Of a stretch of DNA of 64,000 bases, positions 1 to 64,000 are shown piece by piece (within the stretch, counting starts at the first letter, position 1; each line of letters begins with the position of its first letter). This DNA comes from Arthrobacter sp. AFG7.2 (GTDB taxonomy: Bacteria; Actinomycetota; Actinomycetes; Actinomycetales; Micrococcaceae), in NCBI RefSeq assembly GCF_002892835.1, contig NZ_PJMB01000010.1, positions 62,001-126,000 of the forward strand, in the 5' to 3' direction. Under the pieces are notes generated by a model that was not told where the DNA came from, did no database searches, and saw only the letters and a list, made by a program, of their open reading frames with translations. A program made the position numbers and the translations under genes.

Positions 1-110
1 CAGACAACAAAACGAACTCATACCTGTTGCCGGTCAAGAAGGCTGTCCGGGACAAGGCCGGGATTATGGCCGGTGACGTGGTCCAGGTCCGGATCGCAGC
101 GGACTCCTGA
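1..110 (+). CDS. C-terminal end of a DUF1905-type protein (partial)
   Basis: Only the last 35 codons lie in the window. Reading from base 3, the visible peptide contains the segment LPVKKAVRDKAGIMAGDVV followed by a short basic and hydrophobic end and a TGA stop at 108-110. This agrees with the small beta-barrel fold of DUF1905 proteins, where a conserved PVKKAVRxxxG stretch precedes the last strands. Function is unknown for the family. It converges on metZ, whose stop codon is only 12 bases away. The start and the full domain order cannot be judged from this fragment. Confidence 0.6.
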   Translation, partial: DNKTNSYLLPVKKAVRDKAGIMAGDVVQVRIAADS

Positions 111-121
111 GAAGAGACACG

Positions 122-1330
122 CTAGATCTGCTTGAGCGCCTGTTCCAGGTCACCAATCAGATCGTCCGCGTCCTCAAGGCCCACCGAAAGCCGCACCACG
201 CCGTCGCTCAAGCCGATGGCTGCCCGTCCCTCCGGACCCATCGCACGGTGCGTGGTGGTGGCCGGGTGCGTGATGAGGGACTTGGCGTCTCCGAGGTTGT
301 TGGAGATGTCGATGATTCTCAAACCGTCCAGCAGCGCAAAGGCGGCTTCCTTGCCTGAGCGGCCACCCGTCGTCGCAAGCTCCAAGGTAAGGACGGTCCC
401 GCCGGCGCTCATCTGCTTTGCGGCCAGCTCATACTGCGGGTGCGACTTCAGGAGCGGGTACTTCACCCAGCTCACGGCAGGCTGCTGCTCCAGCCACTCG
501 GCGAGCCGCAGGGCGGTGGCCGAGGAGTGGTTCACGCGCAGCGCCATGGTCTCCAGGCCCTTGGTCAGAACCCAGGCGTTGAAAGCGGACAACGCCGGGC
601 CGGTGTGGCGCATCAGCTGCTTTACGGGGCCGTCGATGAACTCCTTCGTGCCCAGGATGGCGCCGCCAAGCACCCTGCCCTGGCCGTCGATGTGCTTGGT
701 GCCGGAGTAGACAATGACGTCCGCGCCAAACTGCCCGCAGCGCTGCAGCAGGGGAGTGGCAAACACATTGTCGACGACGACAGTTGCCCCCGCGGCATGC
801 GCAAGTTCGCTGACTGCGGCGATGTCCACGATCTCCTGCATCGGGTTTGACGGCGATTCAAAGAAGACGGCTGTGGTGGGCTCGGAGAGTGCTGCGCGCC
901 ACTGCTCCAGGTCGGGTCCGTCCACGAAGACCGTTTCCACGCCCCACCGCGGCAGGATCTCGTTGAGGATCACAAAGCAGGATCCGAACAGCGAGCGTGC
1001 TGCAACCACACGGTCGCCGGCTGCCAGCAGGGCACCCAAAGCCGTGAATACCGCGGACATGCCGGACGCCGTCGCAAAGCATGCCTCAGTTCCCTCGAGG
1101 AGGCGGAGCCGTTCCTGGAAGGTGGCCACGGAGGGATTGCCGTACCGGGAGTAGACAAAGCGCTCGTCCTCGCCCGTGAAGGCGCGTTCGGCAGCAGCAG
1201 CGGATTCGTACACGAACCCGGAGTTCAGGAAGATGGCTTCGCTGGTTTCCTGGAAGTTGGTGCGGTCCAGCCCGCCGCGAACAGCCTGCGTGTCGGGGCT
1301 CCAGCCGGCGGCGTCTTCGTTGAAGGTCAC
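122..1330 (-). CDS. metZ: O-succinylhomoserine sulfhydrylase, PLP-dependent
   Basis: This 402-residue protein is a Cys/Met-metabolism PLP enzyme. It shows the SRYGNPS substrate loop (residues 61-67), the ESPSNP segment (158-163) and the YSGTKHIDGQGR motif whose Lys212 should bind pyridoxal phosphate. Within the family, the DGQGR sequence after the lysine is typical of MetZ, which makes homocysteine from O-succinylhomoserine and sulfide; substrate choice between succinyl- and acetyl-homoserine remains inferred. It is the last gene of a leftward operon: its ATG directly abuts the stop of a rhodanese gene. A SAM-IV riboswitch stands in front of the operon, so feedback repression by S-adenosylmethionine is expected. 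Confidence 0.9.
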   Translation of the reverse strand: MTFNEDAAGWSPDTQAVRGGLDRTNFQETSEAIFLNSGFVYESAAAAERAFTGEDERFVYSRYGNPSVATFQERLRLLEGTEACFATASGMSAVFTALGALLAAGDRVVAARSLFGSCFVILNEILPRWGVETVFVDGPDLEQWRAALSEPTTAVFFESPSNPMQEIVDIAAVSELAHAAGATVVVDNVFATPLLQRCGQFGADVIVYSGTKHIDGQGRVLGGAILGTKEFIDGPVKQLMRHTGPALSAFNAWVLTKGLETMALRVNHSSATALRLAEWLEQQPAVSWVKYPLLKSHPQYELAAKQMSAGGTVLTLELATTGGRSGKEAAFALLDGLRIIDISNNLGDAKSLITHPATTTHRAMGPEGRAAIGLSDGVVRLSVGLEDADDLIGDLEQALKQI

Positions 1331-1741
1331 TTAGTTCTTTCCCAGGTTGGTGGGCAGGCCGCGGTTCTTCCAGCCGTTGACCGTGCGTTCGCCGAAGCGG
1401 TCCGGCTCGCCCTCGAAGCCCTCAAGGACGTTGTAGGAGGTGAAGCCCGCCTGCGTTGCAGCTATCGCCGCGGCAATGGACCGCTGGCCTGAGCGGCACA
1501 GGAACACCAGTTCGGTTGAACGGTCCTCCGGAGCCTGCTGGTTCAGGTCAATGATGAAGTCGGGGTTCGGAATACCGCCCGGGAAGGACCACTGGATGAA
1601 GAGGGGATCGTTGTCCGTGGCTTTGGTATCGGGAATCCCGATGTGCGCCCACTCGCCTTCGGTCCGGACGTCCACCAGGACGGCGCCCTGTTCCAGCTTT
1701 TCCCAGGCCTCCTGGGGCGTCAGGTCTCCGGCGTAGCTCAT
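1331..1741 (-). CDS. Single-domain rhodanese-like sulfurtransferase
   Basis: A 136-residue cytosolic protein consisting of one rhodanese domain. The DVRTEGEW segment (24-31) and the active-site loop CRSGQR, with Cys82 as the persulfide carrier, are intact. Rhodaneses move sulfane sulfur between thiols; sitting between a DUF1737 gene and metZ, this one may feed or detoxify the sulfide used for homocysteine synthesis, which is inference from position. Its start overlaps the upstream stop by four bases (ATGA), and its stop touches the metZ start, so the three genes are translationally coupled. Confidence 0.9.
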   Translation of the reverse strand: MSYAGDLTPQEAWEKLEQGAVLVDVRTEGEWAHIGIPDTKATDNDPLFIQWSFPGGIPNPDFIIDLNQQAPEDRSTELVFLCRSGQRSIAAAIAATQAGFTSYNVLEGFEGEPDRFGERTVNGWKNRGLPTNLGKN

Positions 1742-2016
1742 GCGTGGCCCTCGCCGTCGAAGTCAAGGTCCTCGCCCGCGGACTCGAGATCGTCAACAGC
1801 GTAGGCGACGGCGGCATCCGCTGACGCAATGGCTGCCGGCAGGACCACGGCCTGCGCCACGATGACGCTGGTGCCGTTGAAGGTTGCGGCGGGGCTGCCA
1901 TGCAGCACGTACCCCTCGGCCAAGGCGTTCGAGATCCGTTCGCAGAATTCGCGGTTGTCCGATCCGCTGATGAGGCGGTAGGACAGTTTTTCTTCAGGGG
2001 CAGGTGCGTCAGACAC
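1738..2016 (-). CDS. DUF1737 domain-containing small protein
   Basis: A 92-residue acidic protein. The core (about residues 12-60: YRLISG, FCERISNALAEGY, LHGSP, VIVAQAVVLP) matches the DUF1737 family, short proteins of unknown role. The GTG start at 2016 is supported by a GAAGGAG ribosome site six bases upstream. It is the first gene of the SAM-riboswitch-controlled metZ operon and overlaps the rhodanese gene by four bases. A link to sulfur or methionine metabolism rests only on this context. Confidence 0.8.
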   Translation of the reverse strand: MSDAPAPEEKLSYRLISGSDNREFCERISNALAEGYVLHGSPAATFNGTSVIVAQAVVLPAAIASADAAVAYAVDDLESAGEDLDFDGEGHA

Positions 2017-2059
2017 GACGGATCTCCTTCTCTCACGCTTGCAACTCGAATGGGTCGAT

Positions 2060-2150
2060 ATGCCGAGTGTTCACCTGAGGCACCCCGCCGCGGAAGGAGG
2101 GTTGCCGACCGGCCAGTCAGGGCTTGGCGCCGGTACTCATTACTCCCCAA
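2060..2150 (-). promoter_or_regulatory. SAM-IV riboswitch controlling the metZ operon
   Basis: Read on the minus strand, the leader contains in order ATGAGTACCGGCGCCAAGCC, then CTGGCCGGTCGGCAACCCTC, then CGCGGCGGGGTGCC, and closes with GGTGAACACTC. The GAGT near 2143 pairs with ACTC at 2065-2068 to form P1. The GGCAACCCTCC and CGCGG-GGGGTGCC blocks are the hallmark core of SAM-IV riboswitches, known from Actinomycetales. It ends about 45 bases before the GTG of the first gene, so ligand binding could act by terminating transcription or blocking translation; no separate T-tract terminator is visible, which favours translational control. Confidence 0.88.
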
Positions 2151-2427
2151 AAACGTAACACCTGACGCCCGGCCCCGCACCGCCGTCGTCGTCATGTTGC
2201 GTAACTGAGCGGGTGCAGCGGCGGGCCCGTCGGCCTCACCTTCATTCAACGTACGACGGCGGCTCCGCGGCGGGCGCGTCGACGTCAGGTGTGCAGGCCG
2301 CTGCACCCCAGCCGGATAAAGTTTCTTTCGGGGCGCCGCCCCGTCACTGGAGCATCAGTCCCTGGGGGTCTTCATCAGTACGCCATCTGCCGCCGCGCCC
2401 AAACGTCCCGTCCGAAGCGGCACCCCT
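2151..2427. other. Intergenic region between the metZ operon and the OpgC fusion gene
   Basis: This 277-base stretch should hold the leftward promoter for the metZ operon and the rightward promoter for the OpgC fusion. I see no convincing sigma-70-type hexamer pair with correct spacing, no terminator and no long repeat. No reading frame here has a ribosome site or a recognisable product. Confidence 0.4.
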
Positions 2428-4854
2428 GTGCCCGGCCGGATGTTTGCTTTCCTCGCCACACTGCTGATCGCGGTCCTGTCCGCCGTTGGACCCGCAGCGC
2501 CGGCGCAGGCTGCCAGCAGTTTTCCAGAGGAAGGCAAGCCGCTGCTCGGGGCAGTCCTTGAATGGGGCGAGGATACCGCTGCCGGTTTTTCTGAACGGCT
2601 CGGGGCGTCCCCGGCAATCTTCGGGCACGACATGGCGTTCCCTTCCCGCGCCTCGGAAGAGAACGACATCCGGGGATTCCTGGAACAGTCCGCCGGTCAG
2701 GGCGCCCATGCGATGCTGACGGTCAGGCCCACTGTTCCCCTGGCAGAGGTTTCTGCTGCAGCAGCTGCAGACTTCGCCGAGGATGTGCGGCGGCTGGCCG
2801 GGAACTTCGACGGGAAGCTGCTCATTCGCTTTGCCCCGGACATGAACGCCAGCTGGGTGGACTGGGGCCAACAGCCGGCTGCCTACCGTTCGGCGTTCCA
2901 GGCAATGACGGCGGCCTTTCGGAGTGCCGATGCCAGCGGCCGTTACCTGATGGTGTGGGAACCCTACCTGGGTAAGGACTATCCCTTTGACCGGAACCGG
3001 AATGCGCCGGCGCCCGGAAGCGAAGGCTTCGCCCTGCTGGATACCAACGGCGACGGCGCCTGGACGGGTTCAGATGCTGCCTACGAACCCTTCTATCCGG
3101 GCGACGACGCCGTGGACTGGGTTGGGCTGACGGCCTACCATGACGACACTGCTGGAGGCGCAGCAGTCAATACGGTCCCTCGGTCGGGTGAACTGCAGGA
3201 AATGCTGACCTCCTCGGGTGGGGAAAACTTTTACGGCACGTATGCGGACGGGCGTGACAAACCCTTTCTGCTGCAGACGGCTGCTTTTTACAGTCCGGCC
3301 TCCGGTGGCGGATCGGAAGCCGACATCAAGAATTCGTGGTGGGACCAGGTGCTCGGTACTGCCGGGTCAGCTGGCTTCGCCCTTACCGGGGCAGTGGTCT
3401 GGGACGAGCGCACCAGCACCCGCGACACCGGGGTTGCAAGCATCGACTGGCGGCTGACGGGAAACTCCACCATTGCCGACGCGGCTCTGGCCCGGCTGCA
3501 GGCCTCGCCTGTGGTGACCGGGCCCGTCACGGACATCAGCGCCGGGAACGGGTTGAGCAGGTCCAATACCCTGTCCGGCGCGGGGGCCTGGGCCGTGGGG
3601 GCGGCGCTCATCATCCTGCTGGTGGCGCTGTGGCGCATCCCGGCCAGACTGGGCGCGGTATCGGCATGGGCGTACAGCGATCCCTCCAGCAGGGACTCAC
3701 GGGTGGACCTGCTGCGGGGCCTGGCCATCGTCTTTGTGGTGGTGAACCACCTCGGCATGGTGTCGCTCTTCCAGCTCCTGACCCAGGAAGCGGTGGGCTT
3801 TGTTTCTGGTGCCGAGCTGTTTGTCCTGTTCTCCGGCCTGGTGGTTGGCATGGTCTATAGACCCCGGGCCAAGGAGGATCTGGGCACCGTGGTGGACCTG
3901 ACCTCGCGGCGGGCGGGGAAGCTCTACCTGACGGCGCTCGTGGTGCTGGTGGGTGTCTTCCTTATGTCACTGCTGCCAGTTTTCCGGACAGAAGCACTCA
4001 CCACTTTCAGTGACCAGGGCACCGGCGGGGCAGGGCACGACGGGGCCGGCCGCACCTACGATCTGTATGCCGGGATGGAAACACTGTTCCAGTTCCCTGT
4101 CCCGGCGCAGGTCCTGCCCGCCATCCTGCTGCTGCAGTTTGGGCCGTGGCAGTTCAACGTGATGGGCCTCTACGTGGTGCTGCTGCTGGCCAGCCCGCTC
4201 ATCCTGGCCGCCCTCAACCGCGGCAAAGCCGTGTGGGTGCTGGCGGCAACACTTGCCCTGTATGCCGTGGGTACGGTGACGCGCTTCCGACTCCTGCCGT
4301 CGCAGTTCGAGGATTCCTTCCCCTTGCTGGTGTGGCAGGTGCTGTTCATCATCGGCCTGGTGGCCGGATTCCACCGGCGCAGCATTGTCGCCTGGCTTTC
4401 GGCACACCCCTGGGTGGTGGCGGCCTGTACTGCTGCGGCCTTCGCGTTCGCATTCCTGTCCTGGGGAAACCCGTACCTGGCCAACGGGTTCGACGTCCGC
4501 CTGGCGATCATCCCGGATACCCTGTACCGGACCATGTACGACCTGCTCTTTGGACGCACCTATCTTGCCCCCGGCCGGTTACTCAACGTCCTGGTCCTGG
4601 TGGTGGCAGCCTATGCCTTCCTCACTGCGTACTGGAGGCCGGTGCAGCGGGCCCTCGGCTGGTTCCTTGTTCCTTTGGGCCGTGCCACCCTCTACGTCTT
4701 CATCATGCACGTGGTGCTCATCGCCGTGGTGGCCAATATCCCGGTGCTCCAGCAGGGAGATGTCCTCATCAACACGCTGGCCTACATCGTGGTGCTGGGG
4801 CTCCTCTGGGTGATGGTGCGGACACGGTTCCTGTTCCGCATCATCCCAACCTGA
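2428..4854 (+). CDS. Exported GH26-like domain fused to an OpgC-type membrane acyltransferase
   Basis: An 808-residue protein in two parts. Residues 1-28 form a signal peptide or first membrane helix ending in APAQA. Residues 35-360 look like a GH26-type (beta-mannanase-like) barrel: IRFAPDMNASW at 133-143 and DDAVDWVGLTAYH at 226-238. After a helix near 385-403, residues 425-800 form an OpgC-like polytopic domain starting DLLRGLAIVFVVVNHL. OpgC enzymes transfer succinyl groups onto periplasmic glucans. The usual catalytic Glu residues of GH26 appear replaced (Asp138, Gln283), so the barrel may bind rather than cut glycans. A DxNxDG calcium-type loop lies at 205-216. The GTG start lacks a clear ribosome site; ATG at 2440 is the alternative. 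Confidence 0.75.
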   Translation: MPGRMFAFLATLLIAVLSAVGPAAPAQAASSFPEEGKPLLGAVLEWGEDTAAGFSERLGASPAIFGHDMAFPSRASEENDIRGFLEQSAGQGAHAMLTVRPTVPLAEVSAAAAADFAEDVRRLAGNFDGKLLIRFAPDMNASWVDWGQQPAAYRSAFQAMTAAFRSADASGRYLMVWEPYLGKDYPFDRNRNAPAPGSEGFALLDTNGDGAWTGSDAAYEPFYPGDDAVDWVGLTAYHDDTAGGAAVNTVPRSGELQEMLTSSGGENFYGTYADGRDKPFLLQTAAFYSPASGGGSEADIKNSWWDQVLGTAGSAGFALTGAVVWDERTSTRDTGVASIDWRLTGNSTIADAALARLQASPVVTGPVTDISAGNGLSRSNTLSGAGAWAVGAALIILLVALWRIPARLGAVSAWAYSDPSSRDSRVDLLRGLAIVFVVVNHLGMVSLFQLLTQEAVGFVSGAELFVLFSGLVVGMVYRPRAKEDLGTVVDLTSRRAGKLYLTALVVLVGVFLMSLLPVFRTEALTTFSDQGTGGAGHDGAGRTYDLYAGMETLFQFPVPAQVLPAILLLQFGPWQFNVMGLYVVLLLASPLILAALNRGKAVWVLAATLALYAVGTVTRFRLLPSQFEDSFPLLVWQVLFIIGLVAGFHRRSIVAWLSAHPWVVAACTAAAFAFAFLSWGNPYLANGFDVRLAIIPDTLYRTMYDLLFGRTYLAPGRLLNVLVLVVAAYAFLTAYWRPVQRALGWFLVPLGRATLYVFIMHVVLIAVVANIPVLQQGDVLINTLAYIVVLGLLWVMVRTRFLFRIIPT

Positions 4855-4891
4855 TTCCTTAGCGGCCCCGGTAGTCCTGCCGGTCTGGAAA

Positions 4892-5563
4892 TTACGGCTG
4901 AGGCAGGATCAGTTGGTGGAGCAGGTGGTCCTGCCACTGCCCGGCGATCTGCAGGTACTTCGGGGCCACCCCGATCTCCTGGAACCCGGCCCGCTGCAGG
5001 ATTTGCCGGGACGGTTTGTTATGGAGCAGCGTTGCTGCCTGGATGCGGTGGAGACCGAGTCCATCACGCGCGTAGCCGGCTGCAAAGCGGACGGCTGCTG
5101 TGCCGATTCCTTGTCTCGTGAGGCCGTGGTCCACCCAGTAGCCCAGGTTGGCGCTGAGGAAGGGGCCACGGACAATTCCCGTCAGCGTGACGGCCCCCAC
5201 CACATGCTCACCGCCGGTGCCGCTCCCCGGCGTGCCGGCGGCGTCGTCCTTTTGCTCCACCACAATCCACGGAAGCTCGGAGCCGGCAGCGTGCAGCGCA
5301 CGCTTGCCACGGATGAGCTCGAGCTGGTGCTCCGGAGTGAAGAAGCTGTCGTCGCGGTGTGGTTCCCAGGGTGCGAGGTGCCCGCGATTCCGCTGGTATG
5401 CCTCTGCGAGTGCGCCCGCATCCCCCTCCGTCAGCGGGCGGATGCAAAGTCCTTCCCTCAAATACGTGCTGCTGCCAGTCAAGAACGGGACTCCTTCAGA
5501 GAGCGGCTCCGAAGCAGCGTTTACTCCACGGAAATAAGAATGGTACAGCACGGACACTGTCAC
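4892..5563 (-). CDS. GNAT-family N-acetyltransferase, RimJ/RimL type
   Basis: A protein of up to 223 residues with a GNAT fold: the first strand REGLCIRPLTEGDAGALAEAY, a central ANLGYWVDHGLTRQGIGTAAV block carrying the acetyl-CoA-binding QGIGTA loop, and the late HRIQAATLLHNKPSRQILQRAGF segment that RimJ/RimL-type enzymes show before the last strands. It probably acetylates a ribosomal protein, an amino acid or a small amine; the substrate cannot be read. The GTG start at 5563 gives an N-terminal extension of about 30 residues that does not look like the family, so a start nearer 5490 is possible. It ends convergently 37 bases from the OpgC fusion. Confidence 0.8.
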   Translation of the reverse strand: MTVSVLYHSYFRGVNAASEPLSEGVPFLTGSSTYLREGLCIRPLTEGDAGALAEAYQRNRGHLAPWEPHRDDSFFTPEHQLELIRGKRALHAAGSELPWIVVEQKDDAAGTPGSGTGGEHVVGAVTLTGIVRGPFLSANLGYWVDHGLTRQGIGTAAVRFAAGYARDGLGLHRIQAATLLHNKPSRQILQRAGFQEIGVAPKYLQIAGQWQDHLLHQLILPQP

Positions 5564-5625
5564 AGCATTTGACGAAACATTTCACCCCTACGCTCACCTC
5601 GTAACACTCCGGTGAAAGGGAAAAA

Positions 5626-7230
5626 ATGACAGATGCGACTCGCAGGAATTTCCTCCGCTACGTGGGCATGGTGGGGGGAGCCGGGGTGATGTACGAGACC
5701 ATGGCCGCGATGGGCCTGGCTCCTGATACAGCAGCGCCTGCCTATGCTGCGCCCCGGGCGGATGACCTGCGCGGCAACGGCAAAAGCGTAGTAGTTCTTG
5801 GTGGCGGCATAGCCGGCCTGACCACTGCCTATGAGCTGGGTAAGGCTGGCTACAAAGTCACGATTCTTGAGGCGCGGATGCGGCCGGGCGGACGCAACTG
5901 GACCGTGCGCGGGGGAACCGAAGAAACGGACCTGCGGGGAGTTACGCAGCGGGCCACGTTCTCGAAAGACCAGTACATGAACGCAGGCCCCGGCCGCATT
6001 CCGCAGCACCACATCACCATGGACTACTGCAAGGAACTGGGGGTGGCCATCGAGCCCTTCACCAACCAGAACGCCGACGGCTACCTCTTCCGTGAAGGCA
6101 GCAGCAAGCTTTCCAATACCCCCATTCGGCACCGCGCTGCTAAGGCCGATGTTTACGGGTACGTCTCCGAACTGCTTGCCAAAGCTACGGACCAGGGCGC
6201 TCTGGACAGTTACATGAGCGCCGCCGACAAAGAGAACCTGATCTCCTTCCTGCGCAATTTTGGCGCGATCGGCGGCAAGGTCCCGGGGGACGCCGCTGCG
6301 AGCTTCAAGTACACCGGCACAGGCCGTAAGGGCTACTCCGTACACCCCGGAGCAGGCATGGAAGCGGGAACACCGCTGGCGCCCGACGCACTGACCGATG
6401 TATTCGCCAGCGGCGTGGGGAACTACTTCTCCTTCGAGTTCGGCTGGGACCAGGCCATGATGATGTTCCAGCCCGTGGGAGGCATGGACCGCATTCCATA
6501 TGCATTTGAAGCAGCCATCGGCAAGGACAAGTTCGTGTACGGCGCCCAGGTCCTGTCGATGAACAATACCGCTGGCGGTGTTTCGGTCGATTACACCAAC
6601 CCCGGTGGCCAAACCAAGAGGATCGAAGCAGACTTCGCCGTCTGCACGCTGCCCCCGCACATTGCAGCCAAGATCCCCGGAAACCTTCCCACAGACGTGC
6701 TGGACGCCCTCAAATTCGCCACCCCCAGCGACGCCGGCAAGATTGGCATCGAGTACTCCCGTCGCTGGTGGGAAGAGGACCACCGGATTTACGGCGGTAT
6801 CACCAACACCAACATCGACCTCGGCAATATGTGGTACCCCTCCACCGGGTTCCACGGGCAGCGTGGCACCATGGTGGGCTACTACAATACCGGCGCCAGC
6901 GCACGTGCCTACAAGGAACTCAGCCCCGAAAAGCGGCTCAGCCGGGCCCTTGACCAAGGAGCCCGGATTCATGGCGACGTATACCGGAAGGACGTGGCGG
7001 CGTCGTTCTCGGTGGACTGGGGAAGCACCGCGTTCTCGGAAGGCGCCTGGGTGGGCTGGCCGTCCCAGACCGATGCGAAATACGCCAAGCTTCTTGAGCC
7101 TTCCGGCAACATCTACTTTGCCGGTGACCACCTCAGCCATGCCATTGCCTGGCAGCACGGCGCCATGACGTCCGCCCGGGTTGCCGTCACCGCCCTGCAC
7201 ACCCGCGCCGCCGCAATGGTGGCCGGATGA
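5626..7230 (+). CDS. Tat-exported flavin monoamine oxidase-type amine oxidase
   Basis: A 534-residue flavoprotein. Residues 6-11 (RRNFLR) plus a hydrophobic stretch and APAYA near 41 form a twin-arginine signal, so the folded FAD enzyme is exported. The FAD-binding GGGIAG loop is at 59-64, followed by the ILEARMRPGGR segment of flavin amine oxidases; FAGDHLSHA near the C-terminus is the second FAD contact. Such enzymes oxidise an amine or amino acid to an imine, giving hydrogen peroxide. A purine-rich AAAGGGAAAAA stretch precedes the ATG. Its TGA overlaps the next gene, an exported RidA protein, so imine product and imine hydrolase are co-expressed. The amine substrate is not evident. Confidence 0.85.
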   Translation: MTDATRRNFLRYVGMVGGAGVMYETMAAMGLAPDTAAPAYAAPRADDLRGNGKSVVVLGGGIAGLTTAYELGKAGYKVTILEARMRPGGRNWTVRGGTEETDLRGVTQRATFSKDQYMNAGPGRIPQHHITMDYCKELGVAIEPFTNQNADGYLFREGSSKLSNTPIRHRAAKADVYGYVSELLAKATDQGALDSYMSAADKENLISFLRNFGAIGGKVPGDAAASFKYTGTGRKGYSVHPGAGMEAGTPLAPDALTDVFASGVGNYFSFEFGWDQAMMMFQPVGGMDRIPYAFEAAIGKDKFVYGAQVLSMNNTAGGVSVDYTNPGGQTKRIEADFAVCTLPPHIAAKIPGNLPTDVLDALKFATPSDAGKIGIEYSRRWWEEDHRIYGGITNTNIDLGNMWYPSTGFHGQRGTMVGYYNTGASARAYKELSPEKRLSRALDQGARIHGDVYRKDVAASFSVDWGSTAFSEGAWVGWPSQTDAKYAKLLEPSGNIYFAGDHLSHAIAWQHGAMTSARVAVTALHTRAAAMVAG

Positions 7231-7952
7231 CAAGCACGCCTTATCCCACCGGAACGCAAGCCGCAACCAGAAAGTACTCCATGCTCCGTCGCCGCCTTTC
7301 CCTGATCGCAGCCGGTGTTGCCGGCGTTACCCTCACTGCAACTGCATCTTTCGCCGCTCCTGCGGTGTTCAAGGACCTCACAGACCCCAAGCCCGGCACC
7401 ACGGTGTCCAACCTTCCCGCCGGCCAGGACAATCCGATGATCGCCAGCGGGGTGGCCATCGGCGCGAACACGCCTATCTACAAGACCAGCGGGCTGGGGC
7501 CTGCCGCCCTCAATACTGCCGCGCCGGCGGGCAGCGAGCAGCGCTACGTTGATACCGAAGTGTTTCCAGGAGGAGTCCTGACGCCCGGCGTCACCATCAC
7601 AGAAGCCCAGGGCATCAACGTTCTCCGCCGGATTGGCGAGAATTTGGCGCAGGCAGGGCTGGATTACGACGACGTCATCACCATGCGCGTTTTCCTGCAG
7701 AATCCTGCCGGTGCAGAAAAGGCCGACTTTGACGGGTGGAACCGCGCGTACAGACAGTACTTTGCGAACACCAGCCTCTCGGACGGCTCACCCATCAAGG
7801 TTCCCCTGGGCTCGGCTGCGTCTGCCGAACCGTTCGTGAAGACCACCGCCCGGCCGTCTCGCTTTGCGCTGGAAATTGAGAACCTGCCAGTCAACGGCTG
7901 GCTGGTGGAGGTGGAGGTGGACGCAGCGTATCCGGCGTCCGGAGGCAGGTAG
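7227..7952 (+). CDS. Exported RidA/YjgF-family imine deaminase-like protein
   Basis: A 241-residue protein with an N-terminal signal (Arg-rich start, hydrophobic residues 24-39, ASFA cleavage region near 43) followed by a RidA fold from about 70. The segments TEAQGINVLRRIGENLAQAG, DYDDVITMRVFL and ARPSRFALEIENLP are the standard RidA blocks; the last holds the Arg and Glu used to bind and hydrolyse 2-iminoacids. Family members are usually 125-135 residues and cytosolic, so the extension and signal are unusual. The start overlaps the amine oxidase stop by four bases (ATGA). An internal ATG at 7281 would shorten the leader but keep a signal-like segment. Confidence 0.85.
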   Translation: MTSTPYPTGTQAATRKYSMLRRRLSLIAAGVAGVTLTATASFAAPAVFKDLTDPKPGTTVSNLPAGQDNPMIASGVAIGANTPIYKTSGLGPAALNTAAPAGSEQRYVDTEVFPGGVLTPGVTITEAQGINVLRRIGENLAQAGLDYDDVITMRVFLQNPAGAEKADFDGWNRAYRQYFANTSLSDGSPIKVPLGSAASAEPFVKTTARPSRFALEIENLPVNGWLVEVEVDAAYPASGGR

Positions 7953-7967
7953 TTTCCGCACATACAG

Positions 7968-8015
7968 AAACGGCGTGGACCGCGTGCCGGTAAGGCAGCG
8001 GTCCACGCCGTTTTT
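7968..8015. terminator. Bidirectional intrinsic terminator after the RidA gene
   Basis: A 15-base-plus perfect stem, AACGGCGTGGACCGC at 7969-7983 against GCGGTCCACGCCGTT at 7998-8012, encloses a 14-base loop and is followed by five T residues. The three A residues at the left edge weakly serve the opposite direction, where the 84-residue gene ends at 8031. Confidence 0.9.
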
Positions 8016-8030
8016 CCGTCGTCCGGAAGA

Positions 8031-8285
8031 CTATACGAGTCCCGGGTAGCTGGCCAGGATGTAGTCGGCGGCAGCCGGGCCCTTCATGCGCAGGCCGTTG
8101 TGACCGGGTGCGATGCGGGCGTTCATGGCCGACCAAAAAGCGGATTCCGGTCCCGGCTTTTGCTGGTTGATAAAGCACCAGCTGGTGTACAGGCCATACA
8201 GGCGGTCGCGCTCGAGCGTGGAATCCGAGGCTTGGTCGAGGTAGGTGGCTTCGTTGAGGAATAGATCGAACTGCGAATGCGCCAT
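8031..8285 (-). CDS. Conserved-looking hypothetical protein, 84 residues
   Basis: The product is 84 residues with an aromatic-rich, mildly acidic sequence (MAHSQFDLFLNEATYLDQAS..., LYGLYTSWCFINQQKPGPES near the middle). I do not recognise the family. No signal peptide, membrane segment or metal motif is visible; a single Cys sits at residue 37. An AAGGGAAGC ribosome-like stretch precedes the ATG at 8285, which together with normal codon bias supports a real gene. It ends against the bidirectional terminator and starts divergently from a TetR regulator. Confidence 0.6.
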   Translation of the reverse strand: MAHSQFDLFLNEATYLDQASDSTLERDRLYGLYTSWCFINQQKPGPESAFWSAMNARIAPGHNGLRMKGPAAADYILASYPGLV

Positions 8286-8343
8286 GACGGCTTCCCTTCG
8301 CTAAGTGCGGTGGTGCCGCCGTTCGGCTACAGCAGCTAACCCT

Positions 8344-8450
8344 CGTTGCCCTGCACGGGGCAACGGAGTGTTGATGAAGTCCGCTAAAATCGACGGGCTA
8401 CGGGCGGGGTTGTTGCCGCATCTACGTTGTAGACTTTACCCGTAGACTAC
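8344..8450. promoter_or_regulatory. Intergenic dyads upstream of the TetR gene, candidate operators
   Basis: Three symmetric elements lie in the 234-base divergent region. CGTTGCCC (8344-8351) pairs with GGGCAACG (8358-8365). TCTAC-GTT-GTAGA occupies 8421-8433, and GTAG-A-CTAC occupies 8442-8450, one helical turn further on. The last two share the GTAGA core and are likely binding sites for the adjacent TetR protein, or for another dimeric regulator. This is inference from symmetry and position. Confidence 0.5.
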
Positions 8451-8519
8451 CTATCCGGCAAGCGTGTGGATTTACTCACAGGAACGCTTGGCCGGGCAAC
8501 AGCCAACAGGACGGAAATC

Positions 8520-9230
8520 ATGGGCTCCCCGAAGACCTCCGCCGCAGGCGGGACCGCTCGAAAGGCTCCGCTCAGCAGGGAACTTGTGCTGACCAAAGCG
8601 CTCGAAGTGGTTGACGAGGAGGGCCTGGACGCGCTGACCATGCGCCGCCTGGGCCAGGAGCTGGGCCGTGACCCGATGAGCCTCTACCGCTACGCCGAGA
8701 ACCGTGCTGCGTTGCTGGACGGCGTCTCCGAACTGGTCCTCAACGAACTCCCCATCGAGCCTGATGATCCTGACTGGAAAGCACAGTTGCGCCTCATCGC
8801 GCACAATCTGCGGAGCCTGGCGCTGGAGCACCCCAACGTGGTTCCGCTGCTGGTGACACGGCCGCTCTCGACCCCCCTGGGGCTAAGACCGCTGGGTACC
8901 TTGCGTCCCCTTGAACAGATCCTGTCCCTGCTTATTGGCGCAGGGTTCAGCCCCGCCGGAGCCCTCCACGTTTACCGTGCGTACTACGGTTTCCTGTACG
9001 GCCATATCCTGAACGAGCTCCAGGAATTCGTGGTGGACCCGGAGGAAAACGAAGTCCTGCTGCGGCTGGGACTGCACCGGCTGCCGGCCAAGGAGTTTCC
9101 CCGGCTCCGTGCGCTGGCCCCTGCGCTGGCTGAATACGATGGCTCGGCAGAACTGGACCAGGGCATCACCATCCTGCTGTCCGGGCTTGAAACCCAGCTT
9201 TCCCTTACCGGCGCAAACCCAACGGACTAA
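8520..9230 (+). CDS. TetR-family transcriptional regulator with tetracycline-repressor-like C-terminal domain
   Basis: With the ATG at 8520 the product is 236 residues; AGGACGG seven bases upstream supports this start over an in-frame ATG at 8466. Residues about 18-65 form the TetR helix-turn-helix (LTMRRLGQELGRDPMSLYRYAENRAALLDGV). The remainder resembles the TetR_C all-alpha dimer and ligand domain. The ligand is unknown. Candidate sites TCTACgttGTAGA and GTAGaCTAC lie just upstream, so it may repress itself and possibly the divergent 84-residue gene. Confidence 0.88.
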   Translation: MGSPKTSAAGGTARKAPLSRELVLTKALEVVDEEGLDALTMRRLGQELGRDPMSLYRYAENRAALLDGVSELVLNELPIEPDDPDWKAQLRLIAHNLRSLALEHPNVVPLLVTRPLSTPLGLRPLGTLRPLEQILSLLIGAGFSPAGALHVYRAYYGFLYGHILNELQEFVVDPEENEVLLRLGLHRLPAKEFPRLRALAPALAEYDGSAELDQGITILLSGLETQLSLTGANPTD

Positions 9231-9284
9231 TCGGACCCTCAACCTGGCGGCCCGAAACCGTCAGCCGGAGCACGGGTGACGTGG

Positions 9285-9749
9285 CTATTCGAAGGAAGCC
9301 CGGCGCTTGTCCTGTGCCCGCGTGGCCCAGACATCCGGGCGGTTTACCTTGAACCGGCGGCCCGTGAGCGCGCGGGCCGACAGGCGGATGTAGTTCGCCT
9401 TTTCTCCCGGCTGCCACGGCTCGAGTCCGAGGCTGTCCACGGCGTCCTTGTCCCCCTGGTCCTGGATGACCTCGGTATCGCCGCGCAGCACCACGCTCCA
9501 GGCCTCTTCGCTGCTGGGATCATAGCCATCGATCTCCAACGCCGCAGGCCTCTCCGACAGGGCACTCCACAACTTGGTTACCCCGGCGGTGCGGAACGCG
9601 ATGCTTCGGCGGTGCACGACGTAGTTGATCGGGAAGATCTCGGGGTGGCCATCAACCACCAGCGCAAGGCGGCCGACAGCGTCGTTCTCCAGAAGTTCCC
9701 AGCATTCGTCAAAGGTCAGGTTGTCATTCGGCTGCGTCTGCGAGTCCAT
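9285..9749 (-). CDS. PPOX-class (FMN/F420-binding split barrel) flavoprotein
   Basis: A 154-residue protein from the ATG at 9749, preceded by AAGGTG. The pattern LTFDECWELLENDAVGRLAL, PINYVVHRRSIAFRT, GVTKLWSAL and AWSVVLRGDTEVI is that of the pyridoxamine 5'-phosphate oxidase-related split barrel, common as several paralogues in actinobacteria. Members bind FMN or F420 and act as reductases or cofactor-binding proteins; the reaction here is not known. It is transcribed leftward, downstream of pabC on the same strand, with a 66-base gap. Confidence 0.82.
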   Translation of the reverse strand: MDSQTQPNDNLTFDECWELLENDAVGRLALVVDGHPEIFPINYVVHRRSIAFRTAGVTKLWSALSERPAALEIDGYDPSSEEAWSVVLRGDTEVIQDQGDKDAVDSLGLEPWQPGEKANYIRLSARALTGRRFKVNRPDVWATRAQDKRRASFE

Positions 9750-9815
9750 GAACCACACCTTACGGCCACTGCACCCAAGGAACCTAGGTCCGGACGCAGC
9801 AAAACGCAGGTCCTT

Positions 9816-10745
9816 TTACTGGATGCCGGAGAACAACCCGTTCAGCTCAGCGGTGAGTTCTTTCTGCAACGACGGAGTGCCGATCGCCTTGCCATCGATA
9901 TGGTTGACCGGTGCCAGCAGGCGGACACTCGAGATCAGCCAGACAGCGTCGGCATCCAGCAGGTCCTGTGGCTCAAGCGGCCCGTAGCCCAGTTCCCAGC
10001 CCGCCGCTTTTGCCGCCGTGAACAGCGCCCCCTGCGAGGTGCCCGGGAGGATTCCACTGTCCAGCTGAGGGGTGATGAGGCGCTTGACTGCAGTGCCGTC
10101 GTCGGACGTTTCAACATGGGCGAGCAGCACGGTGGAGGTGGGGCCTTCAAGCACGCGCCCGTCGGAGGAAATAAAGATGACGTCGTCGGCGCCCTGTTTG
10201 CGCGCGTGGCGGAGCGCTGCCATGTTCACCGCATAGGAGAGGGTCTTCGCCCCGAGCAGCAGCCAGGGGGCGCGCTCGGCAACGTCACTGTCATAGCCCC
10301 GGTCCAGGAGGATGACGTCGAGGCCTGTCTCCCGCTGGTGCCGTGCAAGCGTGCCGGCCGCGGACACCTGAACCCAGGCTGTGGGAGAAGAAGCGCCCTC
10401 CACGCCACGGGTCACCACCAGCTTGACCACCAGCTCCTCGCCGGACGCATCTGCGGGAGGATGCTGGGACCGGTGCCCGCCAAGTGCTGCTGCGATGGCA
10501 CGGCGCCACGCCTCCCCGCTCGGGATCTCCAGGTCGAGTGCCTCTGCGGAGCCGGCGAGGCGGTCCAGGTGGGCCTGGATCTTCCGCACCGTGCCGCCTG
10601 TGGCCAGCATGGTTTCGAAGATGCCGTCCCCGCGGGTGGCGCCCTGGTCAGTCACCAGGAGCTGGGGCTTGGAGGCATCGGCGGTCCGGCCCTCCGGGAA
10701 GGCGGTATCGAGGAAAACAAGAACCACGGGAGCTGGAGAGGTCAT
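9816..10745 (-). CDS. pabC: Aminodeoxychorismate lyase / class IV aminotransferase
   Basis: A 309-residue PLP fold-type IV protein. The N-terminal TDQGATRGDGIFETML block (32-47), Lys167 in LLGAKTLSYAVNMAA as the expected Schiff-base lysine, and the RVLEGPTSTVLL phosphate-binding segment (198-209) are present. PabC releases pyruvate from aminodeoxychorismate to give p-aminobenzoate for folate. The assignment over branched-chain or D-amino-acid aminotransferases is supported by a pabB-type gene in the same window at 23885, although unlinked. It is divergent from cardiolipin synthase with 42 bases between starts. Confidence 0.8.
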   Translation of the reverse strand: MTSPAPVVLVFLDTAFPEGRTADASKPQLLVTDQGATRGDGIFETMLATGGTVRKIQAHLDRLAGSAEALDLEIPSGEAWRRAIAAALGGHRSQHPPADASGEELVVKLVVTRGVEGASSPTAWVQVSAAGTLARHQRETGLDVILLDRGYDSDVAERAPWLLLGAKTLSYAVNMAALRHARKQGADDVIFISSDGRVLEGPTSTVLLAHVETSDDGTAVKRLITPQLDSGILPGTSQGALFTAAKAAGWELGYGPLEPQDLLDADAVWLISSVRLLAPVNHIDGKAIGTPSLQKELTAELNGLFSGIQ

Positions 10746-10787
10746 GGCTCCAGCTTAGTGCGGCGCCGCACGGATAAGCTGGGCAGA

Positions 10788-12317
10788 GTGCCCTGGCAGG
10801 AAACGGTCCGCCGGGAGCCCATCCTTCGGGGGTTTATTTACGTGTTGTGGCCATTTTCGCTTGCCGGCACCGCACCTGCGTGGGTTGTGGTGCTGCTGGG
10901 CGTCGCCGACCTCATCATCAGGATATTGGCCCTGGGAATCATTCCGGGGAACAGGCGGCCCACCACCGCGATGGCATGGCTGCTGGGCATCTTCTTCGTC
11001 CCGTTCGTGGGCATCATCCTGTTCCTGCTCTTCGGCAACTTCAAGCTGTCCAGCCGCCGCCGGGAGCAGCAGCAGCAGGTGAACGAACGGGTACGGGCCG
11101 GAACGTCGTCGCTCTCCGCCGTCGAGAGCAGTTATCCGGGACCGGAGTGGGTCAAGTCCGCAGCCGAGCTGAACCGCAGGCTCGGGTCCCTGCCCATGGT
11201 GGACGGCAACTCCGTGGACCTGATCCCCGGGTATCCGGACTCCATCTTCGAGATGACCGCGGCGGTCCGGAAGGCCAGGAAGTTCGTCAACGCCGAGTTT
11301 TACATCATGAGCACGGACCACATCACTGATGAACTGCTCACTGCCCTCGAGGAAGCAGCCGAGCGCGGCGTGGAAGTCCGCGTGCTGTTCGACCACATCG
11401 GAACCCTGCGTGTCCAGGGTTACCGGAAGCTCCTCAAACGCCTCCGCGCGGGCAAAATCCAGTGGAAACGCATGCTCCCACTCCTGCCCATCCACGGGCA
11501 GTGGCGCCGGCCGGACCTGCGCAACCACCGCAAAATCATGGTGATCGACGGCGAAATCGCCTTTACCGGCTCGCAGAACCTGATCGAGCCCTCCTACAAC
11601 AACCCCCGGCACCGCAAGGCAGGCCGGGAATGGGTGGAGCTGATGGCGTGCCTGCGCGGGCCGATCGTCACCACCCTGAACGTTGTCTTCGCCACGGACT
11701 GGCTGAGCGAAACCGATGAATCGCTGGAGCACCAGCTGCAGCTGCCGTCGGACCCGAATCCCGGAAATGTCACGGCGCAGGTGGTCCCGAGCGGACCCGG
11801 CTTCATCACCGAGAACAATTTGCGGCTCTTCAACACGCTCATCTACTCGGCGCAGCACCGGATCTCGATCTGCAGCCCGTACTTCGTCCCGGACGATTCG
11901 CTGCTTTACGCCATCACCACCGCCGCGCAGCGCGGCGTGGATGTGGAACTGTTCGTGTCCGAAAAGGGCGACCAGTTCCTGGTCCACCACGCCCAGCGTT
12001 CCTACTACGAGGCGCTGCTGGAAGCCGGAGTCCGGATCTACCTGTACAAGGCCCCGTTCGTGCTCCACGCCAAGCACTTCACCATTGACGACGAGGTCGC
12101 GGTCCTGGGCTCCAGCAACATGGACATGCGCTCCTTTTCCCTCAATATGGAGGTGTCCGTGATGCTGCTGGGCGAGGACATCGTCACCAAGATGCGGGCG
12201 GTTGAGGACACGTACCGGGACATTTCACACGAGCTGAAACTGACGGACTGGGTCAATCGGCCTCTGGCAGCGCGGTACGTGGACAACGTGGCAAGGCTGA
12301 CCGCAACGGTCCAGTAG
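10788..12317 (+). CDS. cls: Cardiolipin synthase, two-HKD phospholipase D family
   Basis: A 509-residue membrane enzyme that joins two phosphatidylglycerol molecules. Two N-terminal helices (about 15-50 and 60-83) precede two HKD motifs: His247, Lys249 and Asp254 in HRKIMVID, and His427, Lys429 and Asp434 in HAKHFTID, each followed by the GS-N motif. Length and order match bacterial ClsA-type enzymes. I take the GTG at 10788 as start because the protein then begins a few residues before the first helix; the frame stays open upstream only because it runs antisense to pabC and the PPOX gene. Confidence 0.93.
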   Translation: MPWQETVRREPILRGFIYVLWPFSLAGTAPAWVVVLLGVADLIIRILALGIIPGNRRPTTAMAWLLGIFFVPFVGIILFLLFGNFKLSSRRREQQQQVNERVRAGTSSLSAVESSYPGPEWVKSAAELNRRLGSLPMVDGNSVDLIPGYPDSIFEMTAAVRKARKFVNAEFYIMSTDHITDELLTALEEAAERGVEVRVLFDHIGTLRVQGYRKLLKRLRAGKIQWKRMLPLLPIHGQWRRPDLRNHRKIMVIDGEIAFTGSQNLIEPSYNNPRHRKAGREWVELMACLRGPIVTTLNVVFATDWLSETDESLEHQLQLPSDPNPGNVTAQVVPSGPGFITENNLRLFNTLIYSAQHRISICSPYFVPDDSLLYAITTAAQRGVDVELFVSEKGDQFLVHHAQRSYYEALLEAGVRIYLYKAPFVLHAKHFTIDDEVAVLGSSNMDMRSFSLNMEVSVMLLGEDIVTKMRAVEDTYRDISHELKLTDWVNRPLAARYVDNVARLTATVQ

Positions 12318-12337
12318 CAGCGCTGCCTGCCGTCCGG

Positions 12338-13612
12338 CTACTCGTCGGCGGCCACGCGTTCGTCATCGCCGCGGTTGGCATGTTCCGGCCGGCCGCCTGG
12401 ACGGTACGCGGAGGTGCCGGCAGCAAGGACCGCCACTGTCAGCACACAGCTGCCGATCATAACGCTGACCATCGACAGGGCGCTTCCGCCCAGCAGCCCC
12501 ACCAAGGGGCTTACGAGGCCTGCCACCCCCGACTGCAGGGCTCCGATGACCGCTGCGGCGGTTCCGGCCATATGGCCGAAGTTATGGAGGGCAAGGACAG
12601 AGGCGTTGGCCGGAATCATTCCCTGCGCACCCAGCACGAGCCAGAGCCCTGCCATCAGCCCCCCCACACCGCCAGTGCCTGTGGCCACAGCCGCCAGCAG
12701 CAGTAGGGCAAGGGCCAGTTGGACAAGGACGGCAGCGCGCAGGAGGCGGACCGGCGGAAACTTCCGGACCAGGGCGGCATTGAGCTGCGCCGAGAGTACC
12801 AGCGCCGCACCGTTGAAGGCGAAGGCGAGGGCGAACTGCTGCTCGGTGAAGCCGTACTCGTTTTGGAAAACGAAGGGGGAACCCACCACGTAGCTCATGA
12901 TCAGGGCCAGTCCGAGCCCCGGTATGACGGCCAGTGCCATGAAGTGTTTGTCCCGCAGGAGCAGCCAGTAGGCACCGGCAACATGCCTGGGCCGGCCAGG
13001 GCTGCGACTCTCCGGCGGCAGGGTTTCGGGCATGTACTTCCCCACGATGGCCACCAGGACAACGCCGATGAGTGCCAGGACGTAGAAGACGGCACGCCAG
13101 TGCCAGAGTCCCGCCACGGCCTGGCCCACGGTGGGCGCAAAGAGGGGAGCGACGCCGATTACCAGCATCAGGCGGGACAGCAGTCGGGCTGCTTCGGAGC
13201 CAGTGAAGCGGTCCCGGATGACGGCGATTGCCACTACCGCCGCGGCAGCATTGAAGAAACCCTGCAGGACGCGCAACCCGGTCAACGTTTCGATGTTGGG
13301 CGTGATGGAGCAGAGCAGCGAGATCACCACGTGCAGGGAGATGCCGATGACCAGCGGCAGCCGCCGGCCGAACCGGTCCGAGAACGGGCCGATGACCAGC
13401 TGGCCTATCCCGCCGCCGAGGAGGGTTCCGGACAGCGTCAGCTGGGCCGCGGCCCGGGTGGTTTCAAGATCCTCCACCACGGCAGGCAGCGATGGCAGGT
13501 ACATGTCTGTCGTCACGGCCGGAAGCGCGGCCAGGGCACCCAGCATCAGCACATACTTGATGCTGCTGCGGGGTGCCTGGGGGCTGGAAATTGTGGGGTG
13601 TGTGTCCGTCAC
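12338..13612 (-). CDS. Bcr/CflA-type MFS multidrug efflux transporter
   Basis: A 424-residue protein with about twelve membrane helices. The DMYLPSLPAVVEDL segment in helix 1, the GQLVIGPFSDRFGRRLPLVIG motif A between helices 2 and 3, and the RVLQGFFNAAAAVVAIAVIRD stretch are those of the drug-proton antiporter 12-helix Bcr/CflA group. Likely substrates are bicyclomycin-, chloramphenicol- or sulfonamide-like compounds, which cannot be settled from sequence. It converges with cls, with only 20 bases between stops, and is followed upstream by a 207-base gap. Confidence 0.88.
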   Translation of the reverse strand: MTDTHPTISSPQAPRSSIKYVLMLGALAALPAVTTDMYLPSLPAVVEDLETTRAAAQLTLSGTLLGGGIGQLVIGPFSDRFGRRLPLVIGISLHVVISLLCSITPNIETLTGLRVLQGFFNAAAAVVAIAVIRDRFTGSEAARLLSRLMLVIGVAPLFAPTVGQAVAGLWHWRAVFYVLALIGVVLVAIVGKYMPETLPPESRSPGRPRHVAGAYWLLLRDKHFMALAVIPGLGLALIMSYVVGSPFVFQNEYGFTEQQFALAFAFNGAALVLSAQLNAALVRKFPPVRLLRAAVLVQLALALLLLAAVATGTGGVGGLMAGLWLVLGAQGMIPANASVLALHNFGHMAGTAAAVIGALQSGVAGLVSPLVGLLGGSALSMVSVMIGSCVLTVAVLAAGTSAYRPGGRPEHANRGDDERVAADE

Positions 13613-13786
13613 GCGGCAATACCTTACTGTGTGGAAGCACTGAGGATCGGCCCGCCGCGTGGCTTGAGCGGTTCAGCTGGCTGGTTCGGGTGTTTCACGG
13701 ATTCCCAGGTCTGCCCGTAAGGCATGTGGTCACTGGGCTCAACTGTGAAGTGGCCGGCACCACCCTTTGTCACGAGGATACCCCTG

Positions 13787-13811
13787 CCGGGGCGCGGGAA
13801 GAGCGCCCCGG
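13787..13811. terminator. GC-rich hairpin downstream of the GH3 gene
   Basis: CCGGGGCGC at 13787-13795 pairs with GCGCCCCGG at 13803-13811 across a 7-base loop, nine bases past the GH3 stop on the minus strand. No U-tract follows in either direction, so it may act as a Rho-assisted or RNA-stability element rather than an intrinsic terminator. The rest of the 207-base gap up to 13612 shows nothing else. Confidence 0.4.
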
Positions 13812-13819
13812 CCGGTATG

Positions 13820-16183
13820 TCACGTGGCCGGCGTGACCTCGACGCTGCAGTGCAGCCGACGCGTGTGGTCCACGGATCGGGTTTCGCCGGCCAGGGTGAC
13901 AGCAGCCGTCAGCCGGATGTCTCCGCTGGAGGCACCGAAACCGAGCTGAAGGTCGCCGGGCTCGACGATCCGTTGTCCGTCGCGTCCCGTGAAGGAGGCG
14001 ACGTCGGCCGGAACCGTGAAGGCCACGCGTGCCGAGGCCCCCGGTTCCAGGGGGACGCGGGCATATCCCACAAGCCTCAGTTCCGGGCGGACAACTGATG
14101 CCACCGGATCGTGGAGATACAGCTGCACCAGTTCCGTTCCAGCCCGCCCGCCCGTGTTGGTGACCGTGATGCTTGCCTTGGCTTCGCCGTCCACGGAAAT
14201 GGCGGCCGGCCCGTCCAGGCTCAGGCCACTCCATTCAAAAGTGGTGTAGCTGAGCCCGTGGCCGAACGGGAAGGCCGCGGCAGGATCGATGTTGGAGACG
14301 CTGCTGGCTTTAGCCAGGCGCGACGCCAGGTAGGTGGAGGGCTGCGCCCCCGGTCGGGCCGGGATGCTTACAGGCAGCCGCCCGCTGGGGTTGACGCGGC
14401 CGCTGAGGATTCCCGCCACAGCAGGACCGCCTTCCTCGCCGGGGAAGAACGCTTGCACGATCGCTGCCGCATTCTCGACGGCGGAACCCACGGCGTAGGG
14501 GCGGCCCGTGAGGAGGACCAGCACCACGGGCTTGCCGGTGCCGATCAGCAGGTCCAGCAGTTGCTGCTGGACGCCCGGAAGCACCAGGGATTCCGCGTCG
14601 CAGCCTTCGCCGCTGGTGCCCCGGCCGAAGAGGCCGGCACGGTCACCCAACACCGCGACGACGACGTCCGCGTCGGCGGCGGCAGCAACGGCGTCGTCAA
14701 ATCCCTCCGTGGAAGCGCCGTCAACGGAGCATCCGGCGGTGACGGAGATGGCACTATCCGGGAATTCGGCCCGCAGGGCCTGCGCCACGGTGGGCAGTTG
14801 AATGCCCACCGGAACGTCCGGGTGTTGCCCGCCCACGTGGGCTGGAAAGGAGTAGCAGCCGAGGAACGCCTGCGTGTTGTCCCCGTTGGGTCCGACGACG
14901 GCGATGCGGCCGGGGGTGCGCAGCGGCAGGATGCCGTTGTTGCCGGCCAGGACGATTGATTCCTCCGCAACGCGCGCCGCGATCTTGCGGTTTGCGTCGC
15001 TGTCCAGCGTGATGCTTCCCTCCAGACCTTCAGCGTCCTCCAGGTTGGCGTTTTCCAGGGCCGGTGGAACCGCTGACCAGTCCGCATCCAGCAGGCCCAG
15101 TTCAATTTTTTGCACCAGTACGCGGTGCAGGGCGCGGTCTACCATGCTCACGGAGAGGCGGCCGGACTCAATTTCGGTGATCAGGTGCTCGCCGAAAGCG
15201 TGCACGGTGGGAAGTTCGACGTCGACGCCCGCGGACAGTGCGGCGGCTGCAGCTTCCCCGAGGGATCCCGCGACACCATGCAGGTTCTTCAGGAAGGCGA
15301 TGCCGAAGTAGTCAGCCACCACTGTGCCCGAGAAACCCCAGGTGTCCCGGAGGAGCCCGGTGAGCAGGGATGCGTCGGCGGCGGTGGGAACGCCGTCCAT
15401 GTCCGTGTACGCATGCATCACAGAGCGGACACCGGATTCGCGGACTGCCATCTCGAAGGGTGGCAGCAGGACGTCGGCCTGTTCCCGGGCACCGACGGAG
15501 ACCGGAGCCAGGTTCCGCCCGGCCTTGGACGCCGAGTAGCCCACAAAGTGCTTCAGCGTGGCGATGATGCCGCTGCTTTCCAGCCCCTGGATATAGGCAG
15601 TGGCCAGCGTTCCGATGAGGTACGGATCCTCACCGATGGTTTCCTCCACCCGGCCCCAGCGGGCATCGCGGACAACATCGAGGACCGGGGCTAGCCCCTG
15701 GTGCACGCCAACGGAGCGCATGTCCGCACCGATGGCAGCGGACATGGTGCGGATGAGCTCCGGGTTAAATGTGGCTCCCCAGGCAAGGGGCACTGGATAG
15801 GCAGTTGCCTGCCAGGCCGCGAACCCGGCAAGGCATTCTTCATGGACCAGTGCGGGGATGCCGAAGCGGTTGGCGGCGGTGATGCGTTGCTGGGTCCGCT
15901 GGAGCGACAGGGCGCCGAGTGCCGGATCCACAGGCGCCGTACCGAAGGGCCTGGTGAGTTGTCCGAGGCCATGCGGAAGGATCTCGTCCAGGTCGACCGG
16001 AGGGTTCATCTCATTCTGGTGCGGGGCGACTTCGCCGCCTTCGGTGGAGGCGCCGACCCAGACGCCGAAGAGCTGGGCAGTCTTTTCCCGGAGGGTCATG
16101 GCCGCTATCAGGCTGTCGGCGCGTTCCTGCGGGGTGGCTGTGACGTCCCGCCAGGGGGCGGGGTGGGTTGTTGTTTCGGACAT
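13820..16183 (-). CDS. bxlA: GH3 beta-glycosidase, probable intracellular beta-xylosidase (BxlA-like)
   Basis: A 787-residue family 3 glycoside hydrolase with no signal peptide. The order is the N-terminal TIM barrel (20-340) with RWGRVEETIGEDPYL (175-189), KHF (211-213) and the nucleophile Asp291 in TVVADYFG; the C-terminal alpha/beta domain; and a fibronectin III-like domain. It is the last gene of an operon with an importer resembling the Streptomyces xylobiose system BxlEFG, whose GH3 partner BxlA cleaves xylobiose. The ATG lies two bases past the stop of the upstream permease gene. Beta-glucosidase activity is the main alternative; the neighbouring xylanase and esterase favour xylosidase. 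Confidence 0.82.
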   Translation of the reverse strand: MSETTTHPAPWRDVTATPQERADSLIAAMTLREKTAQLFGVWVGASTEGGEVAPHQNEMNPPVDLDEILPHGLGQLTRPFGTAPVDPALGALSLQRTQQRITAANRFGIPALVHEECLAGFAAWQATAYPVPLAWGATFNPELIRTMSAAIGADMRSVGVHQGLAPVLDVVRDARWGRVEETIGEDPYLIGTLATAYIQGLESSGIIATLKHFVGYSASKAGRNLAPVSVGAREQADVLLPPFEMAVRESGVRSVMHAYTDMDGVPTAADASLLTGLLRDTWGFSGTVVADYFGIAFLKNLHGVAGSLGEAAAAALSAGVDVELPTVHAFGEHLITEIESGRLSVSMVDRALHRVLVQKIELGLLDADWSAVPPALENANLEDAEGLEGSITLDSDANRKIAARVAEESIVLAGNNGILPLRTPGRIAVVGPNGDNTQAFLGCYSFPAHVGGQHPDVPVGIQLPTVAQALRAEFPDSAISVTAGCSVDGASTEGFDDAVAAAADADVVVAVLGDRAGLFGRGTSGEGCDAESLVLPGVQQQLLDLLIGTGKPVVLVLLTGRPYAVGSAVENAAAIVQAFFPGEEGGPAVAGILSGRVNPSGRLPVSIPARPGAQPSTYLASRLAKASSVSNIDPAAAFPFGHGLSYTTFEWSGLSLDGPAAISVDGEAKASITVTNTGGRAGTELVQLYLHDPVASVVRPELRLVGYARVPLEPGASARVAFTVPADVASFTGRDGQRIVEPGDLQLGFGASSGDIRLTAAVTLAGETRSVDHTRRLHCSVEVTPAT

Positions 16184-16185
16184 TG

Positions 16186-17004
16186 TTACTTTCCGCCAGC
16201 GCCCATGAGGCCCTGGACAAGCGCGCGGCGCGCGAAGAGGTAGACGAGGAGTACCGGCACCATGGACAAGGTCACCGCGGCCAGCAGGCCGGGGATGTTG
16301 ATGCCGAACTGGGTCTGGAAGTTGAAGAGGCCAAGCGTGACCACCCGGGTGGATTCGGACTGCGTCAGGATCAGCGGGAAAAGGAAGCCGTTCCAGGCCT
16401 GGAGCGCCGAGAACACCGCGATGGTGGACAGGCCGCCCTTGGACAGCGGCAGTACCAGGCGCAGGAAGGCGCGCGCTGGGGTCGCGCCATCCATCGCCAT
16501 GGCCTCATAAAGCTCGGGTGTAATGTCCCGCATGGTTCCGCTGAGGATGATGGTGCAGATCGGCAGGGCAAAGGCTGCGGTGGGGAGGATGACGCCCAGC
16601 AGGTTGTCGTAAAGGCCCACCGTGTTGATGAGGTAGAAGACGGGGACGATGACAGCCTGGGCGGGAATTGCGAGGCCAAGCAGGAAGAGCCGGAAGATGG
16701 CTGACGCGGCGCGGCTCTGGCTCCGGACAATGGCGTAGCTCAACGGCGGCACAAGGAGCAGGACAATGCCCACGACGCCGGCCGTGACGATGACGGTGTT
16801 CAGGAAGTACAGGCCAAATCCGCTGCTGACCGCGTCCACGTAGTTCTGGAGGGTGAAGCTGGCAGGCAGGGAAAGCGGCCCGTTGTCGCCGAACTCGGCG
16901 CGGGTCTGGAACGTCGCGGACAGCATCACGTAGAGCGGAACCGCTACGATGGCCAGCCACATGAAGGCTCCGATGCCGGCGAGGTAATTCGGACGTGTTT
17001 TCAT
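16186..17004 (-). CDS. bxlG: Sugar ABC transporter permease, MalG type (BxlG-like)
   Basis: A 272-residue inner-membrane permease with about six helices. The EAMAMDGATPARAFLRLVLPLSKGGL segment (an EAA loop, EAA---G---------LP) binds the ATPase in carbohydrate uptake-1 transporters. It directly follows its partner permease, with its ATG next to that gene's stop codon. No ATPase gene is present in the operon, so a shared MsiK-type ATPase encoded elsewhere is expected, as in other actinobacterial sugar importers. Specificity for xylobiose is inferred from the GH3 gene and regulators. Confidence 0.88.
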   Translation of the reverse strand: MKTRPNYLAGIGAFMWLAIVAVPLYVMLSATFQTRAEFGDNGPLSLPASFTLQNYVDAVSSGFGLYFLNTVIVTAGVVGIVLLLVPPLSYAIVRSQSRAASAIFRLFLLGLAIPAQAVIVPVFYLINTVGLYDNLLGVILPTAAFALPICTIILSGTMRDITPELYEAMAMDGATPARAFLRLVLPLSKGGLSTIAVFSALQAWNGFLFPLILTQSESTRVVTLGLFNFQTQFGINIPGLLAAVTLSMVPVLLVYLFARRALVQGLMGAGGK

Positions 17005-17958
17005 TTAGAGCCCCTCCAGGGAACTGCGCATCTTGTCGTAACCCGAGAGGCGGACCACAGCAAAGGAGATGGCGGTGGAGATGACGACGAGAACCAGTGC
17101 GATGGCACTGCCGGTGCCGAAGTCGAACCGCCGGAAGGCTTCCTGGTACATGTGGAAGGCGGTAATGGTGGTGCTGGTTCCCGGGCCGCCGTTCGTCAGG
17201 ATGAGGACAGTTTCAAAGGTGGTCAGGCCGCCGACCACCATGAGGATCACGGAGGTGACGATGCTGTTCTTCAGCTGCGGCAGGGTGATGCTGAAAAACT
17301 GCCGCACGGTGCCTGCGCCGTCGATCGAGGCAGCCTGGTACAGGACGGACGGAATCTGGCGGGCGGCGCCCTGGTAGATCAGGGTATGGAAGGGAGTGAA
17401 CTGCCACATGCCCACGAAGATCAGCACCGCGATGGCACCGGTCTGCGTGCCGAGGACGTTGCCATCTCCGAACAGCCAGGACAGCTGGCCGGGAATTCCG
17501 AAGTTGGGGTCCAGCAGCGCCCGCCACAGGACGGAAATGGCAGCCGAGGAGAGCAGGAGCGGAACAAAGTAGATGGCGCTCAGGATGGCCCGGTTCCTCT
17601 GGTTGCCGGCTGCCCAGACGCCGAGCAGGATGCTGAGCGGCGTCTGCGTGACGATGCCGAGCACAATGAACAAGAGGCTGAGCCACAGGCTCTGGAGCAT
17701 GACAGGGTCATCAAAGAGGGCTTCCCAGTTCTTGAGCCCGACGAACTTCGGGTCGCCCAGGCCGCTCCAGCTGGTGAAGGAGAGCACTGCCACCGCGAGG
17801 AGCGGGACGAGCGCAAAAAGCGCGAAGAATATGCTGGCAGGGAGGGCCCAGACAAAGCCGGGGCGGCCCACGGAGGAGCCGCCCCGGCCGGCAGGGCGGA
17901 CCTCATTGGTGCCGCCCGGCCGTGCCGGGCGCCTGCGTGGTGCAAGCGTGGTGGTCAT
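17005..17958 (-). CDS. bxlF: Sugar ABC transporter permease, MalF type (BxlF-like)
   Basis: A 317-residue permease with an Arg/Pro-rich cytosolic N-terminus of about 35 residues and six helices. The YQAASIDGAGTVRQFFSITLPQLKNS segment is the EAA loop contacting the ATPase. It lies nine bases after the binding-protein gene and abuts the MalG-type gene, so the three are co-transcribed. The pair should form the translocation pore for a xylo-oligosaccharide. Confidence 0.88.
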   Translation of the reverse strand: MTTTLAPRRRPARPGGTNEVRPAGRGGSSVGRPGFVWALPASIFFALFALVPLLAVAVLSFTSWSGLGDPKFVGLKNWEALFDDPVMLQSLWLSLLFIVLGIVTQTPLSILLGVWAAGNQRNRAILSAIYFVPLLLSSAAISVLWRALLDPNFGIPGQLSWLFGDGNVLGTQTGAIAVLIFVGMWQFTPFHTLIYQGAARQIPSVLYQAASIDGAGTVRQFFSITLPQLKNSIVTSVILMVVGGLTTFETVLILTNGGPGTSTTITAFHMYQEAFRRFDFGTGSAIALVLVVISTAISFAVVRLSGYDKMRSSLEGL

Positions 17959-17967
17959 GGTGATTCC

Positions 17968-19266
17968 CTAAAGGCTCTGCATGGCCTTGATGAAGCCGGC
18001 TTCGTCGATCTGTCCGCTGAAGAACTGGGCGACGGCGGTGTGGATGGTGACAGTTGCTTCCGGCGGGTATGCCTGGTCCCAGGAGAGCTGGAAGGACGGG
18101 GCTTCCTTCACCAGGTTGAACTGGTACTTGGCGTATTCGGGATCGGCGGCGTTGTCCAGGAACTTCTCCGTGTTCGTGGTGGTGGGCAGGTTTCCAATGC
18201 CAACCTGTTCCTGAACGAACTGGTCCGAGTACATGAGCTTCAGGAAGTCGCGGGCGGCTTCCGGGTAGCGCGTGTTCTTGTGGATTGAGTAAAAGTTGTT
18301 GGTGTTGCCCACCAGGTTGTCCTCGTCACCGAGTCCGCCTTCAATTTTGGGGAACTCACTGTAGCCCAGGACCTCGGCAGCGAACTGCGGGTCGCTGCTC
18401 TGTTGAGTGGCGTACTCCCACGAGCCCATCAGCTCAAAGCCTGCCTTGCCGCTGGCAAGAAGGGCGGGCGAGCCGCCGTCGGTGAACTTTACGGAATCGA
18501 AGTTGGTGCCAAACGCTCCGGCGTCAACCAGTTCCCTGAGCATCCCCAGGGCCTTGCGGCTCTCCTCGGACTCCCAGACGCTGGTGTCGCCCTCAAGGGC
18601 CTTTTGGAACAGGCCTTCACCTGCAACACGGTCGTAGACGTACTCGACCCACATTAGGGTGGGCCAGCGGTCAGCGCCGCCGAGGGCAATGGGCGTGATG
18701 CCCTTGTCCTTGAGGATCTTTACGTCGTCCAGCAACTCGTCCCAGGTTTCGGGAGGGTTGGCGATACCCGCATCCGCGAGGACCTTTGAGTTGTTGAAGA
18801 GCATCACGGGCTGGGTGCCGCGCATGGGGATGCCGTAAGCCTTGTCGTCAATGACGGCAGTCTCGAAGACGGACGGGAGGAAGGCATCCTTGAGCTGCGG
18901 ATCTTCCTTGATGAAGTCATCGAGCGGAAGCACGAGATCAGCCTCCACGAAGTTCTTGATACTGCCGCCGCCCCAGTTGAAGAAGATATCGGGGGCCGTG
19001 GGCGTATCGATGATCGTCTGCAGTTTGGACTGGTACTCAGCGCCCGGAATCTTGTCCAGGACAACCTTGACGTCTGAGGTTGCGTTGAAAGTGTCGATCA
19101 TTTTCTGCTCAACGGTGTTGCCGGCATCGCCGTACACAGCGACATGTATTTCATTCTCCGGCCGGCTTGCTGCGCCGGACCCTCCAGAGCACCCGGCCAT
19201 GGTCAGGCCGAGGGCCAAAGCCGCGCCGCCGGCAAGGCTGCGGGCTAGCCATCCATGCTGGTTCAT
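17968..19266 (-). CDS. bxlE: Extracellular solute-binding lipoprotein of the xylobiose-type importer (BxlE-like)
   Basis: From the ATG at 19266 the protein has 432 residues. This start is chosen over ATG codons near 19323 because GAGAGG lies upstream and the protein then opens with a normal lipoprotein signal ending LTMAGC, whose Cys should be lipid-anchored. The rest is a family 1 sugar-binding fold (VAVYGDAGNTVEQKMIDTFNATS start). First gene of the leftward importer operon. The leader between the predicted promoter and the start contains two CGAAAGTT-type repressor sites, so expression should be derepressed by the imported sugar through the divergent LacI protein. Confidence 0.85.
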   Translation of the reverse strand: MNQHGWLARSLAGGAALALGLTMAGCSGGSGAASRPENEIHVAVYGDAGNTVEQKMIDTFNATSDVKVVLDKIPGAEYQSKLQTIIDTPTAPDIFFNWGGGSIKNFVEADLVLPLDDFIKEDPQLKDAFLPSVFETAVIDDKAYGIPMRGTQPVMLFNNSKVLADAGIANPPETWDELLDDVKILKDKGITPIALGGADRWPTLMWVEYVYDRVAGEGLFQKALEGDTSVWESEESRKALGMLRELVDAGAFGTNFDSVKFTDGGSPALLASGKAGFELMGSWEYATQQSSDPQFAAEVLGYSEFPKIEGGLGDEDNLVGNTNNFYSIHKNTRYPEAARDFLKLMYSDQFVQEQVGIGNLPTTTNTEKFLDNAADPEYAKYQFNLVKEAPSFQLSWDQAYPPEATVTIHTAVAQFFSGQIDEAGFIKAMQSL

Positions 19267-19280
19267 CCTTGAACGCCTCT

Positions 19281-19391
19281 CGAAAGTTTCGATGCTAAGA
19301 CCGAAAGTTGTTTGATGCATCACAGTCTAGAGGCGGCAATTCCACCACGCAAGAGTTGCGCGAAAAAGCGACATAATTCCCGAAACTATCG
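19281..19391. promoter_or_regulatory. Divergent bxlE/bxlR promoter region with CGAAAnTTTCG operators
   Basis: CGAAAGTTTCG at 19281-19291 is symmetric about its centre. A second half-match, CGAAAGTTG, begins at 19302, 21 bases away (two helical turns). CGAAACTATCG at 19381-19391 differs from the consensus at one base and touches the LacI gene start. On the minus strand TTGCGT (19347-19352) and TAGACT (19324-19329), 17 bases apart, form a promoter for bxlE, placing the first two sites just downstream of initiation. The sites resemble the short CGAA/TTCG inverted repeats reported for Streptomyces BxlR. Confidence 0.7.
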
Positions 19392-19393
19392 CT

Positions 19394-20428
19394 ATGATGA
19401 TGCTCATGACTAGCCCTGTCTCCCCTCCTGAAGCGCGTGTGACTCTGGCCCAACTGGCGGAAGAGGCGGGTGTATCCCTCTCAACAATCTCTAAAGTGCT
19501 GAACGGTCGTTCCGACGTTTCGCGCAAAACGCGGGCGAAAGTTGAGGAGCTGTTGGAGGAGCACGGGTACAAAAGGAGGAAGGCGTCTTCCAGGTCAGCA
19601 CTTCTCGAGCTTGTCTTCCCGGAACTCGAAAGCGCCTGGGCGCTGGAAATCATCCGGGGTGTCGAAAACGTGGCCAAAGCCAACGGCATGAGCGTGGTCC
19701 TCACTGAGAGTGGCACCAGGCATGCGCCGGGCACGGACTGGGTTGAAGGCGTAATAGCCCGACGACCCGCCGGGGTGGTCCTTGTCTTCTCCGACCTGCC
19801 GCTGGAGTACCGGCAGCAACTGGACGCCCGCTCCATACCCTTCGCCATCATCGATCCTGCCGGCGACCCTGCTCCTGACGTCCCCTCGGTAGGCTCTGCC
19901 AACTGGGCAGGAGGCATGATGGCAACACGGCACCTCATCGAGCTGGGCCACAAACGCATCGCCGCGATCTCCGGCCCGGAGGACATGATGTGTTCGCTGG
20001 CGCGCATCGACGGCTACAGCTCAGCCCTGAATACGGCGGGCATCCGGATCGACCGGTCCCTGATCAGGTACGGCGACTTCCATGTGGACGGCGGACGAAA
20101 ACATGCTATGGAACTGCTGTCGATGAAGGAAAGGCCTACTGCGATCTTCGCCGGCAGTGACCTGCAGGCCCTTGGAGTGCTCGACGCTGCCCGGCAGCTG
20201 GGTTTGTCTGTTCCGGAGCAGTTGTCGATCGTGGGATACGATGACCTGCAGGTGGCGCGGTGGTCCAGTCCCGCCCTGACTACTGTCCATCAGCCCCTTA
20301 TAGAGATGGCGGAAGAGGCTGCCCGGATGGTGCTGCGCCTGCGGGAAGGCGAACGGCCCCAGAACCTGCGACTGGACCTGGCAACATCGCTCGTTGTTCG
20401 CCAAAGCACGGCACCGCCTGCCAGCTGA
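19394..20428 (+). CDS. bxlR: LacI-family repressor of the xylobiose operon (BxlR-like)
   Basis: A protein of up to 344 residues. The helix-turn-helix (VTLAQLAEEAGVSLSTISKVLNGRSDVS, about 15-42) and hinge are followed by a periplasmic-binding-protein-like sensor (ALLELVFPELESAWALEIIRGVE onward). The start is uncertain among ATG codons at 19394, 19397, 19400 and 19406; none has a ribosome site, and a near-leaderless transcript is possible. An operator-like CGAAACTATCG immediately precedes it, indicating autoregulation. It is divergent from the importer and GH3 genes that it should control. Confidence 0.88.
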   Translation: MMMLMTSPVSPPEARVTLAQLAEEAGVSLSTISKVLNGRSDVSRKTRAKVEELLEEHGYKRRKASSRSALLELVFPELESAWALEIIRGVENVAKANGMSVVLTESGTRHAPGTDWVEGVIARRPAGVVLVFSDLPLEYRQQLDARSIPFAIIDPAGDPAPDVPSVGSANWAGGMMATRHLIELGHKRIAAISGPEDMMCSLARIDGYSSALNTAGIRIDRSLIRYGDFHVDGGRKHAMELLSMKERPTAIFAGSDLQALGVLDAARQLGLSVPEQLSIVGYDDLQVARWSSPALTTVHQPLIEMAEEAARMVLRLREGERPQNLRLDLATSLVVRQSTAPPAS

Positions 20429-20464
20429 TCCGGCCGCCCCGAAAGGAACGCCAGGCCAAAGGAC

Positions 20465-20500
20465 AAAAGCGGCCCGGAACCTGTGTTCCGGGCCGCTTTT
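20465..20500. terminator. Bidirectional terminator between the LacI gene and the xylanase remnant
   Basis: AAAAGCGGCCCGGAAC (20465-20480) pairs perfectly with GTTCCGGGCCGCTTTT (20485-20500) over a four-base loop. A-run and T-run at the two edges make it functional for both convergent genes. Confidence 0.93.
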
Positions 20501-20536
20501 GTCAGCAGTACTGCAGCATTTACTTGGGGTCGGTGG

Positions 20537-21703
20537 CTACCGCTGGTAGGCGGGGTGGTGGCCGTAGCGGTGTTCTCCGCCCGGGGTTGCCGCTGCCAGG
20601 GTGGACTGCAGGGCGTAGTACGACGGCTTGCGGGTGTAGTCCTCCCACATCACCGTGGCCTCGCCCTCGCCGGTAAAGAAGACAGGCACCCAGGAGTACT
20701 TGTCGTTGAATCCCCAGATGGTGAAGGATTTGCAGCCCTCAATGTTCAGGCAGGCTTCCAGGGCCCGCTGGTAGTAACTGGCCTACTTGGCCAGCTGCTC
20801 GCTGGTCGGCTTGGTCCCGGCGGGGATGTCCATGCGGACATCGATCTCCGTGACGGCTGTTTCCAGGCCGAGGTCCTCGAAGCGCTGAAGGTTGGCCTGC
20901 AGGTCGCCGGGGAAGCCATAGCGGGTGCTCAGATGGCCCTGTACAGCGAAACCATCCACCTTGACTCCCTCGGCCAGCAGCCGGGAGATGAGATCCACGT
21001 AGGCAGTGCTCTTGGCGTTGATGCTTTCCACGCCGTAATCGTTGAAGAACAGCTTCGCGTTCGGATCTGCTTCGTGGGTCCAGCGGAAGGCGTCGGCGAT
21101 GATCTCCGGACCCAGTTCACGGATCCAGATGTTATCCGTGGTGCGGAGGGTTCCGTCACCGTTGAAGATCTCGTTGGCGACGTCCCACTGCTGGATCTTG
21201 CCGGCGTAGCGCCCCACCACAGTGGTGATGTGGTCCTTCAGGATGGAGCGAAGTTCCTCCTTGCTGAAGTTGCCCTGCTCCAGCCAGGCAGGGTTCTGGC
21301 TGTGCCAGAACAGTGTGTGGCCGCGGACCACCTGCCCGTTCTGCTGGGCGAAGTCCACGATGGCATCCATCTCGGCGAAGCGGTACTGGTCCCGAGCGGG
21401 GTGGATGAACTCCCACTTTGCCTGGTTCTCCGGCGAGACAGAGCTGAACTCGGCAGCCAGGACCTCGCGGTACTCGGCGTCAGACGTAAAGGGGTTGGCG
21501 TAAGGCATGGTTTCGTGGTGACCGCCGCCGGCAACTGCAGTGCCGATGCGGACATCCTTGGGGGCGGCCCAGCGCAGGGTGTCCTGCTTTGCGAGACCTG
21601 GGGGCTGCGGTTTGTCCTCGGAACCTGCCGTGGCGGGCAGAGCCATTGGGAGGACAAAGGTCGACGCCAGCACAGCAGCGGCGACTAGGTGGGCAACCTT
21701 CAT
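20537..21703 (-). pseudogene. Secreted GH10 endo-1,4-beta-xylanase interrupted by an in-frame TAG
   Basis: The reading frame encodes 388 residues of a secreted GH10 xylanase but carries TAG as codon 307 (20783-20785). Before it are a signal peptide (1-26, ending ATA), the acid/base Glu178 in WDVANEIF and the nucleophile Glu286 in VTEIDVR. After it the same frame continues for 81 codons with YYQRALEACL and the conserved WGFNDKYSW (330-338), then stops at 20537. GH10 relatives usually have Gln here, so a single CAG-to-TAG change is likely. The truncated 306-residue product lacks the last barrel strand and should not fold normally. Promoter, operator and AAAGGAG site are intact, which suggests a recent lesion or a sequencing error. 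Confidence 0.88.
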
Positions 21704-21753
21704 GAAGAGCTCTCCTTTGAGGTACTGGATAAACCGGTCAATGCCGGTCGAAC

Positions 21754-21817
21754 AACTTCCGGAAGCTTCCGGAAGTTGAGTGGTTGTAGGTTACGAAGAT
21801 TTCAGTAAGCACGTCAA
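21754..21817 (-). promoter_or_regulatory. Xylanase promoter with a 24-base perfect palindromic operator
   Basis: On the minus strand TTGACG (21812-21817) and TAACCT (21788-21793) are spaced by 18 bases. Immediately downstream of the expected start site lies a 24-base perfect palindrome at 21754-21777, made of two CTTCCGGAAG units sharing the central AAGCTT. A LacI-type dimer there would block initiation. A close relative of this site stands before the CE4 gene at 22982. Confidence 0.85.
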
Positions 21818-21888
21818 GGGTTTTAGCGAAACTCGGATCTGCGCCTGCGGCGGGAAGGCCTATACTTGCAGCGGACCAGGAGGAATGC

Positions 21889-22917
21889 GTGCAGGAGAGT
21901 CACCGCCCGGCAGTCACGATTTCGACCATTGCCGCTGAGGCAGGAGTATCCGTGCCGACTGTTTCCCGTGTGCTCAACGGCCGCGGTGATGTTGCCCCCC
22001 GAACCCGGGAACGCGTGGAAACACTGCTCCGGGACTACGGCTACCAGCGCCGCGGGGTACGTCCCGAAGCGCGGTCCGGCCTGATTGATCTCGTCTTCAA
22101 CGACCTTGACAGTCCATGGGCGGTGGAGATCATCCGCGGCGTCGAGGAAGCTGCCAATGAAGCGGGGGTCTCCACCGTGGTGTCCGCAATCCACCGCCAC
22201 ACGAGCCCTTCATCCACGCGGCAGTGGCTGGACAATGTCAGCGCCCGGGCGAGCGACGGGGCCATCCTGGTGACCACTGATCTTGATTCGTTCCTGCGGG
22301 CAGAACTTCAGCGCCTGCAGGTGCCTGCCGTCGTTGTCGACCCCGCCGGCGTGCCGGACCTGGACGTGCCCACCATCGGCGCCACCAACTGGACAGGAGC
22401 GGTGGGCGCCACAGAACATCTGACCGCGGCGGGGCACCGCCGCATCGGATTCGTCGCTGGCACGCCTGGCCTGTGGTGCAGCAGGGCACGGCTGGATGGC
22501 TACAGGGCCGGCCTCGACGCGGCCGGCATTGCCTTCGATCCAGACATGGTCGTGGAGGGAGGCTTCGACTACCAGTCCGGCTTCCGTGCAGGCTGCAGGC
22601 TCCTTGAGCTGCCCGAGCCGCCCTCTGCCGTCTTTGCGGCGAGTGACCAGATGGCGCTCGGGGTGTATGAAGCGGTACGTCAAAAGGGCCTGCGGGTGCC
22701 CGAGGATGTCAGCGTCGTAGGGTTCGACGACCTCCCGGAAGCCCGCTGGGCATCGCCTCCCCTTACCACCGTCCGGCAGCCGCTCGCCGAAATGGGCAAG
22801 CTCGCTGCCCGTACCATACTGCGGATGCTCCAGGGTGAGGGACCGGAGAGCCCCCGGGTTGAATTGTCCACCCGGCTGGTGGTCAGGGAGAGTACCGCTC
22901 CGCCGGCATACCCCTGA
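21889..22917 (+). CDS. LacI-family repressor of secreted xylan-degrading genes
   Basis: A 342-residue LacI protein starting at GTG with AGGAGG five bases upstream. Residues 8-36 (VTISTIAAEAGVSVPTVSRVLNGRGDVA) form the helix-turn-helix; the sensor domain spans about 62-340. It is related to but distinct from the repressor at 19394, with the same closing stretch VVRESTAPPA. It lies between two genes that carry TTCCGGAA-type palindromes, the xylanase on its left and the CE4 gene on its right, and is the obvious candidate to bind them. The inducer is probably a xylo-oligosaccharide. Confidence 0.88.
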   Translation: MQESHRPAVTISTIAAEAGVSVPTVSRVLNGRGDVAPRTRERVETLLRDYGYQRRGVRPEARSGLIDLVFNDLDSPWAVEIIRGVEEAANEAGVSTVVSAIHRHTSPSSTRQWLDNVSARASDGAILVTTDLDSFLRAELQRLQVPAVVVDPAGVPDLDVPTIGATNWTGAVGATEHLTAAGHRRIGFVAGTPGLWCSRARLDGYRAGLDAAGIAFDPDMVVEGGFDYQSGFRAGCRLLELPEPPSAVFAASDQMALGVYEAVRQKGLRVPEDVSVVGFDDLPEARWASPPLTTVRQPLAEMGKLAARTILRMLQGEGPESPRVELSTRLVVRESTAPPAYP

Positions 22918-22945
22918 GCAGCGCCATCCTTTTCAAGCGCAACCC

Positions 22946-23002
22946 TTGACGACGCTTCCGGGAGTACCTACGCTAACAATGTTCCGGAAATTACCGGAAG
23001 TT
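22946..23002 (+). promoter_or_regulatory. CE4 gene promoter with TTCCGGAA operators
   Basis: TTGACG (22946-22951) and TACGCT (22969-22974) with a 17-base spacer form a strong promoter after the LacI gene. The spacer contains a half-like site CTTCCGGGAG (22955-22964). Just downstream of the start site is TTCCGGAAATTACCGGAAGT (22982-23001), matching the xylanase operator at most positions and in the same place relative to the promoter. Confidence 0.82.
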
Positions 23003-23135
23003 CATGGTATTCACGAGCCCTCTGCGGCTTCTTCTGGTCCACCACCTACCCAAATGCCTGCCAGTACACGGACAATGCATCGGGACGGCGGGCCTCCGGT
23101 GGGAGCGTGACCCATGGTTCAGCGAAAGGAAAGCA

Positions 23136-23867
23136 ATGAAGCTCCCCATTCACCGCCCGGTTTCCCTGGGTAAGGCAGTCCTGCCGCTCGCCGCGGCAGT
23201 CCTCGCTCTTGGTGCCTCTGTTCCCGCCGGCCCTGCCGGTGCAACCTCAGCCCAGGCGGATACGGCAACCCCCGCGATCGTCGACTCGACCCGCCACGAC
23301 GGCAAATACGTCAGCCTGACCTTTGACGATGGGCCGGATCCGGTGAGCACTCCCCAACTGCTGGCAGTCCTGGAAAAGCACCACGTCAAGGCTGCATTCT
23401 GCCTGTGGGGTGACCATGTGAAACAGCATCCGGACATTGTGCGGCAGATCGCCGCCGCCGGGCATCTGCTGTGCAACCACACCATGCACCACGACAATAT
23501 GGGTGCCTGGGGCGCCGAGGCCATCGAAGCAGACCTGCTGGAAACGAACGCCGTCATCCGGGAGGCCGTGCCGGACGCGAAAATCGACTACTTCCGGGCC
23601 CCGTACGGAAGCTGGGGGCAGACGCCGGAAGTAGCTGCCCGACTCGGCATGCAGCCACTCGGCTGGCAGCTGACTGTCAGTGACTGGGAGCCGCCGGGAA
23701 CCCAGGAACTGGTCCGCCGGATCCTCGAAGGCATCCGGCCCGGCGGTGTGGTGCTCCTCCATGACGGCGGCGGCGACAGAACCCAGACCGTGGAAGCCGT
23801 TGACCAGGTCATTCCCCGGCTCAAGGCCGAAGGGTGGAAGTTCGACCGCCCTGCCCGGCGGGGCTGA
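23136..23867 (+). CDS. Exported CE4 polysaccharide deacetylase, possible acetylxylan esterase
   Basis: A 243-residue protein from the ATG at 23136, which has GAAAGGA upstream; an open frame to 23004 is discarded because the signal peptide (1-37) begins here. NodB-domain motifs are complete: TFDDGPD (62-68) with the catalytic base and metal Asp (64, 65), His115 and His119 in HTMHH, RAPYG (154-158), DWEPPG (183-188) and LLHDGG (207-212). CE4 enzymes deacetylate chitin, peptidoglycan or acetylxylan. The xylan option is favoured because its promoter shares an operator with the xylanase. Confidence 0.85.
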   Translation: MKLPIHRPVSLGKAVLPLAAAVLALGASVPAGPAGATSAQADTATPAIVDSTRHDGKYVSLTFDDGPDPVSTPQLLAVLEKHHVKAAFCLWGDHVKQHPDIVRQIAAAGHLLCNHTMHHDNMGAWGAEAIEADLLETNAVIREAVPDAKIDYFRAPYGSWGQTPEVAARLGMQPLGWQLTVSDWEPPGTQELVRRILEGIRPGGVVLLHDGGGDRTQTVEAVDQVIPRLKAEGWKFDRPARRG

Positions 23868-23884
23868 GCGAACTGCCGGTTGGG

Positions 23885-25963
23885 CTAGCCTTCCGGGAAT
23901 TCCGCGCCCAGCGTTGAGAGGACGCCGAAGGCCTTGGTCCTGATCTCCTCGTATTCCTCGTCCTGCACGGAATCCGCCGTGATGGCACCCCCGACGCCGA
24001 GGGACAACCCAGCCGTGCCGTCGCCTTCCGTACGGATCACCAGCGTGCGGATGGCCACGGCGAGGTCCGTTGCCCCGTTCAGGGAAAAATATCCGACGGC
24101 GCCGGAGTAGATCCCGCGTGCCGCCCCTTCCAGCCGGTCAAGGATGGCCATCGTGCTGATCTTGGGCGCACCGGTCATCGACCCGGCGGGAAAGCAGGCC
24201 GCGACGGCTTCGGCCCGTGAAGTTCCCGGGAGGAGCCGGGCATCAATGGTGCTCACCATCTGGTGCACCGTTGCGTAGCTTTCAATGGCACACAGCCGGC
24301 TCACAGTGACCGATCCGGGCACCGCAAAGTGGCTGAGGTCATTGCGCAGCAGGTCCACGATCATGATGTTCTCGGCCCGGTCCTTCAGGGACGTGGCCAG
24401 GTCCTCCCGCAGCTGCGCGTCCTCTCCAGGCTCTGAAGCCCGGCGGCGGGTGCCCTTGATCGGCTCAGCGCGCATGCCGCCGTCGGACCCTATCTTCAGG
24501 AACCTCTCGGGCGAGGTGCTGGCAACGGTGACCCCGCCGAGCTTCAAGTAACTCGCAAAGGGGGCGGGGTTCCTGCGGCGCAGCGCCAGGTAGGCGTCCC
24601 AGGAATCCAGCGAGTCGGCCGGAACGGCAGCAGCCAGGGTGGTGGTCAGGCAGACCTCGTAGGAGTTCCCCTCCGCAATCTCGTGCTGCGCGGCGGCGAT
24701 CTTCGCCTGATATTCCGCGCGGGTGTCCCGGCTGCGGAAGGCAGTGGCCGCAGGAAGAACGACGCCGGTGCTGCCGCCGTCCTGCGCTGGTTGTCCCGCA
24801 GCTGCCACTGCTGCCTTTGCCTGGGCAAGCCAGTCAGCGGCATCGGGGGCGTCGAGTGCCAGGATCCACACGGAGCCGTCTTCATGGTCCAGGACGACGG
24901 CCCTGCAGGCAAAGATCAGGGCAGCGTCCGGCGTGGGCGAGGAAACATCCGTTCCGCCGGTTTCGCGTTTGAGTTCGTAGCCCAGGTATCCCAGCCAACC
25001 CAGTACAAACTCGCCGGGATAGCCTTCGGGGACGTCAACCGCTGCTGGGCCCCACACCGTGCCCAGCCAGCGGAAGAAGGCTCCCTCCACGGTGGCGGTT
25101 GCACAGCCTGCGCTGACCTGGCTCCGGCCGGAACTGTGGGTTACCGACTGGCCGAGCATGCCGCCGTCGTCCGCCATAATGCTGAAGCGGCTGCGTGCAG
25201 CAGCGCCGGGTGCAATGTTCCCGGGGCCCTCGTGCCCGGCGCGGCTGTCGGCAGTGCCCGCGTTGGAAGAGTCCAGCCATACGGCCTTGGCGGAGTTGCC
25301 GTAGAGGGAACGGAACAGCGCGGAAGCGTCGGGATGGGCCCCGAGTCGTTCTGCACGGAGGCGCAGGCCGCGGCGCGAGGACAACTCAGGGGCAAGTGCG
25401 GGCGCCAGCGCCGGAAGGTAGGGGAGGACCTGCAGAATGTCGGCGGGGGCGGAACCGTCAGCCAGGTTTCGTACCCGGACGTCGGCGTGGCGGGGCACGT
25501 CGTCGCGCCCAAGCCACTCGTCCTCCTGCGCCGCCCACTGGTCCCAATAGGGTTCATAGGTTGCGCCGTCGCGCTCAAGTGCGCGCGTGCGGCGCACGTC
25601 GTCCGGTGACTCAGCCCAGATGACCGCGCTCAGGAGGGGGCCGGCCTCGGCCGCAGCCGCCCCGACACCCTCCACGATGACGATCTCTGCGGGCAGCGTC
25701 ACCCGGGCATCGCCGTCGTAATGCCTTTCCCAATCCCAGCTGACCCAGGTTGCTGCTTCCCCGCGGCTCAGGGGCGCGAGGACCGTGGAAACGTACCGTT
25801 CGATGCCGGCAGCTAACCCGTTCCAGCCGGGGTAGATGTCCTCGAGGTGGAACAGGGACACTTTGTGGTGGGCCCGCAGGCGGGCTGCAAGTTCGACGGC
25901 GAGAGTGGTCTTCCCAGCGCCGGAGCGTCCGTCAATGGCGATGATGACGGGGGCTGGGCTCAT
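23885..25963 (-). CDS. pabB: P-loop kinase domain fused to aminodeoxychorismate synthase component I
   Basis: A 692-residue fusion. Residues 1-190 are a uridine-kinase-like P-loop NTPase with GRSGAGKT (12-19) and EIVIVEGVG (93-101). Residues 205-395 resemble the N-terminal part of chorismate-utilising synthases. Residues 410-685 form the catalytic domain, with PIKGTRRR (501-508) and GSMTGAPK (594-601). The Lys in PIKGT marks PabB rather than TrpE, which has Ala there, so the product should be 4-amino-4-deoxychorismate for folate synthesis, using ammonia from a PabA encoded elsewhere. The kinase domain's substrate is unknown. The gene is leftward, convergent with the CE4 gene and 18 bases downstream of a phosphatase gene. 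Confidence 0.85.
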   Translation of the reverse strand: MSPAPVIIAIDGRSGAGKTTLAVELAARLRAHHKVSLFHLEDIYPGWNGLAAGIERYVSTVLAPLSRGEAATWVSWDWERHYDGDARVTLPAEIVIVEGVGAAAAEAGPLLSAVIWAESPDDVRRTRALERDGATYEPYWDQWAAQEDEWLGRDDVPRHADVRVRNLADGSAPADILQVLPYLPALAPALAPELSSRRGLRLRAERLGAHPDASALFRSLYGNSAKAVWLDSSNAGTADSRAGHEGPGNIAPGAAARSRFSIMADDGGMLGQSVTHSSGRSQVSAGCATATVEGAFFRWLGTVWGPAAVDVPEGYPGEFVLGWLGYLGYELKRETGGTDVSSPTPDAALIFACRAVVLDHEDGSVWILALDAPDAADWLAQAKAAVAAAGQPAQDGGSTGVVLPAATAFRSRDTRAEYQAKIAAAQHEIAEGNSYEVCLTTTLAAAVPADSLDSWDAYLALRRRNPAPFASYLKLGGVTVASTSPERFLKIGSDGGMRAEPIKGTRRRASEPGEDAQLREDLATSLKDRAENIMIVDLLRNDLSHFAVPGSVTVSRLCAIESYATVHQMVSTIDARLLPGTSRAEAVAACFPAGSMTGAPKISTMAILDRLEGAARGIYSGAVGYFSLNGATDLAVAIRTLVIRTEGDGTAGLSLGVGGAITADSVQDEEYEEIRTKAFGVLSTLGAEFPEG

Positions 25964-25981
25964 GCAGTAGAGCGTACCGTT

Positions 25982-26521
25982 TCAGTAGGCCTGGCGCTGA
26001 AGCTGTGCGTTGTTCAGGACCGCCGCCTTGATGTGGTCAACGACTCCCGGCAGGGCGGCGTGGATCTGGTGCCAGACGGCGTCGAAGTCCGCGTGCCCGC
26101 CGTACCAGGGGTCTTCGATGCCCTGGTCCAGTGGGTCCCGCCCCGCCATCGCCGGATCGAAGCTGCGGAGCATACGTATTTTGTCCAGGGATTCCTGGTC
26201 CGGGGCCGCTTCGGTCAGCCAGGCGTAGTGGTCGATGTCCAGGGCAAGGATCAGGTCACGTTCCCGGAACCATTCGCCGACCCACTCGCGCGCGATGTGC
26301 TGCCCGGACGTGAGCTGCGTCGCTGCCAGGCGGCGGGCCGCCCTGGGGTCGATGGGCCTGCCGGCCTCATAACCCGTGGTTCCGGCGGAATCCACATCGG
26401 CCAGGCCGTCCAGCCCTTCCCGTTCCAGCGCCGCCCTCAGCATGAGCTCGGCCATGGGGGACCGGCAGATGTTCTCGGTGCAGACGGCGATGACGCGGTA
26501 TGGGCTCGGCGTTGAGTTCAT
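25982..26521 (-). CDS. Low-molecular-weight protein-tyrosine phosphatase
   Basis: A 179-residue protein. Cys14 to Arg20 in CTENICRS is the CX5R phosphate loop at the expected N-terminal position, and DPWYGG carries the general-acid Asp. Such enzymes remove phosphate from tyrosine residues, often those of exopolysaccharide kinases; no cognate kinase is in the window. It is distinct from the ArsC-type relative at 39225, which has the extra C-terminal cysteines. It precedes the pabB fusion on the same strand with an 18-base gap. Confidence 0.9.
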   Translation of the reverse strand: MNSTPSPYRVIAVCTENICRSPMAELMLRAALEREGLDGLADVDSAGTTGYEAGRPIDPRAARRLAATQLTSGQHIAREWVGEWFRERDLILALDIDHYAWLTEAAPDQESLDKIRMLRSFDPAMAGRDPLDQGIEDPWYGGHADFDAVWHQIHAALPGVVDHIKAAVLNNAQLQRQAY

Positions 26522-26639
26522 GGACTAAGCATGGGCGCTAACATCGCGCTTGGCTAGGGCGGACTCACAAATGTTGACATGTTTTGTAAAGAAGAGTTTC
26601 AGTGCAGTCATGATTGGCTTGCCGTGCCGCAGTGGCGGC

Positions 26640-27263
26640 TCAGTGCATGACGGCGAGCAGGATTCCAACCGCGATGAAGAGCACCCCAAAGACTTTTCCG
26701 AGGACCAGCTGGCCCCGTTCCGTGTGGGTGAACCGTTGAAAGGACCTGGCCGCCGCGGCGAAGAAGAACCACATCACCAGGATGTCGATGGCCACGATGG
26801 TGCCAGTGAGGACGGCGTACTGGGCCAGCAGGGGGTGTTCGGGCCGGATGAACTGCGGCATGAACGCCAGGAAAAAGACGATGGCCTTCGGGTTCAGCAG
26901 ATTGACCCACAGCCCGCGGCGGAAGATGGACCAGGCCGGCTCGTTCCGGAGCGCCACCGCCTGCTGCTCTTCAAGGTCCGGTTTGCTCAGGAACTGCCTG
27001 ATGCCCAGGTACACCAGATACGCAGCGCCGGCGTAGCGGATCACGTTGAACGCGACAGGGGAACTGGCCACCAGCACCCCGACGCCCAGTGCGACGATCA
27101 CTATGTGGATCACGAGCGCTGCCTGTTGCCCGAGGATCCCCCAGATGGAGCGGCGGAATCCGGCGTTGAGGGAGTTGCTCATGGTGTTGATGGCTCCGGC
27201 GCCGGGGGTGAAGCTGATCAGCGCACCGGCGCCGGCAAGGGCCAGCCAAAGGGAAAATTGCAC
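26640..27263 (-). CDS. LysE/RhtB-family amino-acid exporter
   Basis: A 207-residue membrane protein with about six helices. The N-terminal SFTPGAGAINTMSNSLNAGFRRSIWGILG block is the defining LysE/RhtB motif (PGP replaced by PGA), followed by YAGAAYLVYLGIRQF and NPKAIVFFLAFMPQFI. Family members export homoserine, threonine, lysine or homoserine lactones. No linked metabolic gene narrows the substrate. The 118 bases between it and the phosphatase gene show no terminator. Confidence 0.88.
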   Translation of the reverse strand: MQFSLWLALAGAGALISFTPGAGAINTMSNSLNAGFRRSIWGILGQQAALVIHIVIVALGVGVLVASSPVAFNVIRYAGAAYLVYLGIRQFLSKPDLEEQQAVALRNEPAWSIFRRGLWVNLLNPKAIVFFLAFMPQFIRPEHPLLAQYAVLTGTIVAIDILVMWFFFAAAARSFQRFTHTERGQLVLGKVFGVLFIAVGILLAVMH

Positions 27264-27307
27264 CTTACAATCCTACGCGGGCCCTGTCCTCACCAGGCCA
27301 CGGTCCC

Positions 27308-28126
27308 TTACGCGCGGGCGATGACCTCGCCGTTCGGGATCAGGAACCAGCCGTCGTCCGTGGATCCCCAGCGGTGCCAGCCGGCGGAGATCCGTGCCAG
27401 GTCCGCCGGGTTGGCGAAGCCGTACTCCAGTGCCTGTTCCGCGAAGGCCGAGTGCAGCACCCGTTCACCCCAGACGCGGGCCTGCCAGCGGCGCTGCTGG
27501 CCGGTGGCGTAGAGCCAGTTGCTGCTGGTGGGCGCGACGTCGGTGAAGCCGGCTGCCTGGGCCCAGCTGACCAGCCGCCGCCCGGCGTCGGGTTCTGCCC
27601 CGTTCCGGCGCGCGATCCGCTGGTACAGCTCCATCCACTCATCGAGTTCGGGAATGGCGGGGTACCAGCTCATGCCGTGGAAGTCGGCGTCGCGCACGGC
27701 AACAATGCCGCCCGGCTTGGCAACGCGCCGCATCTCCCGCAGCGCCTCCACCGGATCCGTGAGGTGTTGCAGGACCTGGTGGGCGTGGACGACGTCGAAC
27801 GTCCCGTCCTTAAAGTCCAGGTCATAGATGTTGCCTGCGACGAACTCGACGTTGTGAACTTGGCGTTCCACCCCGAGGGCTTTCGCCTGGGCAATGATGT
27901 CCGGCGACCGGTCCAGGCCGGTCACCTTTCCGGGCGCCACCAGCATGGCGAAGTCGCACGTGATGGTCCCGGGGCCGCAGCCGACGTCCAGCACGCCGGC
28001 GCCGGGCGTGAGGTGCGGCAGGACGAACGCAGCCGAGTTTTCGGCCGTCCGGGCAGCGTGGGCGCGGACCACCGATTCGTGATGGCCGTGCGTGTAAACG
28101 TCGTCTTCAGGCTGCTGCGCACTCAT
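27308..28126 (-). CDS. Class I SAM-dependent methyltransferase
   Basis: A 272-residue protein from the ATG at 28126 (a TTG two codons earlier is possible). The SAM-binding motif VLDVGCGPGTITCDFA, the acidic GLDRSPDII strand and FDVVHAHQVLQHLTDPVEALREM define a Rossmann methyltransferase of the UbiE/COQ5-like type. No residue indicates the acceptor substrate. It stands alone on the minus strand, 44 bases upstream of the LysE exporter gene. Confidence 0.86.
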   Translation of the reverse strand: MSAQQPEDDVYTHGHHESVVRAHAARTAENSAAFVLPHLTPGAGVLDVGCGPGTITCDFAMLVAPGKVTGLDRSPDIIAQAKALGVERQVHNVEFVAGNIYDLDFKDGTFDVVHAHQVLQHLTDPVEALREMRRVAKPGGIVAVRDADFHGMSWYPAIPELDEWMELYQRIARRNGAEPDAGRRLVSWAQAAGFTDVAPTSSNWLYATGQQRRWQARVWGERVLHSAFAEQALEYGFANPADLARISAGWHRWGSTDDGWFLIPNGEVIARA

Positions 28127-28212
28127 AACCAAACGCTACCCCCAAGTGCGTCAGATCCAACCTTGCGGGAAGCCTGTTTGGCTGCACTCACTGCCACTGT
28201 GCTTGAGGCAGG

Positions 28213-28743
28213 TCAGGCGGGTGCGGCAGCGGAGGCGGGGGTGCCTGGCTGGCCCAGCGATGACTCTTCCCGCGCCGCCACGGTAGCTTCCACCATGGCG
28301 GTCATGAAGCGGGTAACAGTCTCCAGCTCCTCAGCCGAGAAATCGGCCATGGCAGTGCCCATCCGGCGCGCCAGCGGGGCGAAGATTGCGCCGCCGTCAT
28401 TAAAAGCCTTGGGTGTCATCCTGAGCTGGACCTGCCGGCGGTCAGAGCTGTGCCTTTCCCTGGTCACATGCCCGGACTGGTCCAGCCGGTCGATCAGGGC
28501 AGTGGTGGCGGGCGAGCTCAGGTTGAGTTCCTTCCGCAGGAGCCCGGGCGTCACGACATTTCCCTTCGCTGTATGGCGCATGATCACAGCCAGGGCGTTG
28601 AGGTCCGTGCGGTGCATGTCCTTCCGGCCGCCGGCTGTATCCACGTACCGGTTGGCCTCGAGTGTGAACTCCTGCAGCAGCCGGACCAGGGGAGGCGGTC
28701 CGGGAGGCAGGCCGTGCGCTGCGGGCTCATCGTTCCTCGCCAC
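28213..28743 (-). CDS. MarR-family transcriptional regulator
   Basis: A 176-residue regulator. GGAGG five bases before the GTG at 28743 supports that start; an ATG at 28773 adds ten residues. The winged helix lies around LNLSSPATTALIDRLDQSGHVTRERHSSDRRQVQLRMT, the standard MarR wing with DxR. It is divergent from an MMPL exporter, and a TATCTC-N7-GAGATA dyad covers the exporter promoter, so it is likely its repressor, released by a toxic compound that the exporter removes. Confidence 0.9.
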   Translation of the reverse strand: MARNDEPAAHGLPPGPPPLVRLLQEFTLEANRYVDTAGGRKDMHRTDLNALAVIMRHTAKGNVVTPGLLRKELNLSSPATTALIDRLDQSGHVTRERHSSDRRQVQLRMTPKAFNDGGAIFAPLARRMGTAMADFSAEELETVTRFMTAMVEATVAAREESSLGQPGTPASAAAPA

Positions 28744-28861
28744 GTCCACCTCCTGATCTCCGGGCGGATCCACCGCCCTGCGCGTTTACCGTACTGACGG
28801 ATATTACTTCAGCACCAAGACCTGCCGGTGCGGGCCCCAATGACAAAGCTAGCCTGCCGCT

Positions 28862-28880
28862 TATCTCTATGATGGAGATA
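28862..28880 (+). promoter_or_regulatory. MarR operator overlapping the -10 of the MMPL gene
   Basis: TATCTC (28862-28867) and GAGATA (28875-28880) are perfect inverted arms separated by seven bases. The spacer begins with TATGAT (28868-28873), a good -10 element, so a bound dimer would block RNA polymerase. No well-spaced -35 is evident. Confidence 0.65.
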
Positions 28881-28929
28881 CTCTACTATGGAACCAATAC
28901 TACTCGGCCCCGTCGTCCGGAAGGCACTC

Positions 28930-31122
28930 ATGAAACACAAATCCGCACCTAAGGAACGCGTCCCGTTCTGGCTGCGCTGGCTGGTCCCCGCCACCCTCGT
29001 CCTGATCTGGCTGGCACTGGCCGGCATTGGAGGACCTACCTTCGGCCGGCTCGAAGAAGTTTCCTCCAACGACCAGGCGTCCTTCCTTCCGGCCGGTGCC
29101 GAGGCCACCGCAGCCCAGGATTGGCAGGCGAAGTTCCGGGATTCCGATGAGGTTCCGGGCGTCATAGTGATCGAAAGCGATGAAGCCTTCACGCCGGCCC
29201 AACTGGGGGAAGTGGCGGGCCTGCGGGGCGGGATTGAAGAGCTGCAGCTGGGCAGCGCGGTGATCGGACCCATTCCTTCCGAGGATGGCAAGGCGGTCCA
29301 GTTCATCGCGCCCATCAGCGAATCGGCCGAGATCAAGGAAGCCGTACAGGAACTGCGGGACACCGTGGCAGAGGCAGCCCCTGAGGGCATGCGGACCTAT
29401 GTCACCGGCCCGGCGGGACTTGCGGCCGACCTTACTGCCGCCTTCGCAGGCATCGACGGGATCCTGCTGCTGGTGGCTCTGGCGGCAGTATTTATCATCC
29501 TCCTGATCGTCTACCGCTCCATCCTGCTGCCCATCATGGTGCTCCTGACGTCCGTCTTCGCCCTGTGCGCAGCCATCCTGCTGGTATTCGGCATGGCGAA
29601 GGCCGAGTGGATCCAGCTGAACGGCCAGAGCCAGGGCATCCTTTCCATCCTGGTGATCGGCGCCGCCACGGACTACGCCCTGCTCTACGTGGCACGGTTC
29701 CGCGAGGCGCTGACCCACACCACAAACCGCACGGCCGCTGTGCTGACGGCGTGGAAAGCGTCCTTCGAGCCGATCCTGGCCTCCGGCGCCACCGTCATCA
29801 TCGCCCTGCTGTGCCTGCTGTTCTCCGACCTGAACTCGAACAAGGCCCTTGGCCCGGTGGCAGCGGCGGGCATCCTTTGCTCCCTGTTTGCAGCCCTTAC
29901 CCTGCTTCCGGCGCTGATGGGGCTCCTTGGTCGGGCGGCCTTCTGGCCCTTCGTCCCCAAGCTGGTTCCTGCGGATGAACGTGAGCCCGAACTGGTGACC
30001 GGGCTGGAGGGGCAGAAGGGACTGTGGCGCGCCACCGGCTCCCTGGTCGCCCGGAGGCCCCGTGCAGTGTGGATCGCTTCGGTCCTGCTGTTGGTGGCAG
30101 CGTCCGCCGGTGTCCTGCAGCTCAAAGCCAACGGCGTCCCGCAAACAGACGTCATCCTCACGGCGTCCAACGCGGTGGACGGGCAGGACGCCCTGGCGCG
30201 CCACTTTGACGCCGGCAGCGGCAGCCCCGCCGTCGTGGTTGCGGAGCAGGGCAAGGCGCAGGAGGTGCTGGACGTCGTGAAAGCGGCCGACGGCGTGGGC
30301 GAGGCTTATCTGCTTGCGCAGGGCAGTGTCCCCATCACCGGAGCCCCCGGAGCTCCCAGCGCACCTGATGTCCGCGAGGGCAAGGTGCTGATCAACGCCA
30401 CGCTGAACTTTGCCGCGGATTCCCTCGAGGCCGAGGAGGCAGTCAAGGCGCTCCGCGACGACGTCAAGACCGTTGACCAGGAAGCCCTCGTGGGCGGTGT
30501 GACCGCCACGGCACTGGACACCAACACCACGGCCCAGCGCGACCTGGTGATCATCATCCCGGTGGTCCTTGTGGTCATCCTTTTCATCCTGATGCTGCTG
30601 CTCCGCTCCGTCCTGGCGCCGGTGCTGCTGGTGCTCTCCGTGGTCCTCTCCTACGCGGCAGCCATGGGCGTCTCGGCCTTCGTGTTCAATAACATCTTTG
30701 GCTTCCCGGGGGCTGATGCCACCGTTCCACTGTTCGGTTTCGTGTTCCTGGTGGCATTGGGCGTGGACTACAACATCTTCCTGATGAGCCGGGTCCGGGA
30801 GGAATCCCTGAAGCACGGCACCCGTCCCGGCATCCTCCGGGGTCTGGGCGTCACCGGCGGCGTGATCACGTCCGCCGGGGTGGTGCTGGCGGCGACGTTC
30901 GCCGCGCTGGGGGTTATCCCCATCATGTTCCTGGTGCAGTTGGCCTTCATCGTCGCCTTCGGCGTGCTGCTCGATACAGTCCTGGTGCGCTCGCTGCTGG
31001 TGCCGGCCCTGGCATACGACATCGGCCCCCGCATCTGGTGGCCCAGCAAGCTGGGACGGCAGGACGTGGAGCAGCGCCCGGGGCAGGCTGAGGCCCTGTT
31101 GGTGGAAACGCCGGCTCGATAG
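28930..31122 (+). CDS. MMPL-type RND membrane transporter
   Basis: A 730-residue protein from the ATG at 28930, which has GGAAGG six bases upstream; an ATG at 28888 adds 14 residues. It has the two-repeat MMPL layout: one helix, an extracellular loop (about 35-175), five helices, then a second helix, loop (about 400-530) and five helices. ATDYALLYVARFREAL and GVDYNIFLMSRVREE are the proton-relay segments in the two halves. MMPL proteins move lipids, siderophores or drugs. The divergent MarR gene suggests a role in xenobiotic efflux. Confidence 0.88.
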   Translation: MKHKSAPKERVPFWLRWLVPATLVLIWLALAGIGGPTFGRLEEVSSNDQASFLPAGAEATAAQDWQAKFRDSDEVPGVIVIESDEAFTPAQLGEVAGLRGGIEELQLGSAVIGPIPSEDGKAVQFIAPISESAEIKEAVQELRDTVAEAAPEGMRTYVTGPAGLAADLTAAFAGIDGILLLVALAAVFIILLIVYRSILLPIMVLLTSVFALCAAILLVFGMAKAEWIQLNGQSQGILSILVIGAATDYALLYVARFREALTHTTNRTAAVLTAWKASFEPILASGATVIIALLCLLFSDLNSNKALGPVAAAGILCSLFAALTLLPALMGLLGRAAFWPFVPKLVPADEREPELVTGLEGQKGLWRATGSLVARRPRAVWIASVLLLVAASAGVLQLKANGVPQTDVILTASNAVDGQDALARHFDAGSGSPAVVVAEQGKAQEVLDVVKAADGVGEAYLLAQGSVPITGAPGAPSAPDVREGKVLINATLNFAADSLEAEEAVKALRDDVKTVDQEALVGGVTATALDTNTTAQRDLVIIIPVVLVVILFILMLLLRSVLAPVLLVLSVVLSYAAAMGVSAFVFNNIFGFPGADATVPLFGFVFLVALGVDYNIFLMSRVREESLKHGTRPGILRGLGVTGGVITSAGVVLAATFAALGVIPIMFLVQLAFIVAFGVLLDTVLVRSLLVPALAYDIGPRIWWPSKLGRQDVEQRPGQAEALLVETPAR

Positions 31123-31170
31123 ACTGCCACTGCGCCCGCATGGACGCGGAACTCAAAGGAGAGATGCACC

Positions 31171-31461
31171 ATGACCGAGAATCCGGAAGTGCCTGGCGAG
31201 GAGCCCCGTCGGGGCAGTACAGCCCCCGGCCTGGAGGGCGAGGGCGGGCAGTACGTTGACGGTGACTATGGCGATGCAGGCACCGTGGGAGAGCCCGCCG
31301 GGAACCTTGAGGACGGCGAGTATGAGGACGGCGACTACGGCAGTGCCGGTACAGCCGGCCGGGAAACGGATGCCATCCGGGAAGGCCTGACGGACAGGCA
31401 GGTGAATACGACCGCCGAGGAGCGCGGTCCGCTGCACGGGCGCCGGGACAGCGAGAGGTAG
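31171..31461 (+). CDS. Small acidic repeat-containing hypothetical protein
   Basis: A 96-residue, strongly acidic protein with GGAGAG ten bases before the ATG. Two copies of DGDYG(D/S)AGT occur at about residues 30-38 and 53-61, separated by a Gly/Glu-rich linker; the C-terminus is mixed-charge. No Cys, signal or membrane segment. Composition suggests an intrinsically disordered, possibly stress-related soluble protein. It lies 48 bases after the MMPL gene and may be co-transcribed, with a strong hairpin following. Confidence 0.7.
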   Translation: MTENPEVPGEEPRRGSTAPGLEGEGGQYVDGDYGDAGTVGEPAGNLEDGEYEDGDYGSAGTAGRETDAIREGLTDRQVNTTAEERGPLHGRRDSER

Positions 31462-31479
31462 CAGGACATCACAAGCAGT

Positions 31480-31524
31480 ACGACGGCGGGTTCTCCAATA
31501 GCGAAACGGAGAACCCGCCGTCGT
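31480..31524 (+). terminator. Hairpin terminator after the acidic protein gene
   Basis: A 17-base perfect stem, ACGACGGCGGGTTCTCC (31480-31496) with GGAGAACCCGCCGTCGT (31508-31524) and an 11-base loop. The following CCGCGTTT is only weakly T-rich. Confidence 0.75.
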
Positions 31525-31594
31525 CCGCGTTTAAGCCCCCGTCACCGCGCGAATGCTGGCCAGAACAGCCAACGCTCCGTACGTGCGGCGCAAA

Positions 31595-33582
<1,988 letters not shown>

Positions 33583-33584
33583 CC

Positions 33585-34268
33585 ATGCCCCATCACGGTA
33601 ACGAGGAAGAGCACACTTCCACAGACCAGGAGCGGCAGGGCAACGGCCACCAGGAACCGGTCATCCGGGACAACCGCAAGGTTGACCCGGTGACAGGCCA
33701 GGCCCGTCACCACGAAGGGGACAGCCATGCATCGGCTTCGGAATCTCAGGATTCCGACGGCGATGCGCTGGCCCAGGCAGAGGAGATCCTCAACGGCGTT
33801 GAGGTGCCGGCTGCGGAATCGGTTGCCCAGGGGGCTGCGTCAGGTTCAGCCAATGCTGAGGCTGCCGAGCTGAGGAACGACCTCCTCCGCCTGCAGGCCG
33901 AGTACGTCAACTACCGCAAGCGCGTTGAACGCGACCGCGCCGTGGCAGGGGAGATGGCCGTCATTGGCGTCCTGAACTCCCTGCTCCCGGTCCTGGACGA
34001 TGTCGACGCCGCACGGCAGCACGGCGACCTCACCGACGGACCCTTCGCCGCGATCGCCACCAAACTGGAGAACGCGCTGAAGACCTACGGCCTGGTCCGG
34101 ATCAACGAGACAGGCGTGGGATTCGATCCAACAATCCACGAAGCCCTGATCCAGCAGCCCGGCGAGGACATCGAGGTTGACACCGTCAGCCAGGTCCTCC
34201 GCTCCGGCTACAAGTCAGGCGACCGCGTCCTTCGGGCCGCCCAGGTCATCGTGGCGGTTCCGGCTTAG
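33585..34268 (+). CDS. grpE: Nucleotide exchange factor GrpE
   Basis: A 227-residue protein starting two bases after the dnaK stop. An acidic, low-complexity N-terminal third (1-85) precedes the coiled-coil LRNDLLRLQAEYVNYRKRVERDR and the beta-domain with FDPTIHEALIQQPGEDIEVDTV, the typical GrpE signature near the end. GrpE exchanges ADP on DnaK and acts as a thermosensor. It is followed by an unusual 300-base palindrome-rich gap before dnaJ. Confidence 0.95.
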   Translation: MPHHGNEEEHTSTDQERQGNGHQEPVIRDNRKVDPVTGQARHHEGDSHASASESQDSDGDALAQAEEILNGVEVPAAESVAQGAASGSANAEAAELRNDLLRLQAEYVNYRKRVERDRAVAGEMAVIGVLNSLLPVLDDVDAARQHGDLTDGPFAAIATKLENALKTYGLVRINETGVGFDPTIHEALIQQPGEDIEVDTVSQVLRSGYKSGDRVLRAAQVIVAVPA

Positions 34269-34311
34269 TCGGGGTACTTCCGGCGCTACGCCCTCGTTGG
34301 GACCGCGCCGA

Positions 34312-34525
34312 ACGGATAAGGGGGCCCCGCCCCTACGCTGGGTGGCGAAGATCTACGATCCTTCGCCACCCAGCTCCGATAGGCCCGATGCCACTCCCGG
34401 GCCCCCTTATCCGTCCGTCGCTCAGCGCTCGTCTCGCCTAAGGTGAGATGACCGCACCGCGCGCAGCTGGATAGGGGGCCGCGGCGTGGCGGGCACCGCG
34501 GAGCGGGCACGGCCCCCTATCCAGC
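34312..34525. repeat. Two large inverted repeats between grpE and dnaJ
   Basis: The 307-base gap holds two related structures. ACGGATAAGGGGGCCC (34312-34327) is the exact inverse of 34399-34414, and inside it GCTGGGTGGCGAAG (34337-34350) pairs with 34361-34374. Further on, GCTGGATAGGGGGCCG (34466-34481) is the exact inverse of 34510-34525. The outer arms share GGATA-GGGGGCC. No T-tract follows. This looks like a REP/BIME-type palindromic element inserted in an operon; it could lower dnaJ and hspR expression relative to dnaK. Confidence 0.8.
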
Positions 34526-34575
34526 GGAGCGAAACCGCGCCGAGCACTTAGGTTTGAACAAGAAAGGAAACGCCA

Positions 34576-35547
34576 TTGGCTAGCCAGGATTGGGTGGACA
34601 AGGACTTTTACAAGATCCTTGGTGTTGCCAAGGACGCTTCCGACGCCGATATCAAGAAGGCCTACCGGAAGCTTGCACGGCAGCACCACCCTGACACGAA
34701 CTCGGGGGACACCGCTTCGGAGAAGAAGTTCAAGGACATCTCCGAGGCCTATTCCGTGCTTTCGGACCCTGATGAGCGCCAGCAGTACGACGCTATCCGG
34801 GCCATGGGCGGTGGCGCCAGGTTTGCACCCGGCGGCGCGGGTGGCGGCAATGCCGGCTTCGAGGATATGTTCGGCGGCCTGTTCACCGGCAACACCGGGC
34901 GGCATGCAGGGGGATTCAACCCCTCCGCAGGCGGCATCCCGCCGGAGTTCGCCGACCTCTTCGGCGGTGGCTTCGGCCAGAGCGGCTTCCAGCGGACCCC
35001 GCAGAAGGGCGCGGACCGCACAGCGTCCACCAGCATTTCCTTCGCCGGCGCGATCCGCGGCACCACCATCGGCCTGCGTGAGCCCAGCGGCGAAGTGATC
35101 GACGTCCGGGTGCCTGCCGGCATCAAGGACGGGCAGAAGGTCCGCGTGCGCGGCAAGGGCCAGCCGGGTGCCGCCGGCAACGGTGACCTGGTGGTGTCCG
35201 TGTCGGTCCAGCCGCACGCGTTTTACACGCGCGACGGCGACAACCTCCGCATCCACGTCCCCGTCACCTTCCCCGAAGCTGCTATGGGGGCAGACATCGA
35301 GGTGCCCACCATCGACGGCGACAAGGTGCGGGTCCGTGTTCCGGCCGGTACGCCGTCGGGCCGGACGTTGCGGGTCAAGGGCAAAGGCGTGAAAACGTCC
35401 AAGGGGACCGGCGACCTGCTGGTGACCATTGACGTCGCCGTTCCCAAGAACTTGAACAAGGACGCCGAAGCCGCGGTCAAGGCGTTTGCCGAGGCCACGG
35501 CTGGAGCCGATGTCCGTGAGGGCCTGGCCGCCAAGGCCCGGTTGTAA
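34576..35547 (+). CDS. dnaJ: DnaJ-type co-chaperone lacking the zinc-finger domain
   Basis: A 323-residue J-protein starting at TTG with AAAGGAAA upstream. The J domain (about 9-75: [16 protein letters not shown] at 39-41) and a G/F-rich linker (80-150) are followed directly by the two C-terminal beta-domains (from [15 protein letters not shown]). No CXXCXGXG repeats, indeed no cysteine at all, so it is a type II (CbpA-like) protein. It stimulates DnaK ATPase and delivers clients. A zinc-finger DnaJ is presumably encoded elsewhere. Confidence 0.93.
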
Positions 35548-35561
35548 CAGGGAGGTGTGCT

Positions 35562-35987
35562 GTGGACGTCAGTGCTGACCAGCCGATCTTCGTGATATCG
35601 GTTGCGGCTGAGCTAGCGGACATGCACCCCCAGACGCTCCGGCAGTACGACCGGCTGGGCATCGTTTCGCCCAGCCGGGCTCCCGGCAAATCCCGCCGCT
35701 ACTCGCAGCGGGACATCAACATGCTCCGTGAAGTCCAGCGGCTGTCGCAGGAGGGAGTGTCGCTGGAAGGGATCAAGCGGATCCTGGAGCTTGAAAACCA
35801 GGTGGCCGCCCTGCAAAGCCGGGTCTCTGAGCTGACCGAGGAACTGGCACGGCGCCGGCAGCCCCTGGACGCGCGGATCTTCGCAGCGGGCGCAGCCGGT
35901 GATGTGGTGAGCCTGGCACGGGGCCAGCGTCCGCGTCCGCGGTCACAGGCCCTGGTGCTGTGGCGGCCGCGCGCCATCGGAAAATAA
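35562..35987 (+). CDS. hspR: Heat-shock repressor HspR, MerR family
   Basis: A 141-residue MerR-type protein from the GTG at 35562 with GGGAGG upstream. The N-terminal winged helix (about 9-75: FVISVAAELADMHPQTLRQYDRLGIVSPSR, then RRYSQRDINMLREVQRL) is followed by a coiled-coil dimer helix. Fourteen bases separate it from the dnaJ stop. As last gene of the operon it closes the loop: with DnaK it binds the HAIR repeats at 31595-31668. Confidence 0.95.
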   Translation: MDVSADQPIFVISVAAELADMHPQTLRQYDRLGIVSPSRAPGKSRRYSQRDINMLREVQRLSQEGVSLEGIKRILELENQVAALQSRVSELTEELARRRQPLDARIFAAGAAGDVVSLARGQRPRPRSQALVLWRPRAIGK

Positions 35988-36043
35988 GTACCACCGCCGC
36001 GTGCCGGCGGGAAATAGAGTACTCACTACTCGTGCCCCCGGAG

Positions 36044-36110
36044 CCCCCGGAAACTTCAATGGAACCACTGCTGGATCAGCAGCAGTGGTTCCAAGGTTTC
36101 CGGGGGTTTT
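36044..36110 (+). terminator. Nested hairpin terminator of the dnaK operon
   Basis: CCCCCGGAAAC (36044-36054) pairs with GTTTCCGGGGG (36096-36106), followed by four T residues. Inside, GGAACCACTGCTG (36061-36073) pairs with the complementary stretch ending at 36092, making one long cruciform-like stem. Confidence 0.92.
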
Positions 36111-36156
36111 CCATGTGTGCTTTCACGTTTTACAGCCCTGCCGCTGAGGGGGACCG

Positions 36157-36555
36157 GTGAGTCCGGGGATGGAGTCGGTGGCAGCCTTCAGCGGCTCTAT
36201 TCCCGGCCAAGTGATGCTGGCACTGGGACAGACGATAGTGGTGGTGTGCGTCTGCTTCGACATGGTGCGCGCGCTGTCCGTCCCGCGGTCCCACCGGCGA
36301 TACCTGGCCAGCACGGTGTTCCGGACGCTTGCGGTTCCGTCGATCATTGCCAACGGAGTGACGGTGCTTATCGCTTTGGTGCTCTGGTCCTGGATCGACG
36401 TGGTGATGGGTATGTTCGTGCTGGTCGCCATCATCTTCCGGCTGCACCACGACAAGGACGAGGACAACTGGTGGAAGGGCAAAGGCAGGAAACTCGCCCG
36501 CTGGGCGCGCCGCCGGTTCGCCGGCGGGACCTCCACCGCGCCCGCCATGGGGTAG
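36157..36555 (+). CDS. Small membrane protein of unknown function
   Basis: A 132-residue protein from a GTG with GAGGGGGA upstream. Three hydrophobic segments can be seen: about 17-38 (GQVMLALGQTIVVVCVCFDMV), 53-75 and 78-92, followed by a strongly basic C-terminus (KGKGRKLARWARRRF) that should stay in the cytosol. I do not recognise the family. It stands between the dnaK operon terminator and the arsenic cluster and converges on arsO with 24 bases between stops. Confidence 0.65.
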   Translation: MSPGMESVAAFSGSIPGQVMLALGQTIVVVCVCFDMVRALSVPRSHRRYLASTVFRTLAVPSIIANGVTVLIALVLWSWIDVVMGMFVLVAIIFRLHHDKDEDNWWKGKGRKLARWARRRFAGGTSTAPAMG

Positions 36556-36579
36556 ACGCTTTGGGCCCAGGGTATTGAC

Positions 36580-37971
36580 CTAGTTGCTGCCGGAGCGGCC
36601 GTGTGAGAGGCCGGTGGGAAAGCCCACCAGCATCGGTTCGGGGGCTGTGCAGCAGCCTGGGTCCGGCTCGGCTGCGGTTGCTTCTCCGGGGACGTCGCAG
36701 CTGGTGCCGGCATCGGTGGAGCAGACGCCGGTTTCGGGGAGTTCCAGCTGCACGGCGTCAGCTGCTTCGCGGTCACCCGCGAGGGCTGCCACCACGGAGC
36801 GGACCTGTTCATACCCGGTGGCCAGGAGGAAGGTGGGCGCTCTGCCGTAGGACTTCATGCCCACGATGTAGAAGTTCCTGTCCGGGTGGGCCAGCAGCCT
36901 GGCGCCGTGCGGCGGGACGGTGCCGCAGGAGTGGAACTCCGGGTCGATCAGCGGGCCGAGCTCACGGGGAGCTTCGACGGTGGGATCAAGCTCCAGCCGG
37001 AGCTCGCGCAGGATGTCCAGGTCGGGACGGAAGCCGGTGCAGGGGACTACAACGTCGGCATCAAGGGTGCGGCCATCGGCGGCTTCGACTGTGACATGGG
37101 TGTCGAGGGTCTTCAATGAGCGGATGCCGAAGCCGGTGTGGAGCTCGATTTTTCCTGCTTCCACGAGCCGCCGGACGCGGCCGCCCAGCTGGCCGCGGGC
37201 AGGCAGTCCGTCGGCGTCACCGCCGCCGTAGACTTTCTCCGCCGAGGCGCCGCGGACAGCCCATAGGACGCGGGTATCAGGTTCTTCCCTGGTGAGCCCG
37301 GCGAGGCTGATGAGCGTGTTCGCCGCAGAGTGGCCCGCCCCCACCACCAGGGCACGGCGTCCTGCGAAGGCCGCCCGGTCCCGGCCTGTGACGTCCGGCA
37401 GAGGCCGCGAGATCCGCGCGGCCGCGCGTTCTTCGCCGATGGCGGGAAGGCCGGAGGTGCCCAGGGGGTTGCGGCGGGACCAGGTACCGGAGGCATCAAT
37501 AACCGCGGCGACGGTATGGCCCCGGGTTTCTCCGTCCTCATGCAGGACCCGGACGATGAAGGGTGTGGTGTCCCGGTTGCGGGTATGGGTCTTGTCCAGC
37601 CCCTCACGGGTGACGGCGACGACGCGGGCGCCCGTGTGCAGCCGGGAAGCTATTGGGGGCAATGCGGCCAGCGGTGCGAGATAGCTGTCCACGATTTCCC
37701 CGCCGTACGGCAGCGCAGTGGGCCGGGGGCCTTCCCAGCCGCTGCGCTCCAGCAGGCGGACCGCCGCCGCATCTAGGTTGAACCGCCAAGGGGAAAACAG
37801 CCGGATGTGCCGCCATTGGTCAATGGCCGCGCCCGCCGTCGTACCTGACTCGAAGATGAGCGGCTCAAGGCCGCGCTCCAGCAGGTGCGCCGCGGCAGCC
37901 AGGCCAACGGGGCCGGCGCCGATGACGGCAACGGGAAGGTCAGATGCTGGAAGGATCTGTGCTGCGTCCAT
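36580..37971 (-). CDS. arsO: ArsO-like flavin monooxygenase with a Cys-rich tail
   Basis: A 463-residue FAD/NADP-binding protein. GAGPVG (18-23) is the FAD dinucleotide loop and ALVVGAGHSAANTLISL, near 210, the NADPH one, as in flavin monooxygenases and the CzcO/trkA-like group. It is the last gene of an arsenic operon in the order acr3-arsC-arsT-arsO, matching the ArsO/ArsT genes described in Streptomyces arsenic islands; its precise reaction is unproven. The last 50 residues carry Cys417, Cys425, Cys440 and Cys441 in a Pro/Ala/Glu-rich tail, which could bind As(III). Confidence 0.8.
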   Translation of the reverse strand: MDAAQILPASDLPVAVIGAGPVGLAAAAHLLERGLEPLIFESGTTAGAAIDQWRHIRLFSPWRFNLDAAAVRLLERSGWEGPRPTALPYGGEIVDSYLAPLAALPPIASRLHTGARVVAVTREGLDKTHTRNRDTTPFIVRVLHEDGETRGHTVAAVIDASGTWSRRNPLGTSGLPAIGEERAAARISRPLPDVTGRDRAAFAGRRALVVGAGHSAANTLISLAGLTREEPDTRVLWAVRGASAEKVYGGGDADGLPARGQLGGRVRRLVEAGKIELHTGFGIRSLKTLDTHVTVEAADGRTLDADVVVPCTGFRPDLDILRELRLELDPTVEAPRELGPLIDPEFHSCGTVPPHGARLLAHPDRNFYIVGMKSYGRAPTFLLATGYEQVRSVVAALAGDREAADAVQLELPETGVCSTDAGTSCDVPGEATAAEPDPGCCTAPEPMLVGFPTGLSHGRSGSN

Positions 37972-38011
37972 GGGGTCCTGCTTTCATCCGTAGGGCTGGC
38001 CGCTCGTGTGG

Positions 38012-38063
38012 CCCAACCAGGTGCAGTAGAGGCTGTTGTGACACTTGCTGCTGCCTGGTTGGG
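38012..38063 (-). repeat. Inverted repeat between the Cys-rich peptide frame and arsO
   Basis: CCCAACCAGG (38012-38021) and CCTGGTTGGG (38054-38063) are perfect inverse copies 32 bases apart, with further weak pairing of GCAG and CTGC inside. On the minus strand the structure would form in the mRNA just before arsO and may tune its expression. No T-tract is present. Confidence 0.6.
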
Positions 38064-38077
38064 GGAGGGGGGTGTGA

Positions 38078-38149
38078 TTAGCAGCAGTCTTGGTCAGTGC
38101 AGGAACCGTCGTCGCAGCAACCGGAATCGTCGCAGCATCCTGTACCCAT
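38078..38149 (-). CDS. Candidate 23-residue cysteine-rich peptide in the arsenic operon
   Basis: On the minus strand an ATG (38149) opens a 23-codon frame ending in TAA (38078-38080). Seven residues are Cys, at 5, 6, 11, 12, 17, 22 and 23, and six are Asp; the motif CCDDSGCCDDGSC shows a CC-DD repeat. The upstream stretch GGAGGGGGTGAGCTGA gives a plausible ribosome site, and arsT ends 30 bases before the start. Composition recalls metallothionein- and phytochelatin-like thiol ligands. Chance cannot be ruled out for so short a frame, but cysteine density, position and ribosome site together suggest an As(III)-binding or sensing peptide. It is not a member of a family I know. Confidence 0.55.
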   Translation of the reverse strand: MGTGCCDDSGCCDDGSCTDQDCC

Positions 38150-38178
38150 TCAGCTCACCCCCTCCCCTGGCAGTGTTT

Positions 38179-39198
38179 CTAGGCGTGGGTTGGTTCTTCC
38201 ACCAGTGCGGTGGCGATGCTGTCCGCGTCCTCGAGGGCCGCGAGGTAGCGTTCGGCGTCGAGCGCTGCGGCGCAGCCGGTGCCGGCGGCGGTGATGGCCT
38301 GCCGGTAGCGGTGGTCCACGGCGTCCCCGCAGGCAAAGACGCCCGAGAGGTTGGTGACCGTGGTGGGGGAGTCCACCTTGATGTACCCCTCCTCGTCGAG
38401 GTCCACCTGCCCGGCCACCAGTTCGGTGCGGGGCACATGGCCGATCGCGACGAAGATGCCGGTGGCGGACTGCTCGCGGGTCTCCCCGCTGCGGGTGTCC
38501 GTGAGCGTGACGCCAGTGACCTTGCCGTCCCCGTGGATGGCGGTGATGGCTGAGTTCCACGCGAAGCTGATCTTGGGATTGTCCTTGGCACGCTGCGCCA
38601 TGATGCGGGAGGCGCGAAGTTCGCCCTTACGCACGACGACGGTGACGGACTTGCCGAAGCGGGTCAGGAACATCGCTTCCTCCATGGCCGAATCGCCGCC
38701 GCCGACGACGATGATGTCCTGCTCGCGGAAGAAGAACCCGTCGCAGGTGGCGCACCAGGAAACGCCGTGGCCGCTGAGCTTTTTCTCCTCGGGAAGGCCA
38801 AGTTCCTTGTAGGCCGAGCCAGTGGCCAGGATAACGGCAGGGGCTTCGTGCACGTCGCCGCCGCCGGTGACCACCCGCTTAAGGTGCCCTGTCAGCGTCA
38901 CCTCCGTGACGTCGTCGAACACTACCTGGGCGCCAAACTTTTCTGCCTGTTCCTGCAGCCCGTCCATGAGCTCCGGGCCCTGGATGCCGCCCGGGAACCC
39001 GGGGAAGTTCTCCACTTCGGTGGTGTTCATCAGGGCACCGCCCGCGGTGACCGAACCCGCCAGGACCAGCGGCTTCAGGCCGGCGCGGGCAGCGTAGATG
39101 GCGGCGGTGTAGCCGGCAGGGCCGGAACCGATGATGATCAGCTGTTCGGTGTTCACGGTGTCTGTGTTCCCTGTCTCTGCGTTCACTGTCTCGCTCAT
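38179..39198 (-). CDS. arsT: Thioredoxin-reductase-like flavoprotein of the arsenic operon (ArsT)
   Basis: A 339-residue protein. An 18-residue Thr/Glu/Asn-rich leader precedes [18 protein letters not shown] (FAD loop at 24-29). Cys149 and Cys152 in WCATCDG form the redox pair, [13 protein letters not shown] is the NADPH loop and [15 protein letters not shown] the second FAD site. It should reduce thioredoxin or a related thiol protein with NADPH, supplying electrons for arsenate reduction. Position after arsC matches the arsT gene of Streptomyces arsenic clusters; a housekeeping TrxB role is the alternative. Confidence 0.9.
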
Positions 39199-39224
39199 GG
39201 GAGTCTCCTGGTGCTCTTGGGAAG

Positions 39225-39647
39225 TTACTTGACGGCGGGGGTCAGAGACGCGATCAGGTCCTCAATGCGGACCCTGATCTCGTCGCGGATGGGGCGGACT
39301 GACTCCACGCCCTTGCCGGCCGGGTCTTCCAGGACCCAGTCCTCGTAGCGTTTGCCCGGAAAGTACGGGCACTCGTCGCCGCAGCCCATGGTGATGACGA
39401 CATCTGATTCCTTGACTGCCTCCGTGGTGAGGACCTTGGGAACCTCCGCTGACATATCGATGCCTACCTCGGCCATCGCTTCCACGGCGGACGGATTGAT
39501 ATGGTTGGCGGGCTGGGAGCCGGCGGAGCGCACCTCGATGGCACCCTTGGAAAGGCTGGTGAGGAAGGCCGCGGCCATCTGGGACCGTCCGGCGTTGTGG
39601 ACGCAGACAAACAGGACGGATGGCTTCTTGGCGGTTTCGGTGGTCAT
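39225..39647 (-). CDS. arsC: Arsenate reductase, low-molecular-weight phosphatase fold
   Basis: A 140-residue protein from the ATG at 39647 with GGAGA upstream; the frame extends to 39752 but that part overlaps acr3. CVHNAGRS (Cys15 to Arg21) is the CX5R arsenate-binding loop, and the [17 protein letters not shown] segment holds Cys89 and Cys93 and the acid-bearing DPAG that follows. The close CxxxC differs from the wider pair in the classical thioredoxin-coupled enzyme and is like that of actinobacterial, often mycothiol-linked, ArsC. It reduces As(V) to As(III) for export by the Acr3 protein. Confidence 0.92.
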
Positions 39648-39666
39648 GGTGTTCTCCAGTGGACGG

Positions 39667-40761
39667 TCAGAGGGAAACGGCAGTTGGGGTGAAGAAGCGC
39701 TTGCGCGCCCATAGTGCGGCGTATACAAGTGCAACAAGTGCCGGCACTTCAATCAAGGGGCCGACGACGCCGGCAAGGGCCTGGCCGGACGTGACGCCGA
39801 AGGTGCCAATCGCCACAGCAATGGCCAGTTCGAAGTTGTTGCCCGCCGCGGTGAACGCCAAGGTGGTGGTTTTGGCGTATCCCAAGCCCAGCCACTTGCC
39901 GGTCAGCATTCCTGCGCCGAAGACCACCACGAAGTAGACCAGCAGTGGAAGCGCGATCCGGGCAACGTCCAGCGGGCGGGCGGTGATGGTCTCCCCCTGC
40001 AGGGCGAAGAGGAGGGTGATGGTGAACAGCAGGCCGTAGAGCGCCCACGGTCCGAGCTTGGGAAGGAACGCGCCTTCGTACCAGTCGCGGCCCCTGGCTT
40101 TTTCGCCGAGGGTGCGGGTGAGGAAGCCGGCCAGCAACGGGATGCCCAGGAAGATCAGCACCGAAAGCGTGATGGCCCAGAAGGAGAAATCCGCGCTGGT
40201 GGTGGGGAGGCCCAGCCACGACGGCAGCAGCTGCAGGTAGAACCAGCCCAGTGCGCCGAAGGCCACCACCTGGAAGACGGAGTTAATGGCCACCAGGACG
40301 GCGGCGGACTCCCTGTCCCCGCAGGCGAGGTCGTTCCAGATCATCACCATGGCGATGCAGCGGGCCAGGCCCACGATGATCAGGCCGGTCCGGTACTCGG
40401 GAAGGTCCGCCAGGAACAGCCAGGCCAGGACGAACATGAAGGCCGGGGCCAGGAGCCAGTTGATCACCAGGGAGGAGATCATGAGCTTCCTGTCTGCAAT
40501 CACCCTGTGGGCCTGGTCGTAGCGGACCTTGGCCAGGACCGGGTACATCATCACCAGCAGGCCGACGGCGATGGGCAGCGACACTTCGCCCACTTTGACC
40601 GCTTCCAGTGCGGTGTTGAGGCCGGGCACCACGTTTCCGAGCAGGAGGCCGAGTGCCATTGCGGCGATGATCCACACGGGGAGGAAGCGGTCCAGGGTTG
40701 AGAGTTTGCCGACGACGGCCTCTTCCCCTTGGGCGGGCAGTGTCTCGGTCCGGGTGCTCAC
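39667..40761 (-). CDS. acr3: Arsenite efflux permease, Acr3 family
   Basis: A 364-residue membrane protein with about ten helices. The GTG at 40761 is chosen because GGAGA lies just upstream; an in-frame codon at 40839 would put the start upstream of the operator. VGLARCIAMVMIWNDLACGD contains the conserved Cys in helix 4 that is essential for As(III) transport in the family. First gene of the leftward arsenic operon, with arsC 19 bases downstream. It is controlled by the divergent ArsR through the dyad in between. Confidence 0.93.
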   Translation of the reverse strand: MSTRTETLPAQGEEAVVGKLSTLDRFLPVWIIAAMALGLLLGNVVPGLNTALEAVKVGEVSLPIAVGLLVMMYPVLAKVRYDQAHRVIADRKLMISSLVINWLLAPAFMFVLAWLFLADLPEYRTGLIIVGLARCIAMVMIWNDLACGDRESAAVLVAINSVFQVVAFGALGWFYLQLLPSWLGLPTTSADFSFWAITLSVLIFLGIPLLAGFLTRTLGEKARGRDWYEGAFLPKLGPWALYGLLFTITLLFALQGETITARPLDVARIALPLLVYFVVVFGAGMLTGKWLGLGYAKTTTLAFTAAGNNFELAIAVAIGTFGVTSGQALAGVVGPLIEVPALVALVYAALWARKRFFTPTAVSL

Positions 40762-40786
40762 GGGTCTCCTGGGCGGCTCAGTAAAA

Positions 40787-40841
40787 GATTGATGAAAGTC
40801 GATATAGGAAGTATTGCCAGCTATATCGATGGATGTCAATC
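40787..40841. promoter_or_regulatory. ArsR operator dyad between acr3 and arsR
   Basis: TCGATATAG (40799-40807) and CTATATCGA (40821-40829) are perfect inverse copies. Outside them GATTGA (40787-40792) pairs with TCAATC (40836-40841) at the same spacing, so a 55-base symmetric region covers the divergent promoters. Symmetry and position support ArsR binding. Confidence 0.8.
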
Positions 40842-40860
40842 TATGTGCATAATGGGTGTC

Positions 40861-41211
40861 ATGAACCTCCTGCAGACTGCCGGCCCCGCCGTCGACGCAT
40901 CGTGCTGCGTTCCCTCCAGCAAGCCGGCACTAAGCGTCGAAGAGGCCCAGCGGAAGGCCCTGGTTTTCAAGGCCCTGGCTGATCCCAACCGCCTGCGGCT
41001 GCTCTCCATCGTCAAGGCGGAGGAGTCCGGGGAATCCTGCGTTTGTGATTTGACGGAGCCGCTGGACCTTGGACAGCCCACCGTTTCCCACCACCTGAAG
41101 ATCCTGGTCGAAGCCGGGATCCTGCACCGGGAAAAGCGCGGCACGTGGGCCTACTACTCCCTGGTGCCCGGCGCTTTGGACGACGTCGCCGGGATTCTCT
41201 CCGCGCTGTGA
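40861..41211 (+). CDS. arsR: Arsenic-responsive repressor ArsR
   Basis: A 116-residue ArsR/SmtB winged-helix protein. From the ATG at 40861, Cys15 and Cys16 lie near the N-terminus, the same place as in the Corynebacterium glutamicum ArsR, and Cys60 and Cys62 fall in SCVCDL on the helix used by plasmid-type ArsR. The recognition helix is in LGQPTVSHHLKILVEAGIL. As(III) binding should release it from the dyad upstream. ATG codons at 40843 and 40852 are alternatives; none has a strong ribosome site. Confidence 0.9.
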   Translation: MNLLQTAGPAVDASCCVPSSKPALSVEEAQRKALVFKALADPNRLRLLSIVKAEESGESCVCDLTEPLDLGQPTVSHHLKILVEAGILHREKRGTWAYYSLVPGALDDVAGILSAL

Positions 41212-41239
41212 CGACGCCTCGGGTTGAACTGCGCTGAAT

Positions 41240-42517
41240 TCAGGCGCGCCGGTGATGATCACTTCGGCGCATCCGCACGGCCACCAGCATCCCGGACGAT
41301 GCGGTGATGGCAGCAATCACAAGCACAGCCGCGGGAATGCCGTAAGCGTCGGCCAGCACCCCGGAAAGCAGGGCTCCGACAGCGAAGCCGCCGTCCCGCC
41401 ACAGGCGGTAAATCCCCACGGAACGTGCCCGCCAAAGCGGGTGGGCGACGTCGCCGATTGCCGCGAGGAGCGTGGGGTAGACCATGGCTGTGCCGGCGCC
41501 GAGCAGGATGACGGCAGCGAGCCAGGTGTGGAAATGCTGTCCGACTGCGACCATGGCCAGGGCCGCGGCCTGGACGAGCATGCCGCCGGCGATGAGCGGT
41601 TTGCGGCCGATCCGGTCCGAGAGCGGGCCGGTGATCATTTGCCCGGCGCCCCAGACGGCCGGGTAGACCGCGGCGAGGATGCCGATGCGTTCGATGCTGA
41701 GCCCTGCTGCGGCGAACAGGACGGGGAACAGGCCCCAGGCCAGGCTGTCGTTGAGGTTGTTGACCAGACCGGCCTGGCTGACGGAGGAGAGGGATTTGTC
41801 GCGGAAGCTGGTCAGGGTGAAGACGTCGCGGTTGCTCAGCCCTGCATGGCTGCCGGCGTGGATCGGGACATGGGTGGCGGCTTCGGTTTTGGCATGGTGG
41901 TGGGTTTCCCGGATGGTCAGGACTGAGAGTCCGAGGCCGATGGCGATGAAGGCTGCGCCGAGGAGGAAGGGCCCTGGACGCAGTCCGTAGGTTGAGGCGA
42001 TGTAGCCGGTGGCCAGCGCCGCGCCGGCAACGCCGAGGTAGCCGGCGGCTTCGTTGAGTCCCATGGCCAGGCCGCGGCGTTCGGGGCCCACAAGGTCCAT
42101 TTTCATCATGACGGTGGTGGACCAGGTCAGGCCCTGGCTGATGCCCAGGACGACGTTGGCGGCCACAATCAGGCCCCAGGAATCGCCAGCAATCAGCAGG
42201 AGCGGGACCGGGAGGGCGATGAGCCAGCCGGCGACCAGGACGGGTTTGCGGCCGTAGCGGTCCGAGAAGGTGCCGGCGAAGTAGTTGGTGGCAGCTTTGG
42301 CCAGCCCGAACGCCGCGATGTACGTCAGGGCGGCCGTGTACTGGCCCACGCCAAAGACTTGGTCCGCCAGCAGTGGCAGCACGGTGCGCTCCTGGCCCAG
42401 GGTGCCGCCCACCAGGGCGTTCACTGTCACCAGCAGCATGAACTGCGCCAGGTTCTGCCGCAGGCCCAGCACGACACCGGCGGAGTCCAGTGTCCTTTCC
42501 GCCTTTGTTCCGGCCAT
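41240..42517 (-). CDS. MFS transporter of the sulfur cluster
   Basis: A 425-residue protein with about twelve helices and motif A FSDRYGRKPVLVAGWLIA. A cytosolic loop between helices 6 and 7 is His-rich (ETHHHAKTEAATHVPIHAGSH), which could sense or bind metal. Close relatives of unknown substrate sit beside rhodanese and persulfide dioxygenase genes. It is the last leftward gene of the CstR-controlled set, separated from the dioxygenase by two tandem hairpins, and ends 28 bases from arsR. Confidence 0.82.
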   Translation of the reverse strand: MAGTKAERTLDSAGVVLGLRQNLAQFMLLVTVNALVGGTLGQERTVLPLLADQVFGVGQYTAALTYIAAFGLAKAATNYFAGTFSDRYGRKPVLVAGWLIALPVPLLLIAGDSWGLIVAANVVLGISQGLTWSTTVMMKMDLVGPERRGLAMGLNEAAGYLGVAGAALATGYIASTYGLRPGPFLLGAAFIAIGLGLSVLTIRETHHHAKTEAATHVPIHAGSHAGLSNRDVFTLTSFRDKSLSSVSQAGLVNNLNDSLAWGLFPVLFAAAGLSIERIGILAAVYPAVWGAGQMITGPLSDRIGRKPLIAGGMLVQAAALAMVAVGQHFHTWLAAVILLGAGTAMVYPTLLAAIGDVAHPLWRARSVGIYRLWRDGGFAVGALLSGVLADAYGIPAAVLVIAAITASSGMLVAVRMRRSDHHRRA

Positions 42518-42555
42518 TCCGGGATGCTCGCTTTCGTTCCGGGGACATAAAGGTG

Positions 42556-42614
42556 CCCGGACGCGTGGGGGACGCGTCCGGGCGGGCCCGGGCAGGAGGG
42601 GGGTCTGCCCGGGC
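42556..42614 (-). repeat. Two tandem GC-rich hairpins between the persulfide dioxygenase and MFS genes
   Basis: CCCGGACGCGT (42556-42566) pairs with ACGCGTCCGGG (42572-42582), and GCCCGGGCAG (42585-42594) pairs with CTGCCCGGGC (42605-42614). Neither has a T-tract on the minus strand. They probably act as processing or partial termination signals that lower expression of the distal MFS gene. Confidence 0.7.
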
Positions 42615-42626
42615 GGTCTGAGGGGT

Positions 42627-44039
42627 TTACTTTGCTGAGACGGCGTTCTGTCGGGTCTGCTGGAAGGCGTCCCAGGCGGCGTAGCTGCCGTCGAGTTCGA
42701 CGACGTCGTACCCGGCCCGGCGCAGGGCGCTGGCTGCCACGGAGTTCCGTACGCCGGACTGGCAGTAGGTCACGATGGTGCCGTCCGTGGGGAGCTTGTC
42801 CAGGTGCCACATGACCCGGCCGCCGCTGAGCTGGTACGAGCCGGGGATGTTCCCGGCGATGTGTTCGCTCCGGTTGCGGACGTCCACGACCATGGCCGCG
42901 TCAAAACCCTGCAGCTCTTCCGGCTGGATCAGCTTCGGGGTGGTCAGGGGGAGCCCTTCGATGCTGGTGACGTAGCCGGCGACGTTGTCGATGCCGACCC
43001 GGACCAGGTGGTCCCACATGTCCATGGCCTGTTCCTGGTCTGCTGCGAGCAGTACCAGCGGGTTCTTGTCGGTCTCGGGGTTCACGACCCAGGCGCCATA
43101 GCTGGCAACGGACTTGCCTGCCGGCACGTTCAGGGAACGGGCAACGGTGCCTTCATGGACTTCGCTGTTGGGGCGGGTGTCGATGAAGGTCAGGGTGTCC
43201 TCTGCCAGGCCTGCTGCGACGATGTCGGGTGCGAGCTCGGGCAGCGGGGTGCGTTCGCCCATGATGGCGGGGCCTTCACGGTTTTCGCGCTTCATTCGGC
43301 CGAAGTAGGCGTGCGCGTCGGGCTGGCCGTCGAGGAGTTCGTCGATGAAGCCCTGCTCGTCGTTGGCGGCGAGGTAGGGGCCCCACCAGGAGTAGAGCCG
43401 CTCGTAACCGACCGTGGAGGACGGGATGGCACCGAGGGCCTTGCCGCAGGCGCTGCCGGCGCCGTGCGCCGGGTGGACCTGGACGTAGTCCGGGAGGGTC
43501 AGGAACTTGTCCCGCAGGCTGGCGAAGAGCTGCTTGGCGCCTTCGAAGCGGGTGTCGATGCCGCCGGCTGCCTCGTCCAGCAGGTCCGGGCGGCCCAGGT
43601 CGCCGGAGAAGACGAAGTCACCGGAGAGCAGGTAGCCGGGCTGGTCGCTGAACGCGCCGTCGGTGACCAGGAAGGACAGGTGCTCGGGGGTGTGCCCCGG
43701 GGTGTGGACGGCCTGGATGCTGATGTTGCCGATGGTGATCTTGTCACCGTCGTAAAGGCGTTCGCCGTCGAACTCGTACTGCCAGTCCGGTCCGCCCTCG
43801 CCGGACACGTAGATCTTCGCGCCGGTGGCGGCGGCCAGTTCGCGGGTGCCGGAAAGGTAGTCGGCGTGGATGTGGGTTTCGGTGACGGCGATGATCTTCA
43901 TGCCGTTCTTTTCAGCCAGTTCCTGGTAGACCGCGATGTCGCGGCGGCCGTCGACAACAACCGCGGTGCCGTTGGCCTGGCAGCCAATCAGGTAGCTGGC
44001 CTGGGCGAGGTCTTCATCGTAAATGCGCTCGATAAGCAT
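42627..44039 (-). CDS. Persulfide dioxygenase-rhodanese fusion (CstB-like)
   Basis: A 470-residue protein. Residues 1-250 are a metallo-beta-lactamase fold of the ETHE1/persulfide-dioxygenase type: THIHAD (55-60), His116 in HTPGHT and Asp141 in SGDFVF bind the iron. Two rhodanese domains follow: the middle one (260-350) lacks an active Cys, where a LLAADQEQ segment replaces the loop, and the last (365-465) has Cys426 in CQSGVRN. This is the CstB layout, which turns persulfide into thiosulfate. Its leader has an ATACCCC/GGGGTAT operator. It is the next-to-last gene of the leftward sulfur set. Confidence 0.9.
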   Translation of the reverse strand: MLIERIYDEDLAQASYLIGCQANGTAVVVDGRRDIAVYQELAEKNGMKIIAVTETHIHADYLSGTRELAAATGAKIYVSGEGGPDWQYEFDGERLYDGDKITIGNISIQAVHTPGHTPEHLSFLVTDGAFSDQPGYLLSGDFVFSGDLGRPDLLDEAAGGIDTRFEGAKQLFASLRDKFLTLPDYVQVHPAHGAGSACGKALGAIPSSTVGYERLYSWWGPYLAANDEQGFIDELLDGQPDAHAYFGRMKRENREGPAIMGERTPLPELAPDIVAAGLAEDTLTFIDTRPNSEVHEGTVARSLNVPAGKSVASYGAWVVNPETDKNPLVLLAADQEQAMDMWDHLVRVGIDNVAGYVTSIEGLPLTTPKLIQPEELQGFDAAMVVDVRNRSEHIAGNIPGSYQLSGGRVMWHLDKLPTDGTIVTYCQSGVRNSVAASALRRAGYDVVELDGSYAAWDAFQQTRQNAVSAK

Positions 44040-44093
44040 CTGGTGCTCTCCTTCGTGGAGTAGGTGTTGTAGGGAGGTCTTGCTTCAAGTGTA

Positions 44094-44109
44094 ATACCCC
44101 GGGGGGTAT
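44094..44109 (-). promoter_or_regulatory. CstR/CsoR-type operator before the persulfide dioxygenase gene
   Basis: ATACCCCGGGGGGTAT is a near-perfect 16-base palindrome in the 109-base gap upstream of the dioxygenase. It matches the three sites in front of the CstR gene at 46827-46884 and marks a second regulated promoter. Confidence 0.85.
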
Positions 44110-44148
44110 CCAGCAACGAGGGATATCCGCAGCGAATCCGTGCAGGTG

Positions 44149-44511
44149 TCAGGCGGGCTGCTGGACTGCCTCAGCGCGGAGTTTGTCCATATCCAGGTTT
44201 TTGACGGCCTGGATGACTTCTTCGAGGCCGGTGGCGTTGAGGGCTCCCGGCTGGGAGAAGACCAGGGTCTTGTCCTTGAAGGCCATCAGGGTGGGGATGG
44301 AGGTGATGTTTGCTGCTGCGGCAAGGGCCTGTTCCGCTTCGGTGTCCACCTGGGCGAAGGTGATGTCCGGGTGGCGTTCTGCGGCCTTCCCGTAGGTGGG
44401 GGCGAACATGCGGCACGGGCCGCACCATGCTGCCCAGAAGTCAACGAAGACGATCGCGTTGCTCTCCAGGGTCTGGGCGAAGCTCTGTTCGGTGAGGTCG
44501 ATGGTTGCCAT
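44149..44511 (-). CDS. trxA: Thioredoxin
   Basis: A 120-residue thioredoxin with the WCGPC active site (Cys30, Cys33), the VDFWA strand before it and the cis-Pro in SIPTLMAF. It would reduce disulfides or persulfides and could draw electrons from the ArsT reductase nearby. It lies in the leftward sulfur set, 109 bases upstream of the dioxygenase gene and with its own GAAAGGA-type ribosome site. Confidence 0.93.
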   Translation of the reverse strand: MATIDLTEQSFAQTLESNAIVFVDFWAAWCGPCRMFAPTYGKAAERHPDITFAQVDTEAEQALAAAANITSIPTLMAFKDKTLVFSQPGALNATGLEEVIQAVKNLDMDKLRAEAVQQPA

Positions 44512-44579
44512 CGTCTTTCGTTCCTTTCGGGGGTTGTCTTTGGTGCGTGTGCGTGGTCGTGTTTGCGGGGAGGGGAGGG

Positions 44580-44876
44580 TCAGGTGGTGGGGAGGCCGGC
44601 GCGGGTCCAGGCGATCATGCCGCCACCCATCGTGTCCGCTGTGAAGCCGACTCCGTTGAGGGCGTCCGCCACACGGGATGAGCGGTTGCCGCTGCGGCAG
44701 ACGGCGATGACGGGGACTGCGGGGTCCAGTTCGGAGAGGCGTGCCTGCAGCTGGCCCATGGGGATGTGCAGGGCGCCGGGGATCATGCCTTCCGCGACCT
44801 CGAAGTCCTCGCGGACATCGAGGATGCGGGCGGTGGTGCGCCGCTGTTCAGCTTCGGTGATGGTGATTTCAGCCAT
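44580..44876 (-). CDS. Single-domain rhodanese (98 residues)
   Basis: A compact rhodanese domain with RILDVREDFEVAEGMIPGALHIP and the active loop CRSGNRS (Cys60). The AAGGAG ribosome site is next to the ATG. Small rhodaneses of this type carry persulfide between dioxygenase, thioredoxin and other thiols. It lies between a second rhodanese gene and trxA in the CstR regulon. Confidence 0.92.
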   Translation of the reverse strand: MAEITITEAEQRRTTARILDVREDFEVAEGMIPGALHIPMGQLQARLSELDPAVPVIAVCRSGNRSSRVADALNGVGFTADTMGGGMIAWTRAGLPTT

Positions 44877-44905
44877 TGGATTCTCCTTCGAAATAGTGGG
44901 TGCAG

Positions 44906-45247
44906 TTAGCGGACGGGTTCACCGGCTGCACGCCAGGCGCCCATGCCGCCGCGCAGGGAGTAGGCCTGGTAGCCCTGGGAGGCGAGGAGCCGTGCTGCTG
45001 AGGCGGAGCGGACCCCGGATGCACAGACAGCGATCACGGGCTTGTTCCTGTTGATACCGGCAGTGCCGGCCTGCAGCCGGTCCAGCGGGATGTGCTTGGC
45101 CTGGGGTGCCCGTCCTGAGCGCCATTCCTGGGCGGAGCGGACATCGATCAGCGCGGCGCCCGAGGACAGGAGGTCCTTGGCCTCAGCTACTGAAACCGTA
45201 GTGTAGGGCTTGCTGAAGGCTTTTTTCAGGAAGTTGATGAGGCCCAT
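44906..45247 (-). CDS. Single-domain rhodanese (113 residues)
   Basis: A rhodanese with a short amphipathic N-terminal helix (MGLINFLKKAFSK) that may touch the membrane, ALIDVRSAQEWRSGRAPQAKHIP and the loop CASGVRS (Cys75). Cysteine and loop are intact, so sulfur transfer is likely. It follows the TauE-type exporter gene by 28 bases and has AAGGAG upstream. The sequence differs enough from the next rhodanese that they are not a recent duplication. Confidence 0.92.
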   Translation of the reverse strand: MGLINFLKKAFSKPYTTVSVAEAKDLLSSGAALIDVRSAQEWRSGRAPQAKHIPLDRLQAGTAGINRNKPVIAVCASGVRSASAARLLASQGYQAYSLRGGMGAWRAAGEPVR

Positions 45248-45275
45248 GGTGTTCTCCTTGGCTGGCGTTGTTGGT

Positions 45276-46178
45276 TCAGGCGGGTGAGGGAATTTTGCTG
45301 CGGCGGCCGCTGGTGCGGTTGCGCAGGGGGCAGGAGCTGATGAAGAACCAGCAGATGCCTGCGGTGGCTGCGGTGAGGGCTGCGATTCCGGCGGCGATGA
45401 ACCACCGCAGGTCTGCCGGTGCCTGCTGGATCAGGACGAAGGTTCCCATGGCCAGGACGAACCAGCCGAAGGCCTTCCGCAGGACAGCTTCCGGGATCCG
45501 GCCTGCAAGCTTGGAGCCGGCGAGCGAGCCTGCGATGGCCGCTGCCGTGACGCCTAGGGTTATGCCCCAGTCGAGCTGGACGGTGGTGAGGTAACCGGCG
45601 AGCCCGGCGAAGGACTTCATGGCGATGACCACCAGGGAGGTGCCTACGGCAACGGACATGGGCAACCCGCCCAGCAGTGCCAGGGCCGGGACCACGAGGA
45701 ATCCGCCGCCGGCGCCCACCAGGCCGGTGATGAGCCCGACCACGGCACCGTCAAGCAGGACCCTGCCCAGGGGCAGTTCGTGTTTGACCGGCGCGGCGCC
45801 GTCGTCGTTCTTCTTTTTCCGGCCGCGGAGCATGGCCACGGAGGTGGCCACCATCATGACGGCAAAGGCGACCAGCAGGATCTGGCCGGGGATGTGCCCG
45901 CCCAGCAGGCCCCCGACGAACGCGCCGGCCATGCCGGCGGCGCCGAAGATCAGGCCGGTGCGCCACATCACCCTGCCGCCGCGGGCGTGGCTGATCACGC
46001 TGACCGCGGAGGTGACGCCGACGACGAACAGGGAAGCAGCGATGGCTTCCTTGGCCTCAAACCCGGCCACATAGACCAGGATCGGCACGGTCAGGATCGA
46101 TCCGCCGCCGCCCAGGACGCCGAGCGAGAGTCCGATGACTACCGACAGGGCGAGAACCAGGAGCAGGGTGAGGGTCAT
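45276..46178 (-). CDS. TauE/SafE-family sulfite or organosulfur exporter
   Basis: A 300-residue membrane protein with eight or so helices in two repeats; SLGVLGGGGSILTVPILVYVAGF and GLVGAGGGFLVVPALALLGGLPM are the paired TauE/SafE motifs. Family members export sulfite, sulfoacetate or thiosulfate-like anions; here it should remove the oxidised product of the persulfide dioxygenase. The ATG overlaps the stop of the preceding rhodanese-DUF2892 gene by four bases. Confidence 0.9.
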   Translation of the reverse strand: MTLTLLLVLALSVVIGLSLGVLGGGGSILTVPILVYVAGFEAKEAIAASLFVVGVTSAVSVISHARGGRVMWRTGLIFGAAGMAGAFVGGLLGGHIPGQILLVAFAVMMVATSVAMLRGRKKKNDDGAAPVKHELPLGRVLLDGAVVGLITGLVGAGGGFLVVPALALLGGLPMSVAVGTSLVVIAMKSFAGLAGYLTTVQLDWGITLGVTAAAIAGSLAGSKLAGRIPEAVLRKAFGWFVLAMGTFVLIQQAPADLRWFIAAGIAALTAATAGICWFFISSCPLRNRTSGRRSKIPSPA

Positions 46179-46798
46179 GAGGCCTTGGCCTCGTCATTCA
46201 CCTCGGTGGCCACGGGAAGGGCGAGGATGGCGCTTTCGCGGGTGGGTTCCTGGGCGGCCTTGTTCCACGGCATGGCCGAGATGGCCTTGCCCATGGCGCA
46301 GGTGTTGGTGGCTGCGGAGAAGGTCAGGCCTGTGCCGATGACCCCGGCAAGGGTCCGGATCTTCGGGGAGACGAACTTGCCGCCGGCCAGGCCCAGGACC
46401 ACGAGGGACCCTGCGGCGAGGCGGACCTGGCGCTCCAGGTCCCAGCGGTCCTTGCCCTTGACGACGTCCCCGCCGGCGGCGGCGAAGCCGGGTGCGCCGC
46501 CGGTCAGGACGTAGGCGGTGTCGATTCCGGCCTTGGCAAGGCGCTGGCGGGCCTGCTCGGCGCGCACGCCGGACTGGCAGACCAGGACTACGCGGGAGCC
46601 GAGACGGGCGGCGAGCTCGTCGGTGTGCTCGGACAGCAGCGGCAGCGGCACGTTGTAGGAGCCGCGGATGTGCATGGACTCGAACTCTGCGGCGGAGCGG
46701 ACATCGAGCACCACGAGGTCCTGATGCTCTTTGAACCAGGACTGGAGGGTTTCAGGAGCAAGGGCGGTGACGGTGGTTGCCGTGGAAGGGGAAGTCAT
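46175..46798 (-). CDS. Membrane-anchored rhodanese with DUF2892 domain (YgaP-like)
   Basis: A 207-residue protein from the ATG at 46798 with GAGAGG upstream; the frame extends further but would run through the operator sites. A rhodanese domain (15-115, Cys74 in CQSGVRA) is joined to a DUF2892 two-helix membrane segment (about 128-180: VRLAAGSLVVLGLAGGKF, then GVIGTGLTFSAATNTCAMG). The layout is that of E. coli YgaP, a membrane sulfurtransferase. It is the first gene of the leftward set and the nearest to the CstR operators. Confidence 0.9.
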   Translation of the reverse strand: MTSPSTATTVTALAPETLQSWFKEHQDLVVLDVRSAAEFESMHIRGSYNVPLPLLSEHTDELAARLGSRVVLVCQSGVRAEQARQRLAKAGIDTAYVLTGGAPGFAAAGGDVVKGKDRWDLERQVRLAAGSLVVLGLAGGKFVSPKIRTLAGVIGTGLTFSAATNTCAMGKAISAMPWNKAAQEPTRESAILALPVATEVNDEAKAS

Positions 46799-46826
46799 GA
46801 TTGGCCTCTCGGAAGGGGTCGGGTGG

Positions 46827-47178
<352 letters not shown>

Positions 47179-47198
47179 ACGGGTGGAGCGGCAGGATG

Positions 47199-47240
47199 CC
47201 GCGCCGGTTGCAGCCGCAAGCTGCGCCCGGCGCGGTTTTT
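47199..47240 (+). terminator. Intrinsic terminator after cstR
   Basis: CCGCGCCGG (47199-47207) pairs with CCGGCGCGG (47227-47235); a second small stem GCAGCCG-CAAGCTGC lies in the loop. Five T residues follow. Confidence 0.88.
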
Positions 47241-47402
47241 GTTTAGGCCGGCAGCTGCCCGGCTGCGACTATTCCCGCCCTTGTAGTCCCTGTCACAGGT
47301 GGCGTACTGTGGTGCTGTGCCGCAGCTTTCTAATATGGAAACTGGAATTCTATTATCGAACAGAAACGGCCGAAGCAACCACACAACGAAGTGAGGAATC
47401 CC

Positions 47403-49322
47403 GTGCAGTTTCACCACCACGGCTACGTCTCCGGAGACCCGCGCGTCAAGCCCGCTGCCGGCGTCGGCATCAACCGCCCTGCTGATCTCCCCGCCGAGGT
47501 CGATGTCCTCATCGTGGGCACCGGGCCTGCCGGAATGCTCGCTGCCGCACAGCTTTCGCAGTTCCCGAACGTCACCACCCGCATTGTTGAACGCCGGTCA
47601 GGGCGCCTCCCCATTGGCCAGGCGGATGGCATCCAGGCCCGCAGCGTCGAGACTTTCCAGGCTTTCGGGTTCGCCGAGCGGATCATCGCAGAGGCGTACC
47701 GGATCACGGAAATGGCGTTCTGGAAGCCTGACCCGGCGGACCACTCCCGCATTGTGCGCAGCGCCCGCGCGGTGGATGACGAGATGGGAATCAGCGAGTT
47801 TCCGCACCTGATCGTCAACCAGGCACGGGTGCTGGACTACTTCGCCGAGGTCGCGGCCAATTCTCCGACGCGCATGACCCCCGACTACGGCTACGAGTTC
47901 CGTGGCCTTGAGGTCACGGGCGAGGGGGAGTATCCCGTCACGGTGACTCTTGGCCACACCTCCGGTCCCCACGAGGGGAACGACCGGGTGGTCCGGGCAA
48001 AGTACGTCATCGGTGCTGACGGTGCCCGGAGCAAGGTCCGCGATGCGATCGGCTGCCACCTGGCGGGCGACGCCGCCAACCACGCCTGGGGCGTCATGGA
48101 TGTCCTGGCCGTCACCGACTTTCCGGACATCCGGACCAAATGCGCCATCCAGGCTGAAAAGGGGAGCATCCTGCTCATTCCCCGCGAGGGCGGATTCCTG
48201 TTCCGGATGTACGTGGACCTCGGCGAAGTGGACCCCAACAACAAAGGTGCGGTCCGCAGCACCACCATCGATGAGATCATCCACAAGGCCAACGAGATCC
48301 TCCATCCCTACACCCTGGACGTCCGCAACGTGGCGTGGCACAGCGTGTACGAGGTGGGCCACCGCCTGACGGACAGGTTCGACGACGTTCTCCCGGAGCA
48401 GCGCGGCACCAGGACGCCCCGCGTGTTCATCACCGGCGATGCCTGCCACACCCACAGTGCCAAGGCCGGTCAGGGCATGAACGTCTCCATGCAGGACGGC
48501 TTCAACCTGGCCTGGAAACTCGGGCACGTGCTCGAAGGACGCAGCCCGGAAAGCCTGCTGGCCACCTACTCCGAAGAGCGCCAGGTGGTGGCGAAGAACC
48601 TCATCGACTTCGACAAAGAGTGGTCCACGATGATGGCCAAGAAGCCCGAGGAATTCGCCAACCCCTCGGATCTTGAGGACTTTTACGTCAGCACCGCCGA
48701 GTTCCCGGCCGGCTTCATGACCCAGTACACTCCCTCGATCGTGGTCGGCAGCTCCGACCACCAGGAGCTCGCCACCGGCTTCCCGGTGGGCAAGCGCTTC
48801 AAATCCGCCCCCGTGGTGCGCGTGGGCGACACCAACCCGATCCACCTCGGCCATCACGCCACGGCCGACGGCCGGTGGAGGATCTATGTGTTCGCTGACC
48901 AGCCGGCTCCGGTGGCCGGGGAGCAGGCGGAATCGGGCACGGGCAAGTTTGCCGCATGGCTCGCGAACTCGCCGGAATCACCGCTGGCCGCGACGCCGTC
49001 GGACGCTGATCCTGATGCCTGGTTCGACGTCAAGGTGATCTACCAGCAGCCCCACACCGATCTTGACATCAACGCCGTCCCGGCGGTTTTCAAGCCGCAG
49101 GTGGGCCCTTTCAAGCTCACGGACTACGAGAAGGTCTACGCCACCGACCCCAACGCTGACATTTTTGAACTCCGCGGCCTGGACCGCGGCGGCGTGGTGG
49201 TGGTGGTGCGCCCGGATCAGTACGTGGCAAACGTCCTGCCGCTGACGGCAACCGGCGAGCTGGCGGAGTTCTTCGGCCCGTTGCTCAAGCGCCACCCGGC
49301 GGGTCAGACGCTGACCGTCTGA
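47403..49322 (+). CDS. FAD-dependent aromatic hydroxylase (phenol/3-hydroxybenzoate monooxygenase type)
   Basis: A 639-residue flavoprotein from the GTG at 47403 with GAGG seven bases upstream. The FAD loop VGTGPAGMLAA, the IGADGARSKVRDAIG motif and VFITGDACHTHSAKAGQGMN are those of class A hydroxylases; a C-terminal thioredoxin-like domain (about 450-635), without active Cys, matches phenol 2-monooxygenase and 3-hydroxybenzoate 4-monooxygenase. It should hydroxylate a phenolic ring with NADPH. An AT-rich patch at 47329-47363 is the likely promoter and regulator site; no regulator gene is adjacent. Its 3' end overlaps pheA by 19 bases. Confidence 0.85.
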   Translation: MQFHHHGYVSGDPRVKPAAGVGINRPADLPAEVDVLIVGTGPAGMLAAAQLSQFPNVTTRIVERRSGRLPIGQADGIQARSVETFQAFGFAERIIAEAYRITEMAFWKPDPADHSRIVRSARAVDDEMGISEFPHLIVNQARVLDYFAEVAANSPTRMTPDYGYEFRGLEVTGEGEYPVTVTLGHTSGPHEGNDRVVRAKYVIGADGARSKVRDAIGCHLAGDAANHAWGVMDVLAVTDFPDIRTKCAIQAEKGSILLIPREGGFLFRMYVDLGEVDPNNKGAVRSTTIDEIIHKANEILHPYTLDVRNVAWHSVYEVGHRLTDRFDDVLPEQRGTRTPRVFITGDACHTHSAKAGQGMNVSMQDGFNLAWKLGHVLEGRSPESLLATYSEERQVVAKNLIDFDKEWSTMMAKKPEEFANPSDLEDFYVSTAEFPAGFMTQYTPSIVVGSSDHQELATGFPVGKRFKSAPVVRVGDTNPIHLGHHATADGRWRIYVFADQPAPVAGEQAESGTGKFAAWLANSPESPLAATPSDADPDAWFDVKVIYQQPHTDLDINAVPAVFKPQVGPFKLTDYEKVYATDPNADIFELRGLDRGGVVVVVRPDQYVANVLPLTATGELAEFFGPLLKRHPAGQTLTV

Positions 49323-50161
49323 CCAGTCCTGTAGTCGGCGGCAGCATACACACCGAGGATCCGCACCTCGGTGGTGAAGAAGTCCAGCTCCTCAAGTGCC
49401 AGCTTGAGGGGCAGGTCCTCGGGGTGGCCTTCGACGTCGGCCATGAACATGGTGGCAGCGAATTCGTTGCCCACCATGTAGCTTTCCAGCCGCGTCATGT
49501 TCACGCCGTTGGTGGCAAAACCGCCCAGCGCTTTGTACAGGGCGGAGGGGACGTTGCGGACGCGGAACACAAAGCTCGTGACAGCCGGTCCGGAAAGCTC
49601 ATCCTTGGCCGGCAGCTCCTTTTCCCGGGCAAGGACCACGAAGCGGGTGGTGTTGGAGGGATCGTCCTCCACCCGTGACGCCAGGACTTCGAGGCCGTAG
49701 ATTTGCGCTGCGAGCGGGGGCGCGAGGGAGAGCTTGCGGGGATCGTTCCATTCGCTGACTTCGCGGGCGGAGCCGGCGGTGTCACCGGCGATTACCGGCT
49801 TCAGTCCGTGGTCACGGATCAGCCGGCGGCATTGGCCCAGGGCATGGATGTGGCTGTGCACTTCGGTGGCATCCTCGATGGTGCTGCCCGGGATGCCCAG
49901 CAGGTCGAAGTGGATGGGCAGGAAGAACTCGCCCACGATCTGCAGGTTGGACTGGGGAAGCAGGATGTGGATGTCCGCCACCCGGCCTGCGATGGAGTTT
50001 TCGATGGGGATCATGGCCAACTCCGCCTCGCCGCTTGAGACGAGTTCAAAAGCGTCCTCGAAGCTGGCGCAGGGCACGCTTTCCATGTCGGGGAACATCT
50101 GCTTGCACGCGATATTGGAGTTGGCGCCGGGCTCACCCTGGTACGCAATCTTCTGGGCCAT
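49304..50161 (-). CDS. pheA: Prephenate dehydratase
   Basis: A 285-residue protein from the ATG at 50161 (MAQKIAYQGEPGANS). The periplasmic-binding-like catalytic domain has IPIENSIAGRVADIH and the SNTTRFVVLAR motif with the catalytic Thr; an ACT domain follows with SALYKALGGFATNGVNMTRLESYMVG, the phenylalanine-sensing site. It forms phenylpyruvate for Phe synthesis and is probably feedback-inhibited. It lies downstream of amylosucrase on the same strand (42-base gap) and its end overlaps the monooxygenase end. Confidence 0.94.
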   Translation of the reverse strand: MAQKIAYQGEPGANSNIACKQMFPDMESVPCASFEDAFELVSSGEAELAMIPIENSIAGRVADIHILLPQSNLQIVGEFFLPIHFDLLGIPGSTIEDATEVHSHIHALGQCRRLIRDHGLKPVIAGDTAGSAREVSEWNDPRKLSLAPPLAAQIYGLEVLASRVEDDPSNTTRFVVLAREKELPAKDELSGPAVTSFVFRVRNVPSALYKALGGFATNGVNMTRLESYMVGNEFAATMFMADVEGHPEDLPLKLALEELDFFTTEVRILGVYAAADYRTGQTVSV

Positions 50162-50203
50162 GTTCCGTATGGTTTCACGCCGGGAGCGGATGGACCCAAT
50201 CAA

Positions 50204-52114
50204 TCACCGGGGAGTGACAAGCAACCAGAGATATTGGCGGGGGAGGAGCATGACGCCCTCGTCGAACTGGACCGCGGCTTCGGAGAGAAGGTCGACGGCG
50301 GCGGGCAGGAATCCGCCGAAGGTTTCCGCGGGCAGGGACTGCGGCGAGTCGCTGAAGTTTGCCAGGGCCAGGACGCGGGTTTCGCCCCCGGCAGCTGCGC
50401 CGGCGGGTCGCTGGTACGCCAGGACACCGCTGTTGCGGGTGTCGAACGGGATCAGCGTGGTGCCCGCAAGCCCGGGGGTGGCCGAACGCACCTCGATCAT
50501 CCTTTTCAGGCCGGCGTACACAGCACCTTCCGGCGTCGAAGCCTCGTGCCGCCGCGCGTACTGCCCGGCCGGATAGTGGGGCCGGTGCACCCAGCGGCTG
50601 TCGGCGTCGTGCCCTTCCTCCTTGGCGTAGCCGTAGTCATTGACCTGGCCAACTTCGTCGCCGAGGTACAGCAGGGGAATCCCGCCGGTGCTGAAGGCAA
50701 CCGAGTGCGCCAGCAGGATCCTCTCCACAGCCTCTGCCGGGTCAACCTCCATGCCGCACAGCGACGCCGTCGTCCCTGAGATCCGGCAGTCCCCGGTCTT
50801 GGGGTTGTCCTGGAACGGCACGCCGCGGGCAAAGCTGCCGGGGAAACGGTTGACGTAGAAGGAGTTCAGGAAGCGGCGGTGGTCGAAACCGTTGATGCCC
50901 AGTTCTGCCGCGTCCTCATCCGCGAATGTCCAGCCGATATCGTCGTGGCTGCGGACGTAGTTCACCCACGAGGTGCCGGCCGGGATGTTGTGCCGCCGTT
51001 CCAGTGCCTGGGCCAGGAGTGCGACGTCGCGTGTGGCCAGCGTTTCCCAGATCAGGGCCATTTGCAGCGGGTTGTAGGAAAGCTGGCATTCGGCGGGGTC
51101 GATGTAGAGTGCCACCTCGTCCGGATGGACGATGGCCTCGGACTTGAACAGCAGTGAGGGAGCGGCGAGCCGGCACACGGCATTGAACGCCTGAAGGAGG
51201 ATATGGGCCTCGGGCAGGTTCTCGCAGGGGGTGCCCAGCTGCTTCCAGATGAAGGCCACTGCATCCATGCGCAGTATGTCCACGCCCTGGTTGGCCAGGA
51301 ACAGCATCTCCCCGGCCATTGCGCGGAAGACGTCCGGGTTGGCGTAGTTCAGGTCCCACTGATAGGTGTGGAACGTGGCCCAGACCCAGCGGCCGTCCTC
51401 CATCCGGATGAAGGACCCGGGGTGGTTCTCGGGGAAGATTTCCCGCACGTTCTGTTCATACGCGTCCGGCATGGTCCGGTCCGGGAAGATCCAGTAGTAA
51501 TCGCTGTATTCAGGATCTCCGGCGGCCGCCTTGCGCGCCCACTCGTGTTCGTCGGAGGTGTGGTTGAAGATGAAGTCCACTACCAGGCTGATGCCGTGGC
51601 CGCGGAATTCGGCTGCGAGGTCACGGAGCTGCTCCATGGTTCCCAGCTTTGGATTGACGTCCCGGTAGCTTGAGACCGCGTAGCCGCCGTCCGAATGCGG
51701 TTCGGGTGCCAGGAACAGCGGCATGAGGTGCAGGTAGGTCAGGCCCAGTTCCTTGAAGTAAGGGATGCTGGCGCGGAGCCCGTCCAGGTTGTCCGCGTAC
51801 CTGTCCACATAACAGACGCCGCCCAGCATGGTGTTGGACATGAACCAGCCGCTGTCCGCTTCCCGCCCGGCGTCGAGAACCTTCAGGTCAGCGGGACGTT
51901 CCTCCCACGAGCGTGCACTCTGGACCACCAGTGCCGTGAGCTGCTCCACCCAGTCCTGCCGCGATTCGTACAGTGTGCGGAAGAGCCGGTGCAGGTCCGG
52001 GAAATGGGCGTCGAACCTCCGTTCGAACTCAGGCCCGACGGTGACATCTGTCCGTGCAAGAGACTCAAGGACGTGCCGGCGCACCGTTTCGTCCACCCCG
52101 ACGAACTCCTGCAT
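50204..52114 (-). CDS. Amylosucrase-type GH13 glucosyltransferase
   Basis: A 636-residue GH13 enzyme with the all-helical N-terminal domain typical of amylosucrase (1-90). Conserved regions are VVDFIFNHTSDEH, the nucleophile Asp in GVDILRMDAVAF, FKSEAIV with the acid/base Glu and YVRSHDDIGW; the Asp-Arg pair that binds the sucrose fructosyl group is plausible. It makes alpha-glucan from sucrose, or in some relatives trehalulose or isomers. No signal peptide, so cytosolic. Its neighbours (pheA and an AmiS/UreI channel) give no metabolic hint. Confidence 0.9.
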   Translation of the reverse strand: MQEFVGVDETVRRHVLESLARTDVTVGPEFERRFDAHFPDLHRLFRTLYESRQDWVEQLTALVVQSARSWEERPADLKVLDAGREADSGWFMSNTMLGGVCYVDRYADNLDGLRASIPYFKELGLTYLHLMPLFLAPEPHSDGGYAVSSYRDVNPKLGTMEQLRDLAAEFRGHGISLVVDFIFNHTSDEHEWARKAAAGDPEYSDYYWIFPDRTMPDAYEQNVREIFPENHPGSFIRMEDGRWVWATFHTYQWDLNYANPDVFRAMAGEMLFLANQGVDILRMDAVAFIWKQLGTPCENLPEAHILLQAFNAVCRLAAPSLLFKSEAIVHPDEVALYIDPAECQLSYNPLQMALIWETLATRDVALLAQALERRHNIPAGTSWVNYVRSHDDIGWTFADEDAAELGINGFDHRRFLNSFYVNRFPGSFARGVPFQDNPKTGDCRISGTTASLCGMEVDPAEAVERILLAHSVAFSTGGIPLLYLGDEVGQVNDYGYAKEEGHDADSRWVHRPHYPAGQYARRHEASTPEGAVYAGLKRMIEVRSATPGLAGTTLIPFDTRNSGVLAYQRPAGAAAGGETRVLALANFSDSPQSLPAETFGGFLPAAVDLLSEAAVQFDEGVMLLPRQYLWLLVTPR

Positions 52115-52201
52115 GGAAAAACCCCTTCCGACCGCCAGCCGGCGGATCCGGCAGGGACTGGTTACGGCAGTATGCCATGGCGCCCGGCGGTGTGCGGCGG
52201 A

Positions 52202-52834
52202 TCAAGGTTTTGGCAGGTGCAGCGGGGCAGGGGCTGCACTCCCGAGCGGGGCAGGGGCCCCACGCCTGGCCAGCAGGAGCGCTGCGACAAAAAGCAGGGC
52301 CAGAACAAGCGCAGCCAGCCATTCGATGTCCTGCCCGCGGGGCCACGCTCCCGCCAGGCCGAGGAAGCCGGGAACCGTAGCGGTCACCTGGCTTGCCAGC
52401 ACCAGGGCCCAGCCAATGACCGGGTCCAGCCGGGCCCGGCCCAGGGCCAATGAGGCGAACATCAGGCCCCAAAGCACAGCCCATCCCAGCCACAGCACGG
52501 CGAGCAAAGGATCGGCGGCGAGCCAGGCCGCGGCAAGCAGTACTGCGACAAAGGCAACCATCCCGCAGAACCACCCCAGGCCTTTGGACCCGAGGTTCAT
52601 CAGCGCGTCCAGGCCCGAGTAGGCATAGGTCAGCCCGAACAGGAAGATTCCTGCGGCCGTCTGCGCTGTGCCGGCGGTACCGTCCAGGGACAGGAAGGCG
52701 GCGCCGAGTGCCAGCTGGATGGCTCCCACCACCAGGCTCAGTACACCGGCGTCGCGGCGGGGCAGGTGCCCCAGGGTGGCGAGACCGTTAACCAGCAGTG
52801 CGGCGCCGGACAGGAGGAGACAGACATACGCCAT
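52202..52834 (-). CDS. AmiS/UreI-family membrane channel
   Basis: A 210-residue protein with six or seven helices. SLVVGAIQLALGAAF, AAGIFLFGLTYAYSGLDALMNL and the GWFCGMVAFVAVLLAA stretch are those of the UreI/AmiS amide and urea channels. Substrate would be urea or a short amide; no urease or amidase gene is in the window. It is upstream of amylosucrase on the same strand and divergent from glutamate dehydrogenase, a nitrogen-metabolism gene, through a 204-base gap. Confidence 0.85.
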   Translation of the reverse strand: MAYVCLLLSGAALLVNGLATLGHLPRRDAGVLSLVVGAIQLALGAAFLSLDGTAGTAQTAAGIFLFGLTYAYSGLDALMNLGSKGLGWFCGMVAFVAVLLAAAWLAADPLLAVLWLGWAVLWGLMFASLALGRARLDPVIGWALVLASQVTATVPGFLGLAGAWPRGQDIEWLAALVLALLFVAALLLARRGAPAPLGSAAPAPLHLPKP

Positions 52835-52960
52835 CAGGGCATCCCGGTGCCGGAAAAACCGGGAGTCAGCTTTATTGCGTGGTGGATTTTCTTTGTCACA
52901 TTACGGAGATTATCCGGGCCCGGGTGGCTCACCTAACAGCGTCCGGTCGTAATCCGATAA

Positions 52961-54428
<1,468 letters not shown>

Positions 54429-54433
<5 letters not shown>

Positions 54434-56132
54434 CGCGCCTGGCGGAGGGGCGCCGCGCGGCAGCTTTGGCCGGCGTCCTCCGGGGAGCGACAGTTATGTC
54501 CGCCACCCGTTCCAGCCGGGGATGGAGGTGGTCACCGCCATCCACTACGCCCCGTTGCCACCACAGCTTCAGCCCCTCCGGCACCACTTCCAGGCAGGCA
54601 AGGTTGTTGTCGAACCAGGGACCCTTGATGCCGGACCAGCGGAACGGCGGGTCCGCGACCTTGGCTGACCGGGCAATGAGTGCTCCCACGGGCGCGGCCA
54701 GGGCATAGGACATCACCGCCCCGAAGGAACGCAGTACCCGCGGAAGCGGATTGCGGATGGGGGAGCAGACCGCCTGGATGATCCGGCTGCCGGCCGCCCT
54801 TTTCACTTCGGAGACATAGGAGAAGTGGACGTCGCCGGACAGGAAGGTGACGGATTCCGGTGCGGTCCCACGAAGTCCGTCCGCGACCTCTGCAGCCATG
54901 CCGGCCACCTTCCGGAAACTGTCCTGGAAGGCAGCCCAATGCTCCAGGTCGGCTGCCTGCCGAAGTTTTTCCCCTGCCCGGGCGGCACGTTTACCCCAGG
55001 CGCCCTCGGAGACTGCCTCGTCCCAGGCCTCGAGGTGGTGCAGGCCCATCGGCAGCAGGAACGGCAGGGACGTTGCCACCAGCAGATGGCGGAAACCTCC
55101 CTGCATCCGGGCATCCAGCCAGGCCATCTCTGCATCATCAAGCAGCGCCCGGCGGTCCGGTTGCAGGTTCCGGGCTGCCCGTGAGTCGGCCACGATCAAC
55201 CGGACATCGCCGACGTCCCGGCAGTAGCTCCACCGGTAGGACTCCGGGTCCCGGTCGGCGCGTTCAGCGAACTTGTCCAGCTCCCCGCTGAGGTCCAGTT
55301 CGTCGCTGCCCCGGTGGGCGGCAATCTTCTGCCAGATGGGATCCCCGGCGCGGTCCTGCGGGGACAGGTTTCCCAGGTGCTGGTACACCCAGTAGGACGC
55401 CAGCCCCGCCACTATCCGACCATGCCACCATTCGGCGTCCTGAATCGACTCGCGCCAGCTCAGGGAGGCGTTCCAGTCGTCCCGGATGTCGTGGTCGTCA
55501 AAAATCATGGCTGTGGGCAGCGTGGAAAGCAGCCACCTGTTGGTTGGATCGGACCACGCCAGGAAGTACAGGTGTGCGTACTCCTCGAAGTCCTTGAGTT
55601 CCTCGCCGGGAGGCTCTGTCATGTCCCGCCGGGCCTTGATGAATTCCTGCATCTGCTCACTGGTGGAATCGGCGTACACCTGGTCCCCAAGGAACGCCAC
55701 CAGGTCCGGCCAGGGCTCCCCACCGCCGGAACTCATTTCCAGGGCGTAGGCACGCAGCGCATCCACTCCATGGCTCCGGTTTCCGGAGGCATCGTGCGGC
55801 ACACTGGTCCGGCACGAACCGTAGGCCAGGCGCAGGGGCTTGCCGGGTTTGAGCGTCGGGATCAGCGGAGGCGGCAAGGTGGCGCCTGCCTCCGGCCACA
55901 CCTGCGCCCCATCAATGTCCACGGTGTAAGGGGAGGAACTGCCGGGCTCCAGCCCGTCCACTTCCACCAGCGCATAGTGGTGGCTGTGGACGGCGAAGGT
56001 CCGGGCGTCCCACTGCTTGCCCCCGGCACTGACTGTCACCCGGCTTGCGTCCCGGGTTTCCACCCAGATGCTCGCGGAGGTCTCATCCACGTACCGCATC
56101 ATGGGGCCTAGCACCAGCGCTGAGGTGGTCAT
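54429..56132 (-). CDS. PhoD-like alkaline phosphatase/phosphodiesterase
   Basis: A 567-residue protein with an N-terminal beta-domain (1-95) and a PhoD metallophosphatase core: LAYGSCRTS, DLVAFLGDQVYAD with metal-binding Asp, MIFDDHDIRDDWN and FLSGDVHFSYVSEV. No Tat or Sec signal, unlike secreted PhoD, so it is probably cytosolic and its substrate is unclear. A basic Ala/Arg-rich tail (RTPAKAAARRPSARRA) ends the protein. It converges on gdhA. Confidence 0.85.
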
Positions 56133-56182
56133 CTCTCAGTTGTACCCGCTGGATTCCACGGGGGCTATGGGGAAATCCGCAG

Positions 56183-56899
56183 CTAGGGAGTCCGCAGCGC
56201 GGCGTGGAAGGCATAGGCCGCGTTGCTCCAGACGACGAACAGCAGCGGGGCCGGTGCCAGGGCAACACCGAGCACAGGCTGGACCAGTGCTGCCGAGACG
56301 ATGATGCCCAGCAGCACCAGCAGTGCCAGGGTGAGGTACCAGCGCTGGACACACAGGTACAGAGAAGCTTTGAGCAGGCTCCTGAACCCTGCGTCAGGCA
56401 GGAGTACGACGCCGGCAATCGCCAACACCGCAACGCTCACCGTGACGGCTGCGGCCACCACTATCACGGGAACCAGCACCGCCGCCGCCGGCATGGACCG
56501 GACGATCACCAGGTCCACGCCGAGGAAGAGCAGCACGGCCACGGCGGCCAGCCCCAGCGGGGCTGACCGCCGGAAGGCGTTCCGGTAGCCCCGCAGGAAG
56601 GAAACAACCGGCTTGACCGCACTGCCGTCGTCGTTCAGCCCCTTGAAGGCGGCGAACAGCCCGGCGAGCGACGGCGGCACGGTGACGGAAAGCGCAAGGA
56701 AGAACGGCCAGGCGGCGACGGGGTCTGCCACGAGGGCCAAGCACAGCACCAGCGGAGCGTTGGCCAGCGCCAGGAGCACGTTCCCGGCCAGGAAGGTGTA
56801 GATGAACCCGAAGATGCTGCCGAACGTCTCAAAGCCCGGGCTGGGAATGTGCCCCGCGAGGCCGCGCCGCCGTGCCGGGTGCCGTGCCACGGAGGTCAT
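56183..56899 (-). CDS. YesL-like DUF624 membrane protein
   Basis: A 238-residue protein from the ATG at 56899, with AAGGG upstream. Five or six hydrophobic helices; the start FGSIFGFIYTFLAGNVLLALANAPLVL and the central RGYRNAFRRSAPLGLAAVAVLL resemble the DUF624/YesL family, which is often encoded with polysaccharide and uronate ABC importers. The ATGA overlap with the permease stop ties it to the transporter operon. Its function is unknown. Confidence 0.78.
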   Translation of the reverse strand: MTSVARHPARRRGLAGHIPSPGFETFGSIFGFIYTFLAGNVLLALANAPLVLCLALVADPVAAWPFFLALSVTVPPSLAGLFAAFKGLNDDGSAVKPVVSFLRGYRNAFRRSAPLGLAAVAVLLFLGVDLVIVRSMPAAAVLVPVIVVAAAVTVSVAVLAIAGVVLLPDAGFRSLLKASLYLCVQRWYLTLALLVLLGIIVSAALVQPVLGVALAPAPLLFVVWSNAAYAFHAALRTP

Positions 56900-57828
56900 C
56901 CCTTCATGCCGCTCGTGGCGATGCCCTGGATGAAGTAGCGCTGACCTACCAGGAAGATGAGGAGGATAGGGATCACTGAGATCACGGAGCCGGTCATGAT
57001 CATGGCGTATTCGGCGTCGAACTGGCCCACGAAGGAGCGAAGCCCCAGCTGGACGGTCCAGAGCCGGTTGCTGGTGAGGTAGATGAACGGGCCCATGTAG
57101 TCGTTCCAGGTGTTTACGAACGTCAGGAGCGCCAGGCTCGCCAGGGCCGGTTTGGACAGCGGCAGGATGACCCGCGCCCAGATGCCGTACTCGCTCAGGC
57201 CGTCGATGCGGGCCGCCTCGCACAGTTCATCGGGGATGGTCATGTAGTACTGCCGCATCAGGAACACTCCGAACGCGCCGAACGCCTGGAGCAGGATCAG
57301 GGCGTTGAAGCTGTTGGTCAGGCCCAGGTTCTGCATCATGATGTACTGCGGCACCATGTACGCCTGCCACGGCACGGCAATAGTGCCGATGTAGGCCAGG
57401 AAGAGGACGTCACGGCCCGGAAAGCGGACCTTGGAAAAGCCATAGGCTGCCAGCGACCCGGTCAGGACCTGCAGGCAGGTGATGATCACGGCCAGGTACA
57501 GCGAGTTCTGCAGGTACCCCATCATCGGAATCCGGTTCCAGATATCGCTGTAGTTGCTCCACACGAACTCACTGGGGATCCACTGGATGGGCACCGTGAG
57601 GACCTGGTTGTTTTCCTTCAGCGAGGAGGAGACCATCCAGATGAACGGCACCATGAGTGCCACCACCAGTACCGCAAGAACACCATAGATGACGAGGTCG
57701 GCGGTGCGCTTCTTCTGTGCGCGCGGTGAGCGTCTCTCCTGCGTACGACGGCGGTCCTCCGGGCTGGGCGCCAAGCCGGCGCCTGCGAAGGGTGCCTCGG
57801 CCTTGAGATCTTCGGCCATGTTGGTCAT
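56896..57828 (-). CDS. Sugar ABC transporter permease, MalG type
   Basis: A 310-residue permease with a hydrophilic Arg-rich N-terminus and six helices; CEAARIDGLSEYGIWARVILPLSKPAL is the EAA loop. It overlaps its partner permease by one base and the YesL-like gene by four, so translation is coupled. No ATPase gene is present here either. The likely cargo is an oligosaccharide connected with the heparinase-like enzyme. Confidence 0.9.
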   Translation of the reverse strand: MTNMAEDLKAEAPFAGAGLAPSPEDRRRTQERRSPRAQKKRTADLVIYGVLAVLVVALMVPFIWMVSSSLKENNQVLTVPIQWIPSEFVWSNYSDIWNRIPMMGYLQNSLYLAVIITCLQVLTGSLAAYGFSKVRFPGRDVLFLAYIGTIAVPWQAYMVPQYIMMQNLGLTNSFNALILLQAFGAFGVFLMRQYYMTIPDELCEAARIDGLSEYGIWARVILPLSKPALASLALLTFVNTWNDYMGPFIYLTSNRLWTVQLGLRSFVGQFDAEYAMIMTGSVISVIPILLIFLVGQRYFIQGIATSGMKG

Positions 57829-58763
57829 CAGCGTTCCCTCCGCTGTTGGATCTTGAACTGCAGGACGGTGACCGTCAGCACGATGAGGAACAGCACCAGC
57901 GAGATGGCGGACGAGTAGCCGAACTTCCCTTCGCCGATGCCTTCCTGGTAGATGAGCTGGGACAGCACTGTGGTGGAGCGGCCGGGCCCGCCGTTGGTCA
58001 TGACCACGATGAGGTCGAAGACCTTGAAGCTGGACACGGTGAGCATGACCACCACGAAGAACGTGGTGGGCCGCAGGGACGGGATGGTGACATTCCAGAA
58101 GCGCTGCCAGGGGCTGGCACCGTCCACTTCTGCCGCTTCATAGAGTTCGCCCGGAATGGCCTGCAGGCCGGCCAGGTACAGGACCATGTAGTAGCCCATG
58201 TCCCGCCAGACGCTGGTGATGATGACGGCGGGCATGGCCCAGTCGGAGCTGGAGGTCCAGCCGGGAGTCTCGGCGATGCCGATCGAGTTCAGGAACTGGT
58301 TAATGGGGCCGCTGTCGGGGCTGAAAAGCATGTTCCAGACGACGGCGACGGCCACCAGGGAGGTGATGTAAGGGAAGAAGATGGCCACCCGGAAGAAGCC
58401 GATGCCCTTGAGCTTGCGGTTCAGCAGCATGGCCAGGAGCAGGGCCAGCGCCATGGTGAGCGGCACGTGGCCCAGAGCGTAAACCACGGTGTTGCGCAGG
58501 GCCACCCAGAACGTGTCGCTCTGGAACATGCGCTGGAAGTTCTCAAGCCCAACCCAGCGCGGCGCCGTGAACGAGGTCCATTCCATGAAGGAAAGGGCGA
58601 AGGCTGCGATCACGGGGATAAGCGTGAAGGCCAGGAAGCCCAGGAAGTTCGGCAGGATGAAAGTCCAGCCGATCAGGGTATTGCGCCGCGCCTGCTTGCG
58701 GTTGCCCCTGCTGTGCTGGGGCAACGCCGGGGCGGCAGCCGGCTCGAGTGTTTCAGTAGTCAT
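57828..58763 (-). CDS. Sugar ABC transporter permease, MalF type
   Basis: A 311-residue permease from the ATG at 58763 (GGGAG upstream); the frame extends 12 codons further to 58799. Six helices and the EAA loop YEAAEVDGASPWQRFWNVTIPSLRPT are present. It lies 115 bases after the binding-protein gene and is immediately followed by the MalG-type gene. Confidence 0.9.
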   Translation of the reverse strand: MTTETLEPAAAPALPQHSRGNRKQARRNTLIGWTFILPNFLGFLAFTLIPVIAAFALSFMEWTSFTAPRWVGLENFQRMFQSDTFWVALRNTVVYALGHVPLTMALALLLAMLLNRKLKGIGFFRVAIFFPYITSLVAVAVVWNMLFSPDSGPINQFLNSIGIAETPGWTSSSDWAMPAVIITSVWRDMGYYMVLYLAGLQAIPGELYEAAEVDGASPWQRFWNVTIPSLRPTTFFVVVMLTVSSFKVFDLIVVMTNGGPGRSTTVLSQLIYQEGIGEGKFGYSSAISLVLFLIVLTVTVLQFKIQQRRER

Positions 58764-58878
58764 GATGACCCGCTCCCGGAAGCCGGGGCGTTCCTCCAAT
58801 TCAGGATCGGAAAGTTCTGGGTTCCGGGCCGGCGTCGCCCGCTGGGGACGCCGGCCCGGGGAAGGGCTGCTGCCTGGC

Positions 58879-60159
58879 TTACTTGCCCAGGACTTCGCTC
58901 TTGACGCGCTTGCCCATTTCAGTGACGCCGTCGGTGACAGAGCGCTCGCCGACCATGATCAGGTCATGTTCCTGGTTAAGGATTTTGTCCGTAGCTGCCG
59001 ACTTATCGCTCACCGGCATTTCGAGGGCTGTCTCATCCGGGATAAAGGCCTTCTTGGACAGTTCGTCGGTGGGCAGGCCATCCAGCTTGAAGTACTCAGC
59101 GGTGACGGACTCGTTCTGCAGGGCAGGGACAACACCGATCTTGGAGATTGCCTTGGCGCCTTCCTCGCCGGCTGCCCATTCGATGAACTTCCTGGCTTCA
59201 TCGGAGTGCACGGCGTTTTTGTTGACCGCGAAGGCCGTAGGGGAGCCGAACGTGGTGACCTTGCCGTCCGCTTTCTTCTGCGGCAGGGGAGCCAGGCCCC
59301 AGTTCACGTTGGATTTGCCGTCCTTCTTGGCCTGCAGGATGCCGGCGATGTACCAGGTGCCCATGGGCATCATGGCCGCCTGGCCCGTTTCAAACATGGT
59401 GCGGTAGCTGGTCTTCTGGCTCTTGGCCGTTCCGAAGTCCAAGGTGGCGCCGCTCTTCTGCAGGTCCAGGGTGGTGTTGTACTGGTCCTGCATGAAGCTG
59501 TACTCGCCGCTGTTCTGGTCTGCGTTGTTCTGGGCTGCTGCGATGGCCTGAACCGTGGAGCGCCAGATGTGGTGGTAGGTACCGTAGACCTTCTTGCCCT
59601 CCGCTTCTGAGCTGAGCTTCTTGGCGATCTCCGTGTACTTCTCCCAGGTCAGGTCCTTGGGGTCTTCGATTCCGGCGGCCTTGAAGAGGTCCTTGTTGTA
59701 GTACAGCAGCCAGAAGTCCTGCCGGTAGGGGGCTGCGAAGTACTTGCCGTCAATGTCGAAGGCGTCAATGCCGGCGAGGTTGTCCTTGCCAACGGTGTCC
59801 ACCACGCTGTTGATTTCCTGCAGCTGGCCATTGTTGGCGTACCGGGCGTAGTCGATGACATTCTTCATGGTGAGGACGTCGGTGGTGTCGCCGCCGGCGA
59901 GCATGGTGGTGACCTTCTGCGGGTAGTCATCAGCGAGGATGTCTACCGGCTCGATGTCCACACTGGGGTTGGCGGCCTCGTAACTGTCGAACAGGGCCTT
60001 GAACTCGGGTGTGCCTTCGTAGTTCCAGACGGAAACCGTCAGGCGGGTCTTGCCCTCCTGGCTTTGGGGCTCGGCAGGGCCTGCGGCACCCGCGCAACCG
60101 GTCAGGCCAAGCCCGGCGGTGACGGCCAGGGCGATGGCAGCGAGGGTTGTGCGCTTCAT
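58879..60159 (-). CDS. Extracellular sugar-binding lipoprotein
   Basis: A 426-residue family 1 solute-binding protein with a lipoprotein signal ending LTGC (Cys22 the lipid site). GTPEFKALFDSYEAANPSVDIEP and later FDIDGKYFAAPYRQDFWLLYYNKDLFKAAG are typical. It captures the sugar for the two permeases downstream. AAAGGAG precedes the ATG. Upstream, 56 bases away on the same strand, a dehydrogenase gene ends. Confidence 0.9.
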   Translation of the reverse strand: MKRTTLAAIALAVTAGLGLTGCAGAAGPAEPQSQEGKTRLTVSVWNYEGTPEFKALFDSYEAANPSVDIEPVDILADDYPQKVTTMLAGGDTTDVLTMKNVIDYARYANNGQLQEINSVVDTVGKDNLAGIDAFDIDGKYFAAPYRQDFWLLYYNKDLFKAAGIEDPKDLTWEKYTEIAKKLSSEAEGKKVYGTYHHIWRSTVQAIAAAQNNADQNSGEYSFMQDQYNTTLDLQKSGATLDFGTAKSQKTSYRTMFETGQAAMMPMGTWYIAGILQAKKDGKSNVNWGLAPLPQKKADGKVTTFGSPTAFAVNKNAVHSDEARKFIEWAAGEEGAKAISKIGVVPALQNESVTAEYFKLDGLPTDELSKKAFIPDETALEMPVSDKSAATDKILNQEHDLIMVGERSVTDGVTEMGKRVKSEVLGK

Positions 60160-60215
60160 TGCGTTCTCCTTTGTAGGGTTACAAGTTTGCCGTAATGGCG
60201 GTGGTTGTACTGTGG

Positions 60216-61238
60216 TCAGGCGCTCAGTGAGAGGTCTTCGTGGAGCACCTGGGCGAGGAGTTCCCGGCCGGTGAGGTACCGTTCCAGGTCGTCCAAAGCG
60301 GCGTCGGACATCCTCCGGGTTTCCGTTCCCAGCGAACCGGCGATGTGCGGAGTGATGATCACGTTGGGGAGGTCGTACAGCACGGAATCCGCGGGCAGGG
60401 GTTCGGGTTCAGTGACATCCAGCAAGGCCGTGATGCGCCCCGTGGCGCACTCGGCTTCCAGTGCAGCGGTGTCCACCAGTGAACCGCGGGCAGTGTTGAT
60501 CAGGGTTGCGTGGTCCTTCATCGCCCGCAGCTCGGGGGCGCCAATCATGTGCCTCGTCTCGGGCAGGGCCGGAGCGTGGACCGTGACGACGTCCGAAGCC
60601 GGGAGCAGCTCCGCAAGGGGGACCAGGCGCCCGCCGGCTGCTGCCACGGCAGAGGCGTCTGCGTAGGGATCGCTGACCAGGCACGTGACGTCCTGCAGCT
60701 GCTGGACCAGGTGCACCACCCTTCGCCCAATGCGGGAAAAGCCGATGACGCCGATGGTCCGCCCGATGTTGCCAAGCTCCCCGCGACGGGTGCTGTAGCT
60801 CCAGTCCTCGCGGAACGTCCTGGCGTCGTTGGAGAGAACATGGGCTTTCTTGCCTGCCAGCACGATGGAGGCGAAGGTGAACTCGGCCACGGGAATGGCA
60901 TTGGCATCCGCGCCGTTGGTCACCAGGATGCCCCGGTCCCACAGTTCCTGGCTGACAAAGCTCCGCACAGTACCGGCGCAGTGGAACACGGCCCGCAGCT
61001 TTGGCATGCGTGCCAGCACGGCAGCATCCAGGCGGGGAACGCCCCAACTGGTCAGCAGGATTTCCACCCCGGCCAGCCGGTCAGTCAGCTCAGGGTGTCT
61101 GGTGACGTCGAGCGAATCGGTCCAGGGCTCCCGGCCCAGGTCCACGAGGCCCGTGAGGCGCTCAAGCCGTGACGAGTCGAACTGATCCGCGAACGTTCCG
61201 CGGTTCATGACCAGCAGCGCCTTGGGTTTCAGTGGCAC
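60216..61238 (-). CDS. D-2-hydroxyacid dehydrogenase family protein
   Basis: A 340-residue protein from the GTG at 61238, with AAAGGAGG upstream; the frame extends to 61340 but without a ribosome site. The NAD fold carries GVIGFSRIGRRVVHL; the catalytic Arg, Glu and His are seen in NTARGSLVD, DVTEPEPLP and ITPHIAGS. It could reduce or oxidise a keto acid from uronate breakdown, as similar genes do in such loci. It is the first gene of the leftward operon. Confidence 0.87.
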   Translation of the reverse strand: MPLKPKALLVMNRGTFADQFDSSRLERLTGLVDLGREPWTDSLDVTRHPELTDRLAGVEILLTSWGVPRLDAAVLARMPKLRAVFHCAGTVRSFVSQELWDRGILVTNGADANAIPVAEFTFASIVLAGKKAHVLSNDARTFREDWSYSTRRGELGNIGRTIGVIGFSRIGRRVVHLVQQLQDVTCLVSDPYADASAVAAAGGRLVPLAELLPASDVVTVHAPALPETRHMIGAPELRAMKDHATLINTARGSLVDTAALEAECATGRITALLDVTEPEPLPADSVLYDLPNVIITPHIAGSLGTETRRMSDAALDDLERYLTGRELLAQVLHEDLSLSA

Positions 61239-61322
61239 GCGACACCTCCTTTCCGGTTGTGGTGTGTCCTCGGTAGCACGTTGTCTATGCCTTGCATCAC
61301 ATCTAACAATCAGTAGATACTC

Positions 61323-61376
61323 ATGAACAAGACAGTTCATCCATGCTGATCTTTATCGATCCGACACGTTCATGCT
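61323..61376. promoter_or_regulatory. Candidate operators in the divergent dehydrogenase/heparinase-like promoter
   Basis: ATGAAC-N6-GTTCAT occupies 61323-61340 with perfect arms. A second dyad, GTTC-N6-GAAC, lies near 61368-61381. Both use the GTTC/GAAC half site. They are candidate binding sites for the DeoR/LacI-type regulator at 63374. Confidence 0.6.
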
Positions 61377-61397
61377 CGAACATCTGAGGAAGTCCCC

Positions 61398-63377
61398 ATG
61401 ACGCCCCCCTTCGGCAGTGCCCCACCGTCCGCAGCTGCCACGACTTTGGCCGCTGCCTGGGGAACAGCGGCTACAGCTTCCGGACTGTCCGGGCTCCTGA
61501 CGGGGGCAGGGGCGCGGCTTCGGATGCCCCGTCCCGGCGATTCCCGCTGGCGTTCCGTGGGGAAAGCTGCCCTTGGGCCGTTGAGGAAGCAGGCAGGCGA
61601 AGAGCGGGGGACGCCGTGGCCGCAGCCGCTCGTGTCCCACTACGCCCGGTATTTCCGCGACGGGAACCGCACCGCCTACGAAGGGCTGGTGGGCGCGCGG
61701 CAGCAAAGGCTCACCCGGGCAGTGGCCATGGTTTTGATGTCCGACGACGGCGGCGGGCCAGTTGCCGGGCCAGGCACCGAAGCAGCTGCATGGCTGGATG
61801 AGGTGATCGACGGCGCCTACCTCCTCTGCGAGCAGAGCTCCTGGAGCTGGGCCGCGCATGACGACGTCTTCAGCCGCAGCGGCGAAGTGGTGCCGGACCG
61901 CAACCGGCCGTACCTGGATCTCGGTGCGGGGGAGGTCGCCGCGCAGCTGGCCTGGCTTGACCACGTCCTGGGAGAACAGCTGGACAGCAGGGCCCCGGGC
62001 CTTCGCCGCAGGATCCGGGAAGAAGCTTTGCAGCGCGTGGTCGAGCCCTTCCTGCAACGGATGGACTGGCACTGGCTGGGGCTGGACGGAGACGTGCACA
62101 ACTGGAACCCTTGGATCCACTCCAACCTCATCGCCGCGGCACTCTTTCTGGTGGACGATCCCGAAACGCAGGCGCAGACCATCTCCCGGTGCATCGAGGG
62201 CCTGGACCGTTTCCTCGCCTCCCTTCCTGAGGACGGCGCCGTGGATGAGGGCTTCGCGTACTGGTGGAACGGTGCCGGGCTGGCCCTGAGGGGGCTCGCT
62301 CTGCTTGAGGAAGCCACCGGGGGACAGCTCGACGCCAACCTCCCGGTGGTTCGCGAACTCGTGGCCTATCCGCACCGGATGCACATCGGCGGCAACTGGT
62401 TCCTGAACGTGGCCGATGGTCCTGCGCAGGCAGCCGCAGCCCTGCCCTGGGACATGCTCCAGGGCTGGGCAGAGCGCCTTGGCGACCTGGATGCGGCCCG
62501 TCACGCAGCGGCAATGGGAGCCTCCCGGATTGATGCGGCAGCAGGACTCGGAAGAGTTCTCCACGCGCTGCTGCGCCGGGAGGAAAGGGCGGAGGAAACC
62601 CGGCCCGCCCCGCCGCTTACTTCCTCCACCTTTCTTCCCTCTGTCCAGATCATGATGGCCCGTGAGGCCGCCGGCAGCGCCCGGGGCCTGCTCCTGGCCG
62701 CCAAGGGCGGGCACAACGGCGAACACCACAACCACCGGGACGTCGGCTCCGTGGTCGTCGCCGTGGACGGGGTGCCCTTGCTGGTCGACGCCGGGCAGCC
62801 CACGTATACCGCCAAGACATTCGGGCCGGACCGCTACGCGATTCGCGCCATGCAAAGCTCATGGCACAGCGTTCCCGCCCCGTTCGGCCTGGAGCAAGGT
62901 ACTGGCAGGAAATTCGCGGCGGAGGTGCTCAGGGAACCGTCAGCTGACGATCCCAAGCTGGAACTCGCTCTCGGTGCGGCCTACGGGCTGCGTCCGGACC
63001 AGTGGATCCGCAGCTCATCCCTGGACCGTGAAGCCCGGAAAGCCGTCATCGCCGACCGCTGGGACCTTCCGGTCCCGCCGGACAACGCAACGGCCGACGT
63101 CGACATTACCTACCTGGCGGCCGGCACCATCAGCATCGGGCCAGGGACAGTGACTATCCGTCCCGCCGGGATTCCCGGCGAAGGCGGAAGCAGGGGGCTT
63201 GCCCTGCGCTGGGACCCTTCTGCCGTCGTCGTACTCGTGGACGAGTGGCCGCTGGATTGCCCCCTCCTGGCAGGCGTCTGGGGAGAAAAACTGACCCGGC
63301 TGCGGTTCCGCCTGCCTGCAACACAAGAGTCCCGCGCCGCCGGGGCTTTCACCCTTACCGCGGAGGTAGCGCCATGA
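61398..63377 (+). CDS. Heparinase II/III-like protein (polysaccharide-lyase-type)
   Basis: A 659-residue protein with GAGGAAG before the ATG. The first half (45-390) is an all-helical toroid (WHWLGLDGDVHNWNPWIHSN); the second has the heparinase II/III block GEHHNHRDVGSVVVAVDGVPLLVDAG, with a His pair and a buried Asp, then beta-sheet to the end. Such proteins degrade or bind uronate-containing polymers or oligomers. No signal peptide, so it may act on imported oligosaccharides. The stop overlaps the next ATG (ATGA). Confidence 0.8.
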   Translation: MTPPFGSAPPSAAATTLAAAWGTAATASGLSGLLTGAGARLRMPRPGDSRWRSVGKAALGPLRKQAGEERGTPWPQPLVSHYARYFRDGNRTAYEGLVGARQQRLTRAVAMVLMSDDGGGPVAGPGTEAAAWLDEVIDGAYLLCEQSSWSWAAHDDVFSRSGEVVPDRNRPYLDLGAGEVAAQLAWLDHVLGEQLDSRAPGLRRRIREEALQRVVEPFLQRMDWHWLGLDGDVHNWNPWIHSNLIAAALFLVDDPETQAQTISRCIEGLDRFLASLPEDGAVDEGFAYWWNGAGLALRGLALLEEATGGQLDANLPVVRELVAYPHRMHIGGNWFLNVADGPAQAAAALPWDMLQGWAERLGDLDAARHAAAMGASRIDAAAGLGRVLHALLRREERAEETRPAPPLTSSTFLPSVQIMMAREAAGSARGLLLAAKGGHNGEHHNHRDVGSVVVAVDGVPLLVDAGQPTYTAKTFGPDRYAIRAMQSSWHSVPAPFGLEQGTGRKFAAEVLREPSADDPKLELALGAAYGLRPDQWIRSSSLDREARKAVIADRWDLPVPPDNATADVDITYLAAGTISIGPGTVTIRPAGIPGEGGSRGLALRWDPSAVVVLVDEWPLDCPLLAGVWGEKLTRLRFRLPATQESRAAGAFTLTAEVAP

Positions 63378-64000
63378 GCCCGGAACAACCATCCGAACCC
63401 GCAGGGAAATCCCTGTTCTCCCTGCAGCGCCGGGAACGGCTGATGGAGGAGCTCCGCGCCCACGGAGCCATCACTGTCCGCGGCATCGCAGCAAAACTTG
63501 GCGTGAGTGAGTTAACGATCCGCCGGGACGTCAATCTCCTGGCGGATGAGGGGCTGGTATCGAGAGTGCACGGCGGCGCAACCCTGCCCAGCCCGCTCGA
63601 CCGTTCCGCTGCGGCCGGCCGGCCGCCGCACCACAGCTACTCCATCGGCATGGTGGTGCCGTCGCTGGACTATTACTGGCCGCAAGTCATCAGCGGCGCA
63701 CGGGCCGAGGCCGAACAGCAAAACCTTCGCATCCTGGTGCGCGGTTCCGCCTATGACGCCGCAGACAACCGGCGGCAGGTCCAGGCCCTGCTCGACACGC
63801 AGAACATCGACGGGCTGATTGTGGCTCCGGATATGACCGGCGGGCATGGCCAGGAGCTCCTGCGCTGGCTTAACGCGCTGCCCATACCAGTGGTGCTCGC
63901 CGAGCGGCGCTCGCCCACTGAGGTCCCGGCACACCGGCTGGAGTGGGTGGCGACAGACCACGCCTTCGGTGCGGGCATGGCCGTGCGGCACCTCTGGCAG
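63374..64000 (+). CDS. DeoR-type HTH with LacI-type sugar sensor (3' truncated by window end)
   Basis: The 209 visible residues begin MSPEQPSEPAG, then a DeoR winged helix (about 15-72: RRERLMEELRAHGAITVRGIAAKLGVSELTIRRDVNLLADEGLVSRVHGG), and from about 90 a LacI/periplasmic-binding-type sensor (SIGMVVPSLDYYWPQVISGARAEAEQ). The mix of a DeoR DNA-binding part with a LacI sensor is uncommon but known from a few actinobacteria. It overlaps the lyase gene by four bases and probably represses the divergent importer operon; the 3' end is outside the window. Confidence 0.85.
   Translation, partial: MSPEQPSEPAGKSLFSLQRRERLMEELRAHGAITVRGIAAKLGVSELTIRRDVNLLADEGLVSRVHGGATLPSPLDRSAAAGRPPHHSYSIGMVVPSLDYYWPQVISGARAEAEQQNLRILVRGSAYDAADNRRQVQALLDTQNIDGLIVAPDMTGGHGQELLRWLNALPIPVVLAERRSPTEVPAHRLEWVATDHAFGAGMAVRHLWQ

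Follow-up and report, generated by a model that had tools for sequence, protein, structure and literature searches.

Resistance to arsenic in prokaryotes is usually described in terms of reduction, methylation or oxidation, and efflux. Phytochelatins are short, acidic, Cys-rich chelators of As(III) that are synthesized enzymatically from glutathione, while the bacterial metallothioneins SmtA and MymT are of ~50-60 residues and bind Zn, Cd or Cu. ArsD, a protein of ~120 residues, is the partner of the ArsA ATPase. The excerpted text of PMC4562236 places the As(III) sites of ArsD at vicinal Cys residues (Cys12-13-18, Cys112-113 and Cys119-120). In Rhodococcus aetherivorans BCP1, a small arsenic-induced DUF2703 protein is encoded immediately upstream of arsO, according to the excerpt of PMC6514093, and in the excerpt of the genome report on Arthrobacter sp. 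B6, only an arsR-acr3-arsC operon is named (PMC5259909). Finally, mycobacterial polycysteine uORFs are presented as leaderless attenuators in the title of Canestrari 2020 (cited in PMC13236596).

Here, we describe a 23-residue peptide, MGTGCCDDSGCCDDGSCTDQDCC, that is encoded inside an ars operon of Arthrobacter sp. AFG7.2 and has Cys at positions 5, 6, 11, 12, 17, 22 and 23. The stretch of DNA that was analyzed, referred to as the window, is 64,000 nucleotides long, and its relevant features are listed in Table 1. On the minus strand, the gene order is acr3, arsC, arsT, the peptide gene and arsO, with arsR being divergent. The initial annotation had placed a frame with these Cys positions between arsT and arsO and in the same direction as both, preceded by a sequence resembling a ribosome-binding site. 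All of this was borne out: the frame is present on the minus strand and the predicted Shine-Dalgarno sequence (SD), GGGGAGGGGGTGAG, lies immediately 5' of the ATG, while the plus-strand frame at 38078-38149 yields no such Cys peptide. It also remains correct that the peptide belongs to no family known from Pfam or NCBIfam, as neither collection returned a match for the window peptide or the submitted relatives at E values up to 1, with profiles being weak at 23 residues. The window ArsC matches arsenate reductase models of NCBIfam without reaching their cut-offs, and the name 'ArsO' is a loose one because the protein scores 57 bits with the ArsO model of NCBIfam, which has a cut-off of 425. 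Neither ArsA nor ArsD was recognized by eye among the ORFs of 33000-44000.

Table 1. Features of the ars operon and the peptide gene in the window
Feature	Position	Strand	Basis or remark
'ArsO', FAD/NAD(P)-dependent oxidoreductase with Cys-rich C-terminal tail	36580..37971	-	Profile matches
Imperfect palindrome CCCAACYAGGYAGC...GTTGGG in the gap between the peptide gene and arsO	38012..38063	.	Sequence reading
Peptide gene	38078..38149	-	23 codons and stop
Predicted SD of the peptide gene	38154..38167	-	Just 5' of the ATG; duplex energy and conserved island
arsT, thioredoxin-disulfide reductase	38179..39198	-	TIGR01292, 381 bits (cut-off 343 exceeded)
arsC, LMW-phosphatase-type arsenate reductase	39225..39647	-	Pfam LMWPc, 81 bits
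acr3, putative arsenite efflux permease	39667..40839	-	ORF named from sequence reading; start codon uncertain
arsR, divergent, N-terminal SCC motif	40852..41211	+	NF033788, 95 bits (cut-off 55 exceeded)

The peptide resembles ArsD, as far as the excerpt describes that protein, in being the product of an ars operon and in having vicinal Cys pairs, which in the peptide are conserved as CC pairs; it differs in having 23 residues rather than the ~120 of the ArsA partner and in matching no Pfam or NCBIfam model, including the ArsD profile. With metallothioneins it shares small size, Cys content and the presumed binding of metal by thiolates, while the Cys spacings differ and no metallothionein model of Pfam matches it (E up to 1). 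It is short, acidic and Cys-rich like phytochelatins and differs from them in being gene-encoded. The DUF2703 protein of strain BCP1 is set apart from the peptide by its description in the excerpt, i.e. a thioredoxin fold with a CXXC motif. The mycobacterial polycysteine uORFs are likewise short, Cys-rich and actinobacterial; by the title, however, they are leaderless, whereas the ORF in the window has a strong predicted SD and sits inside an operon. No such peptide was described in the literature covered (open-licence papers, by titles and abstract openings among the matches listed). Small thiol-based metal binders are known, but a ribosomally made CC-pair micropeptide of 13-31 residues in ars operons of bacteria and archaea appears to be new.

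Among 150 genomes of the genus, 139 had a match to ArsO, part of them weak. We read 110 arsO loci, comprising the 30 best-scoring ones (the window's included) and 80 lower-scoring ones, using an ORF filter that demanded an SD and did not demand a C-terminal CC. An intact, SD-preceded homologue was present upstream of arsO in 52 of the 110 loci (26/30 best-scoring and 26/80 lower-scoring). These 52 peptides represent 48 distinct sequences of 17-31 residues with the prevailing pattern M-x-[TN]-G-CC-x-D-S-G-CC-D-[DE]-..-D-CC; a C-terminal CC is common to all 52, three CC pairs occur in 47, and all are acidic with a net charge of -3 to -8. The description as a seven-Cys peptide is right for the window but does not carry over to most relatives, which lack the seventh Cys (six Cys in 37 peptides, seven in 12 and five in 3). 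When the 52 loci are aligned at the start codon, the information content is high from approximately -18 to -2, over the start codon and again where the gene ends, and positions further upstream and downstream carry little information. Pooled pairwise pN/pS is 0.44 overall and lowest for Cys codons (0.30), followed by Asp codons (0.38) and other codons (0.69), figures that are descriptive because the pairs are non-independent and Cys codons are strongly TGC-biased. The Cys codons and the start codon are conserved.

Because it is absent from 58 of the 110 arsO loci, the peptide is an accessory part of these operons. The 320 nt 5' of arsO in these 58 loci were checked for two close CC codon pairs or an SD with an ATG, and three loci were flagged: a natural variant in which the stop codon is lost (L141), a remnant with SD and ATG in which the Cys codons are gone (L126), and a locus in which the CC pairs fall in an apparent divergent arsR (L164). 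By this pattern check, the 58 upstream stretches contain no credible decayed copies beyond the first two. The scarcity of decayed or frameshifted copies is consistent with the peptide being under selection, bearing in mind that the ORF search itself conditions on open frames. In Markov-shuffled copies of the 110 loci (three rounds, 621 kb), there was one comparable ORF and none with an SD. A strict version of the pattern was found in 3 of 197 genomes of the family to which the window belongs (2/12 in its own genus and 1/185 in others); therefore, the strict form is mostly a trait of Arthrobacter-like lineages, not all members of which have it. A tblastn search of plasmids with the 23-mer, a query of insufficient length and complexity for this purpose, gave no match, although such an ORF is present in four public plasmid records of the Arthrobacter group. 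In these four records, two of which are the same DNA as two of the loci in the genus survey, no separate gene is listed for the ORF, with the gene table being incomplete. In pTC2 of Paenarthrobacter aurescens (L396), an arsO-like gene at 3842-5371 is listed as 'putative Secreted protein' with an upstream start and overlaps the greater part of the unannotated peptide ORF (3831-3893).

The predicted duplex of the SD of the window peptide with the 16S tail, the sequence of which we took from general knowledge, has an energy of -20.4 kcal/mol. In the 52 genus loci, a set filtered for an SD, the predicted energy is -20.7 +/- 0.9 kcal/mol and every locus is at -16.9 kcal/mol or lower. For comparison, the means are -5.0 kcal/mol for arsO (49 starts) and -7.1 kcal/mol for arsT (11 starts), with starts assigned by a fixed rule (the first ATG or Met that fits) and some of them wrong, and the median of 29 long ORFs in the window, each started at its first ATG, is -6.6 kcal/mol. 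This extreme predicted SD suggests high translation of the peptide gene and production of the peptide in excess over the enzymes of the operon. However, the SD region is mostly paired in predicted folds (mean unpaired probability 0.29), which calls for caution over high translation.

To look at the peptide independently of arsenic genes, a pattern free of ars information was scanned against one genome per species in 84,980 species; it consisted of three CC pairs with an Asp/Glu-box codon after the second, and an Asp before and a stop-like codon after the third. The scan gave 76 loci, of which 40 are from Micrococcaceae, as judged by the record title, and 36 from others. In the Micrococcaceae, the ATG frame is intact in 39 of 40 loci, the remaining one having lost the stop, and all 39 intact copies have an ars gene within 500 nt (ArsR, ArsC and ArsO were assigned by tblastn with the window proteins, MIP and MerR by sequence reading). 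The scan and the genus survey are not independent, as 25 of the 40 Micrococcaceae loci are identical DNA to 25 of the 52. They agree, as the initial annotation had held, that an unannotated peptide gene is tied to arsenic operons. Judged from these sequence comparisons, the ORF is a true small gene that belongs to the ars operon. The view that it is a chance or non-functional frame can draw on its very small size and its lack in half of the arsO loci; set against the conservation, the codon pattern, the SD, the stop and the ars linkage, we regard it as scarcely credible.

Outside the Micrococcaceae, the ATG frame is intact in seven of the 36 scan loci and there is none in 29. Four of these seven frames are of 18-26 residues, and three of the four lie within ars clusters, i.e. 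between arsR and arsC in Spirosoma validum, divergent from arsR-arsC in a Thermoleophilia MAG and directly 5' of arsC in a Thermoplasmata MAG. These ars-linked look-alikes belong to three phyla. In Allosalinactinospora (L049:7108-7167), a 19-residue peptide, MCPCCSDPGCECCDRCDCC, with a very strong predicted SD is encoded directly 3' of a MerR-type regulator gene, and this peptide may extend the class to other metals. Three clostridial hits (L046, L048 and L070) were rejected as members of the class; they are proteins of ~60 residues that combine a hydrophobic segment with a CC-rich tail and apparently form a separate family.

The taxa around these finds were followed up in groups that are ranks around the seed genomes, are called after the titles of the seeds and, in the case of the classes, were picked after a first match. 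In the thermoleophilial class, arsC was matched in 86 of 149 genomes, and an SD-preceded CC ORF was found in 4 of the 30 arsC loci read, the seed included. The peptide MQLDCCDECGGDDCC follows arsC-MIP, MTDPCCGGDPGCC overlaps the end of arsR, MDAKRCECDCCKGGNCC is divergent from arsR, and the fourth form, of 45 residues, follows arsR and has a C-terminus other than CC. A 45-residue Cys-rich ORF that overlaps the end of arsR lies at L231:957-1094 (minus strand), where the next gene is diiron-protein-like. In the archaeal class (Thermoplasmata), arsC was matched in 50 of 150 genomes; of 30 arsC loci read, 3 pass the strict filter, one of them being the seed, and one more has such an ORF without a recognized SD. 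A closer look 5' of arsC in 22 of the 30 loci gave the same four peptides, all of which end in CC[DE][DE]CC; the distance from their stop to the active-site motif of the following ArsC is 23-53 nt. Two of 30 arsR loci in the Spirosoma family, again with the seed included, encode the alike peptides METSDCCEIDDCCTD.. and METQDCCEIDDGCTD.. without an SD; genes of Bacteroidota are usually without one. Eight ORFs in this 97-kb set pass the composition filter when no SD is demanded, two of them being the paired peptides, and the Spirosoma case therefore rests on the likeness of the two peptides because six other ORFs pass the same filter. The ArsR proteins of Spirosoma (L106) and of the family member (L327) end in ..SCC and ..DCC, beside a peptide that ends in CC.

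In 29 Actinomycetota arsC loci, the sole SD-preceded case duplicates a thermoleophilial locus. Thirty gammaproteobacterial ACR3 loci have no SD-preceded peptide and two ORFs without an SD, and in seven further genomes from other groups, arsC was found in six and a CC ORF in none of the seven loci. As a control, 660 kb of DNA (33 arbitrary 20-kb genomic regions) contain four CC ORFs and none with an SD. The comparison of six cases in the two seeded classes with none in the control gives p = 1.3e-4, with seeds and duplicates removed and kinship ignored; with the seven cases in all five ars sets, which include the poor Spirosoma-family candidate L205, p = 0.0027, again ignoring kinship. The Micrococcaceae, thermoleophilial, Spirosoma and archaeal peptides are too short for homology to be shown and are compared here by likeness.

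The neighborhood of the peptide gene bears on what the peptide may do. The nearest detected upstream ars gene in the 39 intact Micrococcaceae scan loci is ArsT in 22, ArsC in 13, ArsR in 3 and none in 1, and the next detected downstream ars gene is ArsO in 34, ArsC in 2 and none in 3. Outside the Micrococcaceae, the neighbors are arsR, arsC or a MIP channel; on the sequences compared, the linkage of the peptide with ArsO is a feature of the Micrococcaceae. The frequent position next to ArsT would fit a role as a small redox substrate of ArsT that takes the place of thioredoxin in carrying electrons to the arsenate reductase. That arsC takes this position in 13 loci, that the window peptide has no CxxC motif and that the thermoleophilial, Spirosoma and archaeal look-alikes adjoin other genes makes this role very improbable.

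With respect to ArsO, the C-terminal tail is Cys-rich (GVCS, SCDVP and CC; window 36580-36730), and its Cys residues are kept in all 30 ArsO proteins read, of which 26 are encoded with the peptide and four without. Because these ArsO proteins have the tail irrespective of the peptide, the peptide is not a split-off ArsO tail, and the suggestion that it had been lost from or added to arsO is not supported. The tail is a possible As(III) site within the oxidoreductase, and the peptide and the tail may be independent thiol elements in one operon. This arrangement is relevant to the possibility that the peptide is a partner-specific As(III) metallochaperone that delivers to ACR3, ArsO or ArsR. ArsO is the usual next gene in Micrococcaceae, its conserved Cys tail could take up As(III), and ArsD has such a role via vicinal Cys residues, as described in the excerpt of PMC4562236. 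By contrast, the tail persists without the peptide, the neighbors vary between taxa (arsR, arsC, MIP and arsT) and the unusually strong predicted SD suggests abundance. We rank delivery to a partner second to buffering and consider it unlikely.

The initial annotation had also allowed for a sensor. Read as a cis-acting leader, in which Cys-tRNA supply or arsenite would stall the ribosome on the nascent chain and thereby alter translation of the next gene, this idea is compatible with the Micrococcaceae scan loci, in which an ars gene follows the peptide within 1 kb in 36 of 39 loci and is arsO or arsC each time, and with the mycobacterial polycysteine uORFs reported as attenuators in the title cited in PMC13236596. 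Moreover, pairing of the SD with C-rich RNA 3' of the stop shows a slight excess that would favor a leader, with a mean of -20.33 vs -19.04 in shuffled sequences and -19.75 +/- 0.23 when partners are permuted between loci; in 37 of the 52 loci, it surpasses the mean of the shuffled sequences. In the thermoleophilial look-alikes, however, where genes were called by ORF reading and third-position GC content, the peptide is either the last gene of its run (L323 and L325) or alone and divergent from arsR (L324 and L328); the nearest next genes in all four are on the opposite strand and none is close behind on the same strand. A cis leader is disfavored because these four look-alikes, for which homology is unproven, have no same-strand gene closely behind, an argument that is indirect for Arthrobacter. 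In addition, Asp codons are conserved as well, RNA folding gives no significant structure for the 206-nt region of the window (z -0.62), a search of 37000-41500 with Rfam gave no match, and the gap that separates the peptide gene from arsO differs from locus to locus. We consider the leader to be quite improbable, and on balance, these comparisons favor a trans-acting peptide.

The imperfect palindrome in the gap between the peptide gene and arsO is probably a repeat element outside the peptide system. No copy of CCCAACTAGGTAGC was found within one mismatch in its own genome. Related palindromes are present in many arsO loci (L004-L032), with and without the peptide, and other loci carry a CCTGCCGG type.

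Based on these data, a role as As(III) ligand is the best-supported mechanism, and we suggest that the peptide is a trans-acting As(III)-thiolate micropeptide that would function in the first place as a buffer, a reading to which we give slightly more belief than doubt. In this model, arsenic would induce the operon, and a soluble, acidic peptide of 17-31 residues, usually with three vicinal Cys pairs and CC-terminated, would be produced in larger amounts than the enzymes. The Cys pairs would capture, as three-coordinate thiolates, the As(III) that ArsC sets free, with a stoichiometry of about two As per six Cys. As a result, free arsenite would be lowered and As(III) would be retained until export via ACR3 or a MIP channel. 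The peptide would, in other words, act as a minimal, ribosomally made metallothionein for arsenite, and other soft metals would be bound as well.

More broadly, we tentatively propose, with rather more reservation than for the buffer itself, that bacteria and archaea have widespread, overlooked ribosomal arsenite-chelating micropeptides of 13-31 residues with CC pairs and a C-terminal CC, i.e. gene-encoded phytochelatins, that were repeatedly added to ars operons. Such a peptide is easily synthesized and could find use as a minimal tag for binding arsenite or as part of a sensor. If the proposal is true, functional parts of the well-studied ars operon have been overlooked by gene callers, and intracellular sequestration of arsenite by a ribosomal product would stand beside reduction and efflux in these organisms.
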